DNA from: Tenacibaculum mesophilum
GTDB taxonomy: Bacteria; Bacteroidota; Bacteroidia; Flavobacteriales; Flavobacteriaceae
Direction: 5' to 3'
Assembly: GCF_003867075.1 (NCBI RefSeq)
Contig: NZ_CP032544.1
Span: forward strand, 2,722,001 to 2,786,000
Length of the DNA: 64,000 bases
The notes below the pieces were generated by a model that was given only the letters and a program-made list of their open reading frames with translations, had not been told where the DNA came from and searched no databases. The translations under genes were made by a program, and so were the position numbers. Below are positions 1 to 64,000 of this stretch, piece after piece. Position 1 is the first letter of the stretch; each line of letters begins with the position of its first letter.

Positions 1-2028
1 GGAATGGCACATCGTGGACGCTTAAACACTTTGGTAAACATCTTTAAAAAACCTATTCGCGATTTATTTAGTGAGTTTGAAGGAAAAGATTTTGAAGATC
101 AAGATATAGATGGAGATGTTAAGTATCATTTAGGTTTAACCTTAAGCAAAGCGTATCAAGGTGGACAAAAAATGAAGATGAATTTAGTTCCAAATCCATC
201 TCACTTAGAAACTGTTGATGCAGTTGCTGAAGGAATAGTTAGAGCTAAAATTGATAAAGACTACGAAGGAAACGAAAATAAGATATTACCAATTTTAGTA
301 CATGGAGATGCCGCTGTGGCAGCTCAAGGTATTGTGTATGAGGTTGTGCAAATGGCACAATTAAACGGATACAAAACAGGAGGTACTATACACATTGTAG
401 TAAATAACCAAGTTGGTTTTACAACCAATTATTTAGATGCTCGTTCAAGTACGTATTGTACTGATGTAGCTAAAGTAACGTTATCTCCAGTATTACACGT
501 AAACGCTGATGATGCTGAGGCTGTTTGTCACGCTATGGAAATGGCTGTTGAATATCGTATGAAATTCAACAAAGACATTTTTATTGACTTATTAGGATAC
601 CGTAAATACGGTCATAACGAAGGAGATGAACCACGTTTTACTCAGCCAAAATTATATAAGGCAATTTCTAAGCATAAAAATGCAAGAGAAATTTATGCTA
701 ATAAATTAATAGAAGAAGGAAGTATAACAACGGACTACTTACAGAAAATAACAGATGAATTTAAGGCGCATTTAGAGGCTGAATTTACAGAATCTAAAAA
801 GAAAGAAACGTCTAAAATTCAAGAGTTCATGCCTGATGTATGGGATGGGTTTGTACGTAAGCAATTACAAGATATGTTACAGCCTGTAGATACAACCTAT
901 TCAGTAGATGGTTTAAAAGGCATTGCAAGAGTTATTTCAAAAACACCAGAAGGACACAAGTTTGTTCGTAAAGCAGAACGTATCTTAAAAGGTCGTGAAA
1001 AAATGGTTTTTGAAGATAACTTATTAGATTGGGGTACAGCTGAAAACTTAGCATACGGTACGTTGTTAGAAGAAGGATACGATGTTCGTATTTCAGGAGA
1101 AGATGTAGAAAGAGGAACATTCTCTCACCGTCATGCAATTATGCGTGATGAAGAAACTTTAGAGCGTGTAAATTTATTAAACACAAACCCTAAGAATAAA
1201 GGAGAGATGACTATTTACAACTCTCACTTATCAGAATATGGAGTGTTAGGTTTTGATTATGGATATGCAATGGCAGCTCCAAATACCCTAACCATTTGGG
1301 AAGCTCAGTTTGGTGATTTTGCCAACGGAGCACAAATTATGTTCGACCAGTATATTTCTTCAGCAGAAGATAAATGGAAGTTACAAAACGGATTGGTAAT
1401 GTTACTACCTCACGGGTATGAAGGTCAAGGACCAGAGCATTCATCAGGTAGAATTGAACGTTTCTTACAATCGTCATCAACTGATAACTGGACAATAGCA
1501 AACTGTTCTACACCAGCAAATATGTATCATATTTTGCGTCGTCAGATGAAGCGTGATTTTAGAAAACCATTAATTGTTTTCACACCAAAAAGTTTATTAC
1601 GTTTACCTAAAGCAGTAAATCCTATTGAAGATTTAGCAAACGGAACTTTCCAAGAAGTGATTGATGATACTATCGATACATCAAAAGTTAAGAAAATGGT
1701 GTTCTGTACAGGTAAATTTTATTATGACTTATTAGCAGAACGTGAAAAGTTAGAAAGAGAAGATGTAGCTTTAGTTCGTATAGAGCAATTGTTCCCATTA
1801 CATAATGATAAAATTAAAGAAGTAATGGACAAGTATCCAAATGTAGAACGTTATGTTTGGGCGCAAGAAGAACCTAAAAATATGGGAGCTTGGAGTTATA
1901 TGTTAGAACGTTTTGAATTAGCTAGGTTAGAATGTGCCTCGGAAGAGTACCGTTCGGCGCCAGCAGCAGGTTCAAGTGCACGTTTTAAAAGACGTCATCA
2001 AGCTATTATAGATAAGGTTTTTGATTAA
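1..2028 (+). CDS. sucA: 2-oxoglutarate dehydrogenase E1 component, 5' end missing
   Basis: Thiamine-diphosphate-dependent E1 of the cytosolic 2-oxoglutarate dehydrogenase complex (TCA cycle). It decarboxylates 2-oxoglutarate and hands the succinyl group to the lipoyl arm of E2. The frame is already open at base 1. The first visible Met, at base 4, is internal (it precedes AHRGRLN), so roughly the first quarter of a protein of about 900 residues lies outside the window. In the fragment, HGDAAVAAQGIVYE near residue 100 and VVNNQVGF about 35 residues later form the ThDP/Mg pocket, and LPHGYEGQGPEHSS near residue 470 is in the second transketolase-like domain. The C terminus is intact. sucB follows 117 bp downstream on the same strand. 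Identification is firm. Confidence 0.97.
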   Translation, partial: GMAHRGRLNTLVNIFKKPIRDLFSEFEGKDFEDQDIDGDVKYHLGLTLSKAYQGGQKMKMNLVPNPSHLETVDAVAEGIVRAKIDKDYEGNENKILPILVHGDAAVAAQGIVYEVVQMAQLNGYKTGGTIHIVVNNQVGFTTNYLDARSSTYCTDVAKVTLSPVLHVNADDAEAVCHAMEMAVEYRMKFNKDIFIDLLGYRKYGHNEGDEPRFTQPKLYKAISKHKNAREIYANKLIEEGSITTDYLQKITDEFKAHLEAEFTESKKKETSKIQEFMPDVWDGFVRKQLQDMLQPVDTTYSVDGLKGIARVISKTPEGHKFVRKAERILKGREKMVFEDNLLDWGTAENLAYGTLLEEGYDVRISGEDVERGTFSHRHAIMRDEETLERVNLLNTNPKNKGEMTIYNSHLSEYGVLGFDYGYAMAAPNTLTIWEAQFGDFANGAQIMFDQYISSAEDKWKLQNGLVMLLPHGYEGQGPEHSSGRIERFLQSSSTDNWTIANCSTPANMYHILRRQMKRDFRKPLIVFTPKSLLRLPKAVNPIEDLANGTFQEVIDDTIDTSKVKKMVFCTGKFYYDLLAEREKLEREDVALVRIEQLFPLHNDKIKEVMDKYPNVERYVWAQEEPKNMGAWSYMLERFELARLECASEEYRSAPAAGSSARFKRRHQAIIDKVFD

Positions 2029-2037
2029 AAAATAAAT

Positions 2038-2100
2038 GCGTTAGGGATAGAAGCAAACTACCGTGTAGTGCGAAAAGCCCGACCCGATAGGGAAACGCCC
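2038..2100 (+). other. Structured intergenic element between sucA and sucB
   Basis: The spacer is more GC-rich than its surroundings and folds on paper into a branched structure. An outer stem GCGTT (2038-2042) pairs with AACGC (2094-2098). GGG (2044-2046) can pair with CCC (2078-2080). Inside that, GC-AA-ACTAC (2053-2061) pairs with GTAGT-GC (2065-2071) around the loop CGT. A small hairpin CCC-GATA-GGG lies at 2083-2092. Motifs such as AAAGCCCGACCC and GGGAAACGCCC look familiar from other flavobacterial intergenic regions, but this is from memory and there is no second copy in this window. It could be a dispersed repeat, an mRNA-stability element or a small RNA. There is no ORF in it. Confidence 0.45.
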
Positions 2101-2145
2101 AAATAAAAGAAATAAAATAATTCAGATATATAAAATTTAGAACTG

Positions 2146-3354
2146 ATGGTTTTAGAAATGAAAGTTCCTTCTCCGGGGGAATCAATTACAGAAGTAGAAA
2201 TCGCAACTTGGTTAGTTGAAGATGGTGATTACGTTGAGAAAGATCAACCAATTGCCGAAGTAGATTCTGACAAAGCAACGTTAGAATTACCTGCGGAAGA
2301 AAGCGGAATAATCACTTTAAAAGCTGAAGAGGGTGATGCAGTAGCAGTAGGAGCAGTAGTTTGTCATATTGATATGGATGCTGCAAAGCCAGATGAAGCT
2401 GGAGCACCAAAAGCAGCTGCACCAAAAACTGAGGAGAAAAAAGAAGCACCTAAGGCTGAACCAGCAAAAGAAACATATGCAACTGGTACAGCATCTCCAG
2501 CAGCTAAGAAAGTATTAGCTGAAAAAGGGATGAATCCATCTGATGTTAAAGGAACTGGTAAAGACGGTCGTGTAACAAAAGAAGATGCTGTAAAAGCAGT
2601 GCCTTCAATGGGAACTCCAGGAATGGGATCTCGTGGTACAGAGCGTAAAAAGTTATCAATGTTACGTCGTAAAGTAGCGCAACGTTTAGTTTCTGTAAAG
2701 AACGAAACAGCGATGTTAACTACTTTTAATGAGGTTAATATGCAACCAATTTTCGACTTACGTAACGAATATAAAGAAGCGTTTAAAGCAAAACACGGTG
2801 TAGGTTTAGGATTTATGTCATTCTTTACTTTAGCAGTAGTAAGAGCTTTAAAAATGTATCCAGATGTAAATTCTATGATTGATGGAGATTACAAAGTAAG
2901 TCACGATTTCCAAGATATTTCTATTGCAGTATCAGGTCCTAAAGGATTAATGGTGCCAGTAATAAGAAACGCTGAAAATTTAACGTTTAGAGGAGTTGAG
3001 AGCGAAGTAAAGCGTTTAGCATTACGTGCACGTGACGGACAAATTACAGTTGATGAAATGACAGGAGGTACGTTTACTATCACGAATGGTGGTGTATTTG
3101 GTTCTATGTTATCTACACCAATTATCAACCCTCCACAAAGTGGGATTTTAGGAATGCATAATATTGTAAATCGCCCAATGGCAGTTAATGGCGAAGTAGT
3201 GATTCAACCAATTATGTATGTAGCATTATCATACGATCACAGAATTATTGATGGTCGTGAGTCTGTTGGATTCTTAGTAGCTGTAAAAGAAGCGTTAGAA
3301 AATCCTGTAGAGCTATTAATGAATAATAACCCTACCAAAGCTTTAGAAATGTAG
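2146..3354 (+). CDS. sucB: Dihydrolipoyllysine-residue succinyltransferase (E2 of 2-oxoglutarate dehydrogenase)
   Basis: Core E2 of the complex, transferring succinyl from E1 to CoA. The 402 residues match the family length. The N-terminal lipoyl domain (about 1-76) carries the lipoylation site Lys43 in DSDKATLEL. An Ala/Pro/Lys/Glu-rich linker follows to about residue 112, then a peripheral subunit-binding domain (about 115-152, with [13 protein letters not shown]), then the acyltransferase domain ending in [10 protein letters not shown], where His365 and Asp369 are the HxxxDG catalytic pair. It starts at ATG and lies downstream of sucA, presumably cotranscribed. E3 (lipoamide dehydrogenase) is not in the window. 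A strong terminator follows the stop. Confidence 0.98.
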
Positions 3355-3380
3355 TATAAAGTTTATACAGATAAATAAAA

Positions 3381-3413
3381 AAATCCCACACAACTTGTGT
3401 GGGATTTTTTTAT
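3381..3413 (+). terminator. Rho-independent terminator after sucB
   Basis: Eleven-base-pair hairpin: AAATCCCACAC (3381-3391), loop AACTT, GTGTGGGATTT (3397-3407), followed by a run of T. It lies 27 bp after the sucB stop. Confidence 0.9.
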
Positions 3414-3562
3414 TTATTTTTAAAAGGATGAATTGAATAAAATAAAATGATTATCTTATACACTCTTCTTACTGTCATAAATTGTTATTAAACAGACTAA
3501 AAATTTATTTGTAAAAAGGGAGTATTATATTTTTTGAAGAAAAAAATTAAAGCTATAAAATT

Positions 3563-3934
3563 ATGAAACTAGGAGCCTTTTCAATTAGTTTATCAGTGAA
3601 AAATATTAATAAGTCGAAAGAATTTTATGAAACGTTGGGATTCACTGTTTTTGCAGGTCAAATAGAAAGCAATTATTTGATTATGAAAAATGGTAATTCG
3701 TTAATTGGGTTGTTTCAAGGTATGTTTGAAAATAATATTCTTACTTTTAATCCAGGTTGGGATGAAAATGCCAATGAGTTAGATGACTTTGACGATGTAA
3801 GAACCATTCAACAACATTTAAAAGAAAATCACATCAAATTGAAAAGTGAGGCAGATGAAGAGACTTCGGGCCCTTCTAGCATCGTTTTCTTTGATCCTGA
3901 TGGAAACATGATTTTAATAGACCAGCATGTTTAA
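3563..3934 (+). CDS. VOC (glyoxalase/bleomycin-resistance fold) family protein
   Basis: Small cytosolic protein of 123 residues with a single vicinal-oxygen-chelate domain made of two beta-alpha-beta-beta-beta halves. The first half contains ISLSVKNINKSKEFYETLGF (residues 9-28). The second ends in FFDPDGNMILIDQ, typical of the glyoxalase/dioxygenase superfamily. The substrate cannot be deduced: this branch includes lyases, dioxygenases and proteins without known activity. Monocistronic: upstream lies the sucB terminator, and downstream a convergent hairpin shared with the DUF547 gene. Confidence 0.85.
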   Translation: MKLGAFSISLSVKNINKSKEFYETLGFTVFAGQIESNYLIMKNGNSLIGLFQGMFENNILTFNPGWDENANELDDFDDVRTIQQHLKENHIKLKSEADEETSGPSSIVFFDPDGNMILIDQHV

Positions 3935-3971
3935 AAGATGAAAAACAAGATGTGTCTTTCATCCTTTAAAC
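3929..3971. terminator. Bidirectional terminator between convergent VOC and DUF547 genes
   Basis: Fifteen-base arms at 3929-3943 (GTTTAAAAGATGAAA) and 3957-3971 (TTTCATCCTTTAAAC) pair with one mismatch. A/T runs at the stem ends make it usable on both strands. It overlaps the VOC stop codon and lies 5 bp from the DUF547 stop. Confidence 0.75.
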
Positions 3972-3976
3972 GTAAT

Positions 3977-4696
3977 CTATTTGTTGTTTAAGCTCCAATC
4001 GTAGTCCAAATATAGCACTTCGGCATTATCATTAGCTTTAATGTGAGAGTACTTATTTATATAATCTACTAAAGTATTACGAGAGGTAAAGTCTTCTTGG
4101 TACCATTGAAATATTTTTGAAACTTCAACTTTAGTTAACGTAATCTTATTTTTTGTGGAGTCGTTTATAAAAGCTTTCATTAAGTTTTCCAACGCTTCTT
4201 CTATATTCTCTTTAGTAAAAGCAAAATTTACAAATCGAGGTCCAGATTTAGATGCTGCATTTAAGGCAACATGAATTCTAGGGTCATCATGCCATCTACG
4301 AAGTATTTTATGCTCAATATAATCTAGCGAGTATAGTTTTTTACCAACAGAAGCAAAAGGAATCTTCCAAGCATTTCTTCCTTTACGTTTAATGTCGGTA
4401 ATTTTTTTTAAAGGATAACTATCTAAAATTAATTTGATTGTATAAGCATTGTAAGCGTTAATCCAAAAAGCTTTTGCTTTATTTTGCGACCATTTATTAC
4501 TAGGTATGGTGTTATCCAAATGCTTTATATATATATCTAAAACCGCCCGATTTTTTCTTAGTCCCTTATAATCCACATTGCCTTGAGAGTCAACATAGGT
4601 TTTTAATAAAGCATCATATACATCAGTTTGTGCTTGTGTTTGAATACTCACAAAAATTAGTATGAAGGTAAAAGTGAGAGTAATTGTTTTTCGCAT
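3977..4696 (-). CDS. DUF547 domain-containing secreted protein
   Basis: The 239 residues begin with a cleavable-looking signal peptide (about 1-23, ending QTQAQ), so the mature protein is probably periplasmic. The rest is a DUF547 domain with the hallmarks WINAYNAYTIKLILD (about 78-92) and HDDPRIHVALNAASKSGPRF (about 136-155). DUF547 proteins are common in marine Bacteroidota and Proteobacteria. Sequence features resemble Cys/His-based peptidase-like folds, but no activity is established as far as I know. It stands alone: the esterase gene is divergent across a 506-bp gap and the VOC gene is convergent. Confidence 0.85.
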   Translation of the reverse strand: MRKTITLTFTFILIFVSIQTQAQTDVYDALLKTYVDSQGNVDYKGLRKNRAVLDIYIKHLDNTIPSNKWSQNKAKAFWINAYNAYTIKLILDSYPLKKITDIKRKGRNAWKIPFASVGKKLYSLDYIEHKILRRWHDDPRIHVALNAASKSGPRFVNFAFTKENIEEALENLMKAFINDSTKNKITLTKVEVSKIFQWYQEDFTSRNTLVDYINKYSHIKANDNAEVLYLDYDWSLNNK

Positions 4697-5088
4697 TTTT
4701 TTAAATTTTAAGTAAATAAATTAGTTTACAATACTTTTGACGTAGATAAATTTAATTCATTACACAAATATTTCATTGAAGCAAAAAAGACCTTTTGGAG
4801 AGGTTTTAAAAAAGAGAAATTGTTATTATTATTTTTTACAATAAAGTGAGCTTAAATAAATAACAATAATACTAATCATCATATAAAAAGTAGTGTTGTT
4901 TTGCGCTTTGGTTAAGTTTATGTCACTCATAAAAACTTGTATTTTCGATTGTACAAGAGTGTAAGTTTTCTATACAACATCAGTGATTAGTAATACTTAT
5001 TTAATAGGCTTCATCAAAATAAAGAAAAATTTTTAATCAGGTTTAAAAAAGTATGGTTTAAAAGAAAAATCACTATATAAACTATACT
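4697..5088. other. Intergenic region, divergent promoters expected
   Basis: This belongs to a 506-bp gap between the DUF547 gene (minus) and the esterase gene (plus). It is very AT-rich. I see a possible plus-strand -7 box TATTTTCG at 4940-4947 that sits inside an inverted repeat CTTGTA (4936-4941) / TACAAG (4952-4957). No RNA gene, terminator or ORF of convincing length is visible here. A short ORF at 5089-5187 is listed separately. Confidence 0.35.
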
Positions 5089-5187
5089 ATGAAGAGTCCA
5101 TTTGTCACAAATAAAGAACATTTCATACCATATATCTTTTTACAATATTTAAAGGCAAGTGAGAGAGATATTTTTGATGCGGATTAA
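5089..5187 (+). CDS. Possible 32-residue ORF just upstream of the esterase gene
   Basis: An ATG at 5089 opens a 32-codon frame ending at a TAA 15 bp before the esterase start. The in-frame triplet at 5059-5061 is a stop, so it cannot extend upstream. The product has ordinary composition (NKEHFIPYIFLQYLKASERD in the middle) and no signal or membrane segment. The position would suit a short translated leader, but an ORF this size can arise by chance in AT-rich DNA. I do not recognise it. Confidence 0.22.
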   Translation: MKSPFVTNKEHFIPYIFLQYLKASERDIFDAD

Positions 5188-5202
5188 TAAAAAACATAAA
5201 AA

Positions 5203-6012
5203 ATGATTACGCATTCTTACACAAAAAAACCTTTTGTATTTTTAAGTTTTATACTCTTTTTCTTTATGAGTTGCACTGAAGAAGATTTACCCTCTAACAT
5301 TAAGCAGCAAAAATTCACTCTAAAATCGAACTCAACAAATTTTAAGTATGCTATTAAAATAGGGAGCATTGAAGAAGTTGATGTAACTAAAGATTATCAC
5401 GTGATTTATTTATTAGATGGTGACGACTATTATAATGAATGTATGCAAATGTTAAGCTTAGAAAAAAAAGAAAATACCGTTATAGTGAGCATAGGTTATG
5501 CGGGCGATAATGAAAGAGGTACAGATTATTCTTACCCATATGACAGAGATTTTGATGGAGATTCAGGAGGAGCAAAGAAGTTTATTAGCTTTTTAAACTC
5601 TGAGTTAATCCCTGTGATTGAAGAGGATTATGAAATAAAGAGTTTAACAAAAACAATTTATGGGCATTCACTTGGAGGTTATTTTGCTTTATATGTTATG
5701 CTGCAAGAAGAACAAGAAAACCCTTTTGATAATGCAATTGTGGTAAGCCCTAATTTAATGTGGTATAACTCATTTATTTTCGATTTAGAAGAAAAAGCTA
5801 AGAAGTTGAGTTTGTTAGATGGCAAATCTTTTTACATGGCTATGGGAGACCTTGAAGGAGTTGGTATGAACGCATCATTTAAAGCAATGGTTAAGCGACT
5901 AAAATTGAATAACTATAATGATTTTAATTTCAGTTATGAAAGATTAGAAAATATTTCTCACAGAAATAGTCCAATCATAGGATTTAAAAATGGATTACAA
6001 ATTATTGAATAA
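5203..6012 (+). CDS. Alpha/beta-hydrolase (esterase-D/IroE-like) lipoprotein
   Basis: The 269 residues have a lipoprotein signal peptide: the hydrophobic run at 10-22 ends in FMSC with lipidated Cys24, followed by TEEDL, acidic residues of the kind linked to surface export in flavobacteria. The body is an esterase domain of the enterobactin-esterase/esterase-D type. The nucleophile elbow GHSLGG carries Ser156, and His253 (ISHRNSP) near the C terminus is the likely catalytic His. GDLEG around residue 216 may hold the acid. The substrate is unknown; related proteins cleave siderophore or acyl esters. It overlaps or abuts the downstream outer-membrane-like gene by a few bases, suggesting cotranscription. 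Confidence 0.85.
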   Translation: MITHSYTKKPFVFLSFILFFFMSCTEEDLPSNIKQQKFTLKSNSTNFKYAIKIGSIEEVDVTKDYHVIYLLDGDDYYNECMQMLSLEKKENTVIVSIGYAGDNERGTDYSYPYDRDFDGDSGGAKKFISFLNSELIPVIEEDYEIKSLTKTIYGHSLGGYFALYVMLQEEQENPFDNAIVVSPNLMWYNSFIFDLEEKAKKLSLLDGKSFYMAMGDLEGVGMNASFKAMVKRLKLNNYNDFNFSYERLENISHRNSPIIGFKNGLQIIE

Positions 6013-6019
6013 GAAAAAA

Positions 6020-6622
6020 ATGAAGAAAATTTTATACATACTATTGTTAAGTAGTTTTTTTATGAATGCTCAAGAACATGATACTACAAGAAAGTGGAAA
6101 TTAGAATTGGGCTATACGACTGATATAATTAATACAAGTTTTGGAAAGCATTATGGTTTTGTTTTTAAAGCGAAAAGGAAATTGTTGGAAAGTAAGAAGA
6201 TTACCTTAATGGTAGGAGCAGCCTATCAAAACAGTTTTATTAATGAAGACGAAAATATGTTTACAGGTTTTGTTGATGGCTACACAAGAGACTTATCTGT
6301 TGTTGGTTTGGTAGATTTTAGTTTTTATCCTTTTAATAAAAGAAGATTTTACATGTCAATTCAACCTTTTCTTGGCTATACTAACTTAAAATCAAAAGGA
6401 AGTTTATATATAGATCACATAGGTGTATATGAAAAGTATAAAAACTCACATTCTTACTTTAATTACGGAATGATAAATTCTCTAGGTTATACTTTTAATA
6501 GAGTAACTATAACCTTTGATGTTTGGAGTTCACTAAAAGGAATTCTTGATAGCGGAAGGTTTAGACCAGGTGATTTTGATTCAAGATTGTTTTTTGGAAT
6601 GGGAGTAGGATATACATTATAA
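6020..6622 (+). CDS. Hypothetical outer-membrane beta-barrel-like protein
   Basis: I do not recognise a named family. From the ATG at 6020 the product is 200 residues with a clear signal peptide (MKKILYILLLSSFFMNAQ). An in-frame ATG at 5990 would add ten residues and hide the signal, so 6020 is preferred. The mature part has alternating aromatic/polar strands (VGAAYQNSF, IQPFLGYTNL, SLGYTFNRVTITFDVW) and ends FGMGVGYTL, the aromatic C-terminal strand expected of an outer-membrane barrel. It lies 7 bp after the esterase stop, so the two may act together in the envelope. The function is unknown. Confidence 0.65.
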   Translation: MKKILYILLLSSFFMNAQEHDTTRKWKLELGYTTDIINTSFGKHYGFVFKAKRKLLESKKITLMVGAAYQNSFINEDENMFTGFVDGYTRDLSVVGLVDFSFYPFNKRRFYMSIQPFLGYTNLKSKGSLYIDHIGVYEKYKNSHSYFNYGMINSLGYTFNRVTITFDVWSSLKGILDSGRFRPGDFDSRLFFGMGVGYTL

Positions 6623-6625
6623 ATT

Positions 6626-7498
6626 CTATTTATAAAACTTGTCAAACTTCTCTTTAAATAATTTAAATTTATTTCTAGATACAGGAACCTCATGGGAAAC
6701 ATTAGGAAATGATATTTTATAGTTCCTCGCATTTCCAGAGGTTCTTCTAATATTTTTAATATTAATTATATAAGAACGATGTGTACTTAAAATAAAGGGA
6801 TAATCAGATAAATTATTAAGTAATTTTTGAATAGATATTCTGTATGGTTTAATGTCTACAGAGTTAAGAGTCTTAGTGTATATGTCTACATAATTCCCTT
6901 CGGATTTAGCGAATAAAAAAGTAGCCAAATCAAGAATTAATGTCTCATTTATATTATTCGTTTTTATAGATAAAACAATCTCTTTGTTTTTTTGTTTTAA
7001 TTCTTTCTCGAGCTCTTTATTGTACGCTTTAACACTTCTTAAATTTTCTTTTAAAATAACCACATAGTTTATCCAAATAATAATGAGTATAGGTGTAGTA
7101 CCGATTAAAATAACATAAGAGAAAGTATTAATAAAACTTAAAAAAAAATTACTATTAACACTATTTTTAATAGGGTACAGAAAACTATTTTGAAAAAGAG
7201 CTATTGAAATAAGAATACCAAGAGTAAAGAAAAATTCTCTTAAAGTATTCCAATTTTCTTTAATTTCAGAAGTAAAAAAAATGGTGGGCACCAATTCAGT
7301 AAAAAATAAGATGCTCAAAAAAGTAACTATGCTAGCCGTTAAACATGGAAAAAAATTGTTTGTAACAGTATTTTGAGAAAAGTAATAGTTAACTAAGAAT
7401 ATTAAAATACTTAGTATACAAGCAATAATAAGGTTTCTTTTGGTATGAAATAAATATGGGTAAGGGGTTGATAAGCTTTTTAAAAACTTATACTTCAT
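6626..7498 (-). CDS. Membrane-anchored LytTR-domain transcriptional regulator
   Basis: The 290 residues have four predicted membrane helices in the first 150 residues (for example LIIACILSILIFLVNYYF, ISIALFQNSFLYPI and FINTFSYVILIGTTPILIII). A short charged coiled linker (KAYNKELEKELKQKNKEI) follows, then a C-terminal LytTR DNA-binding domain (about 185-288) with LFAKSEGNYVDIYT and FILSTHRSYIINIKNI, the usual LytTR signatures. There is no receiver domain, so it belongs to the group in which a membrane module is coupled directly to LytTR. It is convergent with the outer-membrane-like gene (3 bp between stops). It follows the suf genes but is separated from them by a hairpin. Confidence 0.88.
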   Translation of the reverse strand: MKYKFLKSLSTPYPYLFHTKRNLIIACILSILIFLVNYYFSQNTVTNNFFPCLTASIVTFLSILFFTELVPTIFFTSEIKENWNTLREFFFTLGILISIALFQNSFLYPIKNSVNSNFFLSFINTFSYVILIGTTPILIIIWINYVVILKENLRSVKAYNKELEKELKQKNKEIVLSIKTNNINETLILDLATFLFAKSEGNYVDIYTKTLNSVDIKPYRISIQKLLNNLSDYPFILSTHRSYIINIKNIRRTSGNARNYKISFPNVSHEVPVSRNKFKLFKEKFDKFYK

Positions 7499-7514
7499 AA
7501 CATTTAAAGAATTA

Positions 7515-7543
7515 AAAAGGCATTATTAAATATAATGCCTTTT
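7515..7543 (-). terminator. Hairpin terminator after sufD
   Basis: A 12-bp stem AAAAGGCATTAT (7515-7526) / ATAATGCCTTTT (7532-7543) with loop TAAAT lies between the sufD stop (7551) and the LytTR start (7498). On the minus strand it ends in a short U run, so it probably ends the suf transcript. Confidence 0.7.
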
Positions 7544-7550
7544 GTTTGTT

Positions 7551-8864
7551 TTATAGTTCAAAACCAATATTAACCCCTAATTTGTTGGCAATTAATTTGG
7601 TAATTCTTTTTTTAACCTCTGGTATTTTAACACTCTCTAAAACAGTATTTGCAAAGGCGTACATAAGTAAAGCTTTTGCTTCTTTCTTTGGAATACCTCT
7701 TTGCTGCATATAAAATAAAGCTTGATCGTCTAATTGACCTATGGTACAACCATGAGAGCATTTTACATCATCAGCAAAAATTTCTAATTGAGGTTTAGCA
7801 TTTATAGTTGCTTTATCACTTATTAAAACATTGTTGTTTTGTTGGTAAGCATTTGTTTTTTGAGCTTCTTTCTCAACAATAACTTTACCATTAAACACAC
7901 CAGTAGAACGATCGGTATAAATACCTTTATAGTCTTGGTGACTTTCACAGTTAGGCTCTATATGGTTTACCAAGGTATGATGGTCAACGTGTTGTTTCCC
8001 CTCAATAATGGTAATTCCTTTTAAAATAGAGTTAATATATTCTCCTTTTTGGTAGAAGTTTAAGTTGTTTCTAGTAATATTGCCACCAAAAGAAAAAGTA
8101 TGTACAGAGCATGTACTTTCTTTCTGTTGCTCGATATATGTATTATCAACTAAAGAAGCATCATTATTGTCATTCTGAATCTTGTAATAATCTACTGTAG
8201 CATGTGTATCTGTATAAATCTCAGTTACGGCATTTGTTAATACAGCATTATTGTTAAGGTTTTGATGACGTTCTATAATTTGAACATGTGCATTTTGCTC
8301 TACAATAATTAAGTTACGAGGCTGTAACATGGTTGCATGTTCTTTACCTGTAGTAAAATTAATTATCTGAATAGGTTTTTCAACTTCAACATTCTTTGGG
8401 ATGTGAATGAATGCACCTTCTGTAGCAAAAGCTGTATTTAAAGACGTTAAATTGTCTTGTTTAGCAATTTTGTTAAAATATTTTTCAATAATAGGCTTAT
8501 ACTTTTCTTTAGAAAAAGCAGCAGATAATAAACAAATATCTTTTCCATCATGAGTAGTAGTTGATAAAAAAGAACTGTATTTACCATCCACAAAAACTAT
8601 TTTATAGCTATCTATTTCATGAATGAAGTATTTTTTTACATCAGCAAACTCTACAGAAGCATCTCTATCAGGAAAAATACTATAATCTTCTTTTAAAACT
8701 GAATTTAAAGAAGTGTATTTCCAAGCTTCTAATTTTTTTGTAGGAAAGCCTAATTTTTCAAAATTTTGTAGTGCTTTTGTTCTTATTTCATGTAAATCTG
8801 AATTAATATTTACATTGTCTTCAAAAGCTACGTATGATGATAATATTTTTTCTCTCAACTCCAT
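7551..8864 (-). CDS. sufD: Fe-S cluster assembly protein SufD
   Basis: Scaffold subunit that pairs with SufB and the ATPase SufC to build Fe-S clusters in the cytosol. The 437 residues are the usual SufD size. The beta-helix core region includes GAFIHIPKNVEVEKPIQI. The conserved C-terminal block DVKCSHGCTIGQLD contains the Cys/His region shared by SufB and SufD, and QALFYMQQRGIPKKEA follows it. It lies downstream of sufC with a 96-bp spacer that shows no terminator, so it is probably the last gene of the operon. A hairpin follows the stop, and no sufS or sufE is present in the window. Confidence 0.96.
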   Translation of the reverse strand: MELREKILSSYVAFEDNVNINSDLHEIRTKALQNFEKLGFPTKKLEAWKYTSLNSVLKEDYSIFPDRDASVEFADVKKYFIHEIDSYKIVFVDGKYSSFLSTTTHDGKDICLLSAAFSKEKYKPIIEKYFNKIAKQDNLTSLNTAFATEGAFIHIPKNVEVEKPIQIINFTTGKEHATMLQPRNLIIVEQNAHVQIIERHQNLNNNAVLTNAVTEIYTDTHATVDYYKIQNDNNDASLVDNTYIEQQKESTCSVHTFSFGGNITRNNLNFYQKGEYINSILKGITIIEGKQHVDHHTLVNHIEPNCESHQDYKGIYTDRSTGVFNGKVIVEKEAQKTNAYQQNNNVLISDKATINAKPQLEIFADDVKCSHGCTIGQLDDQALFYMQQRGIPKKEAKALLMYAFANTVLESVKIPEVKKRITKLIANKLGVNIGFEL

Positions 8865-8960
8865 TGTTTTTAGTTGTAAAGTTTATAAAGTATAAAAGTT
8901 TGTAAAACTGAAAAGTGGCTTATCTTATGAGCAAATTTTCGCTTTTTACTTTTCAACTTT

Positions 8961-9713
8961 TTAACTATTTACCTCTGCTTTAATCCAATCGTATCCTTTT
9001 TCTTCAAGCTCTAAAGCAAGAGAAGCATCTCCAGTTTTAACAATTTTTCCATCATGTAAAACGTGTACATAATCAGGAACGATATATTCTAATAAACGTT
9101 GATAGTGGGTAATAACTACTACAGCGTTATCTTTAGATTTTAACTTATTAACTCCATTAGCCACAATACGTAAAGCATCAATATCTAAACCAGAATCAGT
9201 TTCATCTAAAATAGCTAATTTAGGTTCTAACATAGCCATTTGGAAAATCTCATTACGTTTTTTCTCACCTCCTGAAAATCCTTCGTTTAAAGAACGAGAT
9301 AAGAATTTACGATCGATTTCTAATAATTCTGATTTCTCACGAATCTTTTTAAGCATATCTTTAGCAGGCATTTCTTCTAAACCTTGGGCTTTTCGAGATT
9401 CGTTAATGGCTGTTTTAATAAAGTTTGTAACAGTAACACCAGGTATTTCTACAGGGTATTGGAATGATAAGAATACACCAGCATGGGCTCTTTCTTCAGG
9501 AGCTAATTCGCTAATATCTTCTCCTTCTAATTCAATAGAACCAGAAGTTACTTCGTAAGTTTCATTACCGGCAATTACAGATGATAAGGTACTTTTACCT
9601 GCACCGTTTGGTCCCATAATTGCATGAACCTCTCCTGCTTTTACTTCTAAGTTAATTCCTTTAAGAATATCTTTGTCTTCTACCTGTGCGTGTAAGTTTT
9701 CTATTTTTAACAT
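8961..9713 (-). CDS. sufC: Fe-S cluster assembly ATPase SufC
   Basis: ABC-type ATPase of the SufBCD scaffold, 250 residues, soluble and without membrane segments. The Walker A motif is GPNGAGKS at 34-41. The ABC signature appears as FSGGEKKRNE, the SufC-type form, and Walker B with the D-loop is LAILDETDSGLD. A conserved His occurs in VVVITHYQRLL. ATP hydrolysis drives rearrangement of SufB-SufD. It lies between sufB (91 bp upstream) and sufD, all on the minus strand. Confidence 0.98.
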   Translation of the reverse strand: MLKIENLHAQVEDKDILKGINLEVKAGEVHAIMGPNGAGKSTLSSVIAGNETYEVTSGSIELEGEDISELAPEERAHAGVFLSFQYPVEIPGVTVTNFIKTAINESRKAQGLEEMPAKDMLKKIREKSELLEIDRKFLSRSLNEGFSGGEKKRNEIFQMAMLEPKLAILDETDSGLDIDALRIVANGVNKLKSKDNAVVVITHYQRLLEYIVPDYVHVLHDGKIVKTGDASLALELEEKGYDWIKAEVNS

Positions 9714-9804
9714 TGTTCTTATACTATTGGCTTTAAGCTGTTGACTATAAGCGTACGTTTAATTTTTAATAATTGTTGTGTTTATAATTAACACATTAGG
9801 TTAA

Positions 9805-11253
9805 TTATCCTACAGAACCTTCTAACGAAATTTCTAATAATTTTTGAGCTTCTACAGCAAATTCCATTGGAAGCTTATTTAATACTTCTTTACTAAACCC
9901 ATTAACAATTAATGCAATAGCTTTTTCAGTATCAATACCACGTTGATTACAGTAAAATAATTGATCTTCACCAATTTTACTAGTAGTAGCTTCGTGTTCT
10001 ATTTGAGCCGATTTATTTTTAGCTTCGATATAAGGAAAAGTATGAGCACCACACTCATTACCCATTAATAAAGAATCACATTGAGAGAAGTTACGTGCAT
10101 TTTCTGCTCTTGAATTTATTTGAACTAAACCACGATAACTGTTTTGCGACTTACCTGCTGAAATTCCTTTTGATATAATAGTTGATTTGGTATTCTTTCC
10201 TAAGTGAATCATCTTAGTGCCCGTATCGGCTTGTTGATGATTGTTTGTTACAGCAATTGAATAAAATTCACCTACAGAATTATTTCCTTTTAAAATACAA
10301 CTTGGGTACTTCCATGTAATTGCTGACCCTGTTTCAACTTGCGTCCAAGAAATTTTAGCATTGGTTTCGCACAAACCTCTTTTGGTAACAAAGTTATATA
10401 CTCCTCCTTTACCTTCTGAGTCTCCAGGAAACCAGTTTTGAACTGTTGAATATTTTATTTCAGCATCGTCTAAAGCAATAAGCTCAACAACTGCTGCGTG
10501 TAATTGATTTTCATCACGTTGTGGAGCAGTACATCCTTCTAAGTAAGAAACGTAACTACTTTCATCAGCAACTACTAACGTACGCTCAAACTGTCCTGTT
10601 CCTCCTTCGTTAATACGGAAGTAAGTAGATAATTCCATTGGACAACGAACTCCTTTTGGAATATAACAAAAAGATCCATCTGAAAATACAGCCGAGTTTA
10701 ACGCAGCGTAAAAGTTGTCAGTTGGTGGTACAACAGAACCAATATATTTTCGTACTAATTCTGGATGCTCTTGAATAGCTTCAGAAATTGGCATAAAAAT
10801 AATTCCTTTTTCAGCTAAGGTTTCTTTAAAAGTAGTAGCAACAGAAACAGAATCCATTACAATATCAACAGCTACATTTGCTAACCTTTTTTGTTCTTCT
10901 AAAGAAATTCCTAATTTTTCAAAAGTTGCTAATAAATCAGGGTCTACCTCATCTAAACTATTTAATTTAGGTTTTTGTTTAGGAGCTGAGTAGTAAGAAA
11001 TATCTTGAAAACTTGGTTTTTTGTAGGTAACATTAGCCCACTCTGGTTCTTCCATTTGTTCCCAAATTCTAAAAGCTTCTAAACGCCATTCAGTCATCCA
11101 TTCTGGCTCATTTTTCTTTTTAGAAATGGCACGAACGATATCTTCGTTTATTCCATTAGGAAACTTTTCACTTTCAATATCAGTATAAAAACCATATTCG
11201 TACTCTTTGGTTTTTAATTCTTCTCTTAAATCGTCCTCGGTGTATTTACTCAT
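9805..11253 (-). CDS. sufB: Fe-S cluster assembly protein SufB
   Basis: Main scaffold subunit of the Suf system, on which the nascent Fe-S cluster is built. The 482 residues are typical. Conserved stretches are [48 protein letters not shown] and the C-terminal [24 protein letters not shown], which carries conserved Cys and His residues. [12 protein letters not shown] near the end parallels the SufD C terminus. It follows the A-type carrier gene by 33 bp and precedes sufC, supporting a single transcript. Confidence 0.98.
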
Positions 11254-11286
11254 CAGTTTTTTGTATTCTTTTTGTGATGTATAGGT

Positions 11287-11616
11287 TTATAAAGAGAAAC
11301 TCTCTCCGCAACCACAAGTTCTGTTAGCATTAGGATTGTTAAATACGAATCCTTTACCGTTTAAACCTCCAGAATATTCTAAAGTTGTTCCAACTAGGTA
11401 TAAAAAACTCTTTTTATCAACAATAATTTTTACATCGTTGTCTTCAAAAACCTTGTCGTTTTCCTGTTGGGTTTTGTCAAAAGTTAAGTCGTATGATAAT
11501 CCTGAACAACCGCCACTTTTTACCCCAACACGAACAAAGTCAGTTGTAGTGTCAAATCCGTCATCAGTCATTAGTTCAATGACTTTCTTTTTTGCTGTGT
11601 CTGAAACTTTTATCAT
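11287..11616 (-). CDS. A-type Fe-S carrier (IscA/SufA/ErpA family)
   Basis: Small cytosolic carrier that receives Fe-S clusters and passes them to apoproteins. From the ATG at 11616 it is 109 residues with the three invariant cysteines Cys37 (SGGCSGLSYDL), Cys101 and Cys103 (TCGCGESFSL), at the spacing of this family. A longer frame reaches 11661 but adds residues without similarity and would begin upstream of the -7 box at 11647-11654, so 11616 is preferred. It is the first gene of the leftward suf operon, 33 bp before sufB. Which A-type subclass it belongs to cannot be settled by eye. Confidence 0.95.
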   Translation of the reverse strand: MIKVSDTAKKKVIELMTDDGFDTTTDFVRVGVKSGGCSGLSYDLTFDKTQQENDKVFEDNDVKIIVDKKSFLYLVGTTLEYSGGLNGKGFVFNNPNANRTCGCGESFSL

Positions 11617-11646
11617 CGTTTTAAATAGATTAAATCTAAGTGACTG

Positions 11647-11654
11647 CAAAGATA
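11647..11654 (-). promoter_or_regulatory. -7 box of the suf operon
   Basis: On the minus strand the sequence reads TATCTTTG, an exact match to the Bacteroidota -7 consensus TAnnTTTG, 30 bp upstream of the preferred start of the A-type carrier. No good TTG -33 box lies 19 bp upstream of it. It supports the shorter start at 11616. Confidence 0.6.
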
Positions 11655-11752
11655 ATGACAAAATATGATTTATATCATTTTTTGAAATGAATATAGTTAT
11701 TAAGCAATAAAAATTGTTTATACTTTAAATCTACAGGTTGATTGTTAGAAGA

Positions 11753-12820
11753 TTATTGTTTGAAATCAGTATTATTTACAAAATCATCATCAGAAAGGGT
11801 TAGCAAAAAAGCTTTTAAGTCTGCTTTATCTTTATCTGAGAGTTGTACTCCTCCTTGATTGGCTTTCTTCATTAAGGGATCTATTGTAGAAGATAATTTT
11901 AAACCTTCAGAATAATGGTTTATAACTTCTTCTAAAGTAGTAAACCGTCCATCGTGCATGTAAGGAGCGGAAAATTTTAAATTTCGTAGAGAGGGGCTTC
12001 TAAACTTTCCGTTATCATTAGGGTCACCTGTAACGGTGCCTAATCCTAAATCGGTAAAATTTTCATCTAAACCGTTGTTGTGGAATTTGTTATCTGTCCA
12101 TAAAGGGTTGTTGTCGCTTCCATGACAATGAAAACAGTCTCCTCTAGTTTCGTCCATAAACACATTAAACCCATTTTGTTCTTCAGGAGTTAACTCTACT
12201 TTACCTAAAAGGTGTTGGTCAAATTTTGAATTTCCAGAAATTAGAGTTCTTTCAAACTGAGCGATTGCCTTGGTAACTAATGTTGAGTCTATTTTTGATG
12301 CTCCAAAAGCTCGTTGAAAAAGGGTCGGGTATTCAGCGTGTTCTTGTAGTTTTTTAGTTACATTTTTCCAATCACTGTGCATTTCAATTGGATTACGAAC
12401 AGGAGAGAATACTTGACGTTCAATACTGAGTTCTTTTCCGTCCCACATAAAACGTTCATCAAAATTCCAAGCTAAATTAAATAGCGGCATTGAGTTTCGC
12501 GTTCCGAATTTACCATCGACTCCTTCACTAAAACGAGTGTCATCGGTAAAAGCATTTTTAGGGTCGTGACAACTAGCGCAAGATTGTGTGTTGTCTTTTG
12601 ATAAAATAGGGTCAAAAAACAATTTTTTACCCAAAGCTATTCCTTCTTTTGTTAGAGGATTGTTAGCTGGAATAACAGGAGCTATTAATTTTTGTTGAAA
12701 TAATTTAGGGATTTCTAAACTGGTAGGAACAGGAGTATATATACTTTCTTCTTCTCCTTTAGAAGAACAACTAAGTAAAAGAAACAGTAGAAAAGAAAGA
12801 TATATACTTTTTAGCATCAT
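11753..12820 (-). CDS. MbnH/MauG-like di-heme cytochrome c peroxidase family lipoprotein
   Basis: The 355 residues have a lipobox ending in Cys18 (LLLSCSS). There are two c-type heme motifs: CASCH (Cys81, Cys84, His85) and CFHCH (Cys229, Cys232, His233). Further family marks are FMWDGKELSIERQ (Trp126) and SAPYMHDGRFTTLEE near 285-299. Classical bacterial CcpA reduces H2O2 and MauG-type members oxidise residues in a partner protein. The gene directly follows an MbnP-family gene with 2 bp between them. By analogy with the MbnP/MbnH pair, its likely job is H2O2-dependent oxidation of a Trp in that partner to kynurenine. The partner assignment is inference; the di-heme family is certain. Confidence 0.9.
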   Translation of the reverse strand: MMLKSIYLSFLLFLLLSCSSKGEEESIYTPVPTSLEIPKLFQQKLIAPVIPANNPLTKEGIALGKKLFFDPILSKDNTQSCASCHDPKNAFTDDTRFSEGVDGKFGTRNSMPLFNLAWNFDERFMWDGKELSIERQVFSPVRNPIEMHSDWKNVTKKLQEHAEYPTLFQRAFGASKIDSTLVTKAIAQFERTLISGNSKFDQHLLGKVELTPEEQNGFNVFMDETRGDCFHCHGSDNNPLWTDNKFHNNGLDENFTDLGLGTVTGDPNDNGKFRSPSLRNLKFSAPYMHDGRFTTLEEVINHYSEGLKLSSTIDPLMKKANQGGVQLSDKDKADLKAFLLTLSDDDFVNNTDFKQ

Positions 12821-12822
12821 TA

Positions 12823-13581
12823 TTATTGAGAAATATTTCCTAAACTAAATACACCACTTTTCCCATTTTCAGAAATTTCTTTCTGAGCTTCAAAATCCAT
12901 CATTAAGTCAACACTTTTTTTGGTTAAATCCCAGTCATTAGGGCTTTTAAACCATCCAGCTACATTCATTTTAATTTCTATTGTAGCATTGTTTTTTAAG
13001 AGGATAGAGCCAGTTTCAATTCCAAAAGAAGTATCTAAAATAGAATCTTTTTCTTTGTCATAAGCTCTTACAGCATGAAAATTATATGGGTTTTCTACCC
13101 CTAAGGTGTCTTTGTATTTACCGTCTAATTGCATAAAGTGGTATCCTCCTCCCATCATATCTGGTACATTCCAATCAGCAGAGTTTAAATCTGGATATGT
13201 TCCACTTAAATTGTTACTATTATTAAAACCGAAGGTAAAAAGTAGTTTATAGCTTCCTTCTGATATTTTTTTAGAAAGAGCGTAGGTTAAACTGTCTGGT
13301 TTACTTAGGTCAATTAGTTTGTAACTGTCAAATTTAGTTGTATCTCCTGCACCATTAACAAGGCTAATACGTGAGATTAAATAGCGTAATCTGCTTATAG
13401 AGAGTTTACTTCCTTTTTTATTAGTGAATTCAGTGCTTTCTAAGTCAGATTTTTCAATTAAAGTACCATCCCAATTTTGACTAAATTTTAGTTTTACTGA
13501 AACTTCTTTGATAGGTTCATCATTATCTGAGCTACAAGAAAATAGTAATAGACTAAGGGAAAAAGTTAAAAAGTATTTCAT
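12823..13581 (-). CDS. MbnP-family lipoprotein
   Basis: The 252 residues have a lipobox with Cys16 followed by SSDNDEP, an acidic stretch that suggests export to the cell surface in flavobacteria. Family marks are LSISRLRYLISRISLVN (about 55-71) and MMGGGYHFMQLDGKY, both typical of MbnP proteins, which bind copper and are matured by oxidation of a Trp to kynurenine by MbnH. Candidate Trp residues include those in ADWNVPDMMGG, NVAGWFKSP and NDWDLTKK. It lies 3 bp after the propeller gene and 2 bp before the di-heme gene in the same operon. Family assignment is by motif recognition. The kynurenine chemistry is established for a methanotroph pair, not for this one. Confidence 0.8.
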   Translation of the reverse strand: MKYFLTFSLSLLLFSCSSDNDEPIKEVSVKLKFSQNWDGTLIEKSDLESTEFTNKKGSKLSISRLRYLISRISLVNGAGDTTKFDSYKLIDLSKPDSLTYALSKKISEGSYKLLFTFGFNNSNNLSGTYPDLNSADWNVPDMMGGGYHFMQLDGKYKDTLGVENPYNFHAVRAYDKEKDSILDTSFGIETGSILLKNNATIEIKMNVAGWFKSPNDWDLTKKSVDLMMDFEAQKEISENGKSGVFSLGNISQ

Positions 13582-13584
13582 TTA

Positions 13585-14910
13585 TTATTTTAGTTTGATA
13601 ATTAGTAGGTCTGAAAACCCCTTGTTTGTTGTTATATCTTGGTTATTGCTGCTACTATCGCCTACAGCTATAATACTACCATTTGTTAATTCTACAGCAT
13701 CGTAGCAAAAATCTATTTCTGTTCCTCCAACGGTTTTTTGCCATAATAGATTTCCATCTGTATCAATTTTCATAATCAATGCGTCATTTTGACCTTTATT
13801 GATGAAATTGTTGTCAGCGCTTCTTGAACTTCCAGAGATTAAAAAATCTCCGTTCAATGTTTTTTTAATCGATCTGCCAACATCAAAACTCGAACCGCCA
13901 TAGTTCTTTTGCCAAAGCAATGCTCCTTGACTTGTTATTTTTACAACCCATAAATCGGCACCACCATTGTTTTGAGAAATGTCTTGATTAAAGCTACGTG
14001 TATCTCCTACTATAATGAAGTTTCCATCATTGGTTTTTGTTATTGCTCTAGCTTCATCAATTTCTGTACCACCAAAAGATTTTTCCCAAAATAAATTTCC
14101 ACTTTTATTAATCTTAACAACCCAAAAGTCATAAGAGCCCTTGTTGTTTTTTATATCTACATCATTACTGTCTGAAGAACCAATTAATAAATAGCCGTCA
14201 GCTGCTTCTGCTACGTCGTAACAAGTATCAGTATTTGTGCCTCCAAAGTATTTTCTCCATTCAATATCTCCGTTAATATTGAGTTTAACTCCCCAATAGT
14301 CTCCACCGGCATGTTTGGCTGCTTGTTTTGAATTACCTAAGCCTCCAGATGCTGTAACATCTAGAATACTTCCAACAAAATAACCTCCATCAGAAGTCTG
14401 AATAATTGAAAAACCTTGGTCAGCTCCAGAAAAACCAGTAGTTTTTTTCCATACTATTGTGCCGTTGTTGTCTAGTTTTAATACCCAAACGTCATCAAAC
14501 CCTTCGTTTGTATTTACATCTCCATCATCACTTTTTCCGTAACCTACAATAGCAAAACCATTATCTTTTGTTTTAATAATTTTAGATGCTTTGTCATCTT
14601 TTGAACCGCCATAGGTTTTTTGCCATATAAGGTTATCATTGGAGTCAAACTTTAAAATCCAAAAGTCGTATTGAATTATATTTTTAGTGGTTTCTATATC
14701 TCCATCAATACTTTGAGTATAACCAGCTATAATATAGCCTCCATCAGTAGTGCTAATTACACTTCTACCGCTTTCATTTATAGAACCGCCCAAAGTTTGA
14801 ACCAAACTAACTTTAGGGATTTTGGTTGTAGAATTAAGTTGTATACCATCATCTTTATTACAGCTGTAAATAATTAATAAGAAAATTAATAATGGGAGTT
14901 TTTTAAGCAT
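13585..14910 (-). CDS. Seven-repeat beta-propeller lipoprotein
   Basis: The 441 residues have a lipobox (IIYSC, Cys17) followed by NKDDG. The body consists of seven repeats of about 55-60 residues. Each has a DGGYIIAGYT-like strand, an FWILKFD/WVVKI strand and a closing LIWQKTYGGSxxD motif (variants IVWKKTTGFS, IEWRKYFGGT, LFWEKSFGGT, LLWQKNYGGS, LLWQKTVGGT). Seven repeats suggest a closed seven-bladed propeller anchored in the membrane. No enzyme motif is seen. It abuts the upstream gene with no spacer (stop and start adjacent) and lies 3 bp before the MbnP gene. The role is probably binding or display within the same system. Confidence 0.75.
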   Translation of the reverse strand: MLKKLPLLIFLLIIYSCNKDDGIQLNSTTKIPKVSLVQTLGGSINESGRSVISTTDGGYIIAGYTQSIDGDIETTKNIIQYDFWILKFDSNDNLIWQKTYGGSKDDKASKIIKTKDNGFAIVGYGKSDDGDVNTNEGFDDVWVLKLDNNGTIVWKKTTGFSGADQGFSIIQTSDGGYFVGSILDVTASGGLGNSKQAAKHAGGDYWGVKLNINGDIEWRKYFGGTNTDTCYDVAEAADGYLLIGSSDSNDVDIKNNKGSYDFWVVKINKSGNLFWEKSFGGTEIDEARAITKTNDGNFIIVGDTRSFNQDISQNNGGADLWVVKITSQGALLWQKNYGGSSFDVGRSIKKTLNGDFLISGSSRSADNNFINKGQNDALIMKIDTDGNLLWQKTVGGTEIDFCYDAVELTNGSIIAVGDSSSNNQDITTNKGFSDLLIIKLK

Positions 14911-16119
14911 TTATTGTTTTTTAAGGATAAATAAACCTCTATTAATGTCGCTTACCACAATTTTTCCGCTTTTAAAGTAGGGGTATACGCTCCAAACACC
15001 ATTAAAATCAGCATTATCATTTTCAGGGTGTGTATCAAAGAAATTTGTTTCGGTAATAGTTTTACTCTCTATATTTGAAATGTCAATAAAACGTACACCA
15101 GCATTATAGTTTGCTAAATAAAAAGTACTTCCTTTAATATATCCATTATGATCAATTGCCGAAGTAGGTCCTGTGTATATAAAGTGTTGTTTAGGGTTCT
15201 CTAAATCAGAAAAATCAAAAACAATAGTCCTTGTATTGTGACCGAAATTTTGTTCATCTAACTCGTCTCCTAAAATAAAATATTTTTGATTTTCAGTAAA
15301 CCAACCTTGATGTGTATAACCAACGTTTGCATATGAAACTTTAGAAATGTTTACAGGGTTTGCTTTATCAGTAATGTCAACAATTACGACCTCATTTTCA
15401 TTACTTCCTATTAGTATTTCTTTACCTATGTAATTTGTGTCTGGTCCATTGTAGGTTACCACTTGTGCATCATGACTATAATTGTCCATTCCCCATCCAC
15501 CTTCATTTATTGGATTTAGAGGATTTTGTATATTGATAAATAAAGGACCTCCTCTATATGTTCCAGATCTATTTGTACCCACAGGGTATGCGTATCCTGA
15601 ATTTTCATTAATAACAATGTTGTGTGCGCTACCAAAACCAGTAAAATGCTTGTCAGCTACAAACGTTTTTGGAGGGTTTGTAATATTTCTAAGTTTTGTT
15701 AAGTCAAATACTTGCATACCATGATTTGTAGCCTCACTAACAATAAAAGCATGGTTGTTATATACCTTCACATCCCACCAACTTTTACTCGTAGTTGCAG
15801 TTGGAAGTTTGCCTAAATAAATAGGGTTTTCTGTATCGGTAATATCAACAAAAGTAGTTCCATTATCTACACACATAATAGCGTATTCTTTGTTGGTTGT
15901 TGGATCTGTCCATCCCCAACAGTCACTTCCGCTAACAGCATCAAATGTGCTTAGAGGTATGTTTAATAGTAAATCATAGCCATCACAAGAATAAATTCCT
16001 GCTTTTCCATTAGAGCACGCAGTTTTATTGGTTTTTATTGGAGTTTCGCTAGAAGAGGATGTGCAAGAAGCTAAAAACAGCATTCCAACTAAAACGAATA
16101 AGGTTTTAAAGTTTTCCAT
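14911..16119 (-). CDS. Choice-of-anchor B / LVIVD-repeat lipoprotein
   Basis: The 402 residues have a lipobox (LASC, Cys19). The body matches the choice-of-anchor B family built from LVIVD-type repeats: TTFVDITDTENPIYLGKLPT, GMQVFDLTKLRNITNPP, VVIVDITDKANPVNISKVS and GVRFIDISNIES are successive copies. SGSDCWGWTDPTTNKEYAIM and a Cys-rich start (KTACSNGKAGIYSCDGYD) are also seen. These repeats form a beta-propeller. The biochemical function is unknown to me. It is the first gene of the leftward four-gene operon that ends with the MbnP and di-heme genes. No sorting domain for type IX secretion is present; anchoring is by lipid. Confidence 0.78.
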   Translation of the reverse strand: MENFKTLFVLVGMLFLASCTSSSSETPIKTNKTACSNGKAGIYSCDGYDLLLNIPLSTFDAVSGSDCWGWTDPTTNKEYAIMCVDNGTTFVDITDTENPIYLGKLPTATTSKSWWDVKVYNNHAFIVSEATNHGMQVFDLTKLRNITNPPKTFVADKHFTGFGSAHNIVINENSGYAYPVGTNRSGTYRGGPLFINIQNPLNPINEGGWGMDNYSHDAQVVTYNGPDTNYIGKEILIGSNENEVVIVDITDKANPVNISKVSYANVGYTHQGWFTENQKYFILGDELDEQNFGHNTRTIVFDFSDLENPKQHFIYTGPTSAIDHNGYIKGSTFYLANYNAGVRFIDISNIESKTITETNFFDTHPENDNADFNGVWSVYPYFKSGKIVVSDINRGLFILKKQ

Positions 16120-16246
16120 AAATTGGGGTTTAAAATCACTAAATTAAGTAATTAACTATTTATATAACATATAAAAATAGCAAAACCCTATTTTTATTTT
16201 GTATAGATTAGCTTAAGCAGAATACTTCTTTTTGTTTGTTAGTCGT

Positions 16247-16254
16247 TATCTTTG
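16247..16254 (+). promoter_or_regulatory. -7 box of thiL
   Basis: TATCTTTG, an exact TAnnTTTG match, ends 4 bp before the preferred thiL ATG (16259). Transcription would start at or next to the start codon, so the mRNA is probably leaderless or nearly so. The -33 box is weak. Confidence 0.6.
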
Positions 16255-16258
16255 CAGT

Positions 16259-17308
16259 ATGTTAGAAGATAAAAATCAAGAAAGAACTTCGTTAGCTGAG
16301 CTAGGAGAGTTTGGGTTAATAAACCATTTAACAAAACATTTTAAAATGTATCATTCTTCAACTGTGAAAGGAGTTGGGGATGATGCAGCTGTGATTAATA
16401 CATCGGACAAAGAAACTGTAATTACAACTGATTTATTGGTTGAAGGAGTGCATTTTGACTTAAGTTATATGCCTTTAAAGCATTTAGGGTACAAAGCGGT
16501 AATGGTTAATTTATCAGATGTTTATGCAATGAATGCTAATGCGGAACAAATAACCGTATCTATCGCTGTATCTAATCGTTTTCCGTTAGAAGCTATTGAG
16601 GAATTATATGCAGGAATACAACTAGCATGCGATACATATAAGGTAGACTTAGTGGGAGGAGATACTACATCTTCAACAAGAGGAATATTAATTTCTGTTA
16701 CAGCTATTGGTACTGCTAATAAAGAGAAAATTGTTTATAGAAATGGGGCTAAACCTACTGACTTAATTGTAGTTTCGGGAGATTTAGGAGGAGCATATTT
16801 AGGGTTACAAGTATTAGAACGTGAAAAACAAGTGTTTCAAGTAAATCCTCAAAATCAGCCAGATTTGGACAAGTATACTTATATAATCGAACGTCAATTA
16901 AAACCAGAAGCACGTAAAGACATTCCTAAGTTATTAGAAGAATTAGAGGTAAAGCCAACTTCGATGATTGATATTTCTGATGGATTATCTTCTGAAATTA
17001 TGCATATCTGTACGCAAAGTAAAACAGGATGTAAAATATATGAAGATAAATTACCATTAGATCCACAGGTTATTTCTACTTCTGAAGAATTTAATATGGA
17101 TAGTACGATGATAGCTTTAAGTGGAGGAGAAGATTATGAGTTGTTATTTACGGTTTCTATTGCTGATTATGATAAGATAAAAGGAAATCCTAATTTAACA
17201 GTTATAGGTCATATTACTGAAGAAAATGAAGGAATAAACTTAGTAACACGTGCAAACCAAGAAATTGAATTAAAAGCACAAGGTTGGAATTCTTTTAATA
17301 AAGAGTAG
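16259..17308 (+). CDS. thiL: Thiamine-monophosphate kinase
   Basis: ATP-dependent kinase converting thiamine monophosphate to thiamine diphosphate, the cofactor used for example by SucA. From the ATG at 16259 it is 349 residues. An upstream in-frame ATG at 16232 would precede the -7 box and is disfavoured. Motifs of the AIR-synthase/ThiL fold are present: VKGVGDDAAVI with TTDLLVEGVHFD near the N terminus, HLGYKAVMVNLSDVYAMNA, LVGGDTTSS, VSGDLGGAYLGL and MIDISDGLSSEI. The C terminus has LSGGEDYELLFTV, all standard for ThiL. It is monocistronic, with a hairpin terminator after it. No TPP riboswitch is possible in the short leader. Confidence 0.97.
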   Translation: MLEDKNQERTSLAELGEFGLINHLTKHFKMYHSSTVKGVGDDAAVINTSDKETVITTDLLVEGVHFDLSYMPLKHLGYKAVMVNLSDVYAMNANAEQITVSIAVSNRFPLEAIEELYAGIQLACDTYKVDLVGGDTTSSTRGILISVTAIGTANKEKIVYRNGAKPTDLIVVSGDLGGAYLGLQVLEREKQVFQVNPQNQPDLDKYTYIIERQLKPEARKDIPKLLEELEVKPTSMIDISDGLSSEIMHICTQSKTGCKIYEDKLPLDPQVISTSEEFNMDSTMIALSGGEDYELLFTVSIADYDKIKGNPNLTVIGHITEENEGINLVTRANQEIELKAQGWNSFNKE

Positions 17309-17331
17309 AGGAGAACAAGATATAATAGGTT

Positions 17332-17357
17332 AAGCATCCATGTTTGGGTGCTTTTTT
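17332..17357 (+). terminator. Terminator after thiL
   Basis: A nine-bp stem AAGCATCCA (17332-17340), loop TGTT, TGGGTGCTT (17345-17353) with one G-U pair, followed by a T run. Confidence 0.8.
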
Positions 17358-17465
17358 AGTTCTAAAGAGGCTTTTTTTTAATTATTTTGGAATACGAATT
17401 TTGGTATAAAAATTGTATCTTAGTCAGACAGTAAAAAGAATATTAACAAAAAATCAAAAAAGAGA

Positions 17466-17936
17466 ATGGGAATTTTTTCATTTATTAAAAATGCCGGGGC
17501 AAAAGTATTCGGTATCGGGAAAACAACTGAAGAAGAAGCTACAGAGAAAGCTGCAAAATTAGTAGATGCAGTAAATAAATTAGAGCTTTCTGTTGAAAAC
17601 TTAGCTGTTAATGTGGAAGATGATAAGGCCACAGTAACAGGAGAAGCAGCAGATTTAGCTACTAAAGAAAAAGTAGTTTTAGTAGTGGGTAATACGGAGG
17701 GGATTGCTTCTGTAGAAGACAATATGACCGTTAAAGAAGTTGAAGTTATCGAAGAAGCTGCTATGGCACAATTTCACACTGTAGTAAGTGGAGACTCATT
17801 AAGTAAAATTGCAAAAGAATTTTATGGAGATGCTATGAAGTATCCAGTAATTTTCGAAGCAAATAAACCAATGTTAACACACCCTGATAAAATTTATCCA
17901 GGACAAGTATTAAGAATACCACCTTTAGTGGACTAA
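17466..17936 (+). CDS. kbp: BON-LysM protein, Kbp (YgaU)-like
   Basis: The 156-residue protein closely follows the layout of E. coli Kbp, a cytoplasmic potassium-binding protein. There is a short N-terminal segment MGIFSFIKNAGAKVFG, a BON domain (about 22-95, with VNVEDDKATVTGEA and VVGNTEGIASVEDNM) and a C-terminal LysM domain (about 103-155, with HTVVSGDSLSKIAKEFYGD and IFEANKPMLTHPDKIYPGQV). There is no signal peptide despite the LysM domain, in agreement with a cytosolic K+-sensing role. It has its own terminator and probably its own promoter, so it is monocistronic. Function is inferred from overall similarity to Kbp. Confidence 0.88.
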   Translation: MGIFSFIKNAGAKVFGIGKTTEEEATEKAAKLVDAVNKLELSVENLAVNVEDDKATVTGEAADLATKEKVVLVVGNTEGIASVEDNMTVKEVEVIEEAAMAQFHTVVSGDSLSKIAKEFYGDAMKYPVIFEANKPMLTHPDKIYPGQVLRIPPLVD

Positions 17937-17960
17937 TCAAAAGTTAATCAGCCAAAGGAA

Positions 17961-17987
17961 AAGCACTGCATTTGCAGTGCTTTTTTA
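17961..17987 (+). terminator. Terminator after the Kbp-like gene
   Basis: A perfect ten-bp stem AAGCACTGCA (17961-17970) / TGCAGTGCTT (17973-17982) with a two-base spacer, followed by T residues. Confidence 0.9.
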
Positions 17988-18088
17988 GTTTAAGTAAAAA
18001 TGATATTTAAAGATTGGTATGAGGTAAAATAGTAGTAAAAAAGAATAAAATTATCATCATATTTGCACCTGTTTTTAAAACCATAAAA

Positions 18089-18988
18089 ATGAATCAAAGA
18101 GCGTTAGCACTTACAGCAGCTTCAATCGCAACACTTATTTACGGGGTTACATTTACAGTAGCTAAAGAAGTGATGGAGGGATATATTCAACCATTTGGTT
18201 TTATATTGCTTCGTGTTGGTGGGGCTACTATGATTTTTTGGCTGTTAGGACTTTTTGTAAAAGCACCATCTATTGAGAAAGCAGATTATAAAAAAGTAGC
18301 GATGGCAGCTTTTTTTGGCATTGCTTTCAATATGCTTACGTTTTTTAAAGGGTTAAGTTATACCACACCAATCAATGCATCAGTTATGATGGTAACTACT
18401 CCTATTTTAGTATTAATTTTTGCTAGTATTCTTTTAAAAGAGAAATTAGTTTTAAGAAAAATAGCAGGAGTTATAGTTGGTATGGTAGGAGCCATAATTT
18501 TAATAGCTTACGGGAATCCACTTAAAGGAGATGCAACTAATATGGTGCTAGGAAACTTTTTAGTATTCATTAATGCAGCATCGTATGGTATGTATTTGGT
18601 GGTTGTAAAAAAACTAATAGCAAAATACAACCCTATTGTTTTTGTTAAGTGGTTATATCTTTTTGGATTGATAATGGTACTACCTTTTGGTTTTTCTGAA
18701 CTGTTAGAGGTACAGTGGCAAACAATGCCTGTTTCAATTTTCTTAAAAGTAGGTTTTGTAGTATTATTCACTACTTGTATTACTTACTTGTTTAACTTAT
18801 TTGCATTATCAAAATTAAAACCAACCACAGTAAGTGTTTTTATGTATTTACAACCTGTGGTAGCAGCTATTTACGCATTGATTGTAGGTAGTGATCATTT
18901 AGATTTGGTTAAAATAGGAGCTGCATTATTAATCTTTTTAGGAGTATTTTTGGTAACCAAACGTCCAACAGAAACTCCCAATAAATAA
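18089..18988 (+). CDS. DMT superfamily (EamA) transporter
   Basis: A 299-residue inner-membrane protein with ten predicted helices arranged as two EamA repeats. The first starts at about residue 7 (ALTAASIATLIYGVTFTVAK) and ends with VLIFASILLKEKL. The second starts at about 150 (MVLGNFLVFINAASYGMYLV) and ends with AIYALIVGSDHL. The Pro and Glu residues in the repeated LLKEKL-like turns fit the family. Drug/metabolite transporters of this type export small organic molecules, and the substrate cannot be predicted from sequence. It stands between the Kbp-like gene and yicC with its own short upstream region. Confidence 0.9.
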   Translation: MNQRALALTAASIATLIYGVTFTVAKEVMEGYIQPFGFILLRVGGATMIFWLLGLFVKAPSIEKADYKKVAMAAFFGIAFNMLTFFKGLSYTTPINASVMMVTTPILVLIFASILLKEKLVLRKIAGVIVGMVGAIILIAYGNPLKGDATNMVLGNFLVFINAASYGMYLVVVKKLIAKYNPIVFVKWLYLFGLIMVLPFGFSELLEVQWQTMPVSIFLKVGFVVLFTTCITYLFNLFALSKLKPTTVSVFMYLQPVVAAIYALIVGSDHLDLVKIGAALLIFLGVFLVTKRPTETPNK

Positions 18989-18991
18989 ACG

Positions 18992-18999
18992 TATCTTTG
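18992..18999 (+). promoter_or_regulatory. -7 box of the yicC-gmk-nadD operon
   Basis: TATCTTTG, an exact TAnnTTTG match, 20 bp before the yicC ATG and 3 bp after the stop of the transporter gene. It would start the yicC-gmk-nadD transcript. The -33 region is poor. Confidence 0.55.
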
Positions 19000-19019
19000 C
19001 GGATTATTAAACCGAAGTT

Positions 19020-19886
19020 ATGATACAGTCAATGACGGGTTACGGTAAATCCGTACTACATTTACCCTCTAAAAAAGTAACAATCGAAATTAAATCTTTA
19101 AACAGTAAAAACTTAGATTTAAATACTAGAATTCCTTCATATTACAGAGAAAAAGAACTCAATGTTCGAAAAAAACTAGCAAGTAACTTGGTAAGAGGTA
19201 AAGTGGATTTTTCTATTTATGTGGAAATGACTGCAGATGAAACTTCAACTACGGTGAATACAGGTGTGGTACGAGAGTACATGCAGCAATTAAGAAATGT
19301 AACTCAAGTAGGAACTTCAGATGATGTTGAGTTAATGAAAATGGCTGTTAGAATGCCAGATGCTTTAAAAACAGAGCGTGAAGAGTTAGATGAAGAAGAG
19401 TGGAAGCAAATAGATACTCATATTGACGAAGCTTTAAAAGAAATTATTCAATATAGAACTGACGAAGCAAAATCGTTAGAAGAAGATTTTAAAACAAGAA
19501 TACTAAATATTCAATCTGCTTTAGAAGAAGTTAAAAAGTTAGATGGTGATAGAATAGAGCATGTTAAAGAACGCTTACAAAAAGCATTAACAGATTTAAA
19601 AGTTGAGGTTGATGAAAATCGTTTTGAACAAGAGCTGATTTATTATTTAGAAAAGTTAGATATTAACGAAGAAAAAGTACGTTTAGCTAATCACTTAGAG
19701 TATTTTTTACAGCAATTAGCAACAGAAGATTCCAATGGAAAAAAATTAGGATTTATCGTACAAGAAATCGGAAGAGAAATCAACACAACAGGATCAAAAG
19801 CTAATTTTGCACCAATGCAAAAATTAGTCATCCAAATGAAAGACGAGTTAGAAAAAATAAAAGAACAAATTTTAAACGTTTTATAA
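19020..19886 (+). CDS. YicC/YloC family endoribonuclease
   Basis: The 288-residue cytosolic protein starts with the family hallmark MIQSMTGYGKS and has NSKNLDLNTRIP near residue 30. A central coiled-coil region (about 150-195) is followed by the C-terminal DUF1732 block ending in GKKLGFIVQEIGREINTTGSKA. Members of this family have been shown to act as endoribonucleases in RNA turnover. The gene lies 2 bp before gmk, a neighbourhood widely conserved in bacteria, and the operon continues into nadD. Confidence 0.93.
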   Translation: MIQSMTGYGKSVLHLPSKKVTIEIKSLNSKNLDLNTRIPSYYREKELNVRKKLASNLVRGKVDFSIYVEMTADETSTTVNTGVVREYMQQLRNVTQVGTSDDVELMKMAVRMPDALKTEREELDEEEWKQIDTHIDEALKEIIQYRTDEAKSLEEDFKTRILNIQSALEEVKKLDGDRIEHVKERLQKALTDLKVEVDENRFEQELIYYLEKLDINEEKVRLANHLEYFLQQLATEDSNGKKLGFIVQEIGREINTTGSKANFAPMQKLVIQMKDELEKIKEQILNVL

Positions 19887-19888
19887 AA

Positions 19889-20491
19889 ATGTCGAAAGAG
19901 TTTAAAGGGAAATTATTTGTGTTTTCAGCACCATCAGGTTCAGGTAAAACTACTATTGTACGTCATTTGTTGGCAAAAGAACGTTTTAATTTGGAGTTTT
20001 CAATCTCAGCTACTTCAAGAGCTCCAAGAGGAGAAGAAGTTGATGGAAAAGATTATTATTTTATCTCTGCAAAAGAATTCAAGCAAAAAATAAAAAATGA
20101 CGAGTTTTTAGAGTGGGAAGAAGTGTATCGTGATAACTTTTATGGAACGTTAAAAACAGAAGTTGAACGAATTTGGGCGCAAGGAAAACATGTAATTTTT
20201 GATATTGATGTTGTTGGAGGTTTACGTATTAAGAAGAAATTTCCAGAAGAAACCTTAGCTGTGTTTGTAAAGCCACCAAGTGTTGATGAGCTAAAAATTC
20301 GTTTAAAGAAAAGAAGTACCGAAAGCGAAGACAAGATTAACATGCGTATTGCTAAAGCTTCGGTAGAATTAGCAACAGCACCACAGTTTGATAAAATCAT
20401 TAAAAACTACGACTTACCTGTAGCATTACAAGAAGCGGAAGATTTAGTAGATGATTTTTTAGGAATAAAAAAGAAAGTGAAAAACGGATAA
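19889..20491 (+). CDS. gmk: Guanylate kinase
   Basis: Cytosolic enzyme phosphorylating GMP to GDP with ATP. The 200 residues are typical. The P-loop is SAPSGSGKTT (about 13-22). The GMP-binding region has SATSRAPRGEEVDGKDYYF and EEVYRDNFYGT, and VIFDIDVVGG follows. The lid and C-terminal part (LKKRSTESEDKINMRI) are present. It overlaps neither neighbour: 2 bp after yicC and 24 bp before nadD, in one operon. Confidence 0.98.
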   Translation: MSKEFKGKLFVFSAPSGSGKTTIVRHLLAKERFNLEFSISATSRAPRGEEVDGKDYYFISAKEFKQKIKNDEFLEWEEVYRDNFYGTLKTEVERIWAQGKHVIFDIDVVGGLRIKKKFPEETLAVFVKPPSVDELKIRLKKRSTESEDKINMRIAKASVELATAPQFDKIIKNYDLPVALQEAEDLVDDFLGIKKKVKNG

Positions 20492-20515
20492 AGAATAAGT
20501 CTAGTATCTATAAAT

Positions 20516-21100
20516 ATGAAAAACATCGGATTATACTTCGGAACTTTTAATCCAATTCATATAGGGCATTTAATTATAGCCAATCATATGGTTGAGTATT
20601 CTGATTTAGATGAAATTTGGATGGTGGTTACGCCTCATAACCCTTTTAAAAAGAAAAGCTCACTGTTAGATAACCATCATCGTTTAGATATGGTATATTT
20701 TGCTACAGAAGAATATGAGAAGATTCAACCATCAGATATAGAGTTTAGGCTTCCTCAACCAAATTATACTATAAATACCTTAGCACATATTTCTGAAAAA
20801 CACCCTAGTTATAACTTTAGCCTAATTATGGGAGAAGACAACCTAAAAAGTTTGCATAAATGGAAAAACTATGAGGCAATTTTAGAAGATTATAATATTT
20901 ATGTTTACCCTAGGGTTTCTGAAGGAATTGTTGAAAGCCAGTTTAAAAATCACAAAAAAATTCATAGAGTTGAAGCTCCAATAATAGAAATTTCTTCAAC
21001 CATGATTCGCAAAGCCATAAAAGAAGAAAAAAACTGTAAACCTTTGTTGTCTCAAAAGGTTTGGAAGTATATTGATGAGATGAATTTTTATAAAAAATAG
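20516..21100 (+). CDS. nadD: Nicotinate-nucleotide adenylyltransferase
   Basis: Adenylylates nicotinate mononucleotide to deamido-NAD in NAD biosynthesis (cytosol). The 194 residues are the usual length. The nucleotidyltransferase signature GTFNPIHIGH is at 9-18, the substrate region contains MVVTPHNPFKKK, and the second signature ISSTMIRKAIKEEK is near the C terminus. It is probably cotranscribed with yicC and gmk (24-bp gap). The next gene has its own -7 box. Confidence 0.97.
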   Translation: MKNIGLYFGTFNPIHIGHLIIANHMVEYSDLDEIWMVVTPHNPFKKKSSLLDNHHRLDMVYFATEEYEKIQPSDIEFRLPQPNYTINTLAHISEKHPSYNFSLIMGEDNLKSLHKWKNYEAILEDYNIYVYPRVSEGIVESQFKNHKKIHRVEAPIIEISSTMIRKAIKEEKNCKPLLSQKVWKYIDEMNFYKK

Positions 21101-21119
21101 TTTCGCCGTTTTTTCGTTG

Positions 21120-21127
21120 TATATTTG
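21120..21127 (+). promoter_or_regulatory. -7 box upstream of the M23 peptidase gene
   Basis: TATATTTG fits the TAnnTTTG consensus and lies 21 bp before the GTG start at 21149. Confidence 0.5.
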
Positions 21128-21148
21128 AAATCCAAACAAGTATAAAAC

Positions 21149-22012
21149 GTGGCAAAAAATAAAAAAAAACGAAAACTTAAACAGAAACTTACCGATAAGT
21201 ATCGTCTAGTAATAATTAATGAAGATACGTTTCAAGAACGATTTTCTTTAAAGCTATCACGATTAAATGTTTTTGTATTTGGAGGAGTGTTTTCTATACT
21301 TCTTATAGTACTCACCACTTTGTTAATTGCTTTTACGGGTATACGTGAATATATACCAGGGTATTCATCAACAGCCTTAAAAAGAAAAGCTACCAGATTA
21401 ACATACGAAGCAGATTCTTTAAAAACTAGACTGTCAGTTATTGAAAGTTACACTAAAGCTTTAAAGCCAGTTTTAACAGGTCAAATTGAGCCCGAAAAGA
21501 TAGACTCCATAACTAAAGAAATGAAAACAATAGCTTTTGATGAAAGTAAATTACAAGCATCAAAGGAGGATTCTTTATTTAGAGAAAAAGTAGAGAGCAA
21601 AGACTTATTTCCTTTGCATAACGGAGGGGCAAATAGAGTTAAAAATGTATTCTTTTCACCTTTAACAGGAAACATATCACAACCGTTCGACGTTAATGAC
21701 AAACATTATGCGATCGATATTGTAGCTAAAACTGGCACGCCTGTAAAAGCCGTAGCAGACGGTACAGTTATTTTAGCAGAATGGACAGCAGAAACAGGGT
21801 ATGTAATAACGATACAACATTCTAACGAATTTATATCAGTATATAAACATAACGGAACTTTGTTAAAACAACAAGGAGACGTCGTAAAGTCTGGAGAAGC
21901 AATAGCAAGTGTAGGTTCCACAGGAGAATTAACTACCGGACCTCATTTACATTTTGAGTTGTGGAATAATGGATTTCCTGTTAACCCAACAAACTATATA
22001 GATTTTCAGTAA
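21149..22012 (+). CDS. M23 (LytM) family peptidase, membrane-anchored
   Basis: The 287 residues start at GTG (21149). The N terminus is very basic (AKNKKKRKLKQK), followed by a membrane helix at about 40-62 (VFGGVFSILLIVLTTLLIAF). A coiled-coil-prone stretch follows, then a C-terminal LytM domain (about 170-285). Zinc ligands appear as HYAIDIVAKTGTPV (His and Asp, with Ala in place of the usual Gly) and GPHLHFELW. It is therefore a likely cell-wall endopeptidase or a peptidase regulator facing the periplasm. The family's other common role, activation of amidases, is used by forms lacking the ligands, which are present here. Confidence 0.93.
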   Translation: MAKNKKKRKLKQKLTDKYRLVIINEDTFQERFSLKLSRLNVFVFGGVFSILLIVLTTLLIAFTGIREYIPGYSSTALKRKATRLTYEADSLKTRLSVIESYTKALKPVLTGQIEPEKIDSITKEMKTIAFDESKLQASKEDSLFREKVESKDLFPLHNGGANRVKNVFFSPLTGNISQPFDVNDKHYAIDIVAKTGTPVKAVADGTVILAEWTAETGYVITIQHSNEFISVYKHNGTLLKQQGDVVKSGEAIASVGSTGELTTGPHLHFELWNNGFPVNPTNYIDFQ

Positions 22013-22025
22013 ATAGAAAAAGAAC

Positions 22026-23522
22026 ATGAGTATAAAATCAATATTAGCAATTCCATTTGCAAAAATTGTCCGTAAACAAGTATATAAATGGGCAAACAAC
22101 CCACATAAAACACAAGAAAAAGTTTTTCAATATTTGGTTACAGAAGGATGTAAAACAGCATTTGGAAAAGATCATGATTTTGTATCAATCAACAATTACG
22201 AAGACTTTAAAAAAAGAGTGCCTATTAACGACTATGAAGGTTTACGTAGTTATGTAGATAGAGTTGTAGCAGGAGAAGAGAATGTTTTGTGGAAAGGAAA
22301 GCCCTTGTATTTTGCCAAAACTTCAGGAACTACTTCAGGAGCCAAATATATTCCTATAAGTAAAGAATCTATGCCCACACATATTAAAGCAGCTCGAAAT
22401 GCTTTGTTGTTTTATATCACAGAAACAAACGATGCTAGCTTTGTTGATGGGAAGATGATTTTTTTACAGGGAAGTCCAGTTTTAGAAGATAAAAACGGCG
22501 TGAAACTAGGGCGGTTAAGTGGAATAGCAGCGCATTATGTTCCAAATTATCTCTTAAAAAATCGTTTACCAAGTTGGGAAACCAACTGTATTGAAGATTG
22601 GGATACCAAAGTAGATAAAGTAGTTGAAGAAACCTTGCCAGAAAACATGTCGGTAATTAGCGGAATTCCATCATGGGTACAAATGTATTTTGAACGACTG
22701 ATTGAGAAAACTGGAAAGACAGTTTCTGAAATTTTTCCAAACTTCAATTTCTTTGTGTATGGAGGTGTAAATTTTGAGCCATACAAGAACAAGTTTGAAG
22801 CGTTAATTGGGAAAAAAATAGACTATGTAGAATTGTATCCAGCATCTGAAGGGTTTATTGCATATCAAGACTCTCAAACCGAAAAAGGAATGTTATTGCA
22901 GTTAAACTCAGGAATGTTTTATGAATTTATTCCAGCAAATGAATTTTTTGATGAGAATCCAACAAGAATATCATTAAAAGACGTTCAATTAGGGGTGAAT
23001 TATGTTATTATTTTAAACACCTCGGCGGGTTTATGGGGGTATAATATTGGTGATACTGTAGAATTTACTTCTTTAAAACCCTACAGAATAAAAGTAACAG
23101 GACGTATAAAACACTTTATCTCTGCTTTTGGTGAGCATGTAATAGGGAAAGAGGTAGAAAAAGCGTTGAATGATGCTATAAAAGGAACTGATGTGAATGT
23201 AAGCGAGTTTACAGTAGCTCCGCAAGTAAATCCTGAAAGTGGATTACCATATCATGAGTGGTTTATTGAGTTTGAAAATGAACCTGAGAATTTGGATGAG
23301 TTAGCATCTAAAATTGATGCTTCTATGCAAGAGCAAAATGTATATTACTTCGATTTAATTGAAGGCAAAATTTTACGTCCTCTTATCATTAGAAAAGTGA
23401 AAAAAGGAGGTTTCCATGAATATATGAAATCCATAGGAAAGTTTGGAGGTCAGAATAAGATTCCACAATTATCAGATAACCGAAAAATTGCGGATGTATT
23501 GCAGAATTTTTTAATTGAATAA
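22026..23522 (+). CDS. GH3 family acyl-acid amidosynthetase-like protein
   Basis: The 498-residue cytosolic protein is of the GH3 family, the ANL-related enzymes that in plants adenylate jasmonate or auxin and join them to amino acids. Adenylation motifs are visible: AKTSGTTSGAKYIPIS (about 97-112), VYGGVNFEPY and ELYPASEGFIAYQ in the middle, and GLWGYNIGDTVEF with VTGRIKHFISAFGEHV toward the C-terminal domain. All expected motifs are intact, so it should be active as an adenylating ligase. The bacterial substrates are not established to my knowledge. It starts 13 bp after the M23 gene and is followed 9 bp later by a MOSC protein, so the three may be cotranscribed. Confidence 0.92.
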   Translation: MSIKSILAIPFAKIVRKQVYKWANNPHKTQEKVFQYLVTEGCKTAFGKDHDFVSINNYEDFKKRVPINDYEGLRSYVDRVVAGEENVLWKGKPLYFAKTSGTTSGAKYIPISKESMPTHIKAARNALLFYITETNDASFVDGKMIFLQGSPVLEDKNGVKLGRLSGIAAHYVPNYLLKNRLPSWETNCIEDWDTKVDKVVEETLPENMSVISGIPSWVQMYFERLIEKTGKTVSEIFPNFNFFVYGGVNFEPYKNKFEALIGKKIDYVELYPASEGFIAYQDSQTEKGMLLQLNSGMFYEFIPANEFFDENPTRISLKDVQLGVNYVIILNTSAGLWGYNIGDTVEFTSLKPYRIKVTGRIKHFISAFGEHVIGKEVEKALNDAIKGTDVNVSEFTVAPQVNPESGLPYHEWFIEFENEPENLDELASKIDASMQEQNVYYFDLIEGKILRPLIIRKVKKGGFHEYMKSIGKFGGQNKIPQLSDNRKIADVLQNFLIE

Positions 23523-23531
23523 AGAAGTAAA

Positions 23532-24098
23532 ATGAAAATTGTAGCCACCAACATAGGAGAAAGAAAAGAAATCGATTGGAAAGGGAAAACCGTTACTACA
23601 GGTATTTTTAAGTTTCCTGTTGAGAAACCTATCTTTTTAGATGTTGAAAAAGTAAAAGATGATGCTATTTGTGATAGAGAATATCATGGAGGAATAGATC
23701 AAGCAGTGTATGCCTATTCAGAGAAGCATTATGCATATTGGAAAGAGTTATACCCAAGTTTAGATTGGAAACATGGAATGTTTGGTGAAAATCTGACTGT
23801 TTCAGATTTAGAGGAAAGTCAATTGCACGTGGGAGATACTTTTAAAGTAGGAGAGGTTATTATTGAAGTAACTAAACCACGTCAACCATGCATGAAGCTA
23901 GGAGTGCGTTTTAATGATATGAAAATCGTAAAACAATTTTGGCAACAAAACATACCAGGAGTTTACTTTAAAATATTGCAAACAGGTTATGTAAAATCAG
24001 GTGATAAGTTTGAGCAAATAAAAAGCTGCCCTCAAAATCCAACCATCGAAGAGGTATATAAGACTAAGAGGGAAGCTAAGTTTACCTCTAAAAAATAA
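23532..24098 (+). CDS. MOSC domain protein, YiiM-like
   Basis: The 188-residue cytosolic protein has a MOSC domain (about 10-165). The marks are DREYHGGIDQAVYAYSEKHYAYW (about 48-70), GMFGENLTVSDL and the conserved Cys in KPRQPCMKLG (Cys about 121). MOSC domains occur in molybdenum-cofactor sulfurases and in the YiiM/YcbX proteins that reduce N-hydroxylated compounds with Moco. It lies 9 bp after the GH3 gene. Its last 11 bp overlap the 3' end of the convergent HD-domain gene. Confidence 0.92.
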   Translation: MKIVATNIGERKEIDWKGKTVTTGIFKFPVEKPIFLDVEKVKDDAICDREYHGGIDQAVYAYSEKHYAYWKELYPSLDWKHGMFGENLTVSDLEESQLHVGDTFKVGEVIIEVTKPRQPCMKLGVRFNDMKIVKQFWQQNIPGVYFKILQTGYVKSGDKFEQIKSCPQNPTIEEVYKTKREAKFTSKK

Positions 24099-24843
24099 AT
24101 TTTTTAGAATCTAAAATATTTTTTGAAGCCATAGAGGCAAATCCCATTTTATATAAAATATCGGCTCTAGTATTTTCTTTATGGTTTAATGTTTCCATAG
24201 TTTCAATAATATCTTCCTTAAAACCATTTCTATGATATGTTTTATGAACTTCTTTAATAAAAGAAGTTGGAACTTGAAAATAGTGTGAACCAATTACATC
24301 CATAGCTGCACCTTTTGAAAGTAGGTAAGCTTCGTTACCAAACTTCTTCTTGTCGACAGTAGGGTATAAGTGCATATCAATAGCAGTTTTAATAGTGGAA
24401 GCTTTATCTTCACTATCGTTTTTCTTCACAAATTCATTTGCGAAAGAGCCTCCGTAATTGGCAAAACATTGTTTACTGCACACATGGTTGTGGGTATCTG
24501 TTAAACCAATATCATGTAGTATTGAGGAAACAAATAGTGACTCTTCATCATAGTGTAGTTTTTCTGAAAGAGCAATACCAGCAGACCAAAAAAAGGTTCT
24601 ATAAGAATGGTAAAGTAATATAGGGTTACATAAATCATTTGCTTCTTCTAAAGCTAGTTTAGATAGCTTAGAGTCAGGAATTTTTATAGTATCAAGATCA
24701 AACTTTATTTTAGATTTAATACCGATTTTATATAATGTTTTAGTGAAACTCTCTTTTAATTTTGAGGTAATTAAAAGCTTTTTAAACTGTTGGATTTCTT
24801 TTCTGTTGAGTACAGATGGACTATAATTATTATGTATTTGCAT
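24088..24843 (-). CDS. HD-domain phosphohydrolase-like protein
   Basis: From the ATG at 24843 it is 251 residues. A longer frame to 24867 would cross the -7 box and is disfavoured. An HD domain lies at about 85-200: LYHSYRTFFWSA supplies the first His, SSILHDIGLTDTHN gives the HD pair and KTAIDMHLYP a further His. It resembles the HD subfamily of cyanamide-hydratase-like proteins, whose members often act on small nitriles or have unknown substrates. It overlaps the MOSC gene tail to tail by 11 bp. A palindrome upstream (24877-24902) and an adjacent TetR gene suggest repression by that regulator. Confidence 0.85.
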   Translation of the reverse strand: MQIHNNYSPSVLNRKEIQQFKKLLITSKLKESFTKTLYKIGIKSKIKFDLDTIKIPDSKLSKLALEEANDLCNPILLYHSYRTFFWSAGIALSEKLHYDEESLFVSSILHDIGLTDTHNHVCSKQCFANYGGSFANEFVKKNDSEDKASTIKTAIDMHLYPTVDKKKFGNEAYLLSKGAAMDVIGSHYFQVPTSFIKEVHKTYHRNGFKEDIIETMETLNHKENTRADILYKMGFASMASKNILDSKKFIF

Positions 24844-24864
24844 TGCTTGTTTTTTAGAACAAAG

Positions 24865-24872
24865 CAAAGATA
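24865..24872 (-). promoter_or_regulatory. -7 box of the HD-domain gene
   Basis: On the minus strand it reads TATCTTTG, an exact TAnnTTTG match, 21 bp before the ATG at 24843. A palindrome lies immediately upstream, over the spacer and -33 region. Confidence 0.6.
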
Positions 24873-24876
24873 AAAC

Positions 24877-24902
24877 AAAAACATACTAACTGGTATGTTT
24901 TT
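24877..24902. promoter_or_regulatory. Palindrome, candidate TetR operator
   Basis: Perfect ten-base arms AAAAACATAC (24877-24886) and GTATGTTTTT (24893-24902) around TAACTG. It starts 4 bp upstream of the -7 box of the HD gene and ends 11 bp from the stop codon of the TetR gene (24914). A repressor bound here would cover the promoter. The same hairpin could instead act as a terminator for the tetR transcript, since a T run follows it on the plus strand and A/T runs flank both arms. Confidence 0.5.
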
Positions 24903-24913
24903 TAGACTTAAGA

Positions 24914-25504
24914 TTATTTTAAAGTAGTTAAGTAAAGTTTTAATTGATTTAAATGATGGGTGTAAGTATCTGTCTTGTTACTTAATTTTCCTAAAGCTCT
25001 AGCTCCCCAATAGCTAGCTATAATAAAATCAGCAACTTCTTCAGCATTAATACTTGAGTTAAAAGTATTATTTTGCTGTTCTTTGGTAATAGAAGTAGCA
25101 ATAGCATTTGTCCATAATGACTTTGCTTCATCAAGAGCTTCTTTAAAATCATTGTCTAAAGGCGACATTTCTTGAATTAAGTTAGCTAGAGGACAACCAT
25201 ATTCTATGGTTAAAAAAGAATTTTGTAAAAGTAATTCTTCAATCATTGTATATAAAGAATCATGTAAACTGGTAGAAGAAGAAAGAAAACTTACAGAAAA
25301 ATCAATGGTTTTGGATTGTATTACCTCTTTAATAACAGCAATTCCCATTTGCTTTTTATTTTTAAAATGATAATAAAAAGCACCTTTTGTTACTTTAGTA
25401 GTCGCTATAATTTCATCAATACTTGTAGATTGATATCCTTTCTTATAAATAAGTTCAAAAGCTTGTTGTAAAATAGTTGCTCTGGTGTTCGCGGATTTCT
25501 TCAT
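24914..25504 (-). CDS. TetR/AcrR family transcriptional regulator
   Basis: The 196 residues have an N-terminal helix-turn-helix (about 8-54): ILQQAFELIYKKGYQSTSID, then KVTKGAFYYHFKNKKQMG, the standard TetR recognition region. The C-terminal domain (ligand/dimer) has YGCPLANLIQEMSPLD and FIIASYWGARALGK, typical of the subgroup with TetR_C of the YcdC/NemR-like type. The ligand is unknown. It is upstream of the HD-domain gene on the same strand, 70 bp apart, and is the likely regulator of that gene through the palindrome between them. Confidence 0.93.
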   Translation of the reverse strand: MKKSANTRATILQQAFELIYKKGYQSTSIDEIIATTKVTKGAFYYHFKNKKQMGIAVIKEVIQSKTIDFSVSFLSSSTSLHDSLYTMIEELLLQNSFLTIEYGCPLANLIQEMSPLDNDFKEALDEAKSLWTNAIATSITKEQQNNTFNSSINAEEVADFIIASYWGARALGKLSNKTDTYTHHLNQLKLYLTTLK

Positions 25505-25605
25505 TTGTTGTAGCTTGCTCTTTATTAATTTACATACAGCACAAATTTACTATTATGTATATAACAAAGTAGTGTAAAGACTACAATTTAGGTTAAAAAG
25601 AAGTT

Positions 25606-25719
25606 TTAGTTAGGAGCATTCCATCCGTGTATGAAGTTCTCAGTAATAAAACTGAAGAATTTAAAAGTCAACACTATTACAAAAAGCGCTATGATTACTT
25701 TAAATATTTTCTTATTCAT
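25606..25719 (-). CDS. Small single-pass membrane peptide overlapping the S41 protease stop
   Basis: A 37-codon ORF not previously listed as a gene. The ATG at 25719 overlaps the end of the S41 peptidase gene (its TAA is 25712-25714), so it is probably translated by coupling from the same mRNA. The peptide starts MNKKIFKVIIALFVIVLTFK, a basic N terminus with one hydrophobic segment (residues 5-18), and continues FFSFITENFIHGW before ending NAPN. This fits a small inner-membrane protein. No family is recognised. Evidence is the overlap, basic-then-hydrophobic design and normal codon use. It is short enough that chance cannot be excluded. Confidence 0.55.
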   Translation of the reverse strand: MNKKIFKVIIALFVIVLTFKFFSFITENFIHGWNAPN

Positions 25720-27283
25720 TTTGCTTTTGTTCTAACTCAAATACTTTTTGCAGCATTTTATCATCTCGCTGATCTACTTTGTATAAACCTTCGTCACTAA
25801 AAAGTTCACGAGCTATCAATACTTTTAAGTTATTGCGAAGTTGATTTTTTGTTCTTTCAGGAAGTCTAAAATCTTTGAGTTCTGCTAAGAATTTATTAGA
25901 AATCTTATTGTCTTTATCAAAATTATTAATAAAATCCTCAACGGTTAATGAAGCGAGTTTTTTACGATTATCATCTACATATGAAAAAGCGAAATCATTT
26001 AAAGGACGGAAGAAAATTGTAGGAATATAAGCTGAGGTATCTACCGCTACAAAATAATCAGGAATAATTCCACCGCCACCATATACTACTTTACCTTTAG
26101 GAGTCGTATACTTCAAACTATCAATAGTTTTAATACTGTCTTTGGTAAACAACTCCCCATTTTCTAGTCGATGTTCAAAATCATGACTATATTCTTCAGA
26201 ATCTGCGTCCTTTTTATAAGGCTTTTGAATAGAACGCCCTGTTGGAGTATAATACCTAGCCGTAGTTAATCGAACCGCAGAACCATCTCCTAAGTCCATT
26301 TCTTGCTGTACTAGCCCTTTTCCAAAAGAACGACGTCCAATAATAATACCTTTGTCATTATCTTGCAAGGCACCAGCTACAATTTCAGAAGCAGAAGCGG
26401 AGTTTTCATCAATTAGTACATATAACCCACCGTGCTCAAAATCACCTTTATCAGTAGCGAAAGATTTTACAATATCACCTTTGTTATTTTTTGTAAATAC
26501 AATCAGTTTTTCATCTTCTAAGAATTCGTCAACAATATCATTAGCAATATCAATAAAACCACCACCATTTCCGCGAAGATCTAAGACCAAATCAGTCATT
26601 CCTTTTGTAAGTAATTTGTTTAAAGAAGATTTAAACTCAATATAGGTGTTACGTGCAAAACGATCTAGTTTTATATAGCCAATACTATCGTTTAACATGT
26701 AAGCAATATCAACACTTTTAATATTTACTTTACCACGATTAATAGTAGTGTTAAAAATACTATCATTGGTCTTTCTATAAATTTGCAAATCAACTTTAGT
26801 GTTTGGCTTTCCTTTTAAAGCTTTCATTATTTGGGAAGTTTGCAGTTTTTTCCCATAGAGTGTATCCTTGTCTGCAAGTAAAATTCTATCACCTGCTTTA
26901 ATTCCTGCTTCAATACTTGGTCCTCCTTTAATAGGTTCTATAACGGTAATAGTATCACCAATCATACGAAATTGAACACCTATTCCTACAAAATTACCTT
27001 GCATGTTTTCGGTAACCAATTGTAAGTTTTCTTTAGGAATGTATACTGAATGAGGATCTAATTTACCTAACATCTCTGCAATGGCTCCATCTAATAAATC
27101 ATCTGTGTTAACAGCATCAACATAATCACTTTGAATGTAGTCAATTAAACGCTTTATTTTTCGTTCACTTGATGAGCTTTTTCCAATAAGATTGCTTGAT
27201 TTTCCGTTGCTAAAAAAGGTCCCAATAAGAATACCGAAAATAACTGCAATAGATAAATATATAGGTAAATTATTCTTGTTCAT
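25712..27283 (-). CDS. S41 family C-terminal processing peptidase (CtpA-like)
   Basis: The 523 residues have an N-terminal membrane anchor or uncleaved signal (about 6-24, IYLSIAVIFGILIGTFF), so the protein acts in the periplasm. A PDZ domain spans about 90-170 (GVQFRMIGDTITVIEPIKGGPS). The Ser-Lys protease domain contains LRGNGGGFIDIA, ENSASASEIVAGAL (about 293-306, catalytic Ser inside) and GRRSFGKG with Lys322. These tail-specific proteases cleave proteins from the C terminus. It overlaps the dCMP deaminase gene by 14 bp at its start and the small membrane ORF at its end, so all three are probably one operon. Confidence 0.96.
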   Translation of the reverse strand: MNKNNLPIYLSIAVIFGILIGTFFSNGKSSNLIGKSSSSERKIKRLIDYIQSDYVDAVNTDDLLDGAIAEMLGKLDPHSVYIPKENLQLVTENMQGNFVGIGVQFRMIGDTITVIEPIKGGPSIEAGIKAGDRILLADKDTLYGKKLQTSQIMKALKGKPNTKVDLQIYRKTNDSIFNTTINRGKVNIKSVDIAYMLNDSIGYIKLDRFARNTYIEFKSSLNKLLTKGMTDLVLDLRGNGGGFIDIANDIVDEFLEDEKLIVFTKNNKGDIVKSFATDKGDFEHGGLYVLIDENSASASEIVAGALQDNDKGIIIGRRSFGKGLVQQEMDLGDGSAVRLTTARYYTPTGRSIQKPYKKDADSEEYSHDFEHRLENGELFTKDSIKTIDSLKYTTPKGKVVYGGGGIIPDYFVAVDTSAYIPTIFFRPLNDFAFSYVDDNRKKLASLTVEDFINNFDKDNKISNKFLAELKDFRLPERTKNQLRNNLKVLIARELFSDEGLYKVDQRDDKMLQKVFELEQKQNE

Positions 27284-27698
27284 AAGGTAAATAAGTCAGT
27301 TCAACACCCGCTTTCTCTAAAAAATCTAATCCTGATCGGTCTTTGTATGCTTGTGCATATACTACACGTTTTATTCCTGCTTGATGTATTAATTTACTGC
27401 ATTGTTGGCAAGGAGAAAGTGTAATATATAAAGTAGCACCTTTGCATGATTGTGTAGAAGAAGCTACTTTTAAAATAGCATTGGCTTCGGCATGCAACAC
27501 ATACCATTTGGTGTACCCTTCTTCGTCTTCACAATAATTTTCAAAACCAGAAGGAGTACCATTATAACCATCAGAAATAATCATTCGATCTTTAACAATT
27601 AAGGCGCCTACTTTTTTACGAATACAGTGTGAAAGTTGTCCCCATTCATTTGCCATTTTTAAATAGGCAATGTCATATTTTAATTGTTTTTTCTTCAA
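27270..27698 (-). CDS. Deoxycytidylate (dCMP) deaminase family protein
   Basis: A 142-residue zinc enzyme of the cytidine/deoxycytidylate deaminase fold, ComEB-like. It makes dUMP from dCMP for thymidylate synthesis. Zinc ligands and catalytic Glu are in WYVLHAEANAIL (HAE) and LSPCQQCSKL (PCxxC). The frame starts with TTG at 27698. The next in-frame ATG is residue 15 or so, inside the conserved YDIAYLKMANEW block, so the TTG start is preferred. It overlaps the downstream S41 peptidase gene by 14 bp. Confidence 0.93.
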   Translation of the reverse strand: MKKKQLKYDIAYLKMANEWGQLSHCIRKKVGALIVKDRMIISDGYNGTPSGFENYCEDEEGYTKWYVLHAEANAILKVASSTQSCKGATLYITLSPCQQCSKLIHQAGIKRVVYAQAYKDRSGLDFLEKAGVELTYLPYEQE

Positions 27699-27766
27699 AA
27701 TTTTCAGTACGATTTTTCTTAGATAAGCTAAGGTAGTTAGATTTGTGTTAGTTAGGCGTTAATTTT

Positions 27767-28348
27767 TTACCAAAAAACACGGTCAAACATCATTTGTAAA
27801 GCAAAACCAATTACGATTGATGACATGATTAAAATCCAATCACGACGATTTACACTAAAGATTGATTGCACTAGTGCTCCAATTAGTAAAATACCTAATA
27901 CAATAATAATTTGTGCTACTTCTACACCTAAGGCAAATTCTAATAAAGGTAAAAATTTATCAGAAGTTTTTCCAATCATAATTTTAAAATAGTTAGAAAA
28001 ACCAAGTCCGTGAATTAACCCGAAAAACAAAGCAAAAAATAAATTTTGGTTTTCTTTTCCTACCGATGCTTTTTTTGCGGTTAATACATTCATTAATCCC
28101 GTAATAAAAATAGTTAACGGAATTAAAAACTCAATTAAATCTGCTCGTACATTTAAAATTCCGTATGCTGAAAGCGCTAGAGTTATTGAGTGTCCAATAG
28201 TAAACAAAGTAATTAACCATAAAACTTTTGTCCACTGTTTAAATTGATACACAACAGCTAATACAATTAAGAATAAAATATGGTCATAGGCTTTAAAGTC
28301 TAATACATGAAACAAGCCCATTTTAAAGTAGAAGATAAAATCGTTCAT
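27767..28348 (-). CDS. HupE/UreJ family membrane protein
   Basis: A 193-residue inner-membrane protein with about six helices. Its marks are FKAYDHILFLIVLAVVYQF near the N terminus (with a conserved Asp-His), FTIGHSITLALSAYG and FFGLIHGLGFSNYFK, the His-rich membrane segments of HupE/UreJ. The family includes nickel transporters tied to hydrogenase or urease, but neither enzyme is encoded nearby, so the substrate here is open. It lies 10 bp before the Lrp start on the same strand, that is, directly downstream of the Lrp gene, and may be regulated with it. Confidence 0.88.
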   Translation of the reverse strand: MNDFIFYFKMGLFHVLDFKAYDHILFLIVLAVVYQFKQWTKVLWLITLFTIGHSITLALSAYGILNVRADLIEFLIPLTIFITGLMNVLTAKKASVGKENQNLFFALFFGLIHGLGFSNYFKIMIGKTSDKFLPLLEFALGVEVAQIIIVLGILLIGALVQSIFSVNRRDWILIMSSIVIGFALQMMFDRVFW

Positions 28349-28357
28349 TAGGGGTTT

Positions 28358-28819
28358 TTAAATTTTTATTTGTCGATCTATTTGTTGGTCTAAAGATATA
28401 AAAGTTTCGGTTCTTGAAACTCCTTTTATGGTTTGAATATCCTTATTTAACAAATGCATTAAGTCTTCGTTGTTTTTACACAGTATTTTAATGAAAATAG
28501 CATAGTTACCTGTAGTGTAATGACTTTCTACGATCTCAGGAATTTCTTTTAAACGTTTAATTGCAGAAGAGTATAAGCTAGAAGAATCTAAAAATACACC
28601 AACAAAAGCGGTAGTGGTATAGCCTAATGCTTTTGGATTTAATATCATTTTGTAACCATCAATTAAATCAGATTCGTCTAACTTTCGTAATCGTTGATGA
28701 ATGGCAGCGCCAGATATACCTACTTCTCGGGCAATGCTTAAAATAGGTGTACGAGCATCTTTTACAAGACGTTTGATAATTATTTTATCAATTCCGTCAA
28801 TTTTTAATTTTCTAACCAT
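28358..28819 (-). CDS. Lrp/AsnC family transcriptional regulator
   Basis: The 153-residue DNA-binding protein has an N-terminal winged helix (about 8-60, IDKIIIKRLVKDARTPILS then SGAAIHQRLRKLDESDLIDG) and a C-terminal RAM/AsnC effector domain (about 68-148, with GVFLDSSSLYSSAIKRL and TGNYAIFIKILCKNNEDL). These regulators respond to amino acids. The target is unknown. The gene is divergent from umuC, with both -7 boxes in the 62-bp gap, and is followed by the HupE/UreJ gene. Confidence 0.95.
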   Translation of the reverse strand: MVRKLKIDGIDKIIIKRLVKDARTPILSIAREVGISGAAIHQRLRKLDESDLIDGYKMILNPKALGYTTTAFVGVFLDSSSLYSSAIKRLKEIPEIVESHYTTGNYAIFIKILCKNNEDLMHLLNKDIQTIKGVSRTETFISLDQQIDRQIKI

Positions 28820-28823
28820 GAAA

Positions 28824-28831
28824 CAAAAATA
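28824..28831 (-). promoter_or_regulatory. -7 box of the Lrp gene
   Basis: Minus strand TATTTTTG, a TAnnTTTG match, 4 bp before the Lrp ATG. This implies a leaderless or nearly leaderless mRNA. Confidence 0.5.
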
Positions 28832-28868
28832 AGGAAAGTTAGTTAGAGTTCATTTTTTCAATATTCTG

Positions 28869-28876
28869 TACCTTTA
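28869..28876 (+). promoter_or_regulatory. Possible -7 box of umuC
   Basis: TACCTTTA differs from TAnnTTTG in the last base. It ends 5 bp before the umuC ATG. No LexA-box-like palindrome is evident in the 62-bp gap to the Lrp gene. Confidence 0.4.
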
Positions 28877-28881
28877 CAACT

Positions 28882-30138
28882 ATGTATGCGTTGGTAGATT
28901 GTAATAACTTTTATGCTTCTTGCGAACGGGTTTTTAATCCGAATTTGCAAGGAAAACCTGTGGCTATTTTAAGTAATAACGATGGGTGTGTTATTTCAAT
29001 GAGTGATGAAGCTAAAGACTTGCAACTTCCATTTGGAGCTCCAATTTTTAAGTGGGATCAGTTTTGTAAAAACAATAATATCTCAGTGCTATCGTCAAAT
29101 TATCCGTTGTATGGTGATATGAGCGCTAGAGTGATGAAAATTTTAGAACAATTTTCTCCAGATGTGGAAGTATACTCTATTGATGAAGCATTTTTACAAT
29201 TCAAAGGTTTTAATGAATATAATTTTAATTCTTATGGAACTGAAATAAGAAGTAGAATTTTACAATGGACGGGTATTCCAACTTGTGTAGGAATTGCACC
29301 AACAAAAGCATTGAGTAAAGTAGCTAATAAAATTGCTCGAAAATTCTTGAAAGAAACAGGTGGAGTGTGTGTGATTGATTCCGAAGAAAAAAGAATAAAA
29401 GCATTAAAATGGACTTCTATAGAAAGTGTTTGGGGAATTGGAAGAGGTATACAAAAAAGACTACAAGCTAAAGGATGTATAAAAGCGTATGATTTTACAC
29501 AGTTAAATGACGATTGGGTGCTGAAAAATTTATCGATTACAGGTTGGAAGTTGAAAAAAGATTTAGAAGGAGATCCTAAAATACAACTAGATGAGCCTAC
29601 TAACAAAAAAGCAATAGCAACAACCCGAAGTTTTGAATATACATTTTCGGATCTAGATAATATTAAAGAAAGAATCTCAACGTTTGCTGTAAGTTGTGCA
29701 GAAAAATTACGTAAGCAAAACTCAAGTTGCCATATGGTAATAGTGTTATTGCGTAGTGATTATCATAAAAAAGAGACTAAACAACATCGAGCAAGTAAAA
29801 CTATTGTACTTCCATATCCGACAAACTCTACATTAACAATAAGTAAAAGTGCAGTACAAGCTGTAACTACTATTTTTAAGGAGGGAATAAAGTATAAAAG
29901 AGCAGGAGTAATTGTAACAGGGTTGGTGCCTTCAGACAATTATCAATTAGATATGTTTGCAAAGGAAGACCCGAAGCACGCTTCTTTAATGAATGCAATA
30001 GATAAAATTAACCAGACTTATAAAGCAGATAAGATTAAATTAGCAAACCAAGATTTACAACGTACTTGGAAGATGCGTCAAGAGCGATTATCACCAAAAT
30101 ATACTACAAATATTAACGATATTATTAAAGTAAAATAA
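28882..30138 (+). CDS. umuC: Y-family DNA polymerase UmuC (Pol V catalytic subunit-like)
   Basis: The 418 residues match UmuC length. Catalytic acidic residues are in MYALVDCNNFYASCERVFNP at the start (Asp6) and YSIDEAFLQF (Asp and Glu, near residue 100). The fingers contain VAILSNNDGCVISMSDEAK, and VGIAPTKALSKVANKIARK lies in the palm. The C-terminal little-finger domain and a QLDMF motif near residue 355, a likely beta-clamp-binding peptide, are intact. It performs error-prone translesion synthesis. umuD follows 25 bp downstream, the reverse of the E. coli umuDC order. Confidence 0.96.
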   Translation: MYALVDCNNFYASCERVFNPNLQGKPVAILSNNDGCVISMSDEAKDLQLPFGAPIFKWDQFCKNNNISVLSSNYPLYGDMSARVMKILEQFSPDVEVYSIDEAFLQFKGFNEYNFNSYGTEIRSRILQWTGIPTCVGIAPTKALSKVANKIARKFLKETGGVCVIDSEEKRIKALKWTSIESVWGIGRGIQKRLQAKGCIKAYDFTQLNDDWVLKNLSITGWKLKKDLEGDPKIQLDEPTNKKAIATTRSFEYTFSDLDNIKERISTFAVSCAEKLRKQNSSCHMVIVLLRSDYHKKETKQHRASKTIVLPYPTNSTLTISKSAVQAVTTIFKEGIKYKRAGVIVTGLVPSDNYQLDMFAKEDPKHASLMNAIDKINQTYKADKIKLANQDLQRTWKMRQERLSPKYTTNINDIIKVK

Positions 30139-30163
30139 GCTTAGTTAAATAACAAATAATAAG

Positions 30164-30622
30164 ATGTTACGAAAATTAAAACCAGTAAAAGCATCAGAAG
30201 CATTGACTTTTTTCTTACCAAAAGAGTTAAATGAAAGCGAGGGAGCTATCTTTATGGATACAGGTATTTCTGCGGGCTTTCCTTCTCCTGCTGATGATTT
30301 CAGGGAAACGCGTATTTCATTAGATGAAGAACTTATTAGAAATAAAGAAGCCACTTTTTTTGCACGAGTAAGTGGTCAGTCGATGATTGGTGCAGGTTTA
30401 GATGATAATGATTTACTGGTAATTGATAGAAGTATTCCGCCAACAAATAATAAGATAGCGGTTTGCTTTTTAGATGGAGAGTTTACGGTAAAACGATTAA
30501 GAGTTGAAGGAAGTGAAGTTTGGTTGCAGCCTGAAAATCCAGACTACCCAATCATAAAAATTACAGAAGAAAATAATTTTATTATTTGGGGAGTTGTAAC
30601 TAATGTAATTAAGAAAGTATAA
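30164..30622 (+). CDS. umuD: UmuD, LexA-like S24 self-cleaving peptidase
   Basis: The 152 residues form an accessory subunit for UmuC after RecA-stimulated self-cleavage. The predicted cleavage bond is Ala37-Gly38 in ISAGFPSPADDF, and the catalytic dyad is Ser73 (SGQSMIGAGL) and Lys110 (DGEFTVKRLRV). All expected features are intact. It is cotranscribed with umuC, and a terminator follows the stop. Confidence 0.96.
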   Translation: MLRKLKPVKASEALTFFLPKELNESEGAIFMDTGISAGFPSPADDFRETRISLDEELIRNKEATFFARVSGQSMIGAGLDDNDLLVIDRSIPPTNNKIAVCFLDGEFTVKRLRVEGSEVWLQPENPDYPIIKITEENNFIIWGVVTNVIKKV

Positions 30623-30623
30623 A

Positions 30624-30652
30624 AAAATCCAGTAAAATTACTGGATTTTTTA
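30624..30652. terminator. Terminator after umuD, possibly bidirectional
   Basis: A 12-bp stem AAAATCCAGTAA (30624-30635) / TTACTGGATTTT (30638-30649) followed by T residues. It lies between the umuD stop and the convergent bacilliredoxin stop (30689), and A residues on the other side allow use from both strands. Confidence 0.85.
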
Positions 30653-30688
30653 GTTGTTTTTTGTTTTGAAACCTTTTGCTTAAAAAGA

Positions 30689-31099
30689 TTAACAAAATTC
30701 GTCATAAGCAGCTGCTAAATTTTGAGCAATAGCTTGTGCAGAGCGCCCCTCGATATGATGACGTTCTAACATGTGCACTAAATTACCATCTTTGAATAAA
30801 GCTATTGCAGGAGATGATGGAGGGAAAGGAATCATATATTCTCTTGCCTTCGCTGTAGATTCTTTCTCTACACCTGCAAAAACTGTAGTTAAGTTCGTAG
30901 GAGTTTTATCTGCTCCTAAAGAAGCAATAGCACCAGGTCTTGCAGTACCTGCAGCACATCCACAAACAGAGTTTACCATTACTAATGTAGTTCCTTCTTT
31001 GGCTAAAGCATTGTCAACATCTTCAGCAGTATATAAAGCTTCAAAACCAGCGTCAATTAATTGATCACGCATTGGTTTTACTAATTCTTCTGGATACAT
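30689..31099 (-). CDS. BrxA/BrxB family bacilliredoxin
   Basis: The 136-residue thioredoxin-fold protein carries the CGC active site of BrxA/BrxB (Cys46 and Cys48 in VNSVCGCAAGTARPG), followed by HMLERHHIEGRSAQ near the C terminus, as in YphP/YqiW. In Bacillus these remove bacillithiol from protein thiols. Several Bacteroidota also make bacillithiol, so a de-bacillithiolation role is plausible but not shown here. It is monocistronic, with its own -7 box. Confidence 0.95.
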   Translation of the reverse strand: MYPEELVKPMRDQLIDAGFEALYTAEDVDNALAKEGTTLVMVNSVCGCAAGTARPGAIASLGADKTPTNLTTVFAGVEKESTAKAREYMIPFPPSSPAIALFKDGNLVHMLERHHIEGRSAQAIAQNLAAAYDEFC

Positions 31100-31121
31100 A
31101 TTTTTGAATTAAAATTTAAGG

Positions 31122-31129
31122 CAAAGATA
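31122..31129 (-). promoter_or_regulatory. -7 box of the bacilliredoxin gene
   Basis: Minus strand TATCTTTG, an exact match, 22 bp before the ATG. A TTG lies about 20 bp upstream of it (CAA at 31150-31152 on the plus strand), near the expected -33 spacing. Confidence 0.62.
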
Positions 31130-31188
31130 CTTCTTTTAGTGCCAACAATCAACCCGAAATAAGTATGGTAGATAGATTGGTAATGTTT

Positions 31189-31196
31189 TATCTTTG
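31189..31196 (+). promoter_or_regulatory. -7 box of the TerB-DnaJ gene
   Basis: TATCTTTG, an exact TAnnTTTG match, 20 bp before the ATG at 31217. Confidence 0.58.
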
Positions 31197-31216
31197 GGGC
31201 TTCTAAAAAACAAACA

Positions 31217-31978
31217 ATGGGAAAATTTGCAAAATGGCTTGGAGCAGGAGCCGGTTTTACATTAGGAGGTCCAATAGGAGCTATTATAGGGTTTGCTGTA
31301 GGAAGTCTTATTGATGGAATTTCTGTAGAAGATTTTGTACAAGAACAGCAAGAATATCAAAAAAAGACAGGGGGACAACCAAGAAGAGGAAGAGCTACAT
31401 CAGGAGATTTTGAAATAAGCTTGTTAATATTAGCTTCGGTAGTTATTAAATCTGACGGAAAAATAGATAGGCGTGAACTGGACTATGTTCGTATGTATTT
31501 TGTGAAAATGTATGGTAAAGAACGAGCAAATCATGCGTTTAAATTATTCAACGGTATTATTAAGAAACAAGTATCTACACGACAAGTTTGTTTACAAATA
31601 CGTCAGTATATGTCACATGCTACACGATTACAGTTACTACATTTTTTATTCGGAATAGCAAAAGCAGATGGACAAGTAACTAGTGTAGAGGAAGAAGAGA
31701 TTAGAAAGATAGCAAGTTACTTGTATATTAACGAATATGATTATTCTTCAATAAAGGCAATGTTTTATGACGAATCTGATAGTGCTTATAAAATGCTTGA
31801 AATAACAAAAGAATCCACTAACGATGAGGTAAAGAAAGCATATCGAAGAATGGCAAAAAAATACCATCCAGATAAACTTCAAAATTTAGGAGAAGAACAT
31901 AAAAAAGGAGCTAAAGAAAAATTCCAAAAAATACAAGCAGCTTATGAACAGATAAAAAAAGAGCGAGGAATAAGCTAG
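31217..31978 (+). CDS. TerB-DnaJ (DjlA-like) co-chaperone
   Basis: The 253 residues begin with a glycine-rich hydrophobic N-terminal segment (WLGAGAGFTLGGPIGAIIGF, about 6-25) that may associate with the membrane. A TerB-like domain spans about 60-175 (LLILASVVIKSDGKIDRRE, LLHFLFGIAKADGQVTSVEE). A C-terminal J domain (about 195-250) has the HPD motif in AKKYHPDKLQNLG. It is the domain order of DjlA, a membrane-linked DnaK co-chaperone. It lies 52 bp upstream of the PorE-like gene, but there is no clear evidence that they are cotranscribed. Confidence 0.92.
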   Translation: MGKFAKWLGAGAGFTLGGPIGAIIGFAVGSLIDGISVEDFVQEQQEYQKKTGGQPRRGRATSGDFEISLLILASVVIKSDGKIDRRELDYVRMYFVKMYGKERANHAFKLFNGIIKKQVSTRQVCLQIRQYMSHATRLQLLHFLFGIAKADGQVTSVEEEEIRKIASYLYINEYDYSSIKAMFYDESDSAYKMLEITKESTNDEVKKAYRRMAKKYHPDKLQNLGEEHKKGAKEKFQKIQAAYEQIKKERGIS

Positions 31979-32030
31979 AATAAAAAAAGATAATTATTTT
32001 AGTGTTATTTAACTACAAAAGATAAGAGAC

Positions 32031-33944
32031 ATGGGGAAACAGTTAGTAGTAATATTTATTTTTCTTAGTGGCATTTGCTTAGGGCAAAGAAAATACACAG
32101 CCGACAAATATTTTGAAGTTTTTGCTTATAAAAAGGCAGCAGAACTATATGAGAAAATTTATGATAAAGGAAATAATTCGTACGAAATTGTTAGTCGTTT
32201 AGGAGACTCTCATTATTATAACTCAGAGTTTTTAGAAGCAGAGAAATGGTATAAAATTTTAATGGAAAACTATGAGAGTATTACAGAGCCAGAATATTTT
32301 TTTAGATATGCACAATCTTTAAAAAGTAATAGAAAAATTAAAGAATCTGATAAATGGCTTTTAAAGTTTAGTGAAATTAAAGAGAATGACTCAAGAGGGC
32401 AAGCTTTAGAGAAAAATGAAGGTTATTTTAATAAATATAGTAATGGAAAAAAGAAAACATTTATAAATATAACCAATCTCTCAGTCAATACTCAGTATTC
32501 TGATTTTGGTGGGTTTACCTATGATAATAAACTTTATTTTGCCTCTACAAAACCTGTTGGAGAAAATGACAAACTATATAAATGGAACAATCAACCGCAT
32601 TTAAATATCTACAAAGCAAATGAAGTTTATAATGAAGAAAAACAATTAATAGATTTAGAAAAAGAAGAAATAATTTCATCATTAAGTTCACAATATCACG
32701 AATCCAATGCTGTAATTACTTCAGATGGTAAAACAATGTACTTTACCAGAACAAATTTCAATGGAAAGAAATTAGAAGGAGGAGATAATCAAATAGCATA
32801 TCTTAAAATATATAAAGCAGAGTTTGAAAATGGAGAGTGGAGAAATATAAAGGAACTTCCATTTAATAATGATAATTATTCTGCGGGACATCCAACTTTA
32901 AGCGCAGATGAGAAAACATTGTATTTTATTTCAGATATGCCAAATGGTTTTGGGAAAACAGATATATACAAGGTTGCACTTTTAGAAAATAGCACTTACG
33001 GAGAACCAGTAAATTTGGGAAAAGAAATAAATACTGAAGGAAGAGAAATGTTTCCTTTCGTCGCTAAAGATAATACCTTGTATTTTGCTTCAGACGGACA
33101 TCTAGGTTTAGGTGCCCTTGATATTTTTGAATCAAAAAATAATTCAGGTACTTATCAAAAACCAAATAATTTAGGTGCTCCAATAAATGGATCGTATGAC
33201 GATTTTGCTTTTGTGATAGACGATGAAAAGAACAAAGGTTTCTTCTCTTCTAATAGAAAAGGAGGAAAAGGAGACGATGACATTTATAGCTTTATTTTAT
33301 ATAACTGTAAAGAAGATATAACAGGTGTAGTATCAGAAGAAAAAAGCAATAAACCAATATTAGGAGCAACAGTTAAATTAATTGATTCTAATGGTAAGGT
33401 TCAAGCACAACAAGTAACGGGAAAAAATGGAGACTATAGGTTTGTTGAAGTTGATTGTGAGAAAAAATTTACAGTTATAGCAGAAAAAGAAGATTATAAA
33501 GCTTACCCAAAACAATTACAAACTCTTGATGTAAATAAACAGCTTGTTACAGTAAATTTATCGTTAAAACCATTGATTATAGAAGATCAAATTGTGATTA
33601 GTCCTATTTATTTTGATTTTGATAAACATACAATAAGAAAAGATGCAGAATATGAGTTAGAACATATTGTTTCGGTAATGAAAAATCACCCAGAAATGAT
33701 AATTAGAATAGAATCACACACAGATAGTAGAGGATCGAAAGAATACAATAAAAAGCTATCTGATAAAAGAGCAAAATCAACAAAAGCTTACATTGTTTCT
33801 AGAGGGATTTCTTCAGAAAGAATAGAAAAAGCAGTAGGTTATGGGGAAGAAAAACTATTAAATAATTGTGACGATACAACAAGCTGCTCTACAAAAGAGC
33901 ATCAAAAAAATAGAAGATCTTATTTTTATATAGTTAAAAAATAA
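32031..33944 (+). CDS. OmpA-family protein with TPR, PD40 and CarboxypepD_reg-like domains (PorE-like layout)
   Basis: The 637 residues have a signal peptide (MGKQLVVIFIFLSGICLGQ). In order: tetratricopeptide-like helices (about 22-120, FAYKKAAELYEKIYDKGNN), a PD40/WD40-like propeller (about 140-425, with DGKTMYFTRTNF, SADEKTLYFISDMPNGFGKTD and KDNTLYFASDGHLGLGALD), a carboxypeptidase-regulatory beta-sandwich (about 430-510) and a C-terminal OmpA domain (about 520-635, PIYFDFDKHTIR and IESHTDSRGSKEYNKKLSDKRA). The OmpA domain binds peptidoglycan. The order resembles PorE of the type IX secretion system, but many flavobacterial paralogues share it, and no other T9SS gene is nearby. Confidence 0.88.
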   Translation: MGKQLVVIFIFLSGICLGQRKYTADKYFEVFAYKKAAELYEKIYDKGNNSYEIVSRLGDSHYYNSEFLEAEKWYKILMENYESITEPEYFFRYAQSLKSNRKIKESDKWLLKFSEIKENDSRGQALEKNEGYFNKYSNGKKKTFINITNLSVNTQYSDFGGFTYDNKLYFASTKPVGENDKLYKWNNQPHLNIYKANEVYNEEKQLIDLEKEEIISSLSSQYHESNAVITSDGKTMYFTRTNFNGKKLEGGDNQIAYLKIYKAEFENGEWRNIKELPFNNDNYSAGHPTLSADEKTLYFISDMPNGFGKTDIYKVALLENSTYGEPVNLGKEINTEGREMFPFVAKDNTLYFASDGHLGLGALDIFESKNNSGTYQKPNNLGAPINGSYDDFAFVIDDEKNKGFFSSNRKGGKGDDDIYSFILYNCKEDITGVVSEEKSNKPILGATVKLIDSNGKVQAQQVTGKNGDYRFVEVDCEKKFTVIAEKEDYKAYPKQLQTLDVNKQLVTVNLSLKPLIIEDQIVISPIYFDFDKHTIRKDAEYELEHIVSVMKNHPEMIIRIESHTDSRGSKEYNKKLSDKRAKSTKAYIVSRGISSERIEKAVGYGEEKLLNNCDDTTSCSTKEHQKNRRSYFYIVKK

Positions 33945-33966
33945 CAATTATAACCTATAAAGTATC

Positions 33967-33997
33967 AAAAACATCTCAATTTTGAGGTGTTTTTTTA
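33967..33997 (+). terminator. Terminator after the PorE-like gene
   Basis: A stem AACATCTCAA (33970-33979) / TTGAGGTGTT (33982-33991), with flanking A and T runs that extend it. It lies between the OmpA-family gene and ileS. Confidence 0.85.
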
Positions 33998-34062
33998 TAT
34001 CTCAAATTCAACAATTACAAGAAAATACGTAATTTCGCACATTCAATTAATAAACCGACAAA

Positions 34063-37000
34063 ATGAGTAAGAAGTTTACTGAATACAAAGGATTGGATTT
34101 ACCAAAAGTAGCTGAAGAAATATTAAACTATTGGGAAGAAAACAACATCTTTGAAAAAAGTATTACTACACGTGAAGGAAACGAACCATTTGTGTTTTTT
34201 GAAGGACCACCTTCAGCAAACGGTTTGCCAGGAATTCACCACGTAATGGCACGCGCCATTAAAGATATTTTTTGTCGTTATAAAACCCAAAAAGGATACC
34301 AAGTTAAGCGTAAAGCAGGTTGGGATACACACGGTTTACCTGTAGAATTAGGGGTTGAAAAAGAATTAGGAATCACCAAAGAAGATATTGGAACAAAAAT
34401 TACGGTTGAAGAATACAATGAAGCTTGTAAAAAAGCTGTAATGCGTTACACTGATATTTGGAATGACTTAACTCAAAAAATGGGGTATTGGGTAGATATG
34501 GAAGATCCATATATTACTTATAAACCAAAATATATGGAGTCGGTTTGGTGGTTGTTAAAGCAAATTTATGATAAAGATTTACTGTACAAAGGATATACTA
34601 TTCAACCGTATTCACCAAAAGCAGGAACAGGATTAAGCTCGCATGAGTTAAATCAACCAGGAACGTATCAAGATGTTACAGATACTACAGTAGTAGCTCA
34701 GTTTAAAACAATCAAAGAAACGTTACCAGAGTTTTTACAAGTTGAAGGAGATGTACATTTTTTAGCTTGGACAACAACTCCATGGACACTCCCATCAAAT
34801 ACAGCATTAACGGTTGGCCCAAAGATTGAGTATGTTTTAGTAAAAACATTCAACCAATACACCTTTGAGCCAATTCAAGTGGTGTTGGCTAAAAACTTAG
34901 TATCAAAACAATTTGCAGGGAAGAAGTTTAATGAAGTTGAAGATGTAGCGGAATTAGCAAATTATACTAAAGGAGATAAGCAAATTCCATATGCAGTTAT
35001 AAAAGAATTTATAGGAAAGGACTTAGTAGGTATCAAATATGAACAGTTATTACCATTTACTTTACCATATCAAAATCCAGAAAATGCTTTTAGAGTAATT
35101 TCAGGAGATTTTGTTACTACCGAAGATGGTACTGGTATCGTACACACAGCACCTACCTTTGGAGCCGATGATGCGTTAGTTGCAAAACAAGCAACTCCAG
35201 AAGTTCCGCCAATGTTGGTGCTAGACGAAAATGAGAACCCAGTTCCGTTAGTAGACTTACAAGGTAGATTCCGTCCAGAAATGGGAGAATTTGCAGGTAA
35301 ATATGTGAAGAACGAGTACTATGCTGATGGAGAAGCTCCTGAAAGATCAGTAGATGTTGAGTTAGCGATTCAATTAAAAGAAGAAAATAAAGCCTTTAAG
35401 GTTGAAAAATATGTGCACAGTTATCCGAATTGTTGGCGTACCGATAAACCAATTTTATACTATCCATTAGATTCTTGGTTTATCAAGGTAACCGATGTAA
35501 AGGATAAGATGTTCGATTTAAATGAAACGATAAACTGGAAACCAAAATCAACAGGAGAAGGACGTTTTGGTAACTGGTTAAAAAATGCGAATGACTGGAA
35601 CTTATCACGTTCTCGTTTTTGGGGAATTCCATTACCTATTTGGCGAACAGAAGACGGAACAGAACAAATCTGTATTGGTTCTGTAGCTGAATTAAAAGAA
35701 GAAATCCAAAAGTCAGTGGATGCAGGAGTAATGTCTGAAGATATTTTTGCTGATTTTGAAGTAGGAAATATGTCTGAAGATAACTACGATAAAATCGATT
35801 TACATAAAAATGTAGTCGATAAAATCACGTTAGTTTCGGCATCAGGAAAACCAATGAAGCGCGAAAGTGATTTAATTGATGTTTGGTTCGATTCTGGTTC
35901 TATGCCATATGCACAATGGCATTATCCGTTTGAAAATAAAGAATTAATAGAAGATAAAGAAAGTTACCCTGCAAACTTTATTGCTGAAGGCGTAGATCAA
36001 ACTCGTGGATGGTTTTATACCTTACATGCAATAGGAACAATGGTGTTTGACTCTGTAGCCTATAAAAATGTAGTATCTAACGGATTGGTGTTAGATAAGA
36101 ACGGGCAAAAAATGTCAAAGCGTTTAGGAAATGCGGTAGATCCGTTTACAACATTGTCAGAGTTCGGTCCAGATGCTACGCGTTGGTATATGATTTCGAA
36201 TGCGAACCCATGGGACAACTTAAAATTTGATATTGCAGGAATAGAAGAGGTAAAACGTAAATTCTTCGGAACTTTATATAACACCTATTCATTCTTCTCA
36301 CTATATGCAAATATTGACAACTTTAGGTATAGCGAAGCTGAAATAGCTATTAATGAACGACCAGAGATTGATCGTTGGATTTTATCTGAATTAAATACCT
36401 TAGTTCAAAAAGTAGATAAATTCTATGCTGAATATGAGCCTACCAAGGCAACCAGAGCTATTTCCGATTTTGTGCAAGATCACCTAAGTAACTGGTATGT
36501 ACGTTTATGTAGAAGACGTTTCTGGAAAGGAGAGTATGCACAAGATAAAATCTCTGCATACCAAACGTTATACACCTGTATGTTAACGGTAGCTAAATTA
36601 GGATCTCCAGTAGCTCCTTTCTTTATGGATCGTTTATATAAAGATTTAGTGAATGCTACAGGAAAAGAAAGTTTTGAAAGTGTACATATAGCAGAGTTTC
36701 CAAAATACAATGCTGATCTAGTTGATAAGTCGTTAGAGCGTAAAATGGAAAATGCACAAACAATTTCGTCATTAGTTCTATCTCTAAGGGCTAAAGAGAA
36801 AATTAAAGTGCGCCAGCCGTTACAAAAAATAATGATTCCTGTATTAGATGCAGTTCAGAAGGAAGAAATTTTAGCAGTTGCAGACTTAATCAAGTCAGAA
36901 GTAAACGTTAAAGAGATCGAATTATTGGACGATGCTTCAGGAATTTTAGTAAAACAAATCAAACCAAATTTTAAAGCATTAGGGCCTAAATTTGGTAAGG

Positions 37001-37470
37001 AAATGAAGTTGATAGCTAATAAGATACAAGGATTTACACAAGAAGATATCATTAAAATAGAAAAAGAAGGTGAAATTTCTGTGGAAATTAACGATAAAAT
37101 GATTACTTTAGGAACCGCTGATGTGGAGATTTCATCGAAAGATATCGAAGGGTGGTTGGTAGCCAACGCAGAAGGGTTAACTGTAGCTTTAGATGTTACA
37201 ATAAACGACGAATTACGCAAAGAAGGTGTGGCAAGAGAATTAGTTAATAGAATTCAAAACGCACGAAAAGACACAGGTTTAGAAGTAACCGATAAAATAA
37301 AATTAACCATTTTGCAGGCTGATGATTTAAAAGAATCGGTATTGGCAAATGAAAACTACATTAAAGCAGAAACATTAACAAACGAATTAGTTTTTGTTGA
37401 TGTTTTAAGTAATGGTACAGAAATTGAGTTTGATACCATTAAAAGTAGAATGTTAATTGAAAAAATATAG
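34063..37470 (+). CDS. ileS: Isoleucyl-tRNA synthetase, IleRS2-like
   Basis: Class I enzyme charging tRNA-Ile with isoleucine. At 1135 residues it is longer than the roughly 940-residue E. coli type. The catalytic signature usually written HxGH appears as GIHH (residues 57-60 in ANGLPGIHH), a swap of the first and third positions. The KMSKR loop is intact (GQKMSKRLGN). The editing domain (about 190-400, with WTTTPWTLPSNTA), the WFxRxLSRxRxWG-type strand (SRSRFWGIPLP) and a long C-terminal region are present. The dksA-like gene starts 4 bp after the stop. The size and the altered signature fit IleRS2. Confidence 0.97.
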   Translation: MSKKFTEYKGLDLPKVAEEILNYWEENNIFEKSITTREGNEPFVFFEGPPSANGLPGIHHVMARAIKDIFCRYKTQKGYQVKRKAGWDTHGLPVELGVEKELGITKEDIGTKITVEEYNEACKKAVMRYTDIWNDLTQKMGYWVDMEDPYITYKPKYMESVWWLLKQIYDKDLLYKGYTIQPYSPKAGTGLSSHELNQPGTYQDVTDTTVVAQFKTIKETLPEFLQVEGDVHFLAWTTTPWTLPSNTALTVGPKIEYVLVKTFNQYTFEPIQVVLAKNLVSKQFAGKKFNEVEDVAELANYTKGDKQIPYAVIKEFIGKDLVGIKYEQLLPFTLPYQNPENAFRVISGDFVTTEDGTGIVHTAPTFGADDALVAKQATPEVPPMLVLDENENPVPLVDLQGRFRPEMGEFAGKYVKNEYYADGEAPERSVDVELAIQLKEENKAFKVEKYVHSYPNCWRTDKPILYYPLDSWFIKVTDVKDKMFDLNETINWKPKSTGEGRFGNWLKNANDWNLSRSRFWGIPLPIWRTEDGTEQICIGSVAELKEEIQKSVDAGVMSEDIFADFEVGNMSEDNYDKIDLHKNVVDKITLVSASGKPMKRESDLIDVWFDSGSMPYAQWHYPFENKELIEDKESYPANFIAEGVDQTRGWFYTLHAIGTMVFDSVAYKNVVSNGLVLDKNGQKMSKRLGNAVDPFTTLSEFGPDATRWYMISNANPWDNLKFDIAGIEEVKRKFFGTLYNTYSFFSLYANIDNFRYSEAEIAINERPEIDRWILSELNTLVQKVDKFYAEYEPTKATRAISDFVQDHLSNWYVRLCRRRFWKGEYAQDKISAYQTLYTCMLTVAKLGSPVAPFFMDRLYKDLVNATGKESFESVHIAEFPKYNADLVDKSLERKMENAQTISSLVLSLRAKEKIKVRQPLQKIMIPVLDAVQKEEILAVADLIKSEVNVKEIELLDDASGILVKQIKPNFKALGPKFGKEMKLIANKIQGFTQEDIIKIEKEGEISVEINDKMITLGTADVEISSKDIEGWLVANAEGLTVALDVTINDELRKEGVARELVNRIQNARKDTGLEVTDKIKLTILQADDLKESVLANENYIKAETLTNELVFVDVLSNGTEIEFDTIKSRMLIEKI

Positions 37471-37474
37471 CATT

Positions 37475-37852
37475 ATGGATGATGTTAAAATAAGATATTC
37501 AGACAGTGATTTACAAGAGTTTAAGGAAATCATTCAAAAGAAAATTGAAAAAGCAGAAGAAGATTTAAGGTTGCTACAAGCATCATATAAAAACGGTTCA
37601 GATAACGGAACCGATGATACGTCGCCAACATTTAAATCTTTTGAAGAAGGATCTGATACAATGGCTAAAGAGGCAAATATGCAGTTAGCTATTCGTCAAG
37701 AAAAGTTTATTCGCGATTTAAAAAATGCCTTAGTTCGTATTGAAAATAAAACCTATGGTATTTGTAGAGTTACTGGTAAGCTAATTCAAAAAGAACGTTT
37801 AAAGTTAGTACCACATGCTACTTTAAGTATCGAAGCAAAACGAAAACAATAA
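37475..37852 (+). CDS. DksA/TraR family protein with degenerate zinc finger
   Basis: From the ATG at 37475 it is 125 residues. An alternative ATG at 37457 overlaps ileS and adds six residues without similarity. It has an N-terminal coiled coil (FKEIIQKKIEKAEEDLRLLQ) and the DksA/TraR C-terminal region NKTYGICRVTGKLIQKERLKLVPHATL. The C4 zinc finger CxxC...CxxC is reduced to a single Cys (GICRVTG), with the second pair replaced by VPHA. DksA proteins bind the RNA polymerase secondary channel and help ppGpp. Forms lacking the cysteines also function in some bacteria. It is cotranscribed with ileS, and a terminator follows the stop. Confidence 0.9.
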   Translation: MDDVKIRYSDSDLQEFKEIIQKKIEKAEEDLRLLQASYKNGSDNGTDDTSPTFKSFEEGSDTMAKEANMQLAIRQEKFIRDLKNALVRIENKTYGICRVTGKLIQKERLKLVPHATLSIEAKRKQ

Positions 37853-37874
37853 CTTTTAAAGTTAAAATAAATAG

Positions 37875-37898
37875 AGCCTCTTTTAGAGGCTTTTTTTG
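37875..37898 (+). terminator. Terminator between the dksA-like gene and the secreted DUF gene
   Basis: A seven-bp stem AGCCTCT (37875-37881) / AGAGGCT (37885-37891) with loop TTT and seven T residues. The next ATG (37900) lies only a few bases after the T run. Confidence 0.85.
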
Positions 37899-37899
37899 T

Positions 37900-38547
37900 A
37901 TGAAAAAACATCTATTGTTATTACTTATACTAAGTATCCAGTTTCTTTACTGTCAAGAAAAAATAATACAGAAAAGAAAAATGTTAGTAAACGAACTCGA
38001 AGTTGTTACTTACGGTTTGGATGATATTGTAATTGAAAATTCAAAAGATGGACAACTCGAAGTAGTTTTATTAGATGAAAATCCACATACACACAATATC
38101 CTATTCAAAAAAGAAGGAGAAGTCTTTACAATAGCATTTGAATTAAATATTCCAACATTAAAAAACGAAGTCTTTCGAAAATATATAACGAGGAGGCTAG
38201 AAAGAGCCAGAGCAGTTATAAAAGTTCCCAAAAACAAACATATAAGCATTCATGGAAAAACTATCGGAATAACTTCAAAAAGTTATAAAGGAGATGTAAA
38301 TATTTATATAGAAAGAGGAAATATAAAGTTAAATACAGTTAAAGGAAACTCAAATATAGATCTTTTCCAAGGCAATGTTTTTGCTAATATTGATAAACAA
38401 ACAGGTTTGGGTTTAAAAACTAACAACGGAACAATCATTATAAATGGAAAAAGAAAAATATCTCCATTTTCTAAAGAAGTGACACCTGTTTCTAAAATAC
38501 TTACTATAAATTCTATTCATGCGAATATTAATATTGAATTAAAGTAA
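37900..38547 (+). CDS. Secreted protein of unknown function, beta-strand-rich (DUF4097-like)
   Basis: The 215 residues start with a signal peptide (MKKHLLLLLILSIQFLYCQ). I do not recognise it with certainty. The mature part consists of repeating short strands separated by Asn/Gly turns (NIYIERGNIKLNTVKGNSNIDL, VFANIDKQTGLGLKTNNGTIIINGK), the look of a DUF4097-type beta-helix or putative adhesin-like fold. VIKVPKNKHISIHGK also fits that group. It is unusual that the ATG follows directly on the terminator of the dksA-like gene. Expression must come from a promoter inside or before the hairpin, or from read-through. It lies 75 bp before the M61 gene. Confidence 0.68.
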   Translation: MKKHLLLLLILSIQFLYCQEKIIQKRKMLVNELEVVTYGLDDIVIENSKDGQLEVVLLDENPHTHNILFKKEGEVFTIAFELNIPTLKNEVFRKYITRRLERARAVIKVPKNKHISIHGKTIGITSKSYKGDVNIYIERGNIKLNTVKGNSNIDLFQGNVFANIDKQTGLGLKTNNGTIIINGKRKISPFSKEVTPVSKILTINSIHANINIELK

Positions 38548-38622
38548 TTAACAAAAAATTATAAAAATTAGACGTAACAAAAGAAGTTTCATTTTGTCTA
38601 ATGGTTAATTAAAAACTAAGAA

Positions 38623-40518
38623 ATGAATAAAAGTATACTAACCACAGCAACCATTGCAGCATTACTCTTAACAAGCTGTAATTCTACTAAAAAGACAACA
38701 AACGATTTAGCTGTTCAAACTCCCATTGTAACGACTTTAGATTTAACAAAAGTAGACAATGATAAAGTACCAGTAACTGTTAATCCAGGCAGGTTTACAA
38801 TTGAAAAAGTAACATATAGATTGCCAAGAGTTGTCCAAGGAACCTATTCTGTGAGTGATTTTGGTAAATATGTAGACAGCTTTAAGGCTTTAGATTATGA
38901 AGGAAATGAACTAGAGGTAACAAAAGTTGATACGAATACTTGGGCAATTACCAATGCTGAAAAATTAGATAAAGTAACGTATTTAGTAAACGATACTTTT
39001 GATATGGAAGTTTCAGGGGGAATTGGAGGAGAAACCCCATTTTCACCCGCAGGAACAAATATAGAGTCTACAAATTATGTGCTTAACCTTCACGGATTTG
39101 TGGGGTATTTTGATTCTTTAAAAAACAATCAATATAAGTTAGATGTTGTTTCGCCTACCAATTTTAAAAGAACTTCCGCTTTACAAGAAGTTGGAACAAA
39201 AACAAGTGAAGACGGCTCAACTTTAACGTCGAGCTATTTTGCACCACGTTATTTTGATATTACCGATAATCCTATGTTTTATGGAGAATTAGATGTTGAA
39301 GAGTTTAAAGTAGGTGATATTAAAATTGTATTAAGTGTATACTCTCCAAATAAGAAGCACTCAGCTGAAAAGCTTAAGAAAGTTATGGAGAAAATGATGC
39401 AAGCACAAAAAGCATATTTAGGAAGTATTAACAGTACAGCACGCTACGATATTTATTTATACTTATCTGACGGAACTGAAAAAGCGCCTAAAGGATTTGG
39501 GGCTTTAGAACATCATACATCAACAGTAGTAGTGTTACCAGAAGCAATGCCAGATGAAGCATTGGCAAAAAGTATGATTGATGTAGTATCTCATGAGTTT
39601 TTTCATATTGTAACTCCGTTAAGTGTACATTCAGAAGACGTACATTATTTCGATTACAATCAACCAACATTTTCAAAACACTTATGGATGTATGAAGGAA
39701 TTACAGAATACTTTGCTACATTATTTCAAATAAACCAAGGTTTGGTAACAGAAGATGAATTTTACAGCAAAATTATGGGTAAAATTAAAACAGCATCCAC
39801 TATGAACGACGCTATGAGTTTTACAAAGATGAGTGAAAATGTATTGGAAGAACCGTATGCTTCTCAGTACTATAATGTTTATCAAAAAGGAGCTTTAATA
39901 GGTATGTGTATTGATATTTTAATGCGTGAAGAAAGTAATGGAAATAGAGGTGTGTTATCATTAATGAAAGAGTTGTCATTAAAATATGGGAAAAACAAAC
40001 CATTTGAAGATGATAAGTTAATTGGAGAAATTACTGAAATGACCTATCCATCAATAGGAGCATTTTTAAACACACACGTAGTAGGAGGTACACCAATTAA
40101 TTATAATGAGTTTTTTGCTAAAGCAGGATTAGTGTTAGATGAATCAAAAGTGAAAACAAATTATATCCAAAATGATGGAGCTATGATTGTTAGACCAGAT
40201 AAAGCGACACAAACTATCCGATTTACAGAAGCTGTAAAAGACAACAGCTTTTGGGCTGAAAATGGAGCACAACCTAATGATGCAATCAAAGAAGTTGATG
40301 GAGTGGCTGTGACAAAGGAAAGTGCAAATCAAATTTTTACGAAAATGTTTATGTGGCAACCAGGAAACGAAGTTGAAGTAAAATTAGAAAGAGATGGTAA
40401 AGAGGTGGTTATTAAAACAACTTTAACTCAATCATATACAAAAGGAACTAGTTTAAAAGATGATCCTAATGCAACACAAAAGCAAAAAGAACTAAGAAAA
40501 GCTTGGTTAAAAGGATAG
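38623..40518 (+). CDS. M61 family (glycyl aminopeptidase-like) metallopeptidase lipoprotein
   Basis: The 631 residues have a lipobox (LLTSC, Cys19) and so lie in the envelope. The zinc motif HEFFH (about 326-330, in VSHEFFHIVTPLSVHSED) and the downstream Glu in YEGITEYFATLF are characteristic of M61. A PDZ domain follows (about 515-600, with NDAIKEVDGVAV and PGNEVEVKLERDGKEV). M61 enzymes in other bacteria are aminopeptidases cleaving N-terminal Gly or Ala. All motifs are intact. A strong terminator follows, so it is not in an operon with lspA. Confidence 0.95.
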   Translation: MNKSILTTATIAALLLTSCNSTKKTTNDLAVQTPIVTTLDLTKVDNDKVPVTVNPGRFTIEKVTYRLPRVVQGTYSVSDFGKYVDSFKALDYEGNELEVTKVDTNTWAITNAEKLDKVTYLVNDTFDMEVSGGIGGETPFSPAGTNIESTNYVLNLHGFVGYFDSLKNNQYKLDVVSPTNFKRTSALQEVGTKTSEDGSTLTSSYFAPRYFDITDNPMFYGELDVEEFKVGDIKIVLSVYSPNKKHSAEKLKKVMEKMMQAQKAYLGSINSTARYDIYLYLSDGTEKAPKGFGALEHHTSTVVVLPEAMPDEALAKSMIDVVSHEFFHIVTPLSVHSEDVHYFDYNQPTFSKHLWMYEGITEYFATLFQINQGLVTEDEFYSKIMGKIKTASTMNDAMSFTKMSENVLEEPYASQYYNVYQKGALIGMCIDILMREESNGNRGVLSLMKELSLKYGKNKPFEDDKLIGEITEMTYPSIGAFLNTHVVGGTPINYNEFFAKAGLVLDESKVKTNYIQNDGAMIVRPDKATQTIRFTEAVKDNSFWAENGAQPNDAIKEVDGVAVTKESANQIFTKMFMWQPGNEVEVKLERDGKEVVIKTTLTQSYTKGTSLKDDPNATQKQKELRKAWLKG

Positions 40519-40540
40519 TTTCTTTTTATTAATATAAATT

Positions 40541-40577
40541 AAGACCAGTATGACTAAAAGTCTATTGGTCTTTTTCT
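40541..40577 (+). terminator. Terminator after the M61 peptidase gene
   Basis: A stem AAGACCAGTA (40541-40550) / TATTGGTCTT (40563-40572), an inner GAC/GTC helix with loop TAAAA and one bulged T. T residues follow. Confidence 0.82.
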
Positions 40578-40615
40578 TTCTATAAATCAGAAGAAAAACA
40601 TAAAAATAGTTTTCT

Positions 40616-40623
40616 TATTTTTG
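40616..40623 (+). promoter_or_regulatory. -7 box of lspA
   Basis: TATTTTTG fits TAnnTTTG and lies 19 bp before the lspA ATG, downstream of the terminator that separates it from the M61 gene. Confidence 0.55.
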
Positions 40624-40642
40624 TTTCCATTAAATAAAAAAA

Positions 40643-41233
40643 ATGTCTAAAAAACACATCGCAATACTTACCGTAATTCTGGCAATTTTAATTGATCAAA
40701 TTAGTAAAATTTACATCAAAACACATTTTCAGCTAGGAGAAGAAGTAGTTGTTTTTAATGATTGGTTTAGAATTCATTTTACCGAGAATAATGGTATGGC
40801 ATGGGGCTTTGAATTTGGAGGGAAAACAGGGAAGTTATTTTTAACTTTATTTAGAGTTGTTGCAGTTACAGGTATTGTGTATTGGTTATGGCAAACAATA
40901 AAACGAAAGGCACATACCGCTGTTATTGTCGCTATTGCATTAATTTTAGCAGGAGCAGTAGGCAATATCATCGATTCTGTTTTTTATGGTGTAATTTTCG
41001 ACTCTTCTTATCATAATGTTGCTACACTTTTTTCAGATAATCCTTACGGAGAATTATTTCATGGAAAAGTAGTAGATATGTTATACTTTCCTATTTACGA
41101 AGGAGAAAACTTTACCTTTTTTAATGCTATTTTTAATGGTGCAGATTCTTGGATAACGATTGGAGTAGCTTTACTATTTTTATTTAATAAGCAAGCATTT
41201 CCAAAAGAAGAAGAAACAAAACAAGCTTCATAA
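40643..41233 (+). CDS. lspA: Lipoprotein signal peptidase (signal peptidase II)
   Basis: Inner-membrane aspartyl protease that removes signal peptides from prolipoproteins, acting on the many lipoproteins of this window. The 196 residues have four membrane helices. The conserved N-terminal DQISKIYIKTHF is present. The catalytic Asp residues lie in GAVGNIIDSVFYG and FNGADSWITIG. The ILVDxxxK-type start, the NNGMAWGF motif and the family length of about 160-200 are satisfied. It follows the M61 terminator and has its own promoter. The DUF4230 gene is 44 bp downstream. Confidence 0.96.
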   Translation: MSKKHIAILTVILAILIDQISKIYIKTHFQLGEEVVVFNDWFRIHFTENNGMAWGFEFGGKTGKLFLTLFRVVAVTGIVYWLWQTIKRKAHTAVIVAIALILAGAVGNIIDSVFYGVIFDSSYHNVATLFSDNPYGELFHGKVVDMLYFPIYEGENFTFFNAIFNGADSWITIGVALLFLFNKQAFPKEEETKQAS

Positions 41234-41277
41234 AAGTACTTTAGATACTTTTCCTATATTTATAGAAAAAGAAAACG

Positions 41278-41880
41278 ATGCGTTTATTAAAATATCTTGC
41301 TGTTTTTGTACTAGGATTTTTAATTGCAAAATTCTGGTATGAGAAGAAGGAAGAAAAGTACGAGCAAGAAGAAATTCAGGTGGTTTTAAACGGAATCCAA
41401 AACCTAAGTAAATTAGTAGTTTCAGAAGGAAATTTCTCTGAAATGTACAGTTTTACGGATGCTAAAAAATACTTTTATGGATATCTTACATTTGAAAAAA
41501 AAGCAATGCTTTCTGTGAATGCAAAGGTTGAGGTTGGTTACGACTTATCGAAATTAGAAATTCAAATAGATAGTGTTGATAAACAAATTATTATTAAAAA
41601 AATTCCTGAGGAAGAAATTCTAATTTCCCCTGATATTAAGTATTTTGATTTGCAGCAAAGTCAGTTTAATACTTTTTCTAAGCAAGAACTAAACAAGCTC
41701 AACACTAAAGCTATTGAAAAGATTAAATCAACAATAACGGTTTCTCAACTACAAAAAGATGCTAAAACACGTTTGTTTGAAGAACTATCTAAGATTTACC
41801 AACTTTCTAAAATTTATAATTGGAAAGTGGTGGATAATACTAACTCAAAGATGTTTGAATCGTTGTTGTTAAAAGATTAA
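41278..41880 (+). CDS. DUF4230 domain protein
   Basis: The 200 residues begin with an N-terminal membrane segment (about 3-18, LLKYLAVFVLGFLIAKFWY). The region from about residue 25 to 195 matches DUF4230: VVLNGIQNLSKLVVSEGNFSEMYSF, then FEKKAMLSVNAKVEVGYDLSKLEI and KIPEEEILISPDI. The domain is common in Bacteroidota and its function is unknown. It is 44 bp after lspA and 40 bp before the next lipoprotein gene. Confidence 0.82.
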   Translation: MRLLKYLAVFVLGFLIAKFWYEKKEEKYEQEEIQVVLNGIQNLSKLVVSEGNFSEMYSFTDAKKYFYGYLTFEKKAMLSVNAKVEVGYDLSKLEIQIDSVDKQIIIKKIPEEEILISPDIKYFDLQQSQFNTFSKQELNKLNTKAIEKIKSTITVSQLQKDAKTRLFEELSKIYQLSKIYNWKVVDNTNSKMFESLLLKD

Positions 41881-41920
41881 TTTTTTTAAAAGTATATTTG
41901 ATGTAGTTTAAAAATAAGTT

Positions 41921-43228
41921 ATGAGAAAAATATATGGAATTGCTATGCTATTTTTGGTATTAATGGCATGTAAAAAAGAAGAAAAAGAAAAGCTAATTTA
42001 TACCCAAGATGTAGACAATTATTGGAAAGCGTACGATAAGATAACTTCTACCAAAGATTCAGTTTTACAATCAAAATATTTAAAAGAGGAATTTTTAGAT
42101 AAAGCTTCTATTGGGCAAAAAACAATGTTTAAAGTTAGAAACTGCACTCCTCAAGAGTACATAGAAAACATTAATGATTATCCCAAATTTTGGAACTCTA
42201 TTAAGGAAAATACTATAAAAAGTAAAGGTTTAAGTTCAGAGATAGACAATGGACTACAAAAATTAAAGCAAATTTACCCAGACTTAAAACCGGCTAAAGT
42301 GTACTTTACTGTTGGAGCATTTAGAACTGGAGGAACAGCAGTAGATAGTTTAGTGATTTTTGGTGTAGATATGCAAATGTTGGATGAAAACATTAATACT
42401 TCTGAGTTAAAAAAAAGCCTAGATAATGTAAAAAAATTTCAAAAAACAAATCCAATCAATAATGTAAAATTTACAGGAGTTCATGAGTTTGTTCATACAC
42501 AACAAAAACCTTTTTCAACAGAGAGTTTATTAGTAGCAAGCCTATATGAAGGAGTAGCAGAGTTTGTTGCTGAAAAAGCTTTAGGAGAAAAGTCTAGTAT
42601 GGAAGGTATAGAATACGGTAAGAAAAATACTCAAGTTATTAAAGATCAATTTGAAATAGAAATGTTCAACAAAGCTTATTCTTATTGGTTGTGGAGTTCG
42701 ATGTCAAATAAATTTAATCAGAGAGATTTAGGGTATTTTATTGGATATAAAATTGCTGAAAAATACTATGATGATTTTGATAAAGATAAAAATTTAGCAA
42801 TAAAAAATCTTATAGAGTTAGATTATGGTAATAACGAAACCATCATTGAATTTGTAGATTCAGTTAAATTTTTTGATAAACCAATTTCTGAAATAAGAAA
42901 AGAAAATGAAAAGCATAGACCTTATGTCGTTTCTATAAAAGAATTTAAGAATAATGATACTGATGTAGACCCAGCTATAAAAACACTAACTATTGAATTT
43001 TCTAAACCAATGAATGAAAAAATAATGAATCTAAGATTAGGTCCGTTAGGAGAATCAAATTTGTTAAGTGTGACAAGTTTTAAAGGATGGTCAAAAGATA
43101 AAACTAAATTAGTTTATGAAGTCTCATTAAAGTCAAACTTAAGGCAACAGTTGTTAGTTAGTGATGTATTTCAATCTAATAAAGGATATCCATTACAACC
43201 ATACCTTATAGATATAACGACGAAGTAA
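41921..43228 (+). CDS. HExxH metalloprotease-like lipoprotein (DUF2268-like)
   Basis: The 435 residues have a lipobox (VLMAC, Cys17). The central part resembles DUF2268 predicted Zn-dependent proteases. The motif HEFVH (about 188-192, in GVHEFVHTQQK) supplies two His ligands, and YEGVAEFVAEKALG about 25 residues later gives a plausible third Glu ligand. A C-terminal Ig-like domain (about 345-430, KTLTIEFSKPMNEK) follows. Activity is not shown for the family as far as I know. It is convergent with the YeeE/YedE genes. The ordering of ligands suggests an active site, but I would not call it more than a predicted protease. Confidence 0.7.
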   Translation: MRKIYGIAMLFLVLMACKKEEKEKLIYTQDVDNYWKAYDKITSTKDSVLQSKYLKEEFLDKASIGQKTMFKVRNCTPQEYIENINDYPKFWNSIKENTIKSKGLSSEIDNGLQKLKQIYPDLKPAKVYFTVGAFRTGGTAVDSLVIFGVDMQMLDENINTSELKKSLDNVKKFQKTNPINNVKFTGVHEFVHTQQKPFSTESLLVASLYEGVAEFVAEKALGEKSSMEGIEYGKKNTQVIKDQFEIEMFNKAYSYWLWSSMSNKFNQRDLGYFIGYKIAEKYYDDFDKDKNLAIKNLIELDYGNNETIIEFVDSVKFFDKPISEIRKENEKHRPYVVSIKEFKNNDTDVDPAIKTLTIEFSKPMNEKIMNLRLGPLGESNLLSVTSFKGWSKDKTKLVYEVSLKSNLRQQLLVSDVFQSNKGYPLQPYLIDITTK

Positions 43229-43266
43229 CAAAAAACATTGGACTAAATTATCCAAGGTTTTTTATA

Positions 43267-43680
43267 TTAATTAGGTAACTTCTTACTCAATAAACCATAA
43301 ATAAAAGCCCCTATAAGAGCTCCTAAGAGTACAATAATCATTGGGATTATTCCTTGTCCAATCAAAACAAAAATAGGAGCAGGACAAGCGCCTGCTAGTG
43401 CCCAACCTAACCCAAATATAGTGCCGCCAACTAAAGTTCTAATAAATCCTTTTTTCTTTTCTCTAATGTTAATTTGGTTCCCTAAATAATCTTTAACCTT
43501 TCCACTTTTAAAGAAATACATAAGTATTGCAGAAATAGCTACGGCAGAACCAATAATACCATACATGTGAAAAGATTGGAATCTAAACATTTCATAAATT
43601 CGATACCAAGAAACAGCTTCTGATTTAGATAAAATAATTCCGAAAACTATACCAATAACTAAAAATTTTATATTCTTCAT
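43267..43680 (-). CDS. YeeE/YedE (DUF6691) family membrane protein, C-terminal half of the pair
   Basis: From the ATG at 43680 it is 137 residues with about four helices. The TTG at 43689 overlaps the upstream gene and is disfavoured. The family signature GTIFGLGWALAGACPAPIFVLIGQG, with the conserved Cys of the thiosulfate path, is at about 74-98. It forms a split transporter with the next gene; the stop of the partner (43682) lies 1 bp before this start. TsuA-type proteins of this family import thiosulfate, but here the substrate is predicted only. Confidence 0.88.
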   Translation of the reverse strand: MKNIKFLVIGIVFGIILSKSEAVSWYRIYEMFRFQSFHMYGIIGSAVAISAILMYFFKSGKVKDYLGNQINIREKKKGFIRTLVGGTIFGLGWALAGACPAPIFVLIGQGIIPMIIVLLGALIGAFIYGLLSKKLPN

Positions 43681-43681
43681 C

Positions 43682-44242
43682 TTAACCAAATATTAAAGGG
43701 AATAGAGCCCAAGTCATTATTAAACCACCAATAAAAAAACCAATTACTGCAATTAAAGAAGGTAATTGAAAACTACTTAGTCCTGTAATGGCATGTCCTG
43801 AGGTACATCCTCCTGCATAACGAGTTCCAAATCCAATTAAAATTCCAGCAATTAATAAAATTGTAAAACCTTTTAAGGTTAACATGTTTTCAATGCTGAA
43901 AATTTCATTAGGTACATAGGTTTCTCCTGCATTTTGAAAACCTAAATTAGCTAATTCATTTACAGTTGTTGGGTTTAAATCAATTTTTGGTGTAGCAGAG
44001 AGGTAGTTAATGGCTATATATCCTCCAATTACTAAACCAATTAAAAAAACAATAGCCCAATCACGTTCTTTCCAATCTTTCTTAAAATAATCAGATACTT
44101 TACCTGCTCCAACCATGGTACACATGGTTTCTAAATTAGTTGATACTCCAAAATTTTTACCGAAATAAAAGAATAAAAATAGTATAAAGGCGATAAGTGG
44201 CCCAGATACATACCACGACCATGGTTGTAATATAAAATCCAT
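43682..44242 (-). CDS. YeeE/YedE thiosulfate-transporter family protein, N-terminal half of the pair
   Basis: A 186-residue inner-membrane protein with about five helices. The signature GFGTRYAGGCTSGHAITGLSS (about 132-152) includes the conserved Cys of YeeE/YedE. Together with the downstream protein it makes up what is a single polypeptide in TsuA. It starts at an ATG that overlaps the waaA stop (TAATG), so it is translationally coupled to waaA. No sulfur-metabolism gene is adjacent. Confidence 0.9.
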   Translation of the reverse strand: MDFILQPWSWYVSGPLIAFILFLFFYFGKNFGVSTNLETMCTMVGAGKVSDYFKKDWKERDWAIVFLIGLVIGGYIAINYLSATPKIDLNPTTVNELANLGFQNAGETYVPNEIFSIENMLTLKGFTILLIAGILIGFGTRYAGGCTSGHAITGLSSFQLPSLIAVIGFFIGGLIMTWALFPLIFG

Positions 44243-45480
44243 TATAATATGTTTTTTAAATAAGTGATAATGTTTTTTGTTGCTCCCACATTTTTTAAAA
44301 TATAATTGTGGTTAACTTTCCCCATTTGCTCTCTTAGTTTTTTGTCTGATTGTAATAAAGCAAAATTACTGGAAAATTCATTAGTATTTGTAACGGTCTT
44401 TGCACCTCCTATTTCTAGTAAATCAATTGCTTCTTGAAACTTACTGTATTTATTACCACCAAAAATAACAGGAACACCATATGTTGCTGGTTCCAAAATA
44501 TTATGTAAACCAGTAGCGAGTCCACCACCTACATAGGCAGCATCAGCGTATGAATATATTTTTGTAAGTAAGCCAATAGTGTCAATTATAAAAACTTGAT
44601 ATCCTGATAACTCTTTGTTTAGGTTTTCAGAGTAAAGAACAGTTTTTTTATTGATTGAGTTTTGTAACTCTTTAATCTGTTTTTTATTGATGTTATGTGG
44701 AGCAATAATAAACTTTTCATCATCAGTTGCGTGATTATTTAAATAATCTACAATAAGTTCTTCATCTTCTTTCCAAGTACTTCCCGCAACAACAGTGTAA
44801 TTATTATTTTTAAACTCAGAAATAAAATCTAACGAGTTATCTTGTTGTAAAATATCGTATACGCGATCAAATCGTGTATCACCAGCAATGGTTACGTTAT
44901 TAAAATTAATAGAATTTAATAAGTCTTTAGAAGTTTTGTTTTGTACAAAAAAGTGATTAAAAACAGTTAGTTTTTCACGCATAAAACCTCCATACCATTT
45001 AAAAAAGGATTGTTTTTTTCTAAAAATTCCTGAAATTAAAATCGTAGGAACATTATGTTTTTTTAATTCTGAAAGAAGATTAGGCCAAAACTCATACTTT
45101 ATCATAATAGCCATATCTGGATGTACTTTTTTGATGAATTTTCTAACGTTCGATTTTGTGTCTAATGGTAAATAGCAAATAACATCAGCTAATGGATAGT
45201 TTTTTCTGATTTCATAACCAGAGGGGGAGAAAAAAGTAACAACTATTTTGTAACCTGTATAAAGCTGTTTTAACTCTTCAATAATAGGTCTTCCTTGTTC
45301 AAATTCCCCTAAAGAAGCAGCATGAAACCAAATTACTTTATCAGTTTTGGAAATACTGTTTATTCTTGAAAATGTTTCTTTTCTCCCTTCATAAAATAAC
45401 TTTATTTTTTTGTTGAATAAAGCTATTAATGGGAGTAATATAGATACTACAGAAAGAAGTAAATTGTATAAAAAATTCAT
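44242..45480 (-). CDS. waaA: 3-deoxy-D-manno-octulosonic acid transferase (Kdo transferase)
   Basis: Inner-membrane-associated glycosyltransferase that adds Kdo to lipid A. The 412 residues have an N-terminal membrane anchor (about 3-22). The conserved IWFHAASLGEFEQGRP contains the catalytic Glu. The nucleotide/sugar region shows VVAGSTWKEDEELI, AYVGGGLATGLHNILEPATYG and PVIFGGNKYSKFQEA. It has its own TAnnTTTG-type sequence in the 69-bp gap after accC. Its stop overlaps the start of the YeeE/YedE gene by one base. Confidence 0.95.
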   Translation of the reverse strand: MNFLYNLLLSVVSILLPLIALFNKKIKLFYEGRKETFSRINSISKTDKVIWFHAASLGEFEQGRPIIEELKQLYTGYKIVVTFFSPSGYEIRKNYPLADVICYLPLDTKSNVRKFIKKVHPDMAIMIKYEFWPNLLSELKKHNVPTILISGIFRKKQSFFKWYGGFMREKLTVFNHFFVQNKTSKDLLNSINFNNVTIAGDTRFDRVYDILQQDNSLDFISEFKNNNYTVVAGSTWKEDEELIVDYLNNHATDDEKFIIAPHNINKKQIKELQNSINKKTVLYSENLNKELSGYQVFIIDTIGLLTKIYSYADAAYVGGGLATGLHNILEPATYGVPVIFGGNKYSKFQEAIDLLEIGGAKTVTNTNEFSSNFALLQSDKKLREQMGKVNHNYILKNVGATKNIITYLKNIL

Positions 45481-45500
45481 TATGCGAATTTATGAAATAA

Positions 45501-45530
45501 AAAAATCAGTGAAGTTACTCACTGATTTTT
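45501..45530 (-). terminator. Terminator after accC
   Basis: A perfect twelve-bp stem AAAAATCAGTGA (45501-45512) / TCACTGATTTTT (45519-45530) with loop AGTTAC and flanking A residues that give a U run on the minus strand. It lies between the accC stop and the waaA start. Confidence 0.85.
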
Positions 45531-45549
45531 TATTCTACGTTGAAATATG

Positions 45550-46890
45550 TTATGATTCCATTTCAAAATCTTCCATGAACTTAGTGGTATAATTACCTGC
45601 TACGTAATCTGGATGATCCATTAATTGTCTGTGGAAAGGAATTGTTGTTTTTACACCTTCAATAACATACTCATCTAATGCGCGTTTCATCTTGTTAATC
45701 GCTTCTTCACGAGTTTGTGCAGTAACAATTAACTTAGAAATCATTGAATCGTAGTTTGGTGGAATCATGTACCCAGCATACACGTGAGTATCGATACGAA
45801 CACCATGACCACCTGGAGCGTGATATGAAGTTATTTTTCCTGGAGCAGGTCTAAATCCGTTATAAGGATCTTCTGCATTAATTCTACATTCAATTGAGTG
45901 TAATTGTGGCTTGTAGTTTTTACCTGAAATTGGCACACCAGCCGCAACCAAGATTTGTTCACGAATTAAATCATAGTCTACAACTTCTTCAGTAATTGGA
46001 TGCTCTACCTGAATACGAGTATTCATTTCCATAAAGTAGAAGTTACGGTGTTTGTCTACTAAGAACTCAACTGTACCAGCACCTTCATACTTAATATATT
46101 CAGCAGCCTTTACAGCAGCAGCTCCCATAGCATCACGTAATTCTTCTGTCATGAATGGAGAAGGAGTTTCCTCAGTTAATTTTTGGTGACGACGTTGAAC
46201 TGAACAATCTCTTTCAGATAAGTGACAAGCTTTACCATAAGCATCACCTACTACTTGGATTTCAATATGGCGAGGTTCTTCAATTAACTTCTCCATATAC
46301 ATATCGTCGTTTCCAAAAGCAGCTTTAGATTCTTGTCTTGCAGAATCCCAAGCATCTTTTAAATCTTCGGCTTTCCAAACAGCACGCATACCTTTACCTC
46401 CACCACCGGCAGATGCTTTTAACATTACAGGGTATCCTGTTTCTACAGCGACTTTTTCACATTCTTCAAATGTGGTAATTACACCGTCACTACCTGGTAC
46501 ACATGGTACTCCAGCAGCTTTCATGGTAGCTTTAGCATTCGCTTTATCTCCCATTTTATCAATCATCTCAGGAGAAGCTCCGATAAATTTAATTTCGTGC
46601 TCTTCACATAGTTTTGAGAATTTAGCGTTTTCTGCTAAGAAACCATATCCTGGGTGAATTCCGTCAGCATTTGTAATCTCTGCAGCTGCTATGATGCGAT
46701 CCATTTTTAAATAAGACTCGCTACTTGGAGCAGGTCCAATACAAACAGCTTCATCAGCAAATCGTACGTGTAAACTTTCAGCATCTGCTTTTGAGTAAAC
46801 AGCTACTGTTTTTATCCCCATCTCTTTACAGGTTCTAATTACACGTAGCGCGATTTCGCCTCTATTGGCAATTAATATCTTTTTAAACAT
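45550..46890 (-). CDS. accC: Acetyl-CoA carboxylase, biotin carboxylase subunit
   Basis: ATP-grasp enzyme that carboxylates the biotin of AccB, the first step of fatty-acid synthesis. The 446 residues are standard. The motifs are [17 protein letters not shown] at the N terminus, [14 protein letters not shown] (about 158-171, ATP-binding loop), [16 protein letters not shown], and [16 protein letters not shown] at about 286-301 (metal ligand and catalytic region). It follows accB by 87 bp in the DUF177-rpmF-fabH-accB-accC cluster. Confidence 0.98.
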
Positions 46891-46977
46891 GTCTTTTAGT
46901 TTATGAGTTTATTGGGTTTAGTTGTTTAAGAGTTTAGCATAGCTAAACTTCTAAACTTAAAACTTCTAAACCAAAAA

Positions 46978-47460
46978 TTATGATGGGTCTACTAAAAATA
47001 ATGGTTGATCAAATTCTACTGGAGAAGAATCATCCACTAATACTTTAACGATTTTACCAGATACTTCTGATTCAATTTCGTTAAATAATTTCATTGCTTC
47101 AATGATACAAACAGTATCACCAACTTTTACTTCTGTTCCTACTTCAGCAAAATTAGGTTTATCTGGGGAAGGTTTTCTGTAGAAAGTACCAATGATAGGT
47201 GATTTTATAGTTACATATTTTGAGTCGTCAGTAGATTCAGCTGCTACTGGGGCTGCAGCTGGTGTAGCTGGTTGTGCTACTGGTGCAGGAGCCATCATTT
47301 GTGTAGCTGCTGCAGGAGCAGGGGCTTGAATAATAGTAGTTTCAGGAGTGTCACTTCCAGTTTTAATGGTGATTTTAATATCTTCCATCTCTAGCTTTAC
47401 TTCACTTGCACCTGACTTAGCTACAAACTTTATAAGACTTTGAATTTCTTTAATGTCCAT
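46978..47460 (-). CDS. accB: Acetyl-CoA carboxylase biotin carboxyl carrier protein
   Basis: The 160-residue carrier has an N-terminal helical segment, an Ala/Pro-rich flexible linker (about 38-73, APAPAAATQMMAPAP) and a biotinyl domain. The biotinylated Lys124 is in IIEAMKLFNEIE, the universal EAMK motif. It lies between fabH (24 bp upstream) and accC in a leftward operon. Confidence 0.98.
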   Translation of the reverse strand: MDIKEIQSLIKFVAKSGASEVKLEMEDIKITIKTGSDTPETTIIQAPAPAAATQMMAPAPVAQPATPAAAPVAAESTDDSKYVTIKSPIIGTFYRKPSPDKPNFAEVGTEVKVGDTVCIIEAMKLFNEIESEVSGKIVKVLVDDSSPVEFDQPLFLVDPS

Positions 47461-47484
47461 TTTCCTAAATTTTAGTTGTTTAGT

Positions 47485-48480
47485 TTATGAGTTATAGGCC
47501 CATTTTAAATAGATAGCTCCCCATGTGAAGCCTCCACCAAATGCGGCAAAAATTAAATTATCTCCTTTTTTCAACTCTTTTTCATAGTCAGCAAGTAACA
47601 ACGGTAAAGTAGCAGACGTTGTATTTCCATACTTATGAATGTTCATCATTACTTTATCATCTTCTAAGCCTACTCTATTAGCAGTAGCTTCGATGATTCT
47701 TTTATTAGCTTGGTGTGGTACTAACCACTGAATGTCATCTTTTGTTAAGTTGTTTCTGGTTAACATTTTTTCAGAAACATCTGCCATGTTAGAAACAGCA
47801 AACTTAAATACAGTTCTTCCTTCTTGATGAACAAAATGTTGCTTGTTTTTAACAGTGTCTTCTGATGCTGGTAAAATTGATCCACCTGCATCGATTTTTA
47901 AGAATTCTCGACCAATTCCGTCGCTTCTTAAATACTCATCTTGTAACCCTAAACCGTCGTTATTAGGTTCAAATAAAACAGCACCTGCCCCATCTCCAAA
48001 GATGATACAAGTAGCTCTATCGCTATAATCAATAATTGATGACATTTTATCGGCACCAATTAACAATACTTTTTTATATCTACCGCTTTCAATATAACTA
48101 GAGGCAGTTGACATACCGTATAAAAAACTAGAGCAAGCCGCTTGTAAATCATAAGAAAAAGCATTTACGGCTCCTATTTTAGAAGCTGTATAAGCTGCAG
48201 TTGAAGCTACAGGCATATCTGGAGTAGCAGTTGCTACGATAACCATGTCAATGTCTTCAGGGTTTGTATTTGATTTTTGAAGTAAATCTTCTGCTGCTTT
48301 TATTGCCATGAAAGAAGTTCCAAGACCTTCGCCTTTTAAAATTCTTCTTTCTTTGATTCCTGTTCTCGTAGTAATCCACTCATCATTGGTGTCTACCATT
48401 GTTTCTAGCTCCTTATTAGTTAGAGCATGTTCTGGAATATATTTTCCTACCGCTGTTATAGCTGCAGTTATTTTAGTCAT
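47485..48480 (-). CDS. fabH: 3-oxoacyl-ACP synthase III
   Basis: Starts fatty-acid chains by condensing acetyl-CoA with malonyl-ACP. From the ATG at 48480 it is 331 residues. An upstream in-frame codon at 48513 would add 11 poorly conserved residues. Catalytic Cys116 (DLQAACSSFLYGM), the His in VPHQANKRI and the Asn in KYGNTTSATLP form the Cys-His-Asn triad. The N terminus ITAVGKYIPEHALTN and TRTGIKERRIL fit FabH. It is downstream of two tandem hairpins after rpmF, so it probably has its own promoter while staying in the same cluster as accB. Confidence 0.97.
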   Translation of the reverse strand: MTKITAAITAVGKYIPEHALTNKELETMVDTNDEWITTRTGIKERRILKGEGLGTSFMAIKAAEDLLQKSNTNPEDIDMVIVATATPDMPVASTAAYTASKIGAVNAFSYDLQAACSSFLYGMSTASSYIESGRYKKVLLIGADKMSSIIDYSDRATCIIFGDGAGAVLFEPNNDGLGLQDEYLRSDGIGREFLKIDAGGSILPASEDTVKNKQHFVHQEGRTVFKFAVSNMADVSEKMLTRNNLTKDDIQWLVPHQANKRIIEATANRVGLEDDKVMMNIHKYGNTTSATLPLLLADYEKELKKGDNLIFAAFGGGFTWGAIYLKWAYNS

Positions 48481-48549
48481 AGTTGTTTGTTTTGTAGTAA
48501 AACGAGTTTTCAAAGTAATGAAAATTATTTCACTTTTTTATAGAAAAAA

Positions 48550-48575
48550 ACATCAAAAAGAGTATTTTTTGATGT
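48550..48575 (-). terminator. Second hairpin between rpmF and fabH
   Basis: Perfect ten-bp arms ACATCAAAAA (48550-48559) and TTTTTGATGT (48566-48575). On the minus strand it ends in seven U residues. It lies downstream of the rpmF terminator, forming a tandem pair. It may also sit in the leader of fabH if transcription starts before it. Confidence 0.65.
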
Positions 48576-48583
48576 AAAAACAT

Positions 48584-48613
48584 AAAAAAACCCTCAAAGT
48601 AGAGGGTTTTTTT
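48584..48613 (-). terminator. Terminator after rpmF
   Basis: A twelve-bp stem AAAAAAACCCTC (48584-48595) / GAGGGTTTTTTT (48602-48613) with loop AAAGTA. The GC core and long A/T extension make it usable on the minus strand. It lies 17 bp after the rpmF stop. Confidence 0.85.
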
Positions 48614-48630
48614 ATTTTTTAAACTAGTTT

Positions 48631-48825
48631 TTAAGCCTCAGCAGCAGCACTTTCTAATACTACTTGACCTCTGTAATAAAGTTTTCCTTCATGCCAGTGA
48701 GCTCTGTGGTATAAATGAGCTTCTCCAGTTGTAGGATCAACAGCTATTTGAGGTACAGAAGCTTTATAGTGAGTTCTTCTTTTATCTCTTCTAGTTTTAG
48801 ATATTTTTCTCTTTGGATGTGCCAT
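48631..48825 (-). CDS. rpmF: 50S ribosomal protein L32
   Basis: The 64-residue ribosomal protein starts [20 protein letters not shown], with the very basic N terminus of L32. It lacks the zinc-binding cysteines seen in some L32 forms. It follows the DUF177 gene by 8 bp, a conserved arrangement, and is upstream of fabH-accB-accC. Two hairpins separate it from fabH. Confidence 0.97.
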
Positions 48826-48833
48826 TTTATGTC

Positions 48834-49370
48834 TTATTTATCTGTTAGTAAATCCTTTAATTTATCCCATCTAGGGTCTGTTGATGTTTCTTCAACAGTT
48901 TTTTCTTCGTTTATTTTTAATTCCTCTAATTTTCTTAAAGCATCTGATTGCATAGTACCATCAACAACATTTGGGTGTACTCTTTTGCTCGGTACTGATA
49001 ACACAATTAACTCATATATATATTGAGAAACATTTACTTGATAAGCTTCATGTGGAAGTATCAAGATTTCATCGTGTTCATCATTAAACTCAGGTCCAAA
49101 CTTAACAACTAAATCTAAATTACCATTGATTGGTAAATCAAATAATTCATTAGTAATGTCACAAGGAACATTAACTGTTCCGCTTATGTTAAAAGCAAGC
49201 TCTAATAAAGTGCTTTTTTTAACAAATGTAACATCAGCTTTTATGTTAACGTTGTTAAACTCGTCAAACTGAAATGCTTCAAAGAACGTTTTGTCAATTT
49301 GATATTCAAACAAATGACTTCCTTCTTTTAAACCTACAAAAGGTATGTTGAATTGTTTTAAGTCTTTCAT
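48834..49370 (-). CDS. DUF177 (YceD family) protein
   Basis: The 178-residue protein is of the YceD/DUF177 family, which sits next to rpmF in most bacteria and is linked to 23S rRNA accumulation in some. Marks are the central [25 protein letters not shown] (about 82-106, with a single Cys) and [20 protein letters not shown], and the acidic C terminus. It starts 24 bp downstream of its -7 box and lies 8 bp before rpmF. Confidence 0.93.
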
Positions 49371-49393
49371 CTACAACTATCAATTTGAGCGTG

Positions 49394-49401
49394 CAAAGAT
49401 A
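49394..49401 (-). promoter_or_regulatory. -7 box of the DUF177-rpmF operon
   Basis: Minus strand TATCTTTG, an exact TAnnTTTG match, 23 bp before the DUF177 ATG. It probably drives the DUF177-rpmF transcript. Confidence 0.62.
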
Positions 49402-49444
49402 TAAAAAATGTTTTTACTTTTATGTTTTGAGTAAAAAAAATGAA

Positions 49445-50479
49445 CTATTTTGCTTTTAATGCGTTTTTTGTAAGTTCTTGATACTCTTTTCGGTTCTTAA
49501 ATATTTGTAATGAGGTAAATAAGGCTTCTTTAAAAGATGTGGGATTAGCATTATTTTTACCAGCAATATCAAATCCAGTTCCATGGTCTGGAGAGGTTCT
49601 TACCTTGCTCAAACCAGCAGTGAAATTTACACCATTTCCAAAAGATAAAGCTTTAAATGGAGCCAAACCTTGGTCGTGATACATGGCTAAAACTCCGTCA
49701 AATTGTTCATAGGTTTTTGAACCAAAGAAACCGTCGGCTGCATACGGGCCAAAAACTAATTTACCAGTTTCTTTAATTTCAGTAATAGTAGGGCGAATAA
49801 TTTCGTCATCTTCAGTACCAATTATCCCATTGTCACCACAATGTGGATTTAGCCCTAATACTGCAATTTTAGGTTTACTAATATTAAAATCTTGTTTTAA
49901 AGAGTTGCACATGATTTCAACTTTAGATTTTATAAGCTCAGGAGTAATGGTTTCAGAAACTTTAGAAACAGGAATATGACCAGTTATTAAACCAATACGT
50001 AATTCATTTGTCATTAAAATCATTAAACTTCTTCCATCAAAGTTCTCTTCTAGATATTCTGTGTGCCCTGGGAACTTAAATTTTTCAGATTGAATATTTT
50101 CTTTGTTAATAGGAGCTGTAACAATAAGATCTATTTGATTCTTTTTTAAAGCTCCAACAGCTGCTTGTAATGATTTTAAGGCAAATTTACCACCTTCTTC
50201 AGTAGTTTTACCTAAGTCTACCTTAACCTCTTCTTTCCAACTGTTTAATAAATTAACTTTACCATGAACAAGTTTATCTAAAGAAGTAATTCCATGAATA
50301 CTGGTGTTAAGTCTTAACGTTTTTTTATGATATGAAATCAATTTGTTTGAAGCAAATAAAACTGGAGTGCAAAAATCAAGCATTCGTTTGTCTTCAAATG
50401 TTTTTAAAATAATTTCGATACCAATTCCATTGATGTCCCCAACCGAAATTCCGACAATAATTTTGTTTGCTTTATCCAT
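49445..50479 (-). CDS. pdxA: 4-hydroxythreonine-4-phosphate dehydrogenase
   Basis: NAD-dependent enzyme of the DXP-dependent route to pyridoxal phosphate. The 344 residues are the usual size. It starts with VGISVGDINGIGIEIILK, and PGHTEYLEENF (metal-binding His) and LGLNPHCGDNG are in the middle. MYHDQGLAPFKALSFGNGVNFT near 275 carries the conserved His, and TSPDHGTGFDIAGK follows with the third metal His. It is divergent from ribE, with overlapping promoters. The DUF177 gene is downstream but has its own promoter. Confidence 0.97.
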   Translation of the reverse strand: MDKANKIIVGISVGDINGIGIEIILKTFEDKRMLDFCTPVLFASNKLISYHKKTLRLNTSIHGITSLDKLVHGKVNLLNSWKEEVKVDLGKTTEEGGKFALKSLQAAVGALKKNQIDLIVTAPINKENIQSEKFKFPGHTEYLEENFDGRSLMILMTNELRIGLITGHIPVSKVSETITPELIKSKVEIMCNSLKQDFNISKPKIAVLGLNPHCGDNGIIGTEDDEIIRPTITEIKETGKLVFGPYAADGFFGSKTYEQFDGVLAMYHDQGLAPFKALSFGNGVNFTAGLSKVRTSPDHGTGFDIAGKNNANPTSFKEALFTSLQIFKNRKEYQELTKNALKAK

Positions 50480-50503
50480 AGTTTACTTTCGTAGGTAAAG
50501 TTG

Positions 50504-50511
50504 TATTTTTG
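50504..50511 (+). promoter_or_regulatory. -7 box of ribE
   Basis: TATTTTTG fits TAnnTTTG, 31 bp before the ribE ATG. The leader is too short for an FMN riboswitch. Confidence 0.5.
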
Positions 50512-50518
50512 ATGCTAA

Positions 50519-50526
50519 CAAAAGTA
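50519..50526 (-). promoter_or_regulatory. -7 box of pdxA
   Basis: Minus strand TACTTTTG fits TAnnTTTG, 39 bp before the pdxA ATG. It lies 7 bp from the ribE -7 box on the opposite strand, so the two promoters overlap. Confidence 0.5.
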
Positions 50527-50542
50527 ACTAAATTTTTATAGA

Positions 50543-51133
50543 ATGTTTACCGGAATAATAGAAACTCTTGGAATTGTAAAAGGGATTGAGCGTGAAAAAG
50601 AGAATTTACACCTTACAATAAAAAGTACAATAACCAATGAATTAAAAATAGATCAGAGTGTAGCACATAATGGTGTTTGCTTAACAGTTGTTGCAATTGA
50701 TAAGGATGAGTATACAGTTACAGCTATAAAAGAAACACTAGACAAAACGAATATAGGTGATTTACAGGTAGGAGATGAGATAAACCTTGAAAGAGCAATG
50801 AAGTTAGGGGCTCGATTAGATGGGCACATAGTACAGGGACATGTAGATGGAACAGGGGTTTGTAAAAATATAGAAGATGCTGAAGGGAGTACAGTTTTTA
50901 CTTTTTCATATGATTTTAATGGCTCTAATGTTACGATTGAAAAAGGTTCGATTACTATAAACGGAGTAAGTTTAACTGTGGTAAACTCTAAAAAGGATGA
51001 GTTTAGTGTGGCTATTATTCCATATACTTACGAGCATACAACCTTTAAAAACTTTAAAATAGGTATCAAAGTGAATTTAGAATTTGATGTGATTGGGAAA
51101 TATGTTGCTAGATTACACGCTTTAAGAGGATAA
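50543..51133 (+). CDS. ribE: Riboflavin synthase (alpha subunit)
   Basis: Dismutates two lumazines to riboflavin and a pyrimidine. The 196 residues are two lumazine-binding repeats. The first starts MFTGIIETLGIV (the canonical start) with NGVCLTVVAID and ERAMKLGARLDGHIVQGHVDGTG; the second has SITINGVSLTVV and FDVIGKYVARL. All expected repeats are intact. It is divergent from pdxA. The patatin-like gene lies 20 bp downstream, possibly cotranscribed. Confidence 0.97.
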   Translation: MFTGIIETLGIVKGIEREKENLHLTIKSTITNELKIDQSVAHNGVCLTVVAIDKDEYTVTAIKETLDKTNIGDLQVGDEINLERAMKLGARLDGHIVQGHVDGTGVCKNIEDAEGSTVFTFSYDFNGSNVTIEKGSITINGVSLTVVNSKKDEFSVAIIPYTYEHTTFKNFKIGIKVNLEFDVIGKYVARLHALRG

Positions 51134-51153
51134 GATAAAATTATAAAAATTGC

Positions 51154-52707
51154 ATGAAAACCATGGAACTATTTAAGTCTATTGCCTTATGTTTTTCTGG
51201 AGGAGGATATAGAGCTGCTTGTTTTTCATTAGGAACATTGTCTTTATTAGAAAAAGTAGGTTTACTAGAAAATGTAAAAGCAATTTCTACCGTTTCTGGA
51301 GGAACAATTACCGGGGTTAAGTATGCACAATCTCAAATTGAAGGAAAAGAGTTTCAAACTTTTTTTGATGAGTATTATGCGTGGTTAGCAAAGGATGAGT
51401 TAACAAGTAATGCACTTAGTCACTTGAGATGGCCTTTAATTTGGAATCAGCCCGAAAATAAGCACAAGCGAAAAAATCCGATTAATGCGTTTGCTATAGA
51501 GTATAATAAGTTAACAGATAATGCAACTTTGGGAGAGGTTCAAGATGCAATTAGCGAAGGAAAAACGCATTTAGAAAGGGTGATTTTTAATGCAACAGAT
51601 TTTGATAGTACACATCAGTTTAGGTTTCAAAATATAAAAGGAAATCAAAAAAGGTTTGGAAATGGAAAAGCACATAGCAAATATAAAGGAGTTATTAATG
51701 ATATAAAATTAGGAGATGTAATAGCTGCTTCTACAGCATTTCCGGGAGGATTTGAGCCTATAGGTTTTCCGTACGATTTTACTCCGAAGCATAATGATTT
51801 AGAGGAAATAGGATTGATGGATGGAGGTATTGTAGATAATCAAGGTGCTTCTGTTTTTGTGTCTGAAGCGCAAAATCAATGTGAAGGAAAACCTGAACTT
51901 CATGACTTATATTTTTTGTGTGATGTTTCATCACCATATCCAGGAGAGGGTTTTAAATTTGCTTCTGATTCTTGGTTTAGTAAGTATGTGTCCTATGTGT
52001 CTAGCGCTTTTACCTTGTTGTTTATGTTGATAGTTACCGTGTTTTTTGGAGTACAAAAGATGATGGTTTGGTACACAGTGAGTGTTGTAATATTAGCTTT
52101 TTTGGTGTTTATTCACTTTCTGTTTTTTTCATTATCTAAATTAATGCAAAATGAAACAGGTGTAGATCAAAGGTTATATTTACCACCAAGAAGAGTTGGT
52201 TTTTATATACTTAACAGAGCAAAATCGTTGGTTCGCATGGCAAGTGTAGTTTTTCTTAAAAATGATAGGAGGCAACATGCAAATGCGATTTATAGTACTT
52301 TTCCAAATAAAATAATTACATCTACAGTGTATGAGTTACGATGTAAAGATGCTTCAGGAAATCAAACAACCCGACCAGAGAACGAGAGAGGTTGGGGGGA
52401 AATAAAGAAATATACAGGGGGTATAAGCGAAGCAATTATTAAAAATTCAAATAAAAGCACATCTTTCGGCACTACTTTATGGTTCACGAAAAAAGATAAG
52501 GCAAATGGTATGTTAAACAGTGTTATTGCATGTGGGGAGTATACTGCTTGTTATAATTTGTTATCATATCTAATTATTCAATATGGTGACAGAGCTACTG
52601 AAATGCTAATTTTTAAAAAATTATTATCTCTTTGGAAGAAATTTCAAGAAAACCCCCATTTTTTAGTAGAGGAGCGTCAAGAAAAATTAAAAACGATGAA
52701 AGGGTAA
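51154..52707 (+). CDS. Patatin-like phospholipase with two central membrane helices
   Basis: The 517-residue protein starts at 51154; an ATG three codons later is also possible. The N-terminal patatin domain has the oxyanion loop CFSGGGYRAACFSLG (about 13-27). The nucleophile region ISTVSGGTITG has Ser in TVSGG, so the usual first Gly of GxSxG is Thr. The catalytic Asp is in LMDGGIVDNQG. Two helices near 287-325 (FTLLFMLIVTVFFG and VVILAFLVFIHFLFF) interrupt the protein, and a C-terminal soluble part follows. This makes it a membrane-inserted lipid acyl hydrolase candidate. It is convergent with two small unknown genes. Confidence 0.85.
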   Translation: MKTMELFKSIALCFSGGGYRAACFSLGTLSLLEKVGLLENVKAISTVSGGTITGVKYAQSQIEGKEFQTFFDEYYAWLAKDELTSNALSHLRWPLIWNQPENKHKRKNPINAFAIEYNKLTDNATLGEVQDAISEGKTHLERVIFNATDFDSTHQFRFQNIKGNQKRFGNGKAHSKYKGVINDIKLGDVIAASTAFPGGFEPIGFPYDFTPKHNDLEEIGLMDGGIVDNQGASVFVSEAQNQCEGKPELHDLYFLCDVSSPYPGEGFKFASDSWFSKYVSYVSSAFTLLFMLIVTVFFGVQKMMVWYTVSVVILAFLVFIHFLFFSLSKLMQNETGVDQRLYLPPRRVGFYILNRAKSLVRMASVVFLKNDRRQHANAIYSTFPNKIITSTVYELRCKDASGNQTTRPENERGWGEIKKYTGGISEAIIKNSNKSTSFGTTLWFTKKDKANGMLNSVIACGEYTACYNLLSYLIIQYGDRATEMLIFKKLLSLWKKFQENPHFLVEERQEKLKTMKG

Positions 52708-52721
52708 ATATTCATCGTTTT
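52690..52721. terminator. Bidirectional terminator between convergent patatin and unknown genes
   Basis: Perfect eleven-base arms AAAACGATGAA (52690-52700) and TTCATCGTTTT (52711-52721), with the patatin stop codon inside the loop. The opposite gene ends at 52728. Confidence 0.78.
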
Positions 52722-52727
52722 CTAGTT

Positions 52728-53051
52728 TTAAAAAATTAAAGTTTTTATTGTGCTTACGATAGTATTAAGAACTTTATTTTTAAAATGACCTAAGCTTATT
52801 TTTGAAATACCTGCGGCTTGTAAAGCTTTCATTTGGAATAAGTCTTTCTGGCTTTTTACAAGCCATTCAAAATCTTCTACGGTAAGTTTTCCTTGTGCTA
52901 ATAAAGACGTCCATCTTTCTAGTTTGTCTTTTGAATCATTCAAGAATAGTTCAATGTCTTTTTTAGATTCTTGTGAAAATTCACTAAACTTATCACTAAA
53001 TAAAGAGATTAGTGATTTTTTTAATTCTTGTAATATTTTTTCGAAATCCAT
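52728..53051 (-). CDS. Conserved-looking hypothetical protein, 107 residues
   Basis: I do not recognise a family. It is a small, charged, helical protein without signal peptide, with Lys/Glu/Asp/Ser-rich helices (FEKILQELKKSLISLFSDKF, LERWTSLLAQGKLTVEDFEW) and a moderately hydrophobic C-terminal segment (NTIVSTIKTLIF). No catalytic motif is visible. It follows the lipoprotein gene at 53058 by 6 bp, so the two are probably cotranscribed and may work together. Confidence 0.6.
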   Translation of the reverse strand: MDFEKILQELKKSLISLFSDKFSEFSQESKKDIELFLNDSKDKLERWTSLLAQGKLTVEDFEWLVKSQKDLFQMKALQAAGISKISLGHFKNKVLNTIVSTIKTLIF

Positions 53052-53057
53052 AGCGTA

Positions 53058-53519
53058 TTAATTGTTTGAAAGAAGTTGTAGTAATTTGTTTTTTGTAGCA
53101 GGTTCTTTTTTACTTTCGTATTCAAGTAACAGATTAAATGCCTCAGTTATTTGCCCTTTAGCTTCCGTGATAAAAAAAGGAGAAAGCTTATTTTTTTCTT
53201 TCCATCGTTTTAAAAAACCAGCAAGTAAGTTTTTGTCTTGGTCAGCTAATAACAACCACATTTTATAGGTTATCTCGTTGTTGGGCTTGTATTTCTCGTA
53301 TTCAACAATTTTAGCAATCTCATTTTGTAGTTTTTCAATTTCTTTACTGTTTTCTTCGTAAGGATTTTCAGCTTTGTCTATAAGTTGAGTAGCATCTATT
53401 TTTATTTCAATAGTTTTTTGAAATGAGTATTGATCGTATGGAGCTGTTTTAAGAATACTACAAGAAGAAAGAAAAGCAGTAATGAGGATTAAAATAAAGA
53501 AGAGTTTGTTAGTTTTCAT
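53058..53519 (-). CDS. Hypothetical lipoprotein, 153 residues
   Basis: The start MKTNKLFFILILITAFLSSC has a lipobox ending in Cys20. The mature part is helical and rich in Lys and Glu (IDKAENPYEENSKEIEKLQNE is split by short loops), without recognised domains. It is probably anchored in the outer or inner membrane facing the periplasm. It is paired with the 107-residue gene downstream (6 bp). No function can be offered. Confidence 0.65.
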   Translation of the reverse strand: MKTNKLFFILILITAFLSSCSILKTAPYDQYSFQKTIEIKIDATQLIDKAENPYEENSKEIEKLQNEIAKIVEYEKYKPNNEITYKMWLLLADQDKNLLAGFLKRWKEKNKLSPFFITEAKGQITEAFNLLLEYESKKEPATKNKLLQLLSNN

Positions 53520-53642
53520 AGTTAAGTTAATTTTTACCGAATAAATTTAATAATTTCTAAAAAAAGAATTAGAGATAAAACCCTGAAAATTTCATAGGGT
53601 TTTAATGGTAGATGTTTTAAAAATAAACTTGAATAGTATTAT

Positions 53643-53676
53643 AAAAAAGGGAGTTGAATTTTCAACTCCCTTTTTT
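53643..53676 (-). terminator. Terminator after the universal stress protein gene
   Basis: A long perfect stem AAAAAAGGGAGTTGAA (53643-53658) / TTCAACTCCCTTTTTT (53661-53676) with a two-base spacer. It overlaps the last bases of the universal stress gene, and A residues supply a U run on the minus strand. Confidence 0.88.
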
Positions 53677-54544
53677 ATGAGGCAATATAGTGTTTTACAA
53701 CCCATAAAGGAATATGTAAATCTTGTGTAAATAACTCTTCTGTTACACTTCCTACTAAAAGAGAAGTGAAGTTATTATGCCCTTTATCTGCTACAAATAA
53801 AATATCAGTTTTGTCTTTTTCTGCAATAGCTCTTATTTTTTCAGGAATACTGTCATCACCAGCAGAAGCTTTTATTGTTTCTACGTTTGAAGCTTTTGTT
53901 TTATTAAGTAGTTTCTCAAATTGCAAGCTAACGTGTTTTTCCACTTTTTCGCGAGCTTTATCTATTTTAATGTAAGGAAAAAATAACTGAGGGATTTTAA
54001 AAACATTTAATACTTTTAATGTAGGTTGCTCTTTCTTTTTGTTAATGGAAGAAGCGGTGTTGAAAGCTTTAAGAGAGGCCGAAGAAAAATCGGTTGCAAT
54101 CATTAGGTTTTCTGGATTTAGATTGGCTTCTTTAGGAATGGAAAGAATATTGCATTTTGCCATTCGTAATAGTTTTCCTGAAACCGATCCAGATCCTTTG
54201 TAGGTGTTTTTATTACCTAAAATAATTAAATCAGCATGATATTTATTAGCAACATAGCTAATTAAGCTCTCTGTATAAGCATCGTCAGAAACTAATAACT
54301 CATAATTACAATCGGCATCAAAATGTTTGTTGATGCTGTTGTCTAACTCCTCTTCAATAATATCTTCAATACTAATGTTTTCTAACTGTTCAGAAAATAA
54401 GTTGCTTATTTCATACTTTTTTACATTATGAATAAAATATACATTCTCTGTTTCATGGTTTTTTGCAAGCATGCTACAATACTTAATAAGTGTAACATCT
54501 AGTTCGGAAAGATCTAAGGCAACTAGTATATTTTTAATTTTCAT
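53675..54544 (-). CDS. Universal stress protein with two UspA domains
   Basis: The 289 residues are two tandem UspA folds. The first is at about 1-145 (ILVALDLSELDVTLIKYCSML and LIILGNKNTYKGSGSVSGKL, an ATP-binding-type G-rich loop). The second is at about 146-287 (LMIATDFSSASLKAFNTA and FVADKGHNNFTSLLVGSVTEEL). The G-2x-G-9x-G(S/T) nucleotide motif is seen best in the first half. It is 3 bp downstream of the BCCT transporter gene. A USP cotranscribed with a transporter is common and may regulate it. Confidence 0.92.
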   Translation of the reverse strand: MKIKNILVALDLSELDVTLIKYCSMLAKNHETENVYFIHNVKKYEISNLFSEQLENISIEDIIEEELDNSINKHFDADCNYELLVSDDAYTESLISYVANKYHADLIILGNKNTYKGSGSVSGKLLRMAKCNILSIPKEANLNPENLMIATDFSSASLKAFNTASSINKKKEQPTLKVLNVFKIPQLFFPYIKIDKAREKVEKHVSLQFEKLLNKTKASNVETIKASAGDDSIPEKIRAIAEKDKTDILFVADKGHNNFTSLLVGSVTEELFTQDLHIPLWVVKHYIAS

Positions 54545-54547
54545 AAT

Positions 54548-56164
54548 TTAAGATTTTTGTTTTTTCGAATCTATTAATCTTTTCACAGTTTCCTGGTATT
54601 CTTCCTTTTCTTTTTGGTTTAGACGTTTGAGATGTTCTTTATAATCTTCTTTTAATCCTTTAAAAAGAGAATAGCACATTAATAACAAAAGTAAGGTAAA
54701 AGGAAGTCCGGTTGCAATAGATGCTGTTTGAAGAGCTTTTAAGCCACCTCCTAATAATAAAACGGCAGCCACAGCACCTTCTGCAAGTGCCCAAAATATT
54801 CGTTGACCTACTGGGGCGTCAATTTTTCCTCCAGAAGTTAAACTATCTACCACTAAAGAACCAGAATCTGATGAGGTAACAAAGAAACTAGCAATAAGTA
54901 CAATAGCGATAATATTTAGTGCCATGGAAAAAGGGAAATCTTCTAAGAAGACAAAAAGAGCGGTAGCAACATTGTCATTTACACCGTCTGCAATAGTTGT
55001 ATCTCCACCTAAAATCTCATGTAACGAGGTTGCTCCAAAAGCCGTAATCCAAAATAAGGTAATCAATGTAGGAACAATCAATACTCCAAGAATAAACTCT
55101 CTAATAGTCCTTCCTTTAGAAACACGGGCAATAAACATACCTACGAAAGGAGACCAAGCAATCCACCATCCCCAATAAAAAATAGTCCATGAGTTTTGCC
55201 ATTCTGTTCCAGTATAAGCTTCAGCCCATGTGGAAAGGCTAATTAAATCATTTGCATAACTACCTGTATTTTGTACAAATGACTTTAAAATGAAAATAGT
55301 AGGCCCTAGAATTACTACAGCAAGTAATAAAAGTACTGCAATGCGCATATTCATTTCACTTAAAAATTTAACACCTTTGTCAACTCCTGAGATTACAGAA
55401 ATGGTAGCAATTAATGTAATTCCTACAATTAACCATATTTGTAGCGAAATTCCTGAATTTAAACCAAAAACATGCTCTAAACCTGCGGCAACTTGTTTAA
55501 CACCTAGGCCAAGAGAGGTTGCCAAACCAAAAACAGTAGCTAAAACAGCAAAAATGTCTATAATATCACCAATTCTACCATGAATTCTATCTCCTAAAAA
55601 TGGGTAGAAAACAGAGCGGATTGTTAAAGGAAGTCCTCTGGAATACGTAAAATAAGCTAAAGATAACCCCACCAAAGCGTAAATACCCCAAGCATGTAAT
55701 CCCCAATGTAAAAAAGTAACATTCATGGCTTCTTTGGCAGCAGCAGCTGTATTAGGGTCAGCTAAAGGAGGAGAAGAAAAATGATAAACAGGTTCAGCAA
55801 TACTCCAAAAGAGTAATCCAATACCCATACCAGCACTAAAGAGCATTGAGAACCAAGAAGTGGTTGAGAACTCTGGTTTAGCTTTTGCTCCACCAATACG
55901 TAAGCTTCCGTATTTACTAAAAGCTAAGTAAAGCATAAACGCAACAAAAATATTTACCGCCAAGATAAATAGCCAACCAGTTTTGTTAGCTATAAAATTT
56001 TGTGTTATATCAAAATATGATTGAGCTCTTTCTTTAAAAAGCAAAGTTAAAGCTACACTAAGTATAATTACAATTGAAGATGTGAAGAATACAGGTCCGT
56101 TAACATTGAGTCCAAAAATTGATTTCCGTTCGTCACTTCTAATTATTTTTTTTGCTTTCTTCAT
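54548..56164 (-). CDS. BCCT family transporter (betaine/carnitine/choline type)
   Basis: A 538-residue inner-membrane transporter with the 12 helices of the BCCT family. The family signature in TM8 is visible as WGWWIAWSPFVGMFIARVSKG (split here: GWWIAWSPFVG is the core). LFWSIAEPVYHFSSPP and MNVTFLHWGLHAWG are other conserved stretches. The sodium-coupled members take up compatible solutes such as glycine betaine. The exact substrate is not predictable. The gene is between the porin (19 bp upstream) and the USP gene (3 bp downstream), and its role in osmoprotection fits a marine lifestyle. Confidence 0.95.
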   Translation of the reverse strand: MKKAKKIIRSDERKSIFGLNVNGPVFFTSSIVIILSVALTLLFKERAQSYFDITQNFIANKTGWLFILAVNIFVAFMLYLAFSKYGSLRIGGAKAKPEFSTTSWFSMLFSAGMGIGLLFWSIAEPVYHFSSPPLADPNTAAAAKEAMNVTFLHWGLHAWGIYALVGLSLAYFTYSRGLPLTIRSVFYPFLGDRIHGRIGDIIDIFAVLATVFGLATSLGLGVKQVAAGLEHVFGLNSGISLQIWLIVGITLIATISVISGVDKGVKFLSEMNMRIAVLLLLAVVILGPTIFILKSFVQNTGSYANDLISLSTWAEAYTGTEWQNSWTIFYWGWWIAWSPFVGMFIARVSKGRTIREFILGVLIVPTLITLFWITAFGATSLHEILGGDTTIADGVNDNVATALFVFLEDFPFSMALNIIAIVLIASFFVTSSDSGSLVVDSLTSGGKIDAPVGQRIFWALAEGAVAAVLLLGGGLKALQTASIATGLPFTLLLLLMCYSLFKGLKEDYKEHLKRLNQKEKEEYQETVKRLIDSKKQKS

Positions 56165-56183
56165 GTGTTAATGTTTTGTTCTA

Positions 56184-57341
56184 TTAAAAATAATATCCAA
56201 TATTTATGTTAAATCTCATGTCCCAATTAGCATTAGGAGTTCCGTTGGCTAAAGCATTTGTCCATACAGGTCCTAACCAAGGATGATCTTTTCCTGCTGC
56301 AAAGTCTATATAGGTATAAACATTACCAGCTGTTACCAAGAGCCCAAAAACATTCATAATACTGTCTTCAAAATTCTCAGCTGTTTTATCCATATAACCA
56401 AAGTCATTATAAACTTGTATGCTAGAAATAGGTTTCCATTTTACAGGGAAGGTATATGCAGCGCCTAAAGTATATGTTGTTGCTTCTGTTGCAGTAAGGT
56501 AAGGAGCTCCATAAGCAGTTAAGGCTATAAGATCTTTATAAGTAGTATTCTTTGTGTTGTATTTGTATTTAGATACTTGCGCTTTAGTATCAAAGTTTTT
56601 CACGTTTAATTGATAGTGTAAGGCAAAGGCATGATGGCTAGAGGTGTCTTCGGTGTCTAGATTATAGAGACCACCATATTGTGCAGAAAAACCTATTTTG
56701 TGTTGTGTGTTTTTATTTCCGAAGTGATAATTTACTTTTCCATTTAATTGGTTTGTTTCTTTATACCTTAAGTCTAAGGAGCCATCCCCATTAATGTCTA
56801 TAGAAGCAACATCGTATGAGTATCGACTATCGGAAACATCAGAGTTACTTCCAAAATTAAGTTCTTCAGCATTTTTGAAAAAAGCTAAAGCATATTCCCA
56901 TTTTTTGCCTTTGTGTGTGAATTTTAAACCCATATCATGATCGTCTTCTAAACCAAGGTAATAGTTAATACCAAAAAACCAGCTATGAGAATTGTATTGA
57001 GTAATACCAAAAGGTACTTGCGTTAATCCTAATTGAATGTTGTCTTTTTCATTAAAATCATACCCTAGCCAACCTTGTTTAAGCATACCTCCTCCAAAAC
57101 TTTGAGAATAAAAACGGTACTCAGCATTAAGTTTTATTCCTTTGTATTTTGCTTTAGCGTTAATTCTGAAGACGTCGAAACCGAAATCGCCTCCACGTTT
57201 TTTTTGACCATCTTTCCAAGAAGATAGGTTATAGTTAAATCGTAGTGCTCCGCCAATTTTAACCTCAGGCTTTTCTTGTGAAAACATAACTGTAACAAAA
57301 GAAAAAGCAACCAAGATTAGGCTTTTTTTTGTGAAATTCAT
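56184..57341 (-). CDS. Porin-like outer-membrane protein
   Basis: The 385 residues have a signal peptide (about 1-22, ILVAFSFVTVMFSQ). The mature part alternates aromatic and polar residues in beta-strand pairs, and there are many Tyr/Trp positions (IKLNAEYRFYSQSFGGGMLK, HSWFFGINYYLGL). It ends INIGYYF, the aromatic last strand of an outer-membrane barrel. This resembles flavobacterial porins often found beside transporters. It is the first gene of a porin-BCCT-USP operon, so it is likely the outer-membrane channel for the BCCT substrate. The upstream leader contains a candidate short ORF. Confidence 0.8.
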   Translation of the reverse strand: MNFTKKSLILVAFSFVTVMFSQEKPEVKIGGALRFNYNLSSWKDGQKKRGGDFGFDVFRINAKAKYKGIKLNAEYRFYSQSFGGGMLKQGWLGYDFNEKDNIQLGLTQVPFGITQYNSHSWFFGINYYLGLEDDHDMGLKFTHKGKKWEYALAFFKNAEELNFGSNSDVSDSRYSYDVASIDINGDGSLDLRYKETNQLNGKVNYHFGNKNTQHKIGFSAQYGGLYNLDTEDTSSHHAFALHYQLNVKNFDTKAQVSKYKYNTKNTTYKDLIALTAYGAPYLTATEATTYTLGAAYTFPVKWKPISSIQVYNDFGYMDKTAENFEDSIMNVFGLLVTAGNVYTYIDFAAGKDHPWLGPVWTNALANGTPNANWDMRFNINIGYYF

Positions 57342-57423
57342 TATTAATATTGATAAATGTAAAGGAAGTGTACTTGTAAAAGTACATGCTCAAGTGAAAG
57401 GAGAAGAGAGTTCTCTTTTTAGC
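57342..57423 (-). other. Leader between the 38-codon ORF and the porin gene
   Basis: The gap from the porin start to the tRNA terminator is more than 300 bases. This part contains a perfect hairpin TGTACTT (57369-57375) / AAGTACA (57380-57386) with loop GTAA, and a second stem AAGAGA/TCTCTT near 57405-57418. Neither is followed by a U run on the minus strand, so they are not obvious terminators. They would lie in the 5' leader of the porin mRNA. Confidence 0.4.
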
Positions 57424-57540
57424 TTAAAAGAATGATGGTTGTCTTGAAGGGGGAATGAATTTATCTGATTGATTCCTAAAAACTAAAAAGTTAAAACTGA
57501 ATACTCGTTTGTTCTTTTTGTCTTTGAGTTTTTTTATCAT
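57424..57540 (-). CDS. Candidate 38-residue leader ORF before the porin-BCCT operon
   Basis: An ATG at 57540 opens 38 codons ending with TAA at 57424. The ATG lies 7 bp after an exact -7 box (TACCTTTG on the minus strand), so translation would begin at or next to the transcription start, a leaderless arrangement. The product starts MIKKLKDKKNKRVF (very basic), continues SFNFLVFRNQSDKF and ends IPPSRQPSFF. It has no signal peptide. The porin gene starts 82 bp downstream, past two hairpins. This could be a regulatory leader peptide or a small protein; I do not recognise it with certainty. Confidence 0.45.
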   Translation of the reverse strand: MIKKLKDKKNKRVFSFNFLVFRNQSDKFIPPSRQPSFF

Positions 57541-57547
57541 AAGGCCG

Positions 57548-57555
57548 CAAAGGTA
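57548..57555 (-). promoter_or_regulatory. -7 box of the porin-BCCT-USP operon
   Basis: Minus strand TACCTTTG, an exact TAnnTTTG match. It is 207 bp upstream of the porin ATG and 7 bp upstream of the 38-codon ORF. No TTG -33 box is found at the ideal distance. Confidence 0.55.
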
Positions 57556-57643
57556 CTGATTAAAAAGGGGAGGTAAAAGAAAAATTTTATAAAAAGCACT
57601 TGCAAATGATATGTAAGTGCTTGTTTATGTGTTTTGTATAAAC

Positions 57644-57672
57644 AAAAAAAGCTTCACAAAAAGTGAAGCTTT
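57644..57672 (-). terminator. Terminator of the tRNA gene
   Basis: A perfect ten-bp stem AAAGCTTCAC (57648-57657) / GTGAAGCTTT (57663-57672) with loop AAAAA. The A run 57644-57650 provides a U run on the minus strand. It begins 5 bp after the tRNA 3' end. Confidence 0.88.
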
Positions 57673-57677
57673 AAAGG

Positions 57678-57751
57678 TGGTCCCACATGGGCTCGAACCA
57701 TGGACCCCCTGATTATGAGTCAGGTGCTCTAACCAACTGAGCTATAGGACC
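57678..57751 (-). tRNA. tRNA-Met (anticodon CAT; could be tRNA-Ile2)
   Basis: A 74-base cloverleaf on the minus strand: acceptor GGTCCTA / TGGGACC, discriminator A, D arm GCTC-loop-GAGC, anticodon arm CCTGA-CTCATAA-TCAGG with anticodon CAT, T arm CATGG-TTCGAGC-CCATG. The 3' CCA is not encoded (CCT follows the discriminator). It lacks initiator features such as a mismatch at the first pair, so it is an elongator Met tRNA or the CAT-anticodon Ile tRNA modified to lysidine; sequence alone does not separate these. Confidence 0.95.
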
Positions 57752-57804
57752 TGTTAAATTTGGATTGCAAAAATAAAACTTTTTTTAAATAAACACCTAT
57801 TTTT

Positions 57805-58776
57805 TTACACTTTTCTGCTCATTAAATTTTTTCCAAAAGTACGTAACCCTTCTTTATGTTGATCAGAAATGTTAAGGTGATTTAAGCTTTCGAAAGACTT
57901 ATCTGTGTAGTACTCAATAAGTTTGTGTGTTTCTTCTGGGATGTTGTTTTTCCTAAAAATAGATGAAACAATAGCTACTTTTTCAGTGTTATTTTTTTGC
58001 TTTCTATTGTAAAGATCTAGTAAATTTTCTTTGTCAGAACTATTTGCAACTTCTAAAGCTTTTAAATAAAGATATGTTTTCTTATTTTCGATAATATCTC
58101 CTCCTACTTGTTTTCCAAAAGAATCTGGATCACCAAAGGTGTCTAAATAATCGTCTTGTAGTTGAAAAGCGATTCCTAAATTTAAACCGTAATTGTATAA
58201 ATGTTGAGCTTGTTCTTCGTCAGCTTTAGCAACAATAGCGCCCATTTTTAAAGCAGCAGCAACTAAAACAGATGTTTTTAATGTAATCATTTCAATGTAC
58301 TCATTAATGGTTACATCATTTCTAGTTTCAAAGTCAACGTCTAATTGCTGACCGTCACAAACCTCTAAAGCAGTTTTGCTAAATAATTGTGCAAGCTTTT
58401 GAAAAACTTCAGGCTCATAATTTTCAAAATATTGGTATGCCAAAATAAGCATAGCATCACCAGATAAAATACCTGTATTTATATTCCATTTTTCGTGTAC
58501 AGTTTCCTTTCCTCTTCTTAAAGGAGCATCATCCATTATGTCATCATGTACTAAAGTGAAGTTATGAAAAACTTCAACAGCAAATGCAGCAGGTAGAGCT
58601 TTTTGATAGTTATTAGAAAAAATATCAGCAGCAATTAAAGTTAAGACTGGGCGAATTCTTTTTCCTCCTAATCTCAAGATGTAATCTATTGGTTGATAAA
58701 GATTTTTAGGTTCTTTTGTAAACTTCTGAGATTCTAAAAAAGTTATAAAGTCTGATTGATATGATAATATGTCCAA
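57805..58776 (-). CDS. Polyprenyl (short-chain isoprenyl) diphosphate synthase
   Basis: Condenses isopentenyl diphosphate with allylic diphosphates to make isoprenoid chains for quinones, membranes or carotenoids. The 323 residues carry the first Asp-rich motif LVHDDIMDDAPLRRGKETVH (DDxxD, near 82-101) and the second QLQDDYLDTFGD (about 212-223). LGGKRIRPVLTLIA is near the N terminus. It begins with TTG at 58776, since no in-frame ATG is available upstream. A -7-like box TATCTTTA lies 27 bp upstream at 58803-58810. Chain length cannot be set by eye. It is divergent from the TetR gene. Confidence 0.95.
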   Translation of the reverse strand: MDILSYQSDFITFLESQKFTKEPKNLYQPIDYILRLGGKRIRPVLTLIAADIFSNNYQKALPAAFAVEVFHNFTLVHDDIMDDAPLRRGKETVHEKWNINTGILSGDAMLILAYQYFENYEPEVFQKLAQLFSKTALEVCDGQQLDVDFETRNDVTINEYIEMITLKTSVLVAAALKMGAIVAKADEEQAQHLYNYGLNLGIAFQLQDDYLDTFGDPDSFGKQVGGDIIENKKTYLYLKALEVANSSDKENLLDLYNRKQKNNTEKVAIVSSIFRKNNIPEETHKLIEYYTDKSFESLNHLNISDQHKEGLRTFGKNLMSRKV

Positions 58777-58802
58777 ATCTGAAAATTTTTGTAAAAATAA
58801 GG

Positions 58803-58810
58803 TAAAGATA
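58803..58810 (-). promoter_or_regulatory. -7-like box of the polyprenyl synthase gene
   Basis: Minus strand TATCTTTA, one base off TAnnTTTG, 26 bp before the TTG start. Confidence 0.42.
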
Positions 58811-58852
58811 AATTTTAACTATAACCTACATGTTAAAAAAGTTTAAAACCTT

Positions 58853-58880
58853 GGAAACTTTTTTTGTTTCTGAAGTTTCC
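58853..58880. promoter_or_regulatory. Palindrome across the TetR promoter, candidate operator
   Basis: Inverted repeat GGAAACTT (58853-58860) / AAGTTTCC (58873-58880) separated by 12 bp. It brackets the -33 TTG (58864-58866) and part of the spacer of the TetR promoter. An overlapping repeat AAAAAAGTTT (58835-58844) / AAACTTTTTT (58855-58864) shares its left half. This placement fits autorepression by the TetR-family regulator encoded immediately downstream. Confidence 0.5.
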
Positions 58881-58893
58881 TGTTGTACATTTG
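58864..58893 (+). promoter_or_regulatory. Promoter of the TetR-efflux operon
   Basis: A textbook Bacteroidota promoter: TTG at 58864-58866, a spacer of exactly 19 bp and TACATTTG (58886-58893). The TetR ATG at 58903 is 9 bp further on, so the leader is very short. A palindrome covers the -33 element. Confidence 0.75.
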
Positions 58894-58902
58894 CATCCGA
58901 TT

Positions 58903-59511
58903 ATGAGAAATAAAATAATTAATAAAGCAGGAGAAATGTTTTTAACCTTAGGGTTTAAAAGCACAACGATGGATGATATAGCGAAAGAACTTGGCATGTC
59001 TAAAAAAACATTATACAAGTACTTTTCAAATAAAACAGCTTTGGTAGATGCTAGCACAGAATCGGTTCATAATACAATAAGTGAAACGATTGAGATGGTC
59101 AAAAGCCAAAATTACAATGCTGTAGAAGAGGAGTTTGCTGTGAAGGCAATTTTTAAAGAAATGTTTAAAAATGCAAAAACTTCCCCTATGTACCAACTAA
59201 AAAAATACTATCCAGAAACCTATACAAAACTAATAGAACGAGAAGTTTGTATGTTTAGAGATTGTAACGTAGATAATTTAAAAAAGGGAGTTGAACAAGG
59301 TTTGTACCGAACAAACATAAAAGGAGACCTTTTAGTAAATTTTTACTTTACATTAGTTTTTGGTGTGTTTGAAAGTGAATTGTACAGCAACGATATGCAA
59401 GAGGTTATGGAAATTGAATATGAAATTTTAGAATATCATATTAGAGCGATAGCGACTCCAAAAGGAGTAAAAGAATTAGAGAAACAATTAAAAAACATAA
59501 ACAAAAACTAA
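58903..59511 (+). CDS. TetR/AcrR family regulator of the efflux operon
   Basis: From the ATG at 58903 it is 202 residues. A frame open to 58864 would precede the promoter and is disfavoured. The N-terminal helix-turn-helix (about 3-50) contains KAGEMFLTLGFKSTTMDDIA and LGMSKKTLYKYFSNKTALV, the canonical TetR region. The C-terminal ligand domain is not assignable. It is 5 bp upstream of the TolC gene and thus the first gene of a TetR-TolC-MFP-RND operon. It probably represses its own operon through the upstream palindrome and is released by an efflux substrate. Confidence 0.95.
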   Translation: MRNKIINKAGEMFLTLGFKSTTMDDIAKELGMSKKTLYKYFSNKTALVDASTESVHNTISETIEMVKSQNYNAVEEEFAVKAIFKEMFKNAKTSPMYQLKKYYPETYTKLIEREVCMFRDCNVDNLKKGVEQGLYRTNIKGDLLVNFYFTLVFGVFESELYSNDMQEVMEIEYEILEYHIRAIATPKGVKELEKQLKNINKN

Positions 59512-59516
59512 AAATA

Positions 59517-60929
59517 ATGAGGAAATACATATATAGTGTATTTGTGTTCTTTTTTACAGGGTATATAATTGCTCAAGAAAAAGAAATGAGTTTATCAATG
59601 CAAGAGGCAATTGATTATGCTATAAAGAACAGTTACGATAATAAAGTATCTTTAAACGATATTGAAGCAGCTAAGAAGAAAAAATGGGAAACTACTACTA
59701 TTGGTTTACCACAAATAAACGGGAAAGTAGAATATCAAAATTGGCTAAAACAACAGGTGTCTTTATTACCAGTAGCAGCTTTTGATAATACTCAAAGCAC
59801 AATAGATGTGGTAGAGGAATATTTTGATGGAGTAATTAGAAACGGAAAACAAGTTGTAACTCCAACAGGATTCGTTCCTTTAAGGTTTGGAACAAAACAA
59901 ACAATGAATGCTTCAGTAACATTAACACAGCTGTTATTTGACGGGTCATATTTAGTAGGGCTGCAATCAGCAAAAACATACTTGAAAATTTCAGAACAAG
60001 CAAAGGTAAAAACAGAGTTAGCAACACGCGAAGCTGTTATTAATGCTTATGGAAATGTATTAGTTACAGAAAAGTCAATTGAAATCTTAGAAAATAACAA
60101 AAAGATATTAGAGAAAAACTTGAATGAAACCCAGAAAACCTATGACAATGGGTTAACAGAATTAGAAAACGTAGAGCAATTACAAATTACTTTAGGTAAT
60201 GTTGAGAGTAACTTAAGAAACGCTGAACGATTAAAAGAAATAGCATACCAAATGCTGAATGTTTCTTTAGGAAACTCGATTGAAACAAAATTAACACTAA
60301 CTTCTTCCTTAGATAATCTGGTTATTGATAATACCGATTTAAGTTTATTAGCTACTCAATTTAATATTGATAATCATATAGATTTTAAAATTGCTCAAAA
60401 TGATAGAGAAAGTAAGCGTTTGCTAATGAAGTTGGAGCAGAGTAAAGCTTTACCAAGCTTATCAGCGTTTATAAACTATGGAGCTAATGCCAATTCAGAC
60501 GATTTTAATTTCTTAGAGAGAAATCAAAAGTGGTTTGACTATTCGTTATTTGGAGTAACCTTAAATGTGCCTATTTTTAGTAGTTTGGGAAGAAGTTCAA
60601 GAACAGCGCAAGCAAAAATAGCATTGGAAAATGCAGACATTCGATTAGAAGAAGCAAAGCAAAAGTTAAACTTACAAGTACAAAGAGCTAAAAGCGAGTA
60701 TCAATTAGGAATTGAAAATTACGAAACAGCGAAGAAAAACTTAGCATTAGCTGAACGAATAGAAAAAAAGCAACAAGTAAAGTTTTTTGAAGGGATTTCT
60801 TCAAGCTTCGATTTACTACAAGCACAAAATCAGTTATACACACAGCAAAACAATTACGTACAATCAATGTTGAACGTAATTGCTAAGAAAGCACAATTAG
60901 AAAACGCATTAAACATACCACTAAAATAA
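59517..60929 (+). CDS. TolC family outer-membrane efflux channel
   Basis: The 470 residues have a signal peptide (about 1-20, ending TGYIIAQ). Two OEP-type repeats are rich in coiled-coil helices: MSLSMQEAIDYAIKNSYDNK (about 24-43), and TAQAKIALENADIRLEEAKQKLNLQVQRAK is the second-repeat helix region (described here in parts). It forms the trimeric channel through the outer membrane for the RND pump. It lies 5 bp after the TetR gene and 11 bp before the adaptor gene. Confidence 0.95.
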   Translation: MRKYIYSVFVFFFTGYIIAQEKEMSLSMQEAIDYAIKNSYDNKVSLNDIEAAKKKKWETTTIGLPQINGKVEYQNWLKQQVSLLPVAAFDNTQSTIDVVEEYFDGVIRNGKQVVTPTGFVPLRFGTKQTMNASVTLTQLLFDGSYLVGLQSAKTYLKISEQAKVKTELATREAVINAYGNVLVTEKSIEILENNKKILEKNLNETQKTYDNGLTELENVEQLQITLGNVESNLRNAERLKEIAYQMLNVSLGNSIETKLTLTSSLDNLVIDNTDLSLLATQFNIDNHIDFKIAQNDRESKRLLMKLEQSKALPSLSAFINYGANANSDDFNFLERNQKWFDYSLFGVTLNVPIFSSLGRSSRTAQAKIALENADIRLEEAKQKLNLQVQRAKSEYQLGIENYETAKKNLALAERIEKKQQVKFFEGISSSFDLLQAQNQLYTQQNNYVQSMLNVIAKKAQLENALNIPLK

Positions 60930-60940
60930 AATCAACTATA

Positions 60941-62125
60941 ATGAGAAAAATATATTCACTATTCGCAATTACATTGCTTTTAACCTCATGTGGAGGTAAA
61001 AAAGAGCAATCTGTACAAGACGTAATAGCATCTAACGATTTAGCTAAAATTAGAGAGAAAAAAGCGTCGTTAGATACACAAATGCAAACACTATCTGATG
61101 AAATTAAGGTTTTAAATGATAAAATTTCTGAGTTAGACACGAATAAAAAAGTTCCATTAATTACAGTTCTTTCAGCAAAAGAAGAGGTTTTTGATCATTA
61201 TTTAGAATTGCAAGGAGCTGTACAAACAAAACAAAATGTGTTAATTTATCCAGAAATGCCTGGACTTCTAGTACGTATTTATGTGAAAGAAGGACAGTAT
61301 GTTAAAAAAGGACAAGCTTTAGCAAAAATTGACGATGGAGGTTTGGCTAATCAATTAGCGCAAATTGAAGCACAAGCAGCATTAGCAGAAACAACATATA
61401 AACGCCAAAAACGTTTGTGGGATCAAAAAATAGGATCTGAAATTCAGTTTTTACAGGCAAAAACTAATTATGAAGCACAAACCAATGCGGTTAGTCAATT
61501 AAGAAGACAATTAGCAAAATCGGTAATTACAGCACCTTTTTCAGGAGTAATTGATGATGTAATTAAAGAGCAAGGAACAGTAGTTGCTCCAGGAATGGGG
61601 TCAGAAGTCTTTAGAATTGTAAACTTAAAAAACATGTACATCGAAACAGATGTACCTGAAAGTTATATTACTTCTATTAAAAAAGGAAAAAATGTAGAGG
61701 TTGAATTCCCAGTATTAGGAGAAAAGTTAACATCTAAAATTCGTCAAGCAGGTAACTTTATTAATCCAGCAAATAGAACATTCAAGGTAGAAGTAGGTGT
61801 ACCTAATCATGAGGGTAAGATTAAACCTAACTTAACAGCAAAGTTAAAAATCAACGATTACTCTAATGAGAAAGCAATTTTAATTCCTCAAAGTATTATT
61901 TCAGAAAATGCTAATGGAGAACAGTATGTGTATGTGGTAGAAGATATCAAAGATGAGGTAGGAACAGCTAAGCAAACAATTATAACTACAGGGAAAACGC
62001 AAGGAGATATTATTGAAGTTTTAAGCGGAATTGAAAGCGGAACAAAAATTATTGAAGAGGGAGCTCGTAGTGTAAAAAACGGACAAGAGGTTAAGGTATT
62101 AACTCTTTCAGAAGAAGCAAAATAA
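60941..62125 (+). CDS. RND efflux periplasmic adaptor (membrane fusion protein) lipoprotein
   Basis: The 394 residues have a lipobox (LLLTSC, Cys17). A coiled N-terminal segment (about 32-62) precedes the barrel-sandwich hybrid domain (VLIYPEMPGLLVRIYVKEGQ and YVKKGQALAKIDDGG), a helical hairpin (AEAQAALAETTYKR-like) and beta-barrel and membrane-proximal domains (ITAPFSGVIDDVIKEQG, FRIVNLKNMYIETDVPESY). It bridges the RND permease and the TolC channel. It lies 11 bp after the TolC gene and 22 bp before the pump gene. Confidence 0.96.
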   Translation: MRKIYSLFAITLLLTSCGGKKEQSVQDVIASNDLAKIREKKASLDTQMQTLSDEIKVLNDKISELDTNKKVPLITVLSAKEEVFDHYLELQGAVQTKQNVLIYPEMPGLLVRIYVKEGQYVKKGQALAKIDDGGLANQLAQIEAQAALAETTYKRQKRLWDQKIGSEIQFLQAKTNYEAQTNAVSQLRRQLAKSVITAPFSGVIDDVIKEQGTVVAPGMGSEVFRIVNLKNMYIETDVPESYITSIKKGKNVEVEFPVLGEKLTSKIRQAGNFINPANRTFKVEVGVPNHEGKIKPNLTAKLKINDYSNEKAILIPQSIISENANGEQYVYVVEDIKDEVGTAKQTIITTGKTQGDIIEVLSGIESGTKIIEEGARSVKNGQEVKVLTLSEEAK

Positions 62126-62147
62126 GACACCAAAAATTATTCGTCTA

Positions 62148-64000
62148 ATGACTGATAAAAAACAAAAAAAGCAAGTAGATAAAGAGTTTGGTTTATCTTC
62201 TTGGGCAATAAATAATAAAACAACTATCTATGTAATGATGGTTATGATACTTATAACAGGTATTTCTGCCTTTTTAAGTATGCCAAGAGAAAATTTCCCA
62301 GAAATTAGAGAAACCAAAATTTATATAAGTTCTCTCTATCCAGGAAATACAGCAGAAGACATTGAGAAGTTGATAACTGATCCGTTAGAAGATAGACTTA
62401 AAACGGTAAGTAATGTAGTAGAAATTACATCTACATCGCAGGAAGATTACTCAATGGTAATTGTTGAGTTTGATGAAAACATATCAGTAGATCAAGCTAA
62501 ACAAAAGGTAAAAGATGAAATAGATCAAGAAACTTCAGGTGAAGATTGGCCTACATTTAACGGAGCTAAAGTAGAGCCAAATGTTTTTGAGCTAAGTATC
62601 TCTGAAGAAATGCCAATTTTAAACATTAATATATCGGGAGATTATCCAGTAGATAAATTAAAAGAATTTGGTGAGTATTTAGAAGATGAAATTGAAGATT
62701 TACAAGAGATTAAAAAAGTAGATATCCGTGGTGCAGAAGAAAAAGAAGTTGAGGTAGCTGTTGATATTTACAAAATGATGGCAGCACAAGTAAGTTTCCA
62801 AGATGTTATCAATTCGATAAATGGAGGTAACTTAACAATGTCGGCCGGTAATTTAATTGCTAGTGGACAGCGACGTACTGTTAGAATTTTAGGAGAGATT
62901 GAAGATCCACAAGAATTACAAGACTTTGTCGTAAAATCAGAAAAAGGAAACTCAATTTACCTTAAAGACATAGCAAAAGTTTCTTTTAAAGATAAAGATA
63001 AAACTACCTATGCACGTGAGTTTGGAGAAGCAGTAGTGATGCTGGATGTTAAAAAACGTTCAGGAAAAAACATGGTGGAGGCTGCTGAGAAAATTCAAAG
63101 AATAGTAGAAGATACCAAAGCCAATGTATTTCCGAGTAATTTAAAAGTAACTATCGCTAATGATCAATCTTCAAAAACTATTGGTCAGGTAGATGATTTG
63201 GTAAATAATATCATCTTTGGGGTTATCCTAGTAGTTTTAGTATTAATGTTCTTCTTAGGGTTCAAAAATGCCCTATTTGTTGGATTTGCAATACCAATGT
63301 CAATGTTTATGTCATTAATGATATTGAGTTGGCTGGGATATACCATGAATACCATGATTCTTTTTGGATTAATTATGGGACTTGGAATGTTAGTAGATAA
63401 CGGAATTGTTGTTGTTGAAAACGTATACCGTTTAATGGATGAAGGCATGCCTAGAATTGAGGCAGCTAAGAAAGGTATTGGTGAAATTGCTTTTCCAATT
63501 ATTATCTCAACCTTAACTACAGTGGCAGCCTTTGTTCCATTAGGAATGTGGCCAGGAACTATGGGGCAGTTTATGATTTATTTCCCTGTAACATTATCTG
63601 TAGTATTAGGTTCGTCATTATTTGTGGCAATATTTTTTAACTCAGTGTTAGTATCACAATTTATGAGTGTTGAAGATAAAAATATGCCATTAAGACGTAT
63701 TATAATCTTGTCGTCAGTAATGGCGGTGATAGGGTTATTGATAGTACTTTTAGGAGGAACGTACAGGGCGTTAGGAACGGTAATGATATTTACAGCTATT
63801 ATGTTGTGGGTGTATCGATTAGCTCTACGTCCTTGGGCAAATCGTTTTCAAAATACGGTGTTACCGCGTTGGGAACGTTTTTATGAAAAAATGTTAAGAG
63901 GAGCTCTAAGAGGTTGGAGACCTTACATTATTTCGTTAGGTACGTTAGTTTTATTGTTTATTGCTTTTGGAGGTTTTGGAGCCTCAATAGGAAGTCAACG
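62148..64000 (+). CDS. RND family efflux permease, 3' end beyond the window
   Basis: An inner-membrane proton-driven pump (AcrB-like). The open frame starts at an ATG (62148) and runs to the window edge, giving 617 residues of about 1050. The first helix is TTIYVMMVMILITGISAFLS, followed by the porter domain (PRENFPEIRETKIYISSLYPG). Four further helices are seen, beginning near 63195. The TM4 motif reads GMLVDNGIVVVENVY: the first Asp of the LVDDA pair is kept while the second is Asn. It is the last visible gene of the TetR-TolC-MFP-RND operon. Confidence 0.95.
   Translation, partial: MTDKKQKKQVDKEFGLSSWAINNKTTIYVMMVMILITGISAFLSMPRENFPEIRETKIYISSLYPGNTAEDIEKLITDPLEDRLKTVSNVVEITSTSQEDYSMVIVEFDENISVDQAKQKVKDEIDQETSGEDWPTFNGAKVEPNVFELSISEEMPILNINISGDYPVDKLKEFGEYLEDEIEDLQEIKKVDIRGAEEKEVEVAVDIYKMMAAQVSFQDVINSINGGNLTMSAGNLIASGQRRTVRILGEIEDPQELQDFVVKSEKGNSIYLKDIAKVSFKDKDKTTYAREFGEAVVMLDVKKRSGKNMVEAAEKIQRIVEDTKANVFPSNLKVTIANDQSSKTIGQVDDLVNNIIFGVILVVLVLMFFLGFKNALFVGFAIPMSMFMSLMILSWLGYTMNTMILFGLIMGLGMLVDNGIVVVENVYRLMDEGMPRIEAAKKGIGEIAFPIIISTLTTVAAFVPLGMWPGTMGQFMIYFPVTLSVVLGSSLFVAIFFNSVLVSQFMSVEDKNMPLRRIIILSSVMAVIGLLIVLLGGTYRALGTVMIFTAIMLWVYRLALRPWANRFQNTVLPRWERFYEKMLRGALRGWRPYIISLGTLVLLFIAFGGFGASIGSQ

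Follow-up and report, generated by a model that had tools for sequence, protein, structure and literature searches.

A conserved operon of Flavobacteriaceae combines two propeller lipoproteins with an MbnP/MbnH-like pair

The locus lies within a 64,000-nucleotide stretch of the Tenacibaculum mesophilum genome (NZ_CP032544.1, positions 2,722,001 to 2,786,000), which we call the window. Four minus-strand open reading frames (Table 1) encode, in gene order, a choice-of-anchor B propeller (ChoB), an SBBP-like propeller, an MbnP-like protein and an MbnH-like di-haem enzyme. The gaps between them are 0, 3 and 2 bp, and a Cys in a lipobox-like position can be read in the sequence of each product (LASC, YSC, FSC and LSC). 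Both the compact layout and the lipoprotein nature of all four products, as given in a preliminary description of this DNA, are borne out. Predictions of regulatory signals over positions 11550-16350 were uninformative: there were 12 promoter-like sites against 20.1 in shuffled sequences, and one terminator-like site (plus strand, within ChoB) against 2.1. The host is a marine bacterium, and the operon is common to many of its relatives.

Table 1. Features of the operon (positions within the window)
Feature	Position	Strand	Basis
ChoB, choice-of-anchor B propeller lipoprotein, 402 aa, first gene	14911..16119	-	TIGR04312, 554 bits; seven-blade model
SBBP/delta-60-like propeller lipoprotein, 441 aa	13585..14910	-	NF047494, 51.8 bits, under cut-off
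MbnP-like lipoprotein, GGG type, 252 aa	12823..13581	-	
MbnH/MauG-like di-haem lipoprotein, 355 aa	11753..12820	-	PF03150, 199.5 bits; 6e1c, E 5.2e-51
ChoB H166 codon, blade 3	15622..15624	-	residue conservation and model
ChoB H216 codon, blade 4	15472..15474	-	residue conservation and model
ChoB H270 codon, blade 5	15310..15312	-	residue conservation and model
ChoB H324 codon, blade 6	15148..15150	-	residue conservation and model
MbnP W137 codon, aligned to first Trp of WxW	13171..13173	-	hhalign; W in 83/92, F in 9/92
MbnP PDMMGGG stretch, residues 140-146, with the insert found in place of the remainder of WxW	13144..13164	-	GGG in 92/92 of the type
MbnP H148 codon, gained, nearly invariant; proposed metal ligand	13138..13140	-	H in 91/92 GGG, 0/36 WxW entries
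MbnP H169 codon, common to WxW type; proposed metal ligand	13075..13077	-	H in 92/92 GGG, 36/36 WxW entries
MbnH first CxxCH haem motif, C81-H85	12566..12580	-	
MbnH second CxxCH haem motif, C229-H233; F230 and G227 specific to GGG-type partners	12122..12136	-	

The four genes are a real, conserved operon. We compared 128 loci (the window, L001-L008 and L069-L187), which give 128 MbnP entries, since L184 has no labelled MbnP and L186 has two. The full four-gene set surrounds 94 of these entries. It is found around 87 of the 88 Flavobacteriaceae entries of the MbnP type seen in the window (the GGG type, described below), so the order proposed from this one genome is indeed kept in relatives, and around none of the four GGG-type entries from other Bacteroidota families. 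It also surrounds 7 of 36 entries of the WxW type, a count that does not come from a random sample because these loci were picked mostly best scoring first; in those seven the WxW-type pair occupies the operon position that the GGG-type pair has elsewhere. The presence of SBBP in 94/94 full operons follows from the definition of the set.

In a profile search the MbnP-like protein matched PF20243 (MbnP) at 86.3 bits, above the cut-off of 27, and the fold that it matched is 7l6g, the MbnP of Methylosinus trichosporium. The assignment on which the preliminary description depended thus holds by profile and by fold, but the protein differs from canonical MbnP, whose site involves kynurenine, Met and His. 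Unlike the Methylosinus protein, the window protein keeps only the first Trp of the WxW region, the second being Val (W137-N-V139); an MGGG insert follows, and then a new His, H148. It is not the case that the whole WxW region is lost in GGG-type proteins, as both hhalign and the deep members (NMEWP..MGGG) align W137 with the first Trp. Nor have all members lost the second one: W-x-W precedes the insert in 17 of 92 GGG members. W137 itself is replaced by Phe in nine members from several lineages. The single entry with Tyr at position 148 is also the sole GGG entry without MbnH.

The window protein had no match to TIGR04052 (MbnP_like_WxW) at E 0.1. This miss is weak evidence, since the genome's own WxW-type MbnP, which belongs to a second MbnP/MbnH pair about 108 kb away, also stays below that cut-off (43.7 of 140 bits). 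A whole-genome profile search gave no match to the methanobactin-enzyme family PF05114 (MbnB-type), in agreement with the earlier remark that no methanobactin gene is visible.

The MbnH-like protein matches PF03150 (CCP_MauG). Its best NCBIfam match is TIGR04039, the family of the Methylosinus enzyme (6e1c), with 260.3 bits, under the cut-off of 362.85; the enzyme of the WxW pair in the same genome reaches 233.4 bits. Besides the two CxxCH motifs it has W126 and Y303, which we take to be the inter-haem Trp and the axial-type Tyr of MbnH/MauG. Both motifs and these two residues, haem ligands included, are intact in 91 of 91 GGG partners. Few pairs are known in which a haem enzyme makes a copper site through Trp oxidation; besides MbnP/MbnH, we know only of CorA/MopE. 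All nine F137 members retain an MbnH with intact haem ligands, and the Trp-to-kynurenine chemistry therefore cannot simply be transferred to this pair. The preliminary description was right about the families of the pair; its carry-over of kynurenine formation is not supported in the form given, with Val for the second Trp (V139) and with Phe at position 137 in 9 of 92 sequences, which weakens a kynurenine there.

We also asked how the pair and the propellers are distributed over genomes (co-occurrence lists of 119 and 138 genomes). ChoB is common in the family, scoring above its cut-off in 138 of the 249 genomes sampled. It accompanies GGG MbnP in 80 of 81 genomes, a count that ignores relatedness (two of the 81, G090 and G108, were left out of the loci), and occurs in 49 genomes without any clear MbnP. 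The dependence is one-sided. When four genomes were opened, ChoB-SBBP without the pair stood directly before SUF genes in three. The four deep GGG entries have no adjoining propellers, although ChoB is encoded elsewhere in their four genomes (three are of one genus), so the pair is able to function by itself. That the propellers are neighbours by chance is ruled out by the conserved order and the co-occurrence. That propeller genes lie beside the pair had been described correctly; the part of passengers does not suit them, as ChoB is the widespread component and the MbnP/MbnH pair the optional one. These observations suggest that MbnP/MbnH assists the two propellers as a pair that is optional and can be exchanged.

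A rival reading, along the lines of the preliminary description, is ordinary copper capture, in which MbnH would convert W137 to kynurenine and MbnP would bind Cu(I) for uptake, with the propellers not directly involved. We consider it doubtful. W137 has been lost in several lineages that keep MbnH intact, H148 and the insert differ from canonical MbnP, a WxW-type pair is already available elsewhere in the same genome, and GGG MbnP is tied to ChoB.

ChoB matches TIGR04312 (choice-of-anchor B) at 554.4 bits, far above the cut-off of 100, and is here joined to MbnP/MbnH. We know of no function assigned to this family. The predicted structure has seven blades (pLDDT 92.8), and four invariant His lie on four blades in a row, each at the inner strand of its own blade (Table 1). 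Five Trp (W68, W70, W114, W273 and W376) are fixed as well. Conservation of these His and Trp is equally strict in 29 ChoB copies outside the operon, so their retention in ChoB does not depend on MbnP. Against Pfam at E 0.1 only LVIVD was listed, with no SBP56 match. We do not claim an SBP56-type assignment; no SBP56 structure is among the fold matches listed, which by itself excludes nothing. Nor do we claim a phosphotriesterase-type assignment: the propeller phosphotriesterase of Sphingobium TCM1 (5hrm), which we take to be a metal enzyme, gives a non-significant sequence match (E 0.092), and the fold matches of ChoB are tied by Z with WD40 scaffolds. The second propeller is a loose match to the SBBP/LipL53 family NF047494, whose cut-off is 400 bits.

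MbnH could also be a peroxidase-like or otherwise oxidative enzyme acting on another target (a different MbnP Trp, a ChoB Trp such as those of W68-G-W70, or H2O2), with MbnP as a copper-free docking or electron partner. The enzyme is kept in F137 lineages, ChoB offers its fixed Trp, and within MbnP W37, W210 and W217 are Trp in 83, 84 and 88 of 92 GGG entries. None of the three is present in all 92, which speaks against one universal substrate Trp other than W137; W217 is Trp in 88 of 88 Flavobacteriaceae entries and Tyr in the four deep ones. However, the fixation of the ChoB Trp in 29/29 copies outside the operon weakens W68-G-W70 as an MbnH target, the pattern of H148 and H169 resembles that of a metal site, and the axial Tyr and inter-haem Trp, as we presume these positions to be, resemble MbnH/MauG and not a plain peroxidase. 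We regard this reading as improbable.

The history of the pair was followed with quick trees of modest support, from which L001, L003 and L004 were excluded as near copies. In the MbnH tree, partners of GGG and WxW proteins are separated by a single split. In the SufB+ThiL marker tree, which kept 80 of 84 GGG and 5 of 7 WxW operons (those where both markers were found) plus L218, L220 and L114, the WxW operons are scattered. The two pairs might be old duplicates at the same place that underwent different losses and were not exchanged as units. Two pairs do stand in tandem in L186, the starred branches of the ChoB tree require no more than two changes of the WxW group, and the limited support of the trees leaves room for this history. 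On the other hand, a tandem GGG+WxW pair is absent from the 94 full operons, and the WxW operon members form one group within the WxW enzymes, yet require five changes, four of them forced, on the marker tree. Duplication with losses thus seems to us somewhat unlikely.

We regard the operon as a probable propeller system that depends on metal and has a copper-protein/di-haem pair as an accessory that can be exchanged. Our best explanation of the whole, held tentatively and at a little under an even chance, is a propeller metalloprotein core to which an MbnP-MbnH accessory supplies copper or redox equivalents. The operon would encode a cell-envelope, probably surface, metalloprotein system with the ChoB-SBBP pair as its core, and a metal would probably be bound by the ring of four His in ChoB, where the channel opens. 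To this core MbnP-MbnH would be added as an accessory. MbnP may carry a rebuilt Cu(I) site in which H169 is kept, H148 gained and W137 usually kept, and the intact MauG-like MbnH may oxidise MbnP at W137 where it is present, or at one of the conserved W217, W210 and W37. Once matured, MbnP would provide the propeller proteins with copper or redox equivalents.

This arrangement can be set beside known systems. Methylosinus MbnP/MbnH differs from it in that propeller genes share the operon here. CorA/CorB and MopE/SACCP of methanotrophs likewise consist of a secreted protein and a di-haem partner. The CorA/MopE copper site consists of two His, kynurenine and water (PMC3912023). The proposed H148/H169/W137 site, whose members are candidates by conservation, would be closer to it than to the site of canonical MbnP. 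CorA/MopE gave no sequence match to the window protein and no fold match among the matches listed. It is conceivable, if unlikely, that GGG MbnP is a second design of a protein-derived copper site, in which the MbnP scaffold has been remodelled around two His and a kynurenine (or some other oxidised Trp) in convergence on CorA/MopE, and that with MbnH it makes an exchangeable cofactor-supply cassette for ChoB as a surface propeller metalloprotein. The gene of an SBP56 methanethiol oxidase, mtoX, shares an operon with SCO1/senC and mauG, so that a copper enzyme that has conserved His is encoded together with a partner for copper handling and a MauG-like protein (PMC5739008). The operon logic seems common to both systems, although ChoB has no SBP56 Pfam match and MbnP takes the place of SCO1.

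Among the papers that our literature search covered, none mentions "choice-of-anchor B" together with "MbnP", and the phrase "MbnP family" occurs in none. The neighbourhood analysis of the primary MbnP and MbnH papers (Kenney 2019, Manesis 2021) may already mention Bacteroidota pairs. In the large GGG clade the second Trp is mostly lost, a nearly invariant His is gained and the protein is tied to one propeller family. W137, F137 and WxW proteins in the same operon position constitute a natural experiment. The operon gives a first lead for choice-of-anchor B, as a putative metal-dependent envelope protein, and suggests a client that MbnP/MbnH pairs may have outside methanotrophs. If the proposal is true, ChoB would be a surface propeller metalloprotein that many Bacteroidota carry.

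The anchor of ChoB is variable in relatives. Among the nearest ChoB copies of the 94 full operons, sought within at most seven same-strand upstream genes, a lipobox-like Cys is present in 62 by a loose test and in 38 by a strict one. Judged by eye, some of the relatives' ChoB copies also seem to have type IX secretion tails at their end.

The four closely spaced genes of the preliminary description were recovered where it had placed them, with intergenic gaps of 0, 3 and 2 bp, and the four-gene operon was confirmed overall (see the table). The host genome is a single contig of 3.34 Mb, and several named Tenacibaculum species have an MbnP 92% identical to that of the window. The operon is flanked by thiL-like and SUF genes (Pfam). 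The flavobacterial -7 consensus is TAnnTTTG; it is matched by an element (last row of the table) about 30 bp ahead of a SUF-operon gene start at 11616, and thus the SUF genes may carry their own promoter.

Features of the operon region in the window
Feature	Product or sequence	Position	Strand	Profile match
Gene 1	ChoB, choice-of-anchor B propeller	14911-16119	-	TIGR04312, 554 bits
Gene 2	SBBP/delta-60-like propeller	13585-14910	-	51.8 bits, below the cut-off of 400
Gene 3	MbnP-like protein	12823-13581	-	PF20243, 86.3 bits
Gene 4	MauG/MbnH-like di-haem enzyme	11753-12820	-	PF03150, 199.5 bits; TIGR04039, 260 bits, below the cut-off of 362.85
Putative promoter element	TATCTTTG	11647-11654	-	

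A profile of 73 homologues (A1) was searched against 249 genomes from the family and 296 from the phylum. The family sample gave a strong class of matches (81 genomes, E < 1e-70, almost always full-length) and a weaker one, mostly partial and with E from 1e-9 to 1e-23. We then compared 119 genomic stretches, most of them near 20 kb in length, together with the window and eight Tenacibaculum loci. These contain 128 MbnP entries: 92 of the GGG type, to which the MbnP of the window belongs, and 36 of the WxW type, with the canonical motif. The order ChoB-SBBP-MbnP-MbnH is conserved around 94 of the 128, namely in 87 of 88 Flavobacteriaceae GGG entries, none of the four GGG entries of other Bacteroidota families and 7 of 36 WxW entries. 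Median gaps across the operons are 8.5, 3 and 5 bp; the widest (4091 bp, locus L162) holds other genes between MbnP and MbnH. ThiL and SufB both lie within the stretch in 85 of 91 operons (80/84 GGG, 5/7 WxW; three near copies omitted), and 32 of the 94 operons have two to five copies of ChoB. The four deep GGG loci of other families (L149:9622-14115, L150, L151 and L152) have the motif M-x-W-P..MGGG-YHYM and an MbnH, with no propellers beside the pair; a gene for a TonB-dependent receptor comes after it in L149.

The MbnP/MbnH pair depends on the propellers, while the converse is not so. ChoB scores above the cut-off in 138 of the 249 family genomes and in 80 of the 81 that have a GGG MbnP (Fisher p 6e-26, uncorrected for relatedness); the exception is an orphan MbnP (genome G210). 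Even the four deep GGG genomes, three of them from one genus, encode ChoB elsewhere. ChoB occurs without a clear MbnP in 49 genomes, 48 without any match and one (G046) with a marginal, partial match. The WxW type has no such tie, with ChoB in 18 of 46 genomes, below expectation. Four of the 49 genomes were inspected. In L218, L220 and L221 ChoB-SBBP precedes the SUF genes, and neither MbnP nor MbnH intervenes; thiL adjoins ChoB in L220, lies past a 974-aa gene in L218 and is not in the stretch in L221. In L219 ChoB adjoins thiL, and SBBP is absent. The 974-aa gene (L218:5700-8624) has a lipobox-like start.

If the pair handles copper, ChoB would very likely be its client, within a mechanism that is inferred as a whole. 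Its model (pLDDT 92.8) reads as a seven-blade propeller, in which four consecutive blades each have a His (H166, H216, H270 and H324) at or next to the start of the presumed inner strand, and the remaining blades have W68/W70, W114 and W376. This set is invariant in 142 operon copies wherever the residue aligned, and unchanged in 29 of 29 copies outside the operon. Such a ring of histidines suggests a metal at the propeller mouth. Foldseek ranks a propeller phosphotriesterase first (5hrm, E 4.9e-11), although by VIA it tied with many WD40 scaffolds and the sequence match to it was not significant (E 0.092). A precedent for the operon logic is the mtoX operon, described as encoding a copper enzyme, with copper proposed on strictly conserved histidines, beside SCO1 and mauG genes (PMC5739008).

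The two MbnP types differ around the WxW motif. The WxW motif is present in 36 of 36 WxW entries and in the M. trichosporium MbnP structure 7l6g (GMAWNWQAG); the GGG type has (W/F)-x-(V/W)-P there, then, after a few residues, GGG-Y-H. By hhalign, W137 and V139 of the window MbnP align with the first and second Trp, and H169 with a His that all 36 WxW entries share. Among the 92 GGG entries GGG is found in 92, H148 in 91 and H169 in 92; at position 137, 83 entries carry Trp and nine Phe, and at position 139, 71 carry Val, 17 carry Trp and four are gapped. No WxW entry has His at position 148, where Lys, Arg, Ile or Gln stands instead. Among 120 homologues listed of 895 matches, H148 is kept in all; at position 137, 103 have Trp, 16 have Phe and one has a gap, and at position 169, 118 have His and two have Tyr. 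The only GGG entry with H148 changed (to Tyr; L114) is also the only one without MbnH and has no propellers, a single case that fits H148 mattering only jointly with MbnH. A copper role for the pair still seems reasonable, but would need a site unlike that of canonical MbnP. W-x-W-P before the insert is retained in 17 GGG entries (L117, L118, L122, L125, L127, L129, L130, L132, L135, L138-L144, L146); these include all eight GGG entries in which F or L replaces W210, and most of those that no longer have M150.

Both CxxCH motifs and the compared Trp, Glu, His and Tyr are intact in each of the 91 MbnH enzymes that accompany a GGG entry, including the nine partners of F137 proteins. Loss of W137 requires four changes on the MbnH tree (three forced by starred branches) and eight on the SufB+ThiL tree, a rough species marker. 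Oxidation of W137 therefore cannot be the whole story. G227 and F230, located around the second haem motif, do not vary among the 91 GGG partners, and in WxW partners they are different or variable, which argues that enzyme and partner diverged together.

WxW pairs occupy the operon in seven entries, one of which (L153, G087:C1:987013-987774) has an MbnP in which the profile match reports one in-frame TAG. The partner types need one change on the MbnH tree. For the five WxW operons that could be used on the marker tree, five changes are required there when every other row counts (four forced) and four against GGG rows only; the ChoB tree needs five (two forced). From this scatter and the single split, the pair looks to have been exchanged as a unit. 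An old duplication followed by losses might also have left both types in the same place.

The lipoproteins were examined for at least two acidic residues among the six that follow the Cys, counting only strict lipobox cases among the 94. These were found in 82 of 86 MbnP, compared with 142 of 258 control ORFs with a lipobox from the same loci, and in 53/63 SBBP, 49/58 MbnH and 25/38 ChoB. The lipoprotein export signal described for the phylum consists of acidic residues preceded by a polar or charged one (PMC5080379). By this signal MbnP is likely surface-exposed, and exposure of the other three is plausible.

PF05114, the methanobactin-type enzyme family, is missing from the genome; MbnP/MbnH pairs far outside methanobactin producers were noted in 2013 (PMC3621798). 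A second MbnP, of WxW type (264 aa, LTWSWQAGYKF; G000:C1:2626470 onward), lies about 108 kb from the first with its own 343-aa di-haem gene. The neighbours of this pair (L148:8915-12344) are an upstream 130-aa protein with CNGKC and a downstream 328-aa protein with DCDACGCS, neither with a Pfam match; many other WxW pairs are flanked by genes of similar length. One MbnH of a WxW pair lacks the first CxxCH, and L186 has two WxW pairs in tandem (7477 and 9513).
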